From: Bryobacterales bacterium
Lineage (GTDB): Bacteria > Acidobacteriota > Terriglobia > Bryobacterales > Bryobacteraceae
Length of the DNA: 15,806 bases
Direction: 5' to 3'
Assembly: GCA_016789785.1 (NCBI GenBank)
Contig: JAEUQE010000061.1
Coordinates: forward strand, 22,958 to 38,763
The notes beneath the pieces are model-generated. The model saw nothing but the letters and a program-made list of their open reading frames with translations. It made no database searches and was not told the origin of the DNA. Of the stretch, positions 1-15,806 are shown piece by piece (position 1 is the first letter of the stretch; each line of letters begins with the position of its first letter). The translations under genes and the position numbers were made by a program.

Positions 1-259
1 TGTACTGCTTGATGAGATTGTTCTCGAGCGCGAGTGCTTCTTTTTCGTTGTCGACCAGGATGTAGTCGATGTCGTGGGCCTCGGAGATGAGAGTGCCGGT
101 CTTCATGTCGGAGAGCCGGTCATCGTTGAAGTAGCTGCGGACGCGGCTGCGAAGGTTCTTTGCCTTGCCCACGTAGAGCACTTCACCGGCGTGATCCTTG
201 TAGAGATACACGCCCGGCTGAACCGGCAACTGGCTGACTTTGTCCCTGAGATCCACCAT
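1..259 (-). CDS. uvrC: UvrC, excinuclease ABC subunit C (N-terminal part, cut by window edge)
   Basis: UvrC makes the dual incisions around bulky DNA lesions in the cytosolic UvrABC nucleotide-excision repair complex. Only the first 86 residues are in the window. They form the GIY-YIG nuclease domain: a QPGVYLYKD segment near residues 14-22 carries the GVY half of the signature, and the YVGKAKNLRSRVRSYF block follows at about 29-44. ALALENNLIKQY ends the visible part, and this block is typical of UvrC, in which a conserved Glu lies in the same helix. The start is the ATG at 259-257; a GGAAG lies almost against it, so the GTG one codon later is also possible. The gene diverges from padR. The GIY-YIG-only homologue Cho is less likely given the family-specific blocks, but the missing C-terminus cannot be checked. 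Confidence 0.92.
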   Translation of the reverse strand, partial: MVDLRDKVSQLPVQPGVYLYKDHAGEVLYVGKAKNLRSRVRSYFNDDRLSDMKTGTLISEAHDIDYILVDNEKEALALENNLIKQY

Positions 260-545
260 CTTCCAGATTAGCCAAGCCGGTACGGGGCAAGAAACTTTGT
301 TTGAGGGCGGCGCTTATCCGTCTTGGGAGCGAGGTCAATTGCCAGGGCCGCGACCGCAAGTCCGTCCCCCTGGGCAACCCCGTCCGTCTCAGAGGCGCGA
401 GCGCAAACGGCCCGGTGGCGAATGTTGGTCCAGACTCTGAGTTCCGAGGTCTGCGTTTGATCCCCCATCCCGTTAAGGCGCATGACCGATCTTCGCGCGG
501 GCCCGGCCGCGCCGGAGCAGTGGATGCTCGTACCCGCCGTCTTTC

Positions 546-562
546 CTATTGACATTCGATAG
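546..562. promoter_or_regulatory. Operator-like palindrome 1 upstream of padR
   Basis: The 17-base site CTATTGACATTCGATAG is a near-perfect inverted repeat (CTATTG / CGATAG, one mismatch, 5-base centre). It covers the TTGACA -35 element and resembles a second palindrome 36 bases downstream. PadR proteins bind such inverted repeats and often repress themselves, so this is inferred to be a PadR operator. Confidence 0.65.
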
Positions 563-577
563 GAGTGCGCGTAGAAT
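549..577 (+). promoter_or_regulatory. Sigma-70-type promoter of padR and the permease
   Basis: A perfect TTGACA (549-554) and TAGAAT (572-577) are separated by exactly 17 bases, so this is a near-consensus housekeeping promoter. Transcription would start near 584, downstream of the GTG at 565 and upstream of the TTG at 607, which supports TTG as the padR start. Confidence 0.75.
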
Positions 578-581
578 CGCC

Positions 582-598
582 CTATCGGCATTCGATAG
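582..598. promoter_or_regulatory. Operator-like palindrome 2 upstream of padR
   Basis: CTATCGGCATTCGATAG is a perfect 6-base inverted repeat around a 5-base centre and a close copy of the site at 546-562. It overlaps the expected transcription start, so a protein bound here would block initiation. It ends just before the ribosome binding site of padR. Confidence 0.7.
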
Positions 599-606
599 GA
601 GATCTC

Positions 607-930
607 TTGCGTAAGAACACTCTGCTCCAAGGCACCCTCGACCTGCTCATCCTGAAGGCCCTCTCCACCGGGCCGCTACATGGGCTCGGCGTGGCTCAAC
701 GCGTTCGCCAGATCACCGAAGAGGCCTGCGCCGTCGGACCAGGCTCGCTCTTTCCCGCGCTGCATCGAATGGAAGAAGCGGGCTGGCTTGCGTCGCAATG
801 GGGCGAATCCGAGAGCAACCGCAAAGCGAAGTTCTACCGCCTGACGAGGGCCGGCCGGCGTCAACTGGCCAGCGAAACGGAACAATGGACGCGGATTTCG
901 CTGGCAATGGCCAGCGCCCTGAAGGCGTAA
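607..930 (+). CDS. PadR-family transcriptional regulator
   Basis: A 107-residue cytosolic winged-helix repressor of the short PadR type. The N-terminus reads LLQGTLDLLILKAL, the typical opening of acidobacterial PadR proteins, followed by the recognition region around GPGSLFPALHRMEEAGWL and the wing with KFYRLTRAGRRQL near residues 75-88. The TTG at 607 is chosen because AGGAG (597-601) lies five bases before it and because the -10 element at 572-577 is downstream of the alternative GTG at 565. The stop codon ends one base before the permease ATG, so the two genes form an operon. Two palindromes that flank the promoter suggest autorepression. PadR-ADOP pairing is a known arrangement in Acidobacteriota; the inducing signal is unknown. 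Confidence 0.92.
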   Translation: MRKNTLLQGTLDLLILKALSTGPLHGLGVAQRVRQITEEACAVGPGSLFPALHRMEEAGWLASQWGESESNRKAKFYRLTRAGRRQLASETEQWTRISLAMASALKA

Positions 931-931
931 C

Positions 932-3529
932 ATGAAGTTCCTCCGCCGCCTCTGGCTCGGCCTATTCCGCCGCGAGCAACTGGACGCCGATTTCGACGCC
1001 GAGTTGCGATCGTATCTCGATCACGACATCGACCGCCGCATCCGTGCGGGCGCCGACCCGGCGACTGCCCGGCGGGAGGCGCTCGCCGCCGCCGGAGGCA
1101 TCGAGCCTGTCAAGGAGCAGGTTCGGGAAGGGCGCGCCGCGCATGCGCTGGACACGCTCGTCCGCGACGTTCGGTTCGGCGCGCGCCTTCTCTTCAAGCA
1201 TCGTGTCTTCACGAGCGCCGCGATCTTCCTGCTCGCATTGGGTATCGGCGCAAACACGGCGGTCTTCTCCGTCGTCAACGCGGTGCTTATCCGCAGCCTG
1301 CCTTATCCAGACGCCGGCAGGCTGGTCGTCCTCTATGAACAACGGCCGCTGGAGAACAACCTCCGCAATGTTGTCTCCGTTCCGGATTTCCTCGATTGGC
1401 GTGAGCAGAGCCGCAGCTTCCGCGCGATGTCCGCCGTGGTACACGACACGATGACCTGGCAGAGCCCAAGCGGCGCCGAACAGATCATGACAGGCATTGT
1501 TTCGCCCGAGTTTTTCGCGGTGCTCGGCGTGAAGCCGGAACTCGGCCGGGGCTTCCGTCCGGAGGCCGATCAACAGAACGCCGTGATCCTGACCCACGGC
1601 TTCTGGCAGCGGCGCTTCTCCGGCGACCCATCCGTCGTGGGTCAATCCATCACTCTCAACGGCTCCGCGCTCGAGATTGCCGGTGTGTTACCGGCGGGCT
1701 TCGAGTATCCGGTCCCCGACGTTGAACTGTTCAAGACGCTCTTCTTCCGCACGAGGGAGGGACTCGACCGCTCAAGCCACGTGCTACAGGTGGCCGCCCG
1801 CTTGAAGCCCGGAGTGACGCTGGCCGCCGCGCAGGCGGAGATGCATGGTATCGCCGCCCGCCTCGAGCAGCAGTATCCAGGCGATAACAAGGGACACGGC
1901 GTCAATGTAGTACCGATGCGCGACGTGCTGCTCGGGCCGATGGAGCGGCCGCTACTGATGCTGCAGGGCGCGGTCGCGCTGGTGCTCCTGATCGCGTGCG
2001 CGAACTTCGCCAATCTCCTCCTGGCGAGAACGCTGGCCCGCGAGCGTGAGTTCGACATACGGCTGGCGATCGGCGCGGGGCGAACCCGGCTGTTGCGGCA
2101 GTTGCTGATTGAGAGCACACTATTGGCGCTACTCGGCGGCACTGCTGGCATCGCGGTTGCTTACGTAGCGTTGCCGTTGCTGCGCGCGCTGGTACCGCCT
2201 GAGGCGCCGTTGCTCGGAGTGCGGACGGCCGAAGTTGATGTGAGCGTGCTCGGCGCCTGCCTGGCGGTTTCGCTCGCCTGTGGTCTCATATTCGGTCTCG
2301 CGCCGGCCTGGCGCGGGGCGCGGGGCACGATTCCGCAGCGGCCGCGACGACGGGACGTCTTTCGCAAGGTGCTGATCGCGACGCAGGTGGCGTTTTCCGT
2401 GGTCCTGTTGACGGGCGCCATACTGGCCCTGCGCAGTTTCGCTGCGTTGCGCTCCGTCGCCCCCGGGTTCGACGCCAGCAGCGTGCTGACGGCGCAAGTG
2501 GCGATTCCCTTTCGCCGCTACACGACAGCCGGGAGCGTGGGGCAGTACACGAGTCAATGGCTCGACGCGGTTCGTCGGTTGCCTGGTGTCAGTCACGCGG
2601 GCTTAACGTCGGCCCTGCCGCTGTCAGGCGCCGATGGGCGTCGCGGACTTGCGGTGGAAGGCGTGACGCCACCTGATCCGAACCAACCGCGCCGGGCCCA
2701 CATCCGCTGGGTCACGCCTGGTTACTTCGAAGCGATGGGTATGAAGATGGTCGCGGGCAGGGCCTTTCGGGATACCGATCGCGCAGGCGCCGCTCCGGTG
2801 ATGATCGTCAACCAAACGGCGGCCCGAATGTATTTCCCCGAGGGCCGCGCCGTGGGACATCGTGGCAAGCCCGGTGGAACGAAGGGCCCATGGAACGAGG
2901 TGGTGGGCGTCGTCGCTGACGTCCATCATTGGGGGCTCGATGTCGAGCCACGTCCCGAGCAGTATTACTGCCACTTCCAGGCGCCGTCTTGGATGGTGAA
3001 TCTCGCGGTGCGTTCCGCTGGCGACCCAGCGTTGTTGACGAACGCGATCCGCGCCGAACTGCATCGCCTCGACCCCCAGGTGCCGTTCGCACGCGTGATG
3101 ACGATGGAGCAATTGATGGCACGTTCGATCGCATCGGAACGTTCGGTCCTCTCGCTACTGAGCGTGTTTGCGGGAGTCGCCCTTCTGCTGACAGCAGCGG
3201 GGATCTGGGCCACGATGGCCTACTTGCTCTCGCAACGACGCCGCGAGATCGGTATCCGGCTGGCGCTGGGGGCGACGACCGGCGCGGTGGTACGTCAGGC
3301 GACGGGTCGAGCGATGCGCTTCGCCTTGTGGGGAATCGCCGCGGGTGTGGCTTTCTCGGTCGTCGCGCTGCGGCTGAGTTCGGTGACGTTATTCGGAGTG
3401 AATAACACGGATCCCGTGACGTGTTTCGTGGTGCCGGCTGTGCTCTTGGTTGTGGCTTGGCTGGCGAACTGCGTGCCGGCGTGGCGGATCGTGAGATCGG
3501 CGGGGTACACTGCGCTGCGGGAGGAATGA
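932..3529 (+). CDS. ADOP-family ABC transporter permease (MacB/FtsX-like)
   Basis: An 865-residue inner-membrane permease of the acidobacterial duplicated orphan permease family. The first ~80 residues are a cytoplasmic ADOP-type leader (FRREQLDADFDAELRSYLD, then an Arg/Ala-rich helix). TM1 is around 92-115 (AAIFLLALGIGANTAVFSVV), followed by a MacB-type periplasmic core to about 320, an FtsX-like block of three TMs around 340-460, a second TM-plus-periplasmic domain about 480-720, and a final FtsX block about 735-860. The length is normal for the family and there is no ATPase domain. The ATG follows padR by one base. ADOP permeases usually lack their own ATPase, and their substrates are unknown; a role in efflux or envelope stress is inferred from MacB similarity only. 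Confidence 0.93.
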   Translation: MKFLRRLWLGLFRREQLDADFDAELRSYLDHDIDRRIRAGADPATARREALAAAGGIEPVKEQVREGRAAHALDTLVRDVRFGARLLFKHRVFTSAAIFLLALGIGANTAVFSVVNAVLIRSLPYPDAGRLVVLYEQRPLENNLRNVVSVPDFLDWREQSRSFRAMSAVVHDTMTWQSPSGAEQIMTGIVSPEFFAVLGVKPELGRGFRPEADQQNAVILTHGFWQRRFSGDPSVVGQSITLNGSALEIAGVLPAGFEYPVPDVELFKTLFFRTREGLDRSSHVLQVAARLKPGVTLAAAQAEMHGIAARLEQQYPGDNKGHGVNVVPMRDVLLGPMERPLLMLQGAVALVLLIACANFANLLLARTLAREREFDIRLAIGAGRTRLLRQLLIESTLLALLGGTAGIAVAYVALPLLRALVPPEAPLLGVRTAEVDVSVLGACLAVSLACGLIFGLAPAWRGARGTIPQRPRRRDVFRKVLIATQVAFSVVLLTGAILALRSFAALRSVAPGFDASSVLTAQVAIPFRRYTTAGSVGQYTSQWLDAVRRLPGVSHAGLTSALPLSGADGRRGLAVEGVTPPDPNQPRRAHIRWVTPGYFEAMGMKMVAGRAFRDTDRAGAAPVMIVNQTAARMYFPEGRAVGHRGKPGGTKGPWNEVVGVVADVHHWGLDVEPRPEQYYCHFQAPSWMVNLAVRSAGDPALLTNAIRAELHRLDPQVPFARVMTMEQLMARSIASERSVLSLLSVFAGVALLLTAAGIWATMAYLLSQRRREIGIRLALGATTGAVVRQATGRAMRFALWGIAAGVAFSVVALRLSSVTLFGVNNTDPVTCFVVPAVLLVVAWLANCVPAWRIVRSAGYTALREE

Positions 3530-3731
3530 GAGGAAAGTGGCAATCGGTGTGCGCGGTCGTGCTTCGATTGAGGGCGGCGTTCGGGTTCGCCCCGGCGTTA
3601 AACGGCGTGGGATCCCGAGCCGTTCCACAGCCGAGACGAAGGTCGTTGGCGGATGTGCGCGGCAGGCAGGCTCAGGATTGCATCTGCGCGGATGATTCCT
3701 GCTCCGACCGTAGAGCTGAAGCGGGATCAAC

Positions 3732-4146
3732 TGCCGTGACTGACCCTCTGAGCAAGGCTGTGGGCCGATCGTTTCCCAGTGAGGTCACATCATTGGGGCG
3801 ATAACCCGCCACGCCCGAGAAAACTTCCGCTCGTTTGCGCCACTCGTGCAAGGCGACCCATGAGCCCCCACGCTACTGCTGCCTCGCCTCGGTCTCTGCC
3901 AGCAACCGAGCGATCTGCGCCGGGAAACGGCAATGTCCGGAGCAGCAGCACATGCACAACCCCGAGGCCAACGCCCGCACAACCAACACCCAGCCCGAGT
4001 ACAAGTACGATGTTCACGAAGAACGCGCGTTCACGGTACAGCCAAAATGCCAAAGTCCCTGGGTCTTGCGCGCTTACGGTGGTTAACGCAATGCCTTCCT
4101 CGGTACCCGGCTCGATCGTGATCCACGGCGTTCCCGCACAGGGCAA
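3732..4146 (-). pseudogene. Remnant of a second ADOP-type permease (N-terminal part, frameshifted)
   Basis: Read on the minus strand, RERAFFVNIVLVLGLGVG and VVHVLLLRTLPFPGAD match the TM1 region and following PLP(Y/F)P block of ADOP permeases. The frame then shifts near 3905-3925. In the new frame RLLAETEARQQ, a TAG stop (3873-3875) and then WVALHEWRKRAEVFSGVAGY follow, aligning with the segment of the intact neighbour that reads FLDWREQSRSF. Similarity fades after about 3732 (GSVTA), so most of the permease is missing. The piece from about 4063 to 4146 stays open but was not recognised. The remnant is convergent with the intact permease ending at 3529. At least one frameshift and one stop are visible; the family assignment is from eye alignment. 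Confidence 0.65.
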
Positions 4147-4184
4147 TGGCAGCGTCGTGGCGGATAATGAAGCTCAGGTTCTTC

Positions 4185-4409
4185 ATGTCTGTCGAACAAG
4201 CAATCCTGGAAGCGGTACGGGCGCTTCCTGCCGGGAAACAGCAGGAAGTCCTGAACCACGCCGCGAGGCTCCGCGACGAAGCAGGAAAGAAGCGCCCCTT
4301 CAAGAGTGTCAAGGGTCTGTGGAAAGACCTGGGAATCTCACTGTCGCCAGAAGAGATCGAACGAAACCAGCGCGAGATGTGGCGCGACTTCCCCGGGGAA
4401 GACATCTGA
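4185..4409 (+). CDS. Antitoxin-like small protein (DUF2281/VapB-type), orphan
   Basis: A 74-residue soluble, charged protein: an N-terminal helix (EQAILEAVRALPAGKQQEVLNHA) of the kind seen in DUF2281 antitoxin-like proteins, a basic linker (GKKRPFKSVKGLW), then DLGISLSPEEIERNQREMW and a C-terminal FPGEDI. Proteins with this layout are usually the first gene of a type II toxin-antitoxin pair with a PIN-domain toxin. Here TGA overlaps an ATG at 4409, as in coupled pairs, but no PIN domain could be read downstream in any frame. The ATG at 4185 has an AGG seven bases upstream; the in-frame ATG at 4167 is an alternative that adds six hydrophobic/basic residues. The exact family is a recognition by eye. 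Confidence 0.7.
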   Translation: MSVEQAILEAVRALPAGKQQEVLNHAARLRDEAGKKRPFKSVKGLWKDLGISLSPEEIERNQREMWRDFPGEDI

Positions 4410-4673
4410 TGCCAGCGGGTGTAGAACAAGAGCTTTGGAGAAAGACCTACAACCGGTTACGAACGTCGCGCAGCGTTCCTCAGAATGGTACGCGCTCGCC
4501 CTACCGTCCGCAACCAGCGGCGGCTTTGCATCAACTCTGGGAGAGCGCGTCAACTGAACGGCATTGTGGCCAGGCATCGTTGCACCGCGCACCTCACCGT
4601 GGCGCAGGGCGAGGTGAACGAAATGCTGCGTTGAAGGTGGGGTTGCGGGCCGATGAGTACCGGTGGTCGGGCG

Positions 4674-4688
4674 CTTGTGATGCACAAG
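4674..4688. repeat. Short palindrome (CTTGTG/CACAAG)
   Basis: CTTGTG (4674-4679), ATG, CACAAG (4683-4688) form a perfect 6-base inverted repeat with a 3-base centre, 47 bases before the larger palindrome cluster. Function unknown; it may be part of the same degenerate repeat unit. Confidence 0.5.
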
Positions 4689-4735
4689 GCGATTCGCCGG
4701 CCCCGGGCTCGGGCCTCGACATGATGATCGGCGGG

Positions 4736-4804
4736 GCAGACTGAAGTCTGCGTTACCGTAGCTGGTACCGATTCCGGCTCCTTCTGCTCTACACGGTAAC
4801 GCAG
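4736..4804. repeat. Nested inverted-repeat element (REP/MITE-like)
   Basis: Two overlapping palindromes. GCAGACT-GA-AGTCTGC (4736-4751) is a perfect 7-base inverted repeat, and CTGCGTTACCGT (4748-4759) pairs perfectly over 12 bases with ACGGTAACGCAG (4793-4804), leaving a 33-base loop. The two arms share bases 4748-4751, so only one stem could form at a time. There is no T-tract, which argues against a simple terminator. The form suggests an intergenic palindromic repeat or a small non-autonomous element; only one copy is in the window. Confidence 0.6.
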
Positions 4805-4854
4805 CCCCCCGGGGAGTGGCGCCGATTGGTTCCTCGCTTCCCGCACTGCCTGCT

Positions 4855-4870
4855 ATTCTCAAAAGAGAAT
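4855..4870 (+). promoter_or_regulatory. Hairpin over the start codon of the TPR gene
   Basis: ATTCTC (4855-4860), AAAA, GAGAAT (4865-4870) form a perfect 6-base stem with a 4-base loop. The 3' arm includes the purine-rich ribosome-binding stretch and the first two bases of the ATG at 4869, so folding would mask initiation. A regulatory role is inference; the stem is short. Confidence 0.35.
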
Positions 4871-5306
4871 GTCCCGCATCCGCATTCCGGCGTTTGTTCT
4901 TACGGCCCTATTGTCGCTGAACGCCGTCGCGCTGTCGCAGGAAACGAACCGGCAGGACACAAAGAAGGCTCAGGACGTCAAGCCTCCTCCCGATCCCGTG
5001 GAGCCGCCGGAAGAGGACGAGAGCCACAAGACGAAAGAATACGACTTCAATCCTCTGCAAGCCTCCAAGGAAATCAAGGTCGGCCAGTTCTATTTCAAGA
5101 AGGGCAGTTTCAAAGCGGCTGCCAAGCGCTTCGAGGAAGCCACCCGCTGGGATCCATCCTCGGCTGAAGCCTTCCTCCGGCTCGGCGAAACGCTCGACAA
5201 ACTGAAGGACGATGCCTCAGCGAAACAGGCCTACGCGAAGTATCTTGAGCTTGCGCCTGATGCCAAGAACGCCGCCGCGATCAAGAAGCGTCTCGGCATC
5301 AGGTAG
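4869..5306 (+). CDS. Secreted TPR-repeat protein
   Basis: A 145-residue exported protein. Residues 1-23 are a Sec signal peptide (basic start, hydrophobic VLTALLSLNAV core, likely cleavage after ALS before QE); no lipobox Cys is seen. Residues 25-60 are a charged, Pro-rich linker. Residues 67-145 hold two TPR-like helix pairs: KVGQFYFKKGSFKAAAKRFE with EATRWDP, and AEAFLRLGETLDKLKDDASA with KQAYAKYLELAP. TPRs mediate protein-protein contacts, so it is probably a periplasmic scaffold, similar in form to the TPR part of BamD-like proteins but much shorter. The start is fixed by the signal peptide, and the purine run AAAAGAGA just before the ATG serves as a weak ribosome site. The partner is unknown. 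Confidence 0.85.
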   Translation: MSRIRIPAFVLTALLSLNAVALSQETNRQDTKKAQDVKPPPDPVEPPEEDESHKTKEYDFNPLQASKEIKVGQFYFKKGSFKAAAKRFEEATRWDPSSAEAFLRLGETLDKLKDDASAKQAYAKYLELAPDAKNAAAIKKRLGIR

Positions 5307-5473
5307 CGCGCACCTCCCAGGCATTCTTTCAAAGGCGTCCCTGCCGGGATTCGTGGAACGCGGTCTCCCGCCCGGGACCCAAATCTGCGTCTTTACCCTA
5401 CTACTTCGTGGTGATCCACACTGCCGTTGCTGCCGCGCGGCGTGATTCGCACTGAATCGGCTCGAAGTGCCGC

Positions 5474-5488
5474 CGTCCCGCCGGGACG
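5474..5488 (-). terminator. Possible terminator hairpin after the TIR gene
   Basis: CGTCCC-GCC-GGGACG is a perfect 6-base GC-rich stem with a 3-base loop, 17 bases beyond the TIR gene stop on the minus strand. No T-run follows, so it may be a factor-dependent end or an RNA-stabilising stem rather than an intrinsic terminator. Confidence 0.3.
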
Positions 5489-5505
5489 CTTCCACCCACA
5501 GTCAG

Positions 5506-6057
5506 CTATCGCGCGGTCACCGTTTTCACGAGCCGCTCCATCCCCAGTTCCCAGTCCGGAAACATGTCCACATACTGAATGGAGTCCGTGATCCGGGAAG
5601 GAACGCAACACTCTTCCAGACGCAAGGGAACGAAGAAGTTGTTGTCAATGGGACGCTGTTTCACACAATCGAGCGCATAGCGAAGCTCGGCCTGAAACTG
5701 GCCCCGCTTGCAGATGGAGTGCCGCGAGAACAGCGGCACGAAGAAGTCCGCCACGCTGATCGCGGCCTCGATTCGCCGGGGCCAGTTCTGTCCCGGTAGC
5801 AGTTTCTCCTTGTCGAGCCATGGATCGCACCCCTCCTCTTTCAAAGCGGCGAAGATCTTGCGCGCCTGCGGCAGATCCTCTTCCACGTAGGCAAGGAAGA
5901 CCTTCGGTTGCGTGAACGGCGTCAGCACGAGGTTTCCATCACTGGCCCGCTTCAGCGTGCCAAGTCCGTCGATTTCCAGGGCGACTCCTTCCTCCATGCA
6001 CTTCCGCAGAAATCGAATCACGCTTCGAGCGCTCACTCTCTGCCGTTGATCCTGCAT
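5506..6057 (-). CDS. HU-like half-domain fused to a TIR domain
   Basis: A 183-residue cytosolic protein in two parts. Residues 8-48 (ARSVIRFLRKCMEEG, VALEIDGLGTLKR) resemble the second half of an HU/IHF fold: the helix leading to the G-F-G-T-F-type strand pair, here GLGTL. Residues 51-180 are a TIR domain: KVFLAYVEED (first strand), DPWLDKEKLLPGQNW (BB-loop region), ISVADFFVPLFS, then KRGQFQAEL, where Glu124 is in the place of the catalytic Glu of NAD-cleaving TIR domains. No membrane segment is present. It starts 8 bases after the upstream HU-like gene, with GGAGG inside that gene's end as ribosome site, so the two are co-transcribed. Bacterial TIR proteins often act in defence by consuming NAD or making cyclic ADP-ribose signals; that role here is inference. 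Confidence 0.85.
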   Translation of the reverse strand: MQDQRQRVSARSVIRFLRKCMEEGVALEIDGLGTLKRASDGNLVLTPFTQPKVFLAYVEEDLPQARKIFAALKEEGCDPWLDKEKLLPGQNWPRRIEAAISVADFFVPLFSRHSICKRGQFQAELRYALDCVKQRPIDNNFFVPLRLEECCVPSRITDSIQYVDMFPDWELGMERLVKTVTAR

Positions 6058-6065
6058 ACCCGTGC

Positions 6066-6287
6066 TCAGCCTCCCTTCTTCCTTTCCGATCGGGAAGTCA
6101 CGATGCGCACTTCCTGTTGGGGCGCTTCCGCGGGCGTGAGTACCCCGAGTCCCGGGATCGGCACAGGCGCCCCACGCCGCAGATTCTTCAGAATTCGCAC
6201 CACCAGGCGGTCTAGTCCGTCCGCGGCAACGGCGGGCGGAACATCCGTATGGAGGGCGAGGTTTTTGATCAGGTCCTTGTTCCTCAT
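6066..6287 (-). CDS. Small HU/IHF-like protein
   Basis: A 73-residue protein. MRNKDLIKNLALHTDVPPAVAADGLDRLVVRILKNLRRG matches the two-helix N-terminal half of HU (compare K-x-DLI-x-x-hA, then the ALD-type helix), and PVPIPGLGVLTPAE matches the LPGFGTF strand pair. The long DNA-binding arm of normal ~90-residue HU (the RNPQTG region) is absent; the protein ends in a basic tail (SRSERKKGG). It may therefore dimerise or act as an adaptor more than bend DNA. It is the first gene of a two-gene unit with the TIR fusion. The ATG at 6287 gives a standard HU start; an in-frame ATG at 6308 is possible and adds seven residues. HU family call is by motif only. Confidence 0.75.
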   Translation of the reverse strand: MRNKDLIKNLALHTDVPPAVAADGLDRLVVRILKNLRRGAPVPIPGLGVLTPAEAPQQEVRIVTSRSERKKGG

Positions 6288-6613
6288 GGAGTCATCACTC
6301 AATCTCATTTTGGTTCCGCGTCTCGCAAACCGGACCCGTTGGGAACGTCGGGAGACGCCCTCGCTGCTGCGTAAGAGTCTCATTTTCAGGTGTTTTGGGC
6401 TGGGATTGGTTTTTGCGGGTTGCCTGTGACTGCTTGAACCGGCCAACGTCGTGGGCTAGGCAGGCGGCGAGCGAGGCGGCTAGGGCCGATCCCCCGTCCA
6501 CAACAATGAACCAATTTTAATGCCAGCTTAAGGACTGCTTTATCTGATCCATGCGATCATGAACCGCAGGACGATTTCGTATCGTCGATTTTTCCACAGG
6601 AGAGTAGCCACTC
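6288..6613. other. Divergent spacer between the HU-TIR unit and the Lys-rich gene
   Basis: About 326 bases between divergent genes. It should contain promoters in both directions, but no pair of good -35/-10 boxes was found for either. Open frames run upstream of the HU-like start (to 6446) but the extra sequence is Arg/Ser-rich and unlike HU. AGGAGAG at 6598-6604 is the ribosome site of the plus-strand gene. Confidence 0.5.
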
Positions 6614-6790
6614 ATGAAGAAGCTTCTGAGCATCATGCTCGGCTTGACGCTGGTCCTCGGCACGGTTTCCACCACCTTCGCGCAGGAAGGCGAGAAGAAG
6701 GAAGGCGAGAAGAAGGAAGAAGGCAAGAAGAAGAAGGGCAAAAAGAAGAAGGCGCCGGCCGAAGGCGAAGAGAAGAAGCCCACCCGCTAA
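6614..6790 (+). CDS. Small secreted Lys-rich protein (58 residues)
   Basis: ATG at 6614 is preceded by AGGAGAG nine bases upstream, and TAA is at 6788-6790. Residues 1-23 form a clear signal peptide (MKKLLSIMLGLTLVLGTVST, then TFA before QE). The exported part is only about 35 residues and almost all Lys, Glu and Gly, built on EGEKK repeats; the first two copies are a perfect 15-base tandem repeat (6686-6700 and 6701-6715). A strong intrinsic terminator follows 31 bases after the stop, so the gene is a self-contained unit. Tiny Lys-rich exported proteins of this sort are common in acidobacterial genomes but have no known role. Binding of nucleic acid, polyanions or the cell wall is only a guess. 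The low-complexity part may vary in length between strains. Confidence 0.82.
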   Translation: MKKLLSIMLGLTLVLGTVSTTFAQEGEKKEGEKKEEGKKKKGKKKKAPAEGEEKKPTR

Positions 6791-6821
6791 TTTCCTCAAC
6801 TCTGAAATACGGTTTCATAGG

Positions 6822-6868
6822 AGCTGTACCTCGCGCTGGCTGTGCGAGAGGTACAGCTTCTCGTTTTT
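6822..6868 (+). terminator. Intrinsic terminator of the Lys-rich gene
   Basis: AGCTGTACCTC (6822-6832) pairs perfectly over 11 bases with GAGGTACAGCT (6848-6858), leaving a 15-base loop, and TTTTT lies at 6864-6868. The T-run is on the plus-strand side only, so it ends the upstream plus gene rather than the convergent kinase gene. Confidence 0.8.
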
Positions 6869-6895
6869 GGTCGCTGACCGTCCGGCTGTTTCCGC

Positions 6896-8698
6896 CTACG
6901 TTCCTCGCTGCGCCGGTGGCGCTTCGCCTTGACCCTGTTGTTCGGGTTCCTGCTCCTGGTGCCCGGTCCACATAGGCAATGTGAAGTAGAAACGGCTGCC
7001 CTTCCCCAACTCACTCTCCACCCACACCCGGCCGCGATGCCCCTGGATCATCTCCCGGATCAGCGCCAGGCCCAACCCCGTGCCCCCGATCCGGCGGGTA
7101 TCGGCGTTGTCCGCGCGCACAAACTTCGCGAACAGCAGCGGGATCACTTCTGCGGCGATTCCGATTCCTTCATCGGCCACCATCACCTCGACTTCGTCTG
7201 CCCTCGTGTTGACCCGGATTCGAATCGTGCCGCCTTGCGGAGAGAACTTCACGGCATTCGAGACCAGATTGCTCAAGACCTGGCGTAGCCGGTCGGGGTC
7301 GCCATGGACCTGCGGTCCCTCCGCCGCGGAATCGACGTCGAACTGATGTTTGCCCATCTCCACCGAGAAGACCTCCACGGTTTCGCGGATCAGACGGTGG
7401 ATGTCGACCCGCTGTAAGTTGTAATGCATGCGGCCCGATTCGATGCGCTGAAGATCGAGAAAGTCGTTGATCAGTTGGGTGAGGCGCGCCGATTCCCGGT
7501 GGATGATGCGCAGAAACTCCTTCTGCTCCTCGCGCGGATAGTCGGTGTCAAGCATGAGTTCGGCAAAACCCAACAGGGACGCAAGCGGCGTTCGCAGTTC
7601 ATGCGACACCGTCGCCACCAACTCATCCTTGAGCTTCTCCGCCTTGCGCCGCTCCTCGACTTCGATCTGCAACTCGCGAGTGCGCTCCAGCACACGTGCT
7701 TCGAGCGCCGAATGAGCCTGCCGCAACTCCCGATCGGCGCGCTTGCGCTCAATCACATGCCCGACCTGAATGCCGATCTGCCCAAGTTGATGCAGCGTCG
7801 GCACGTCGAAGCGGATATGCCGTTCGCAATAGAATTCGAGCACGCCCGCCATTTCGGACTGCACGAAAACCGGAATCGCCATGGCCGTTCCAATCCGCGG
7901 ACTCACGTCCAACAGGCAGAGTGCGCGGCGTTGCGTGCGCGCCTGCGCCAGCAACCGGCCAGTGACTTCATCGTCCATCTCCAGTTGCTCGCGCAGCAAC
8001 TGGCAGTCATCGCACATCACATACCAAATCGGCTCCGTCTGCTCCTGCTCCCCGAAGAGGAGACCCCGGCCGACCGACAGCCCCGCATGCAACGCGACCA
8101 TTTCGAGCACGGCGGCCAAACTGCCTGCAATCGAATCTGCCGCGTTGCAGGATTCCGTTACCTTCTGCAGCAGTTCCATCAACTCACGCTGCCGGATCAG
8201 CATGCGCTCCCGGTCGGAACGCTTCGTGATGTCGCGGAACGTCAACACGACGCTGCGGTCACTGCTCGGCATTTCGACGGGGCGCGCGGTGACTTCGAGC
8301 AACCGCGGGCGGCCATTGCGGGTGTGGAACTCGTAGGTGGTCGCATCGAGGGAACCGCCCGAAAGCCCGATGGTCACCGGATGATCGCTATTGCTGACGC
8401 GGCAGCCCAGCATCGAAAGGGGTACCAGATCCACTACGGGCTGCCCAAGAATCGAACTCCGCCCTTTGCCAGACAGAGCTTCAAATGGCGGATTGCACCA
8501 CTCGAGCCGGCCCCTGCCGTCTGTCCAGGCAAGCGCCTCTTGAATCGCCGCGAGGGCGACATCCATCTTTCCAAGCCTGATCCGAAGGTCGTTGACGAGT
8601 GGTTCGAGTGCGGGAGCTGGCTCTGCAGGAGAGGGCGCCGCCGCAACCGGCCTCCCCGTTTCAAAGGGACGGAATGTCAAGAATCGCGGAGCCTCCAT
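6896..8698 (-). CDS. PAS-GAF sensor histidine kinase
   Basis: A 600-residue kinase with no membrane segment, so cytosolic. A Pro/Ala-rich leader (1-30) is followed by a PAS domain at about 45-160 (LAWTDGRGRLEWCNPPFEALSG, ending in VVLTFRDITKR), a GAF-like domain at about 168-318, a coiled coil at about 318-355, HisKA with His366 in ATVSHELRTPL, and HATPase_c with N481 (NLVSNAVKF), the DEGIGI box (509-514) and GGTGLGLAL (538-546). All catalytic boxes are intact. The C-terminal 25 residues are Gln/Glu/Pro-rich. GAF contains a CDDC motif (229-232) that could bind metal or sense redox state, which is inference. It lies 108 bases after the response-regulator gene on the same strand and is its likely partner. 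Signal unknown. Confidence 0.93.
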   Translation of the reverse strand: MEAPRFLTFRPFETGRPVAAAPSPAEPAPALEPLVNDLRIRLGKMDVALAAIQEALAWTDGRGRLEWCNPPFEALSGKGRSSILGQPVVDLVPLSMLGCRVSNSDHPVTIGLSGGSLDATTYEFHTRNGRPRLLEVTARPVEMPSSDRSVVLTFRDITKRSDRERMLIRQRELMELLQKVTESCNAADSIAGSLAAVLEMVALHAGLSVGRGLLFGEQEQTEPIWYVMCDDCQLLREQLEMDDEVTGRLLAQARTQRRALCLLDVSPRIGTAMAIPVFVQSEMAGVLEFYCERHIRFDVPTLHQLGQIGIQVGHVIERKRADRELRQAHSALEARVLERTRELQIEVEERRKAEKLKDELVATVSHELRTPLASLLGFAELMLDTDYPREEQKEFLRIIHRESARLTQLINDFLDLQRIESGRMHYNLQRVDIHRLIRETVEVFSVEMGKHQFDVDSAAEGPQVHGDPDRLRQVLSNLVSNAVKFSPQGGTIRIRVNTRADEVEVMVADEGIGIAAEVIPLLFAKFVRADNADTRRIGGTGLGLALIREMIQGHRGRVWVESELGKGSRFYFTLPMWTGHQEQEPEQQGQGEAPPAQRGT

Positions 8699-8751
8699 GC
8701 TCGCAGTATCCTTTCGCTTCGCGGCGTCCTTCCTTGCCCGCCATGCGCCTG

Positions 8752-8769
8752 TGGCTGGTCAGTCAGCCA
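8752..8769. other. Hairpin between response regulator and kinase genes
   Basis: TGGCTG (8752-8757) and CAGCCA (8764-8769) pair perfectly around a 6-base loop in the 108-base gap of the two-component operon. No T-run follows. It could stabilise or process the mRNA to set different levels of the two proteins; chance is also possible. Confidence 0.3.
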
Positions 8770-8806
8770 GGTGGGAACCAACGCTGAGAGTCTGATTGGC
8801 AAGTGT

Positions 8807-9232
8807 CTAACTGCTGCTCTCCAGCACGGTTCCCTCCAGGACGGGCGGCTGCTCTCTGGCATGTGTTTCCTGCGAGAACACTTCCTGCACGAGCGCAATC
8901 AGTGACCGTGGGCTGAAGGGCTTGGCCAGATACTTGTCCACACCCGCGATGCGCGCGGCCTCCTCGTCGCGGGCCTGCCCGCGCGCGGTCAACATGATGA
9001 TCGGAATCTTCGCCGTCTCCGGGTCTTCGCGCAACTGCGCCGCCACTTCCAGCCCCGTCACTTTCGGCATCATCCAGTCAAGCAACACCAGGTCCGGGGG
9101 CGCGGCTTTGGCGATCGCCAGTGCTTCTTCGCCATCGCACGCTTGCACCGTCTCCAGTGCCAATGGCCGCAGCGCCGTTTGGATCATCAGGCGCAGCGCA
9201 TATTCGTCGTCCACAATCAGAACTCGCTTCAT
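8807..9232 (-). CDS. Single-domain response regulator (CheY-like)
   Basis: A 141-residue receiver protein. MKRVLIVDDE gives the acidic pair Asp8/Asp9, LVLLDWMMP the phospho-acceptor Asp52, MLTA the conserved Thr82 and YLAKPF the conserved Lys104. After residue 121 there is only a short, polar tail, with no DNA-binding or enzymatic output domain. It therefore probably acts through protein contact or as a relay to another regulator. It is encoded directly upstream of the histidine kinase and is probably co-transcribed with it. The ATG at 9232 is chosen because MKRVLIVDDE is the standard receiver start; GGAG lies only three bases before it, and an in-frame ATG at 9259 is a weaker option. It diverges from the PLP-enzyme gene. 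Confidence 0.93.
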   Translation of the reverse strand: MKRVLIVDDEYALRLMIQTALRPLALETVQACDGEEALAIAKAAPPDLVLLDWMMPKVTGLEVAAQLREDPETAKIPIIMLTARGQARDEEAARIAGVDKYLAKPFSPRSLIALVQEVFSQETHAREQPPVLEGTVLESSS

Positions 9233-9309
9233 GAACTCCAGTCGCCTCTGTTGTCTCATCGGGAGAAATGGGGAATCCGTGAGCGAGGGTGAACCTGAAC
9301 CGGTGTACC

Positions 9310-9325
9310 CCTTACAGTAGTAAGG
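9310..9325. promoter_or_regulatory. Palindrome touching the start of the PLP-enzyme gene
   Basis: CCTTAC-AGTA-GTAAGG is a perfect 6-base inverted repeat whose last base is the first base of the GTG at 9325. In the divergent spacer it could be an operator or an RNA stem over the start. If the true start is the GTG at 9289, it lies inside the coding region. Confidence 0.35.
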
Positions 9326-10422
9326 TGAGCGCAAACAGCACCGCCATCGGACTCCCCGTCGCCCAACTCGAAACACCTGCCCTCTGTCTGAATTTCGACA
9401 TTTTCCGGAAAAATGTCGAAAACACGACAGCACTCCTCCAGCAGCATCACCTGCAATGGCGGCCTCACATGAAAGGACAGAAAGCGGTGGAACTGGCGAA
9501 GGAGGCCATTCGCGCCGGCGCCATTGGAGTGACTTGTGCCACGCTCTACGAAGCGGAAGCCTTCGCTCAAGCAGGCATCGCAGGCATTCTCATCGCCAAT
9601 CAGATTGCGGGTGCGCGCAAACTGGCGCGCCTTGCCAGACTGCAGCGCATCACTCCTGTGATCGCGGCCACCGACAGCGCCGAGCACGCTTCCGCGATGC
9701 ATGAAGCAGCCTGTTCGGAAGCCGTTGTGATCCCCGTGCTGCTGGAAGTGAATGTCGGAATGAATCGTTGCGGCGTCCAACCGCACGAATCCGCCCTTGC
9801 ACTGGCATCGCAGGTGGAAGCGATGCGGGGATTGCGGCTGGCGGGCATCATGGGCTGGGAGGGGCATGTGCTCGCATTCGACGATGAGGAGAAGCAGCAA
9901 CAGGTGAATCTCGCCATCGGCGCGCTGGTCCGCACCGCTCAGTCGATTCGCGATGCCGGCATGGAGTGCGCAATCGTCTCAGCAAGCGGCAGCGGGACGT
10001 TCCGCCAATCGGCGGGTATTCGCGGGCTCACCGAGGTGCAGGCCGGAGGCGCGGTGTTCAGCGATCTCAGCTATCGCAAATGGGGCCTCGATCATGAGTT
10101 CGCACTCTCCATATTGACGCGCGTCGTCAGCAGACCGTCCTCCACTCGCATCATCGTGGATGGCGGATTCAAAACGATGAGCACGCAACACGGCATGCCG
10201 CAGCCGGTGGGTGTTGGGCCGCTGAAGAGCCTGGTGCTGTCCGCCGAACATGGCAATCTCGAACTTGCCGCGCCTGATGACACGTTGCGGCCCGGCGATC
10301 TGGTGGAGTTTGTGCCCGGCTACACCGATAGCACGGTGTGTTTGCACGATGAGATGTGCGTGATCCGCAACGGTGTTCTGGAAGCGGTGTGGACGATTCC
10401 GGGCCGCACGGGACGGCGTTAA
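9325..10422 (+). CDS. D-threonine aldolase / DSD1-like PLP enzyme (alanine racemase fold)
   Basis: A 365-residue cytosolic enzyme of the fold-type III PLP family. QLETPALCLNFDIFRKN opens the barrel, and WRPHMKGQKAVELAK carries the PLP-binding Lys (about residue 50, in the RPHxKxxK motif). VLLEVNVGMNRCGV and ASGSGTF are further barrel motifs, and a C-terminal beta domain ends in RPGDLVEFVPGYTDSTVCLHDE. D-threonine aldolases and D-serine dehydratases bind a divalent metal through His-x-Cys/Asp in the last segment; here the His position is Tyr (GYTD), which marks a subfamily and makes the exact reaction uncertain. The GTG at 9325 fits the family start; the GTG at 9289 would add 12 unlike residues. 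It is convergent with the sialidase-like gene and divergent from the response regulator. Confidence 0.85.
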   Translation: MSANSTAIGLPVAQLETPALCLNFDIFRKNVENTTALLQQHHLQWRPHMKGQKAVELAKEAIRAGAIGVTCATLYEAEAFAQAGIAGILIANQIAGARKLARLARLQRITPVIAATDSAEHASAMHEAACSEAVVIPVLLEVNVGMNRCGVQPHESALALASQVEAMRGLRLAGIMGWEGHVLAFDDEEKQQQVNLAIGALVRTAQSIRDAGMECAIVSASGSGTFRQSAGIRGLTEVQAGGAVFSDLSYRKWGLDHEFALSILTRVVSRPSSTRIIVDGGFKTMSTQHGMPQPVGVGPLKSLVLSAEHGNLELAAPDDTLRPGDLVEFVPGYTDSTVCLHDEMCVIRNGVLEAVWTIPGRTGRR

Positions 10423-10445
10423 AGCGCGGTGTTGAGTGCGCGGCT

Positions 10446-11519
10446 TCAGCGGTAGAACCAATCGAGTGGCACGGCTTTCAACTTCAACGACCATCGCCCG
10501 TCCTTCCCTGGTCCTCTGGGATTGAAGTAGTAGGTGAACAGCGCCCGATCCTTCAGCCATTCGATGCTGGTATAGGAAAACGTGGTGTCCGGCGTGTCGT
10601 CCAGCAAGCGCACGTTGGTCCAGGTTTCTCCTTCATCTTTCGAGATTGCGGCGGCGAGCGGCGTCCGCTTGTCGCGCGATTTGTTCCACACGAGCACGAG
10701 ATCTTTCGTCTTCGGGTGCCGCTTGATGGATTGCGGCGATAGCGGGGACTCGACATTCATCGGCATCAGTTCGGACCACGTCTTGCCGCGGTCCTTCGAA
10801 TAGCTCTTGTAGATGCTGCCGAGATCGGTCCGCACCCACAGCAGCACGCGTCCATCCTTGAGTTCGACAACGCCTGGTTCCTGCGCGCCGGCTTTTGATT
10901 GCGGCAGATCGAGAACGGTATCGCTTGGCGTCCACGACTGTCCTTCATCATCGGAATAGTAGACTCGCGAACGGATGTGCGGATCCACGCGGTAGTCCGT
11001 GGTGAAGAACACGGGCATGAGGATGCGGCCCGAACGCAATTGAATCGCGCGATCGTGATTGAAGCCTGTGTACGACGGCGAGGGAGTGATGGCCATCGGT
11101 TTCGGCTCCGAGAATGTCTTCGCGTCATCGGAGGAGAGGCGCACCATGGGATGGCAATCGGCGGGTGAGTTTTTGCGGCAGAACAGGAAGAGCACCTTGC
11201 CCGAGCGGAGGCGAAGCAGATCGGGTTCCATCACGTTCATCTGCGCGATGTTCTCCTGTAGCGTGAACTTGCCGCCCCAAGTTCGGCCGCGGTCCTTGGA
11301 GATCATTGCGGAGATGCGCGCGCCGGCCCAATCACTGCCGCCGGTTCCGTAGAAGTCGATCCATGCCAGCAGCAAACGGCCATCGCGCAGTGTGAGTATG
11401 TCTGCTTCCGAGTTCCTTCCGTTGTTGGCCGACGCGGGTGCGACCAGGTATTCAAACGGAAGATCCGCGCACCATAGCCACGCGGGGATGATCATCAACA
11501 GAAGCAGGCAACGTTTCAT
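10446..11519 (-). CDS. Secreted sialidase-family (BNR/Asp-box) protein
   Basis: A 357-residue exported beta-propeller. Residues 1-17 are a signal peptide (MKRCLLLLMIIPAWLWC) ending in ADLPFEY; the Cys at 17 raises the chance of a lipoprotein but the lipobox is poor. Five Asp-box-like motifs are readable: SKDRGRTW, SDDAKTF, SDDEGQSW, SKDRGKTW and SKDEGETW. NNGRNSEADILTLRDGRLLLAW is typical of the sialidase-like superfamily. Such proteins cleave terminal sialic acids or related sugars from glycans outside the cytosol, but many members are not true sialidases and the Arg triad could not be assigned. The ATG at 11519 has AGAGG nine bases upstream, a better fit than the ATG at 11528. It lies downstream of the deacylase on the same strand after a 261-base gap. 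Confidence 0.85.
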   Translation of the reverse strand: MKRCLLLLMIIPAWLWCADLPFEYLVAPASANNGRNSEADILTLRDGRLLLAWIDFYGTGGSDWAGARISAMISKDRGRTWGGKFTLQENIAQMNVMEPDLLRLRSGKVLFLFCRKNSPADCHPMVRLSSDDAKTFSEPKPMAITPSPSYTGFNHDRAIQLRSGRILMPVFFTTDYRVDPHIRSRVYYSDDEGQSWTPSDTVLDLPQSKAGAQEPGVVELKDGRVLLWVRTDLGSIYKSYSKDRGKTWSELMPMNVESPLSPQSIKRHPKTKDLVLVWNKSRDKRTPLAAAISKDEGETWTNVRLLDDTPDTTFSYTSIEWLKDRALFTYYFNPRGPGKDGRWSLKLKAVPLDWFYR

Positions 11520-11780
11520 CGCAGACATCCTCTTTGGGAGAGATTTGAAGATACAAGGTATCACCGTCTTCGCGCGCCGGGCGACATGAGGATCGGCGCG
11601 GCGGACGGTCCGTTGGCCTGCACGCGCAACGTTCGTGGGGCTACCTCACATCCTTTTCGGCAAGCCGGTACATCGCGTCATTCATCCGCTGATGGCGCGA
11701 GAGGCTGTGCGATGGTGTGCGATGCGATCAGGGCGGGGGCAGACATTTTGACGCTGTGGGCAGCGCATGCGGGGCTCACT
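11520..11780. other. Spacer between deacylase and sialidase-like genes
   Basis: A 261-base gap within an otherwise tight minus-strand run. No promoter boxes or hairpin with a T-run were found, and no convincing gene is visible on either strand. A short plus-strand frame (about 11590-11740) reads moderately well but has no start, ribosome site or recognisable domain. The sialidase-like gene may have its own promoter here. Confidence 0.4.
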
Positions 11781-12725
11781 TCAGGCGTCCTCCTCGGCGA
11801 GCAGGTACAACGTATCGCCCGCATCCACGGCGGGCATCTCGCGCACCAGACCGACCACTCCGTCACAGGGCGCAGGATACTCCTCAAGGGTGCGGCCATG
11901 CAAATCGGTGAGGCGGCCAAGACGCTGGCCCGCGCGAACGCGATCGAGAACCGCGGCATCGGAGATCAGGAATCCGGATGCCGACGCGGCGATGCCTACA
12001 TCCGTGTTGCCGGCGCCTTTCAACCGCAATGGCCGCGCGGCGGGGACGCAGGGCTGATCGAGGATCGCGAGATGGCACAGCAGATTGTGTATGCCATTGC
12101 GCATCATACAAAGATCGTCGCGATGAATGCGCCCCGCGCCGCGTGCCTCGGTGTAGAGAAACGGAATGCCGCGATTATGCGCGAACGAGATGGTGCGGCC
12201 CGGTTCAATCACCGGATGCGCCCAGATGCAGGGTGCGCCGAACACTTCCGCGGCGTTGCGTCCACGCGGATCATTCGCGTCGAAGCCAACCATGGAGGGC
12301 ATGCGATATCGAATGCCGCCGCTGTGCAGATCGAGATAGAAGCTCGCGTGCGCGATGATGCGGTGCGCGACGTGCCACGCGATGCGCTGCGAAAGCGTGC
12401 CGTTCGCATCGCCAGGAAACACACGCGCGAGGTTCGCGCCATCCACGGGGCTTGTGCGTGTACAGGCGCGATGCGCGGGTGGATTCATGACGGGTACCGC
12501 GAGCAGGGCGCCGCGGAGTTGCGATGGATCGAGTTCATCGAACGTTTCGTAGATCGCACGCACGCCTTCGTACTCGTCGCCATGCACGCCTGCGGTGACC
12601 ACCAGAGTCGGTCCCGCTTGCGGCCCCATGACGGCGAGAACGGGAAGTTCGCAAGCGGAATCGATGCGCAGCGATTGCTGGTGCTTTGCGCCGCGATCGA
12701 GCCGCGGGAAATCGAAGTCCGTCAT
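11781..12725 (-). CDS. Succinylglutamate desuccinylase/aspartoacylase-family zinc deacylase
   Basis: A 314-residue cytosolic zinc hydrolase of the AstE/AspA (M14-like) family, which removes acyl groups from N-acylated amino acids. Zinc ligands are His48 and Glu51 in AGVHGDEYEG and His134 in LDLHSGG. The NPPAHRACTRTSPVDGANLA segment (81-100) is the usual substrate-binding stretch, and Glu193 in YTEARG is in the catalytic Glu position. The last ~90 residues resemble the beta-barrel C-terminal domain of DoeB-like members (GxLxDLHGRTLEEYPAPCDG). Its ATG overlaps the TGA of the SMP-30 gene by four bases, which implies translational coupling. The closest known activities are deacetylation of N-acetyl-diaminobutyrate or desuccinylation of succinylglutamate; the substrate here cannot be fixed. 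Confidence 0.9.
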   Translation of the reverse strand: MTDFDFPRLDRGAKHQQSLRIDSACELPVLAVMGPQAGPTLVVTAGVHGDEYEGVRAIYETFDELDPSQLRGALLAVPVMNPPAHRACTRTSPVDGANLARVFPGDANGTLSQRIAWHVAHRIIAHASFYLDLHSGGIRYRMPSMVGFDANDPRGRNAAEVFGAPCIWAHPVIEPGRTISFAHNRGIPFLYTEARGAGRIHRDDLCMMRNGIHNLLCHLAILDQPCVPAARPLRLKGAGNTDVGIAASASGFLISDAAVLDRVRAGQRLGRLTDLHGRTLEEYPAPCDGVVGLVREMPAVDAGDTLYLLAEEDA

Positions 12726-13636
12726 CGTGCCGGCGGCAGCGGGCGGCCCTGGCGGTTGGTTGACGCGCGGAACAACTCACCGTCGATCGTGGTGACGTAG
12801 AGCGTCGAAAGATCATCGCCGCCGAAGCAGCAGTTGGTGGGGCGGCGCGTGGCGATGGGATGCCGCTCGATCACTTCGCCCGTTGGCGAGAACACATAGA
12901 TCGACGGGCCCGGGCCGCCATTCTCCCAACCGGCGGTGGCGACGATGTTACCGCCGATGTCGAGTCGCATTCCGTCGATGCCGCGATGATCGCCGAAGTC
13001 ATGCAGGAGGGCGGGTGTGCCCAAGGAGCCATCGGTATTCACGGGATAGGCACGCAGTTGGCGCTTCTCTTCCGGGTTGCGTCCGCTTTGGGCCACATAC
13101 AACGTTTGGAAGTCGAGCGAGAATAGCAGACCGTTCGGTCTGGTCGTGTCGAAGGTCACACGCGCGACGCGGTAGGAGCCGTCGTCCTGGGGGTCGAGAC
13201 GGTACACGGATTCGTGGTCGAGTTCCATCAAGGAGCGGTCCTTGCTCCAGGGTCCGGCGGCGCCTTCATAGAACGGGTCTGTGAACCAGATGCGGCCCGA
13301 AGGATCGACGACGACGTCATTCGGGATGTTGAAGCGCTTGCCTTCGAAGCGGTCGGCGAGGACGGTGAAGGAACCATCCTTGCCGTAGCGCGCGAGTTGA
13401 CGGGCATTGACTTCCGCGCCTCCCTGGCAGGCGAGGATGTTGCCGTCGAGATCGTGGCACAGGCCGTTGGTGCAGTTGGTGTTGTCCCGCCACAGGCTCA
13501 CCTTCTTTGTCGCGGGGTCGAAGCACATGATACGGCTTGCTTGAATGTGCGTGAAGATCAGCTTGCCGTCCTGCCAGATTGGGCCTTCTGCCACTCCGCC
13601 GTATGCGGGGTCAAGAAGTTCGAATTGCCAGCTCAT
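12722..13636 (-). CDS. SMP-30/gluconolactonase-family protein
   Basis: A 304-residue six-bladed propeller of the SMP-30/regucalcin family, typically a lactonase that hydrolyses sugar lactones in the cytosol. The metal ligands are in place: Glu17 (GVAEGPIW), Asn106 (FNIPNDVVVDPSGRIWFTDP), Asn168 (TRPNGLLFS) and Asp221 (GIDGMRLD). No signal peptide is present. The ATG at 13636 has AAGG six bases upstream. The same frame stays open for another 420 bases upstream, but that part antisense-overlaps the dehydrogenase coding strand region and is unlike the family. It lies 160 bases after the SDR gene and overlaps the deacylase start. A dehydrogenase plus lactonase pair is the classical order for oxidative sugar catabolism: sugar to lactone to acid. 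Confidence 0.92.
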   Translation of the reverse strand: MSWQFELLDPAYGGVAEGPIWQDGKLIFTHIQASRIMCFDPATKKVSLWRDNTNCTNGLCHDLDGNILACQGGAEVNARQLARYGKDGSFTVLADRFEGKRFNIPNDVVVDPSGRIWFTDPFYEGAAGPWSKDRSLMELDHESVYRLDPQDDGSYRVARVTFDTTRPNGLLFSLDFQTLYVAQSGRNPEEKRQLRAYPVNTDGSLGTPALLHDFGDHRGIDGMRLDIGGNIVATAGWENGGPGPSIYVFSPTGEVIERHPIATRRPTNCCFGGDDLSTLYVTTIDGELFRASTNRQGRPLPPAR

Positions 13637-13651
13637 GAGATGCCTTCGTGA

Positions 13652-13680
13652 TTGTAGCCGACCTGCCGGATGGAGCGCCC
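13652..13680. repeat. Imperfect copy of the SDR 3' end (copy 1)
   Basis: 29 bases matching 13786-13814 at 26 positions, with an identical 15-base core CCGGATGGAGCGCCC. Copy 2 spans the last codons and stop of the SDR gene; copy 1 is just upstream of the SMP-30 gene, in the 160-base spacer. It suggests a partial duplication of the SDR end. Confidence 0.65.
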
Positions 13681-13785
13681 CGCGTCGAGGGCGGGCCGGA
13701 GACGGCAACCGATGAGTTTGCGCCGGCGATTGCCGATTGGGTTGGCTGCTGCGGGGAACGTCTGTGTCGCGCGGGTGTGCCTGCG

Positions 13786-13814
13786 TTGTATCCGGCCTAC
13801 CGGATGGAGCGCCC
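13786..13814. repeat. Imperfect repeat at the SDR 3' end (copy 2)
   Basis: Partner of the copy at 13652-13680, with three mismatches over 29 bases. On the minus strand the shared core encodes GRSIR, the C-terminus of the SDR. In copy 1 the codon equivalent to the TAG stop is CAG. Confidence 0.65.
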
Positions 13815-14543
13815 TCCATCGACAGGGAGCGCGACGCCGGTGATGAAGGAAGACTCTTCACTGGCGAGGAACAGGATCGCGTTGGCGACTTCATCGGAAC
13901 GCCCCAGCCTGCCGAGCGGGTGTTTGGCGAGCAGATACTCGTGATGCAGTTCCGGGTTGGCGGCTTCGGTGAAGGTCTGCGCGACCATAGGGGTGTCGGC
14001 GATGGTGGCGGGGCAAACGCAATTGACGCGAATGTTCTGGGCCGCATAATCGAGAGCAAGTGACATGGTGGCCGCGACCACGCCGCCCTTCGAAGCGGAG
14101 TATGCGAAGAGGCGGTGATTGCCTCGAATGCCGTTGATGGAGCTCACGTTGACAATCGCGCCTCCACCGCGCCGGAACATTTCGGGTACCGAATGTTTCG
14201 AGCAATAGTACAGGCCGCGGAGATTCACATCGAGCACGCGGTCCCAATCCTCATCCGTGGTTTCCTCCGCGTTCGCCATGACGACAATGCCCGCGTTGTT
14301 GACGAGAATATCGAGGCCGCCAAAGCGACCGACGGCGGTCTGCACCAGTTCGCGCGCGCTTGCCTCTTTGGTCACGTCGCAGACCATGGCGGCGACGGCG
14401 GGATCCCGAAACTGCTCCGTCTCGTGCGGTTGATAGACGCCCGCGACAACATTCGCGCCTTCGGCGGCGAAGCGCAATACCGTGGCGCGGCCGATGCCCG
14501 TGCCGGCGCCTGTCACAATCGCGTTTTTTCCTTTAAGCCGCAT
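13797..14543 (-). CDS. Short-chain dehydrogenase/reductase (SDR, FabG-like)
   Basis: A 248-residue classical SDR that oxidises or reduces a hydroxyl/keto group with NAD(P). TGAGTGIG (11-18) is the dinucleotide-binding turn, CDVTKE (55-60) contacts the adenine, NNAG is at 82-85, and catalytic Ser (134-135), Tyr148 and Lys152 sit in VSSINGIRGNHRLFAYSASKGG. The C-terminus ITGVALPVDGGRSIR is typical. No acidic residue is obvious at the end of strand 2 (VVAGVYQPHE), so cofactor preference is open. The ATG at 14543 is taken because GGGGGAG lies just upstream and MRLKGKNAIVTG is the standard start; an in-frame start at 14570 is weaker. It is the first gene of the minus-strand catabolic run and diverges from ku. 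The likely substrate is a sugar or polyol. Confidence 0.92.
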   Translation of the reverse strand: MRLKGKNAIVTGAGTGIGRATVLRFAAEGANVVAGVYQPHETEQFRDPAVAAMVCDVTKEASARELVQTAVGRFGGLDILVNNAGIVVMANAEETTDEDWDRVLDVNLRGLYYCSKHSVPEMFRRGGGAIVNVSSINGIRGNHRLFAYSASKGGVVAATMSLALDYAAQNIRVNCVCPATIADTPMVAQTFTEAANPELHHEYLLAKHPLGRLGRSDEVANAILFLASEESSFITGVALPVDGGRSIR

Positions 14544-14646
14544 CACTCCCCCTTGTGGCGAATTCCTCATTATCGCGGAGCCATGCTATCAATGAGAACA
14601 GCGCGCCGGGCTCGTCTCCCGCGATCGCGCAAGGAGGTTACCTTTC

Positions 14647-15465
14647 ATGGCTGCCACGGTTTGGAAAGGGCATGTGACGTTTGGACTGGTGTCGTTGCCG
14701 GTGCGATTGCACAGTGCGGCGCGGGCCGAGTCCATCAGTTTCAACCAGCTTCATCGCACCGATCACTCGCGGGTCAAGCAGGTGCTGTTCTGCCAGGCCG
14801 AGGACAAGCGCGTGGAGCGCTCCGAACTGGTGAAGGGCTACGAGTACGAGAAGGACCGCTATGTGGTCATCGAAGAAGAGGACATCAAGAAGATCATGCC
14901 GAAGACGGCCAAGGTGATGGAGATCCTCGAATTCGTGAAAGAGGCCGAAGTGGATCCGATCTACTATGAGTCGTCGTATTATGTAGCGCCGGATGAAGCC
15001 GGCGAGAAGCCATATGCGCTGCTGCTTGAGGCATTGAAGAAGAGCGGCTATGTGGCGCTGGCGAAGATCACGATGCACAATCGCGAGCACGTGGTGATTC
15101 TGCGGCCGGCGAATCAGGGCATCACGCTGCACACGATGTACTACGAAGATGAGCTGCGAAAGACGGAGTCGTTCCGCACGGATACGTCGGCGGTGAAGGA
15201 TAAGGAACTGGCGATGGCGACGATGCTGATCGAGTCCATGGCGGGTCCATTCGAGCCGCAGAAGTATCACGACACGTACCGGCAGAACCTGCGCGGCATG
15301 ATTGATGCAAAGATCGCGGGACGCGAGATTGTCGCGCCGCAGGAAGTGCAGCCGACGAAGGTGATCGACATCATGGACGCGCTGAAGGCGAGTTTGGCGG
15401 CGTTGAAGAAGCCCGCGGCGGTGGAGGCGGAAGAGACTCCGAAGGCGCGGAAGGCGGGGTCGTAG
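14647..15465 (+). CDS. ku: Bacterial Ku (non-homologous end joining)
   Basis: A 272-residue Ku homodimer subunit that threads onto double-strand DNA ends and recruits ligase LigD. The N-terminal MAATVWKGHVTFGLVSLPVRLHSAA is diagnostic, followed by ISFNQLHRTDHSRVKQ, the KGYEYEKDRYVVIEEEDI segment, and the core through about residue 235. The C-terminal tail (about 236-272) is short and Lys/Ala/Glu-rich, as in minimal bacterial Ku. AAGGAGG at 14631-14637 is a perfect Shine-Dalgarno nine bases before the ATG, so translation should be strong. It diverges from the SDR across a 103-base spacer. No LigD is present in the window; the next gene is a VapB-like antitoxin. Confidence 0.96.
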   Translation: MAATVWKGHVTFGLVSLPVRLHSAARAESISFNQLHRTDHSRVKQVLFCQAEDKRVERSELVKGYEYEKDRYVVIEEEDIKKIMPKTAKVMEILEFVKEAEVDPIYYESSYYVAPDEAGEKPYALLLEALKKSGYVALAKITMHNREHVVILRPANQGITLHTMYYEDELRKTESFRTDTSAVKDKELAMATMLIESMAGPFEPQKYHDTYRQNLRGMIDAKIAGREIVAPQEVQPTKVIDIMDALKASLAALKKPAAVEAEETPKARKAGS

Positions 15466-15553
15466 GGGAACCCGCGGGCGCGAGTTGCATAAGTACTGCT
15501 GGGGCTTTCGCCAGCGGAACGCCTTGCAGTGTCAGAATTAGGGAGGAGGGCAC

Positions 15554-15805
15554 ATGCCGCTATCCTTGAACGATCCAGAGGCGGAATATCTCGCGCAGCT
15601 ACTTGCTGAGCGGACAGGCGAGTCGGTTGACGAGGTTGTGGTGACCGCGCTCCGGCAGCGCTTGAAGGAGATTCTAAAGGGTGAGACCGGGAGCGTCAGC
15701 GCCAGATTGCTTGAGATCGGCCGGGAGTGCTCGGCGATGCCTGACATTGACCGACGCTCACCGGAAGAAATCCTTGGCTACGATGACAGGGGAATCGTCC
15801 GTTAG
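15554..15805 (+). CDS. VapB-type antitoxin (Rv0623/PSK transcription-factor family)
   Basis: An 83-residue antitoxin. MPLSLNDPEAEYLAQLLAER starts with a ribbon strand followed by helices (TGESVDEVVVTALRQRLKE), and the C-terminal SPEEILGYDDRG is the hallmark tail that inserts into a PIN-domain VapC toxin. This matches the Rv0623-like/PSK family, whose DNA-binding N-terminus represses its own operon. GGGAGGAGGG just before the ATG is a strong ribosome site. The stop TAG lies one base from the window end, so a vapC gene, expected to begin within a few bases, is outside the window. It follows ku by 88 bases. The name vapB is a family label; the partner was not seen. Confidence 0.85.
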   Translation: MPLSLNDPEAEYLAQLLAERTGESVDEVVVTALRQRLKEILKGETGSVSARLLEIGRECSAMPDIDRRSPEEILGYDDRGIVR

Positions 15806-15806
15806 T

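Follow-up and report, generated by a model that had tools for sequence, protein, structure and literature searches.

DNA-binding HU proteins carry an RxGRNP-type motif in their beta-arm, and a survey of 2017 reportedly distinguishes clades of HU domains. TIR domains are NAD-depleting effectors in many defence systems, according to the review PMC10952713, and bacterial catalytic TIR proteins have mainly been studied as immune effectors. For one such system, the TIR-APAZ/Ago (SPARTA) protein, PMC10474274 gives E77A as the catalytic mutant and states that NADase activity requires assembly of the TIR domains via the BB-loop.

The locus considered here brings the HU and TIR folds together in a two-gene unit of about 780 bp. 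It lies on the minus strand of a window (the whole stretch of DNA that was analysed, 15,806 nucleotides) from a bacterium of the order Bryobacterales. Only 8 bases separate a short HU-like gene from the next gene, which codes for a protein with an amino-terminal HU-like half and a TIR domain (HU-TIR):

6066..6287, minus strand: HU-like gene, 73 aa (open reading frame, PF00216, predicted structure, Foldseek)
5506..6057, minus strand: HU-TIR gene, 183 aa (open reading frame, TIR_2 at 86 bits, predicted structure)
5917..6030, minus strand: predicted half-HU domain of HU-TIR, residues 10-47 (structure model, hhalign, PF18175)
5509..5913, minus strand: TIR domain of HU-TIR, residues 49-183
5782..5820, minus strand: BB-loop WLDKEKLLPGQNW, residues 80-92 (alignment of 81 sequences)
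5686..5688, minus strand: catalytic-position Glu, E124 (conservation, alignment with Crt SPARTA)

Coordinates, lengths, the 8-base gap, the BB-loop and E124 are exactly those of the preliminary description of this DNA. The start codon of HU-TIR is not certain, since a database copy that is 99% identical, the closest one, has its annotated start 12 residues further in.

The gene pair is real. A homologue search found 1555 relatives of HU-TIR at E<=1e-3. HU-like adjoins HU-TIR in 199/201 sequences (141 distinct by their TIR stretch; the sets overlap), and the two exceptions run into a contig end, probably that of one and the same contig (7344 bases each). This conservation excludes a chance origin or a mis-called open reading frame. 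With each species represented by one genome, a scan confirmed 134 loci. Among the best 80 of these HU-like lies directly upstream of HU-TIR in 79, as it does in the window, and the partner is present in 119 of 120 further stretches. In 78 of the 80 loci a TIR start is possible no more than 30 bp from the HU stop, a count that is biased towards short gaps because the nearest start was taken. The acidobacterial pair also occurs in three metagenome bins labelled as Arcobacter, Acidimicrobiia and Bordetella parapertussis, labels that are probably wrong.

The HU-like protein of the window matches PF00216 Bac_DNA_binding with 25.7 bits (cut-off 22.4). At the lenient threshold of E<=1 the same profile is matched by 78 of 80 family members (63/63 and 15/17), leaving two without a match. 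The structure model features helices at residues 3-14 and 18-37 and strands at 42-44 and 48-50, followed by a tail, with no DNA-binding arm; its confidence is modest (pLDDT 68.6, pTM 0.41), and its best Foldseek matches are E. coli HU. The fold is only loosely kept in some of these proteins, 8/80 of which miss the G-x-G turn pattern. The RxGRNP-type arm motif is absent from all 80, so that the protein is, as first proposed, an arm-less relative of HU. Full-length HU/IHF-type genes reside elsewhere in the genomes searched (three in 9/10, two in 1/10), which identifies the HU-like gene as an extra, specialised copy.

With no arm motif, the DNA sensing that had been suggested for the system finds no support, and the sole hint of nucleic-acid contact is a basic tail, net positive in 70/80 HU-like proteins. 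The same tail, together with the small first gene, the short gap or overlap and the constant pairing, might also be expected of a toxin-antitoxin-like unit in which HU-like is the inhibitor, perhaps an autoregulator, and the TIR protein an NAD-depleting toxin freed when HU-like is degraded. Type II toxin-antitoxin modules are usually mobile and patchy, whereas the present pair is near-core and vertically inherited (see below), and this explanation appears quite unlikely.

The predicted structure of HU-TIR has a pLDDT of 83.7, and its amino terminus has a helix at residues 10-22 and strands at 27-29, 33-37 and 43-47, without alpha1 and without arm. The best Pfam match of this half is PF18175 HU-CCDC81_bac_2, to which the window sequence scores E 0.05 within the whole protein and E 0.0036 when excised, both below the cut-off. 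The HU case for this half is thus carried by the family: from the 81 sequences 70 halves were excised, of which 69 hit PF18175 at E<=1 (best value 1.2e-6), and hhalign aligns the half-HU profile to the HU-like profile with 97% probability (E 5.9e-11). The VIA fold search covered mostly residues 48-183 and hardly tested this part by fold; its HU nature is indicated by the profiles and the predicted strands. The preliminary description had assigned an HU-like fold to both segments, a proposal to be given up if no HU/IHF match were found, if the pair were unconserved or if residues 1-50 were not HU-like. None of these outcomes occurred, and Pfam, profile comparison and predicted structure agree on the assignment: both parts are homologous to HU.

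That the two HU-like parts may pair with each other had also been raised. Mean-field DCA was run on 141 distinct pairs (Neff 116) and compared to 73 control pairings in which partners of near relatives were swapped. The ten strongest couplings between the proteins average 5.09, above the swap maximum of 4.65, while the single strongest one is practically equalled (6.42 vs 6.41 in swaps). The half-HU part occupies 22% of the columns of the TIR protein and gathers 36% of the top 50 couplings, a share matched by 2/73 swaps; for the top 25 and top 100 couplings its share is matched by 5/73 and 1/73 swaps, respectively. A first run gave the same picture against 12 global and 12 local shuffles. The half-HU part is however variable (entropy 1.42 vs 0.99 for the TIR domain) and the average difference between swapped partners is 35%, so that phylogeny is not fully removed from these values. 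Mutual information on 80 pairs was set aside, as it looked dominated by clade-specific columns. The co-evolution signal is thus weak but concentrated on the half-HU part, where it weakly supports a contact between the two HU parts, in keeping with the pairing first envisaged.

The TIR domain is complete. It matches PF13676 TIR_2 over profile positions 1-122 of 122 with 86 bits (cut-off 28), and all 120 aligned sequences match the same profile. Residues W80, D82, G89, Q90, N91 and W92 are invariant in 81/81 sequences. E124 is conserved in 80/81 loci, the remaining one having Asp, and in 120/120 sequences of an alignment of the window protein with 119 of the 1555 homologues. The complete TIR domain with its active-site residues, as originally read from this locus, is therefore intact. 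Glu77 of Crt SPARTA aligns with E124. This Glu77 is probably equivalent to Glu77 of the protein of PMC10474274, whose entries 8i87 and 8i88 are another SPARTA chain (8fex) than Crt SPARTA. The near-invariance of E124 and of the BB-loop residues argues for selection on an enzyme activity, and HU-TIR would then cleave NAD or produce cyclic ADP-ribose.

Most of the 13 solved chains found with the profile of this domain are SPARTA TIR proteins, and the best fold matches are SPARTA, TIR-STING, SARM1 and MyD88; a single-sequence PDB search with the window protein gave weak TIR matches only (best E 0.089). The best PADLOC models for the TIR protein are Argonaute-linked TIRs, with E 2.7e-14. The profile and PADLOC matches, added to the depletion of NAD by TIRs in many defence systems (PMC10952713), would suit anti-phage abortive infection, in which an HU-type complex fixed in the lineage recognises phage DNA or a phage DNA structure and unleashes the TIR NADase. 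The missing DNA-binding arm motif weighs on the other side, as does the scan of 10 window open reading frames with PADLOC, which gave matches only for a histidine kinase and a response regulator.

Distribution bears more heavily on this question. The order concerned is identified as Bryobacterales by record titles, most of which read Bryobacterales, Bryobacteraceae or unspecified Acidobacteria. Matches to HU-TIR at E<=1e-20 were found in 190/257 of its genomes, 12 candidates being scored per genome so that some copies may be missed; six of the 190 are weaker than 1e-45, and 184/257 remain when these are removed. The uvrC gene, used as yardstick for assembly incompleteness, was found in 243/257 genomes and missing in 14. 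The 67/257 genomes without a match are thus more than incomplete assemblies explain, and the pair is not essential across the whole order. It seems to be absent from a part of the order: of the 21 genomes G237-G257 none has the TIR, while 19 have uvrC. An even sample of the phylum, with 8 candidates scored per genome, gave matches at E<=1e-45 in 3/396 genomes, each of which belongs to the order set as well, and a phylum-wide gene was ruled out. As far as searched, the pair is restricted to one order. It is usually single-copy, with exactly one full-length copy in 20/20 genomes (a second, weaker TIR is present in two of them) and two to four matches in 13/190 matching genomes of the order. No relative was confirmed on viral contigs, where one of the searches was single-sequence and reached close relatives only, and plasmids yielded only distant TIRs, below 60% identity; a plasmid or phage gene was ruled out accordingly.

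The history of the pair was followed in 35 loci by comparing an HU+TIR tree with a uvrC tree. The two trees have 16/32 splits in common, against an average of 0.24 and a maximum of 3 with shuffled labels, and of the 18 uvrC splits with good support the HU+TIR tree recovers 13. Splits were preferred to the correlation of uvrC and TIR distances (rho -0.003), which is uninformative because TIR distances level off at depth. The pair is inherited vertically, with local rearrangement, and is no mobile island. Neither its distribution, trees and neighbours nor the defence models scanned in the window are those of a mobile anti-phage island. The designation as a defence system is not supported for a pair that is vertical, usually single-copy, found in one order, often near uvrC and a TPR gene, and not seen on viral contigs or plasmids. 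Near-core inheritance within a single order, with neither a confirmed viral relative nor a close plasmid one, makes the anti-phage explanation unlikely in spite of its SPARTA-type relatives.

The neighbourhood of the pair was examined on both sides. Features on the uvrC side and the divergent gene are:

2..259, minus strand: start of uvrC (excinuclease C), cut by the window end; frequent downstream neighbour on the same strand
565-930: PadR regulator, between uvrC and the TPR gene
932-3529: large permease-like gene, named from sequence only, between uvrC and the TPR gene
4869..5306, plus strand: TPR gene, convergent to HU-TIR; often found in synteny with the pair but not proposed to be part of it
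6614..6790, plus strand: gene of a small Lys-rich protein, 58 residues, divergent from the pair

In the window uvrC starts 5.2 kb from the pair. A same-strand downstream uvrC is present in 37/74 sequences that extend 2.5 kb or more on that side; when shorter sequences are included 40 have uvrC, and in 36 of these it lies no further than 850 bp from the TIR match (median 486). This association could fit a non-enzymatic scaffold whose TIR domain serves for assembly only, for instance as an organiser of the nucleoid or an accessory of UvrC-linked repair. A TPR gene on the opposite strand in 40/40 loci with uvrC argues against a shared operon, and uvrC adjacency is inconstant, with 12 changes on the TIR tree; uvrC was not retained as an operon partner. 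The near-invariant catalytic-position Glu and BB-loop residues likewise argue against a scaffold, an explanation that is very unlikely.

The 58-residue neighbour begins like a signal peptide and ends in a Lys/Glu-rich tail. Its relatives lie upstream of the pair in 35/76 sequences with enough upstream DNA, and none was found elsewhere in the flanks examined. A match exists in 12/20 genomes, in six of which the best one is off the pair's contig. On these grounds it was not upheld as an obligatory third component. Other recurrent neighbours look metabolic or housekeeping. Also encoded in the window are a PAS-containing histidine kinase (8698..6896, minus strand) and a response regulator (9433..8807, minus strand), both upstream of the pair on its strand. 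About 8 kb from the pair is a Ku end-joining gene (14647-15465, plus strand; PF02735, 171 bits). It is followed by an Rv0623-like (PSK_trans_fac) antitoxin-type gene (15554-15805, plus strand); a toxin partner, if it has one, would be encoded past the end of the window.

The explanation preferred for these observations is a two-subunit, chromosomally fixed TIR module in which an HU-type hetero-complex controls a TIR NADase; its probability is put at about 0.45. It draws on the complementary anatomy of the two proteins, HU-like having alpha1-alpha2-beta1-beta2 and HU-TIR one helix and three strands, and on their adjacency, the DCA couplings, the kept E124, the single copy and the uvrC-like tree. 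Counted against it are the modest pLDDT of HU-like, its loose fold, the weak co-evolution, the 67/257 genomes without a match and the 13/190 with more than one. In this two-subunit module HU-like would supply the HU alpha1-alpha2 pairing core missing from HU-TIR, and the two proteins, possibly mixed with HU-like homodimers, would form an arm-less HU-type body. This body may govern how the TIR domains are spaced and assembled, and hold them apart at rest. On a trigger the TIR domains would stack through the BB-loop, and Glu124 would cleave NAD or make a cyclic ADP-ribose signal. The core-gene-like inheritance of the pair makes an intrinsic trigger (nucleoid or DNA damage, or other cell stress) more probable than a single specific phage. 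NAD cleavage, the control of the resting state and the trigger are inferred.

A lineage-core guard of the nucleoid is doubtful. In it a split-HU heterodimer would hold the TIR NADase at or close to the chromosome and make NAD destruction or cyclic ADP-ribose signalling depend on the condition of the cellular DNA, as a housekeeping use of TIR and not a mobile defence. For the two-subunit module, the retention of a TIR protein through most of the order (184/257) with a constant arm-less HU partner suggests a physiological use of TIR. The constancy of this partner, wherever the sequence permits the check, suggests a new way of controlling TIR chemistry, and the pair hints at a nucleoid-protein fold that has been divided between two polypeptides and reused as an assembly module. 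The small size of the unit makes binding, NAD cleavage and toxicity testable together.

The literature searched, mostly without subscription papers, nowhere describes the HU-like/HU-TIR pair, in agreement with its having been called undescribed, and no Pfam or NCBIfam family matched by the window proteins joins HU to TIR. Among known HU families, the HU-like protein differs from HU/IHF (PF00216) in lacking the arm and its RxGRNP-type motif. The CCDC81-type and HU-HIG families (PF18175, PF18291) are likewise divergent HU domains; in Pfam the half-HU part matches the former best, with the window protein below its cut-off. Thoeris ThsB and other TIR defence proteins resemble HU-TIR in having a TIR fold with a catalytic-position Glu. 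The PADLOC match of HU-TIR to ThsB is weak (E 2.2e-4), and while Thoeris has ThsA beside its TIR protein, no ThsA match was found among the 10 window open reading frames and the partner here is HU-like. SPARTA has an Argonaute and an APAZ domain, whereas HU-TIR ends at its TIR domain and PADLOC gave no Argonaute match among the same 10 frames. The partner of the TIR protein in the present pair is instead an arm-less HU protein, and its distribution is vertical and near-core.
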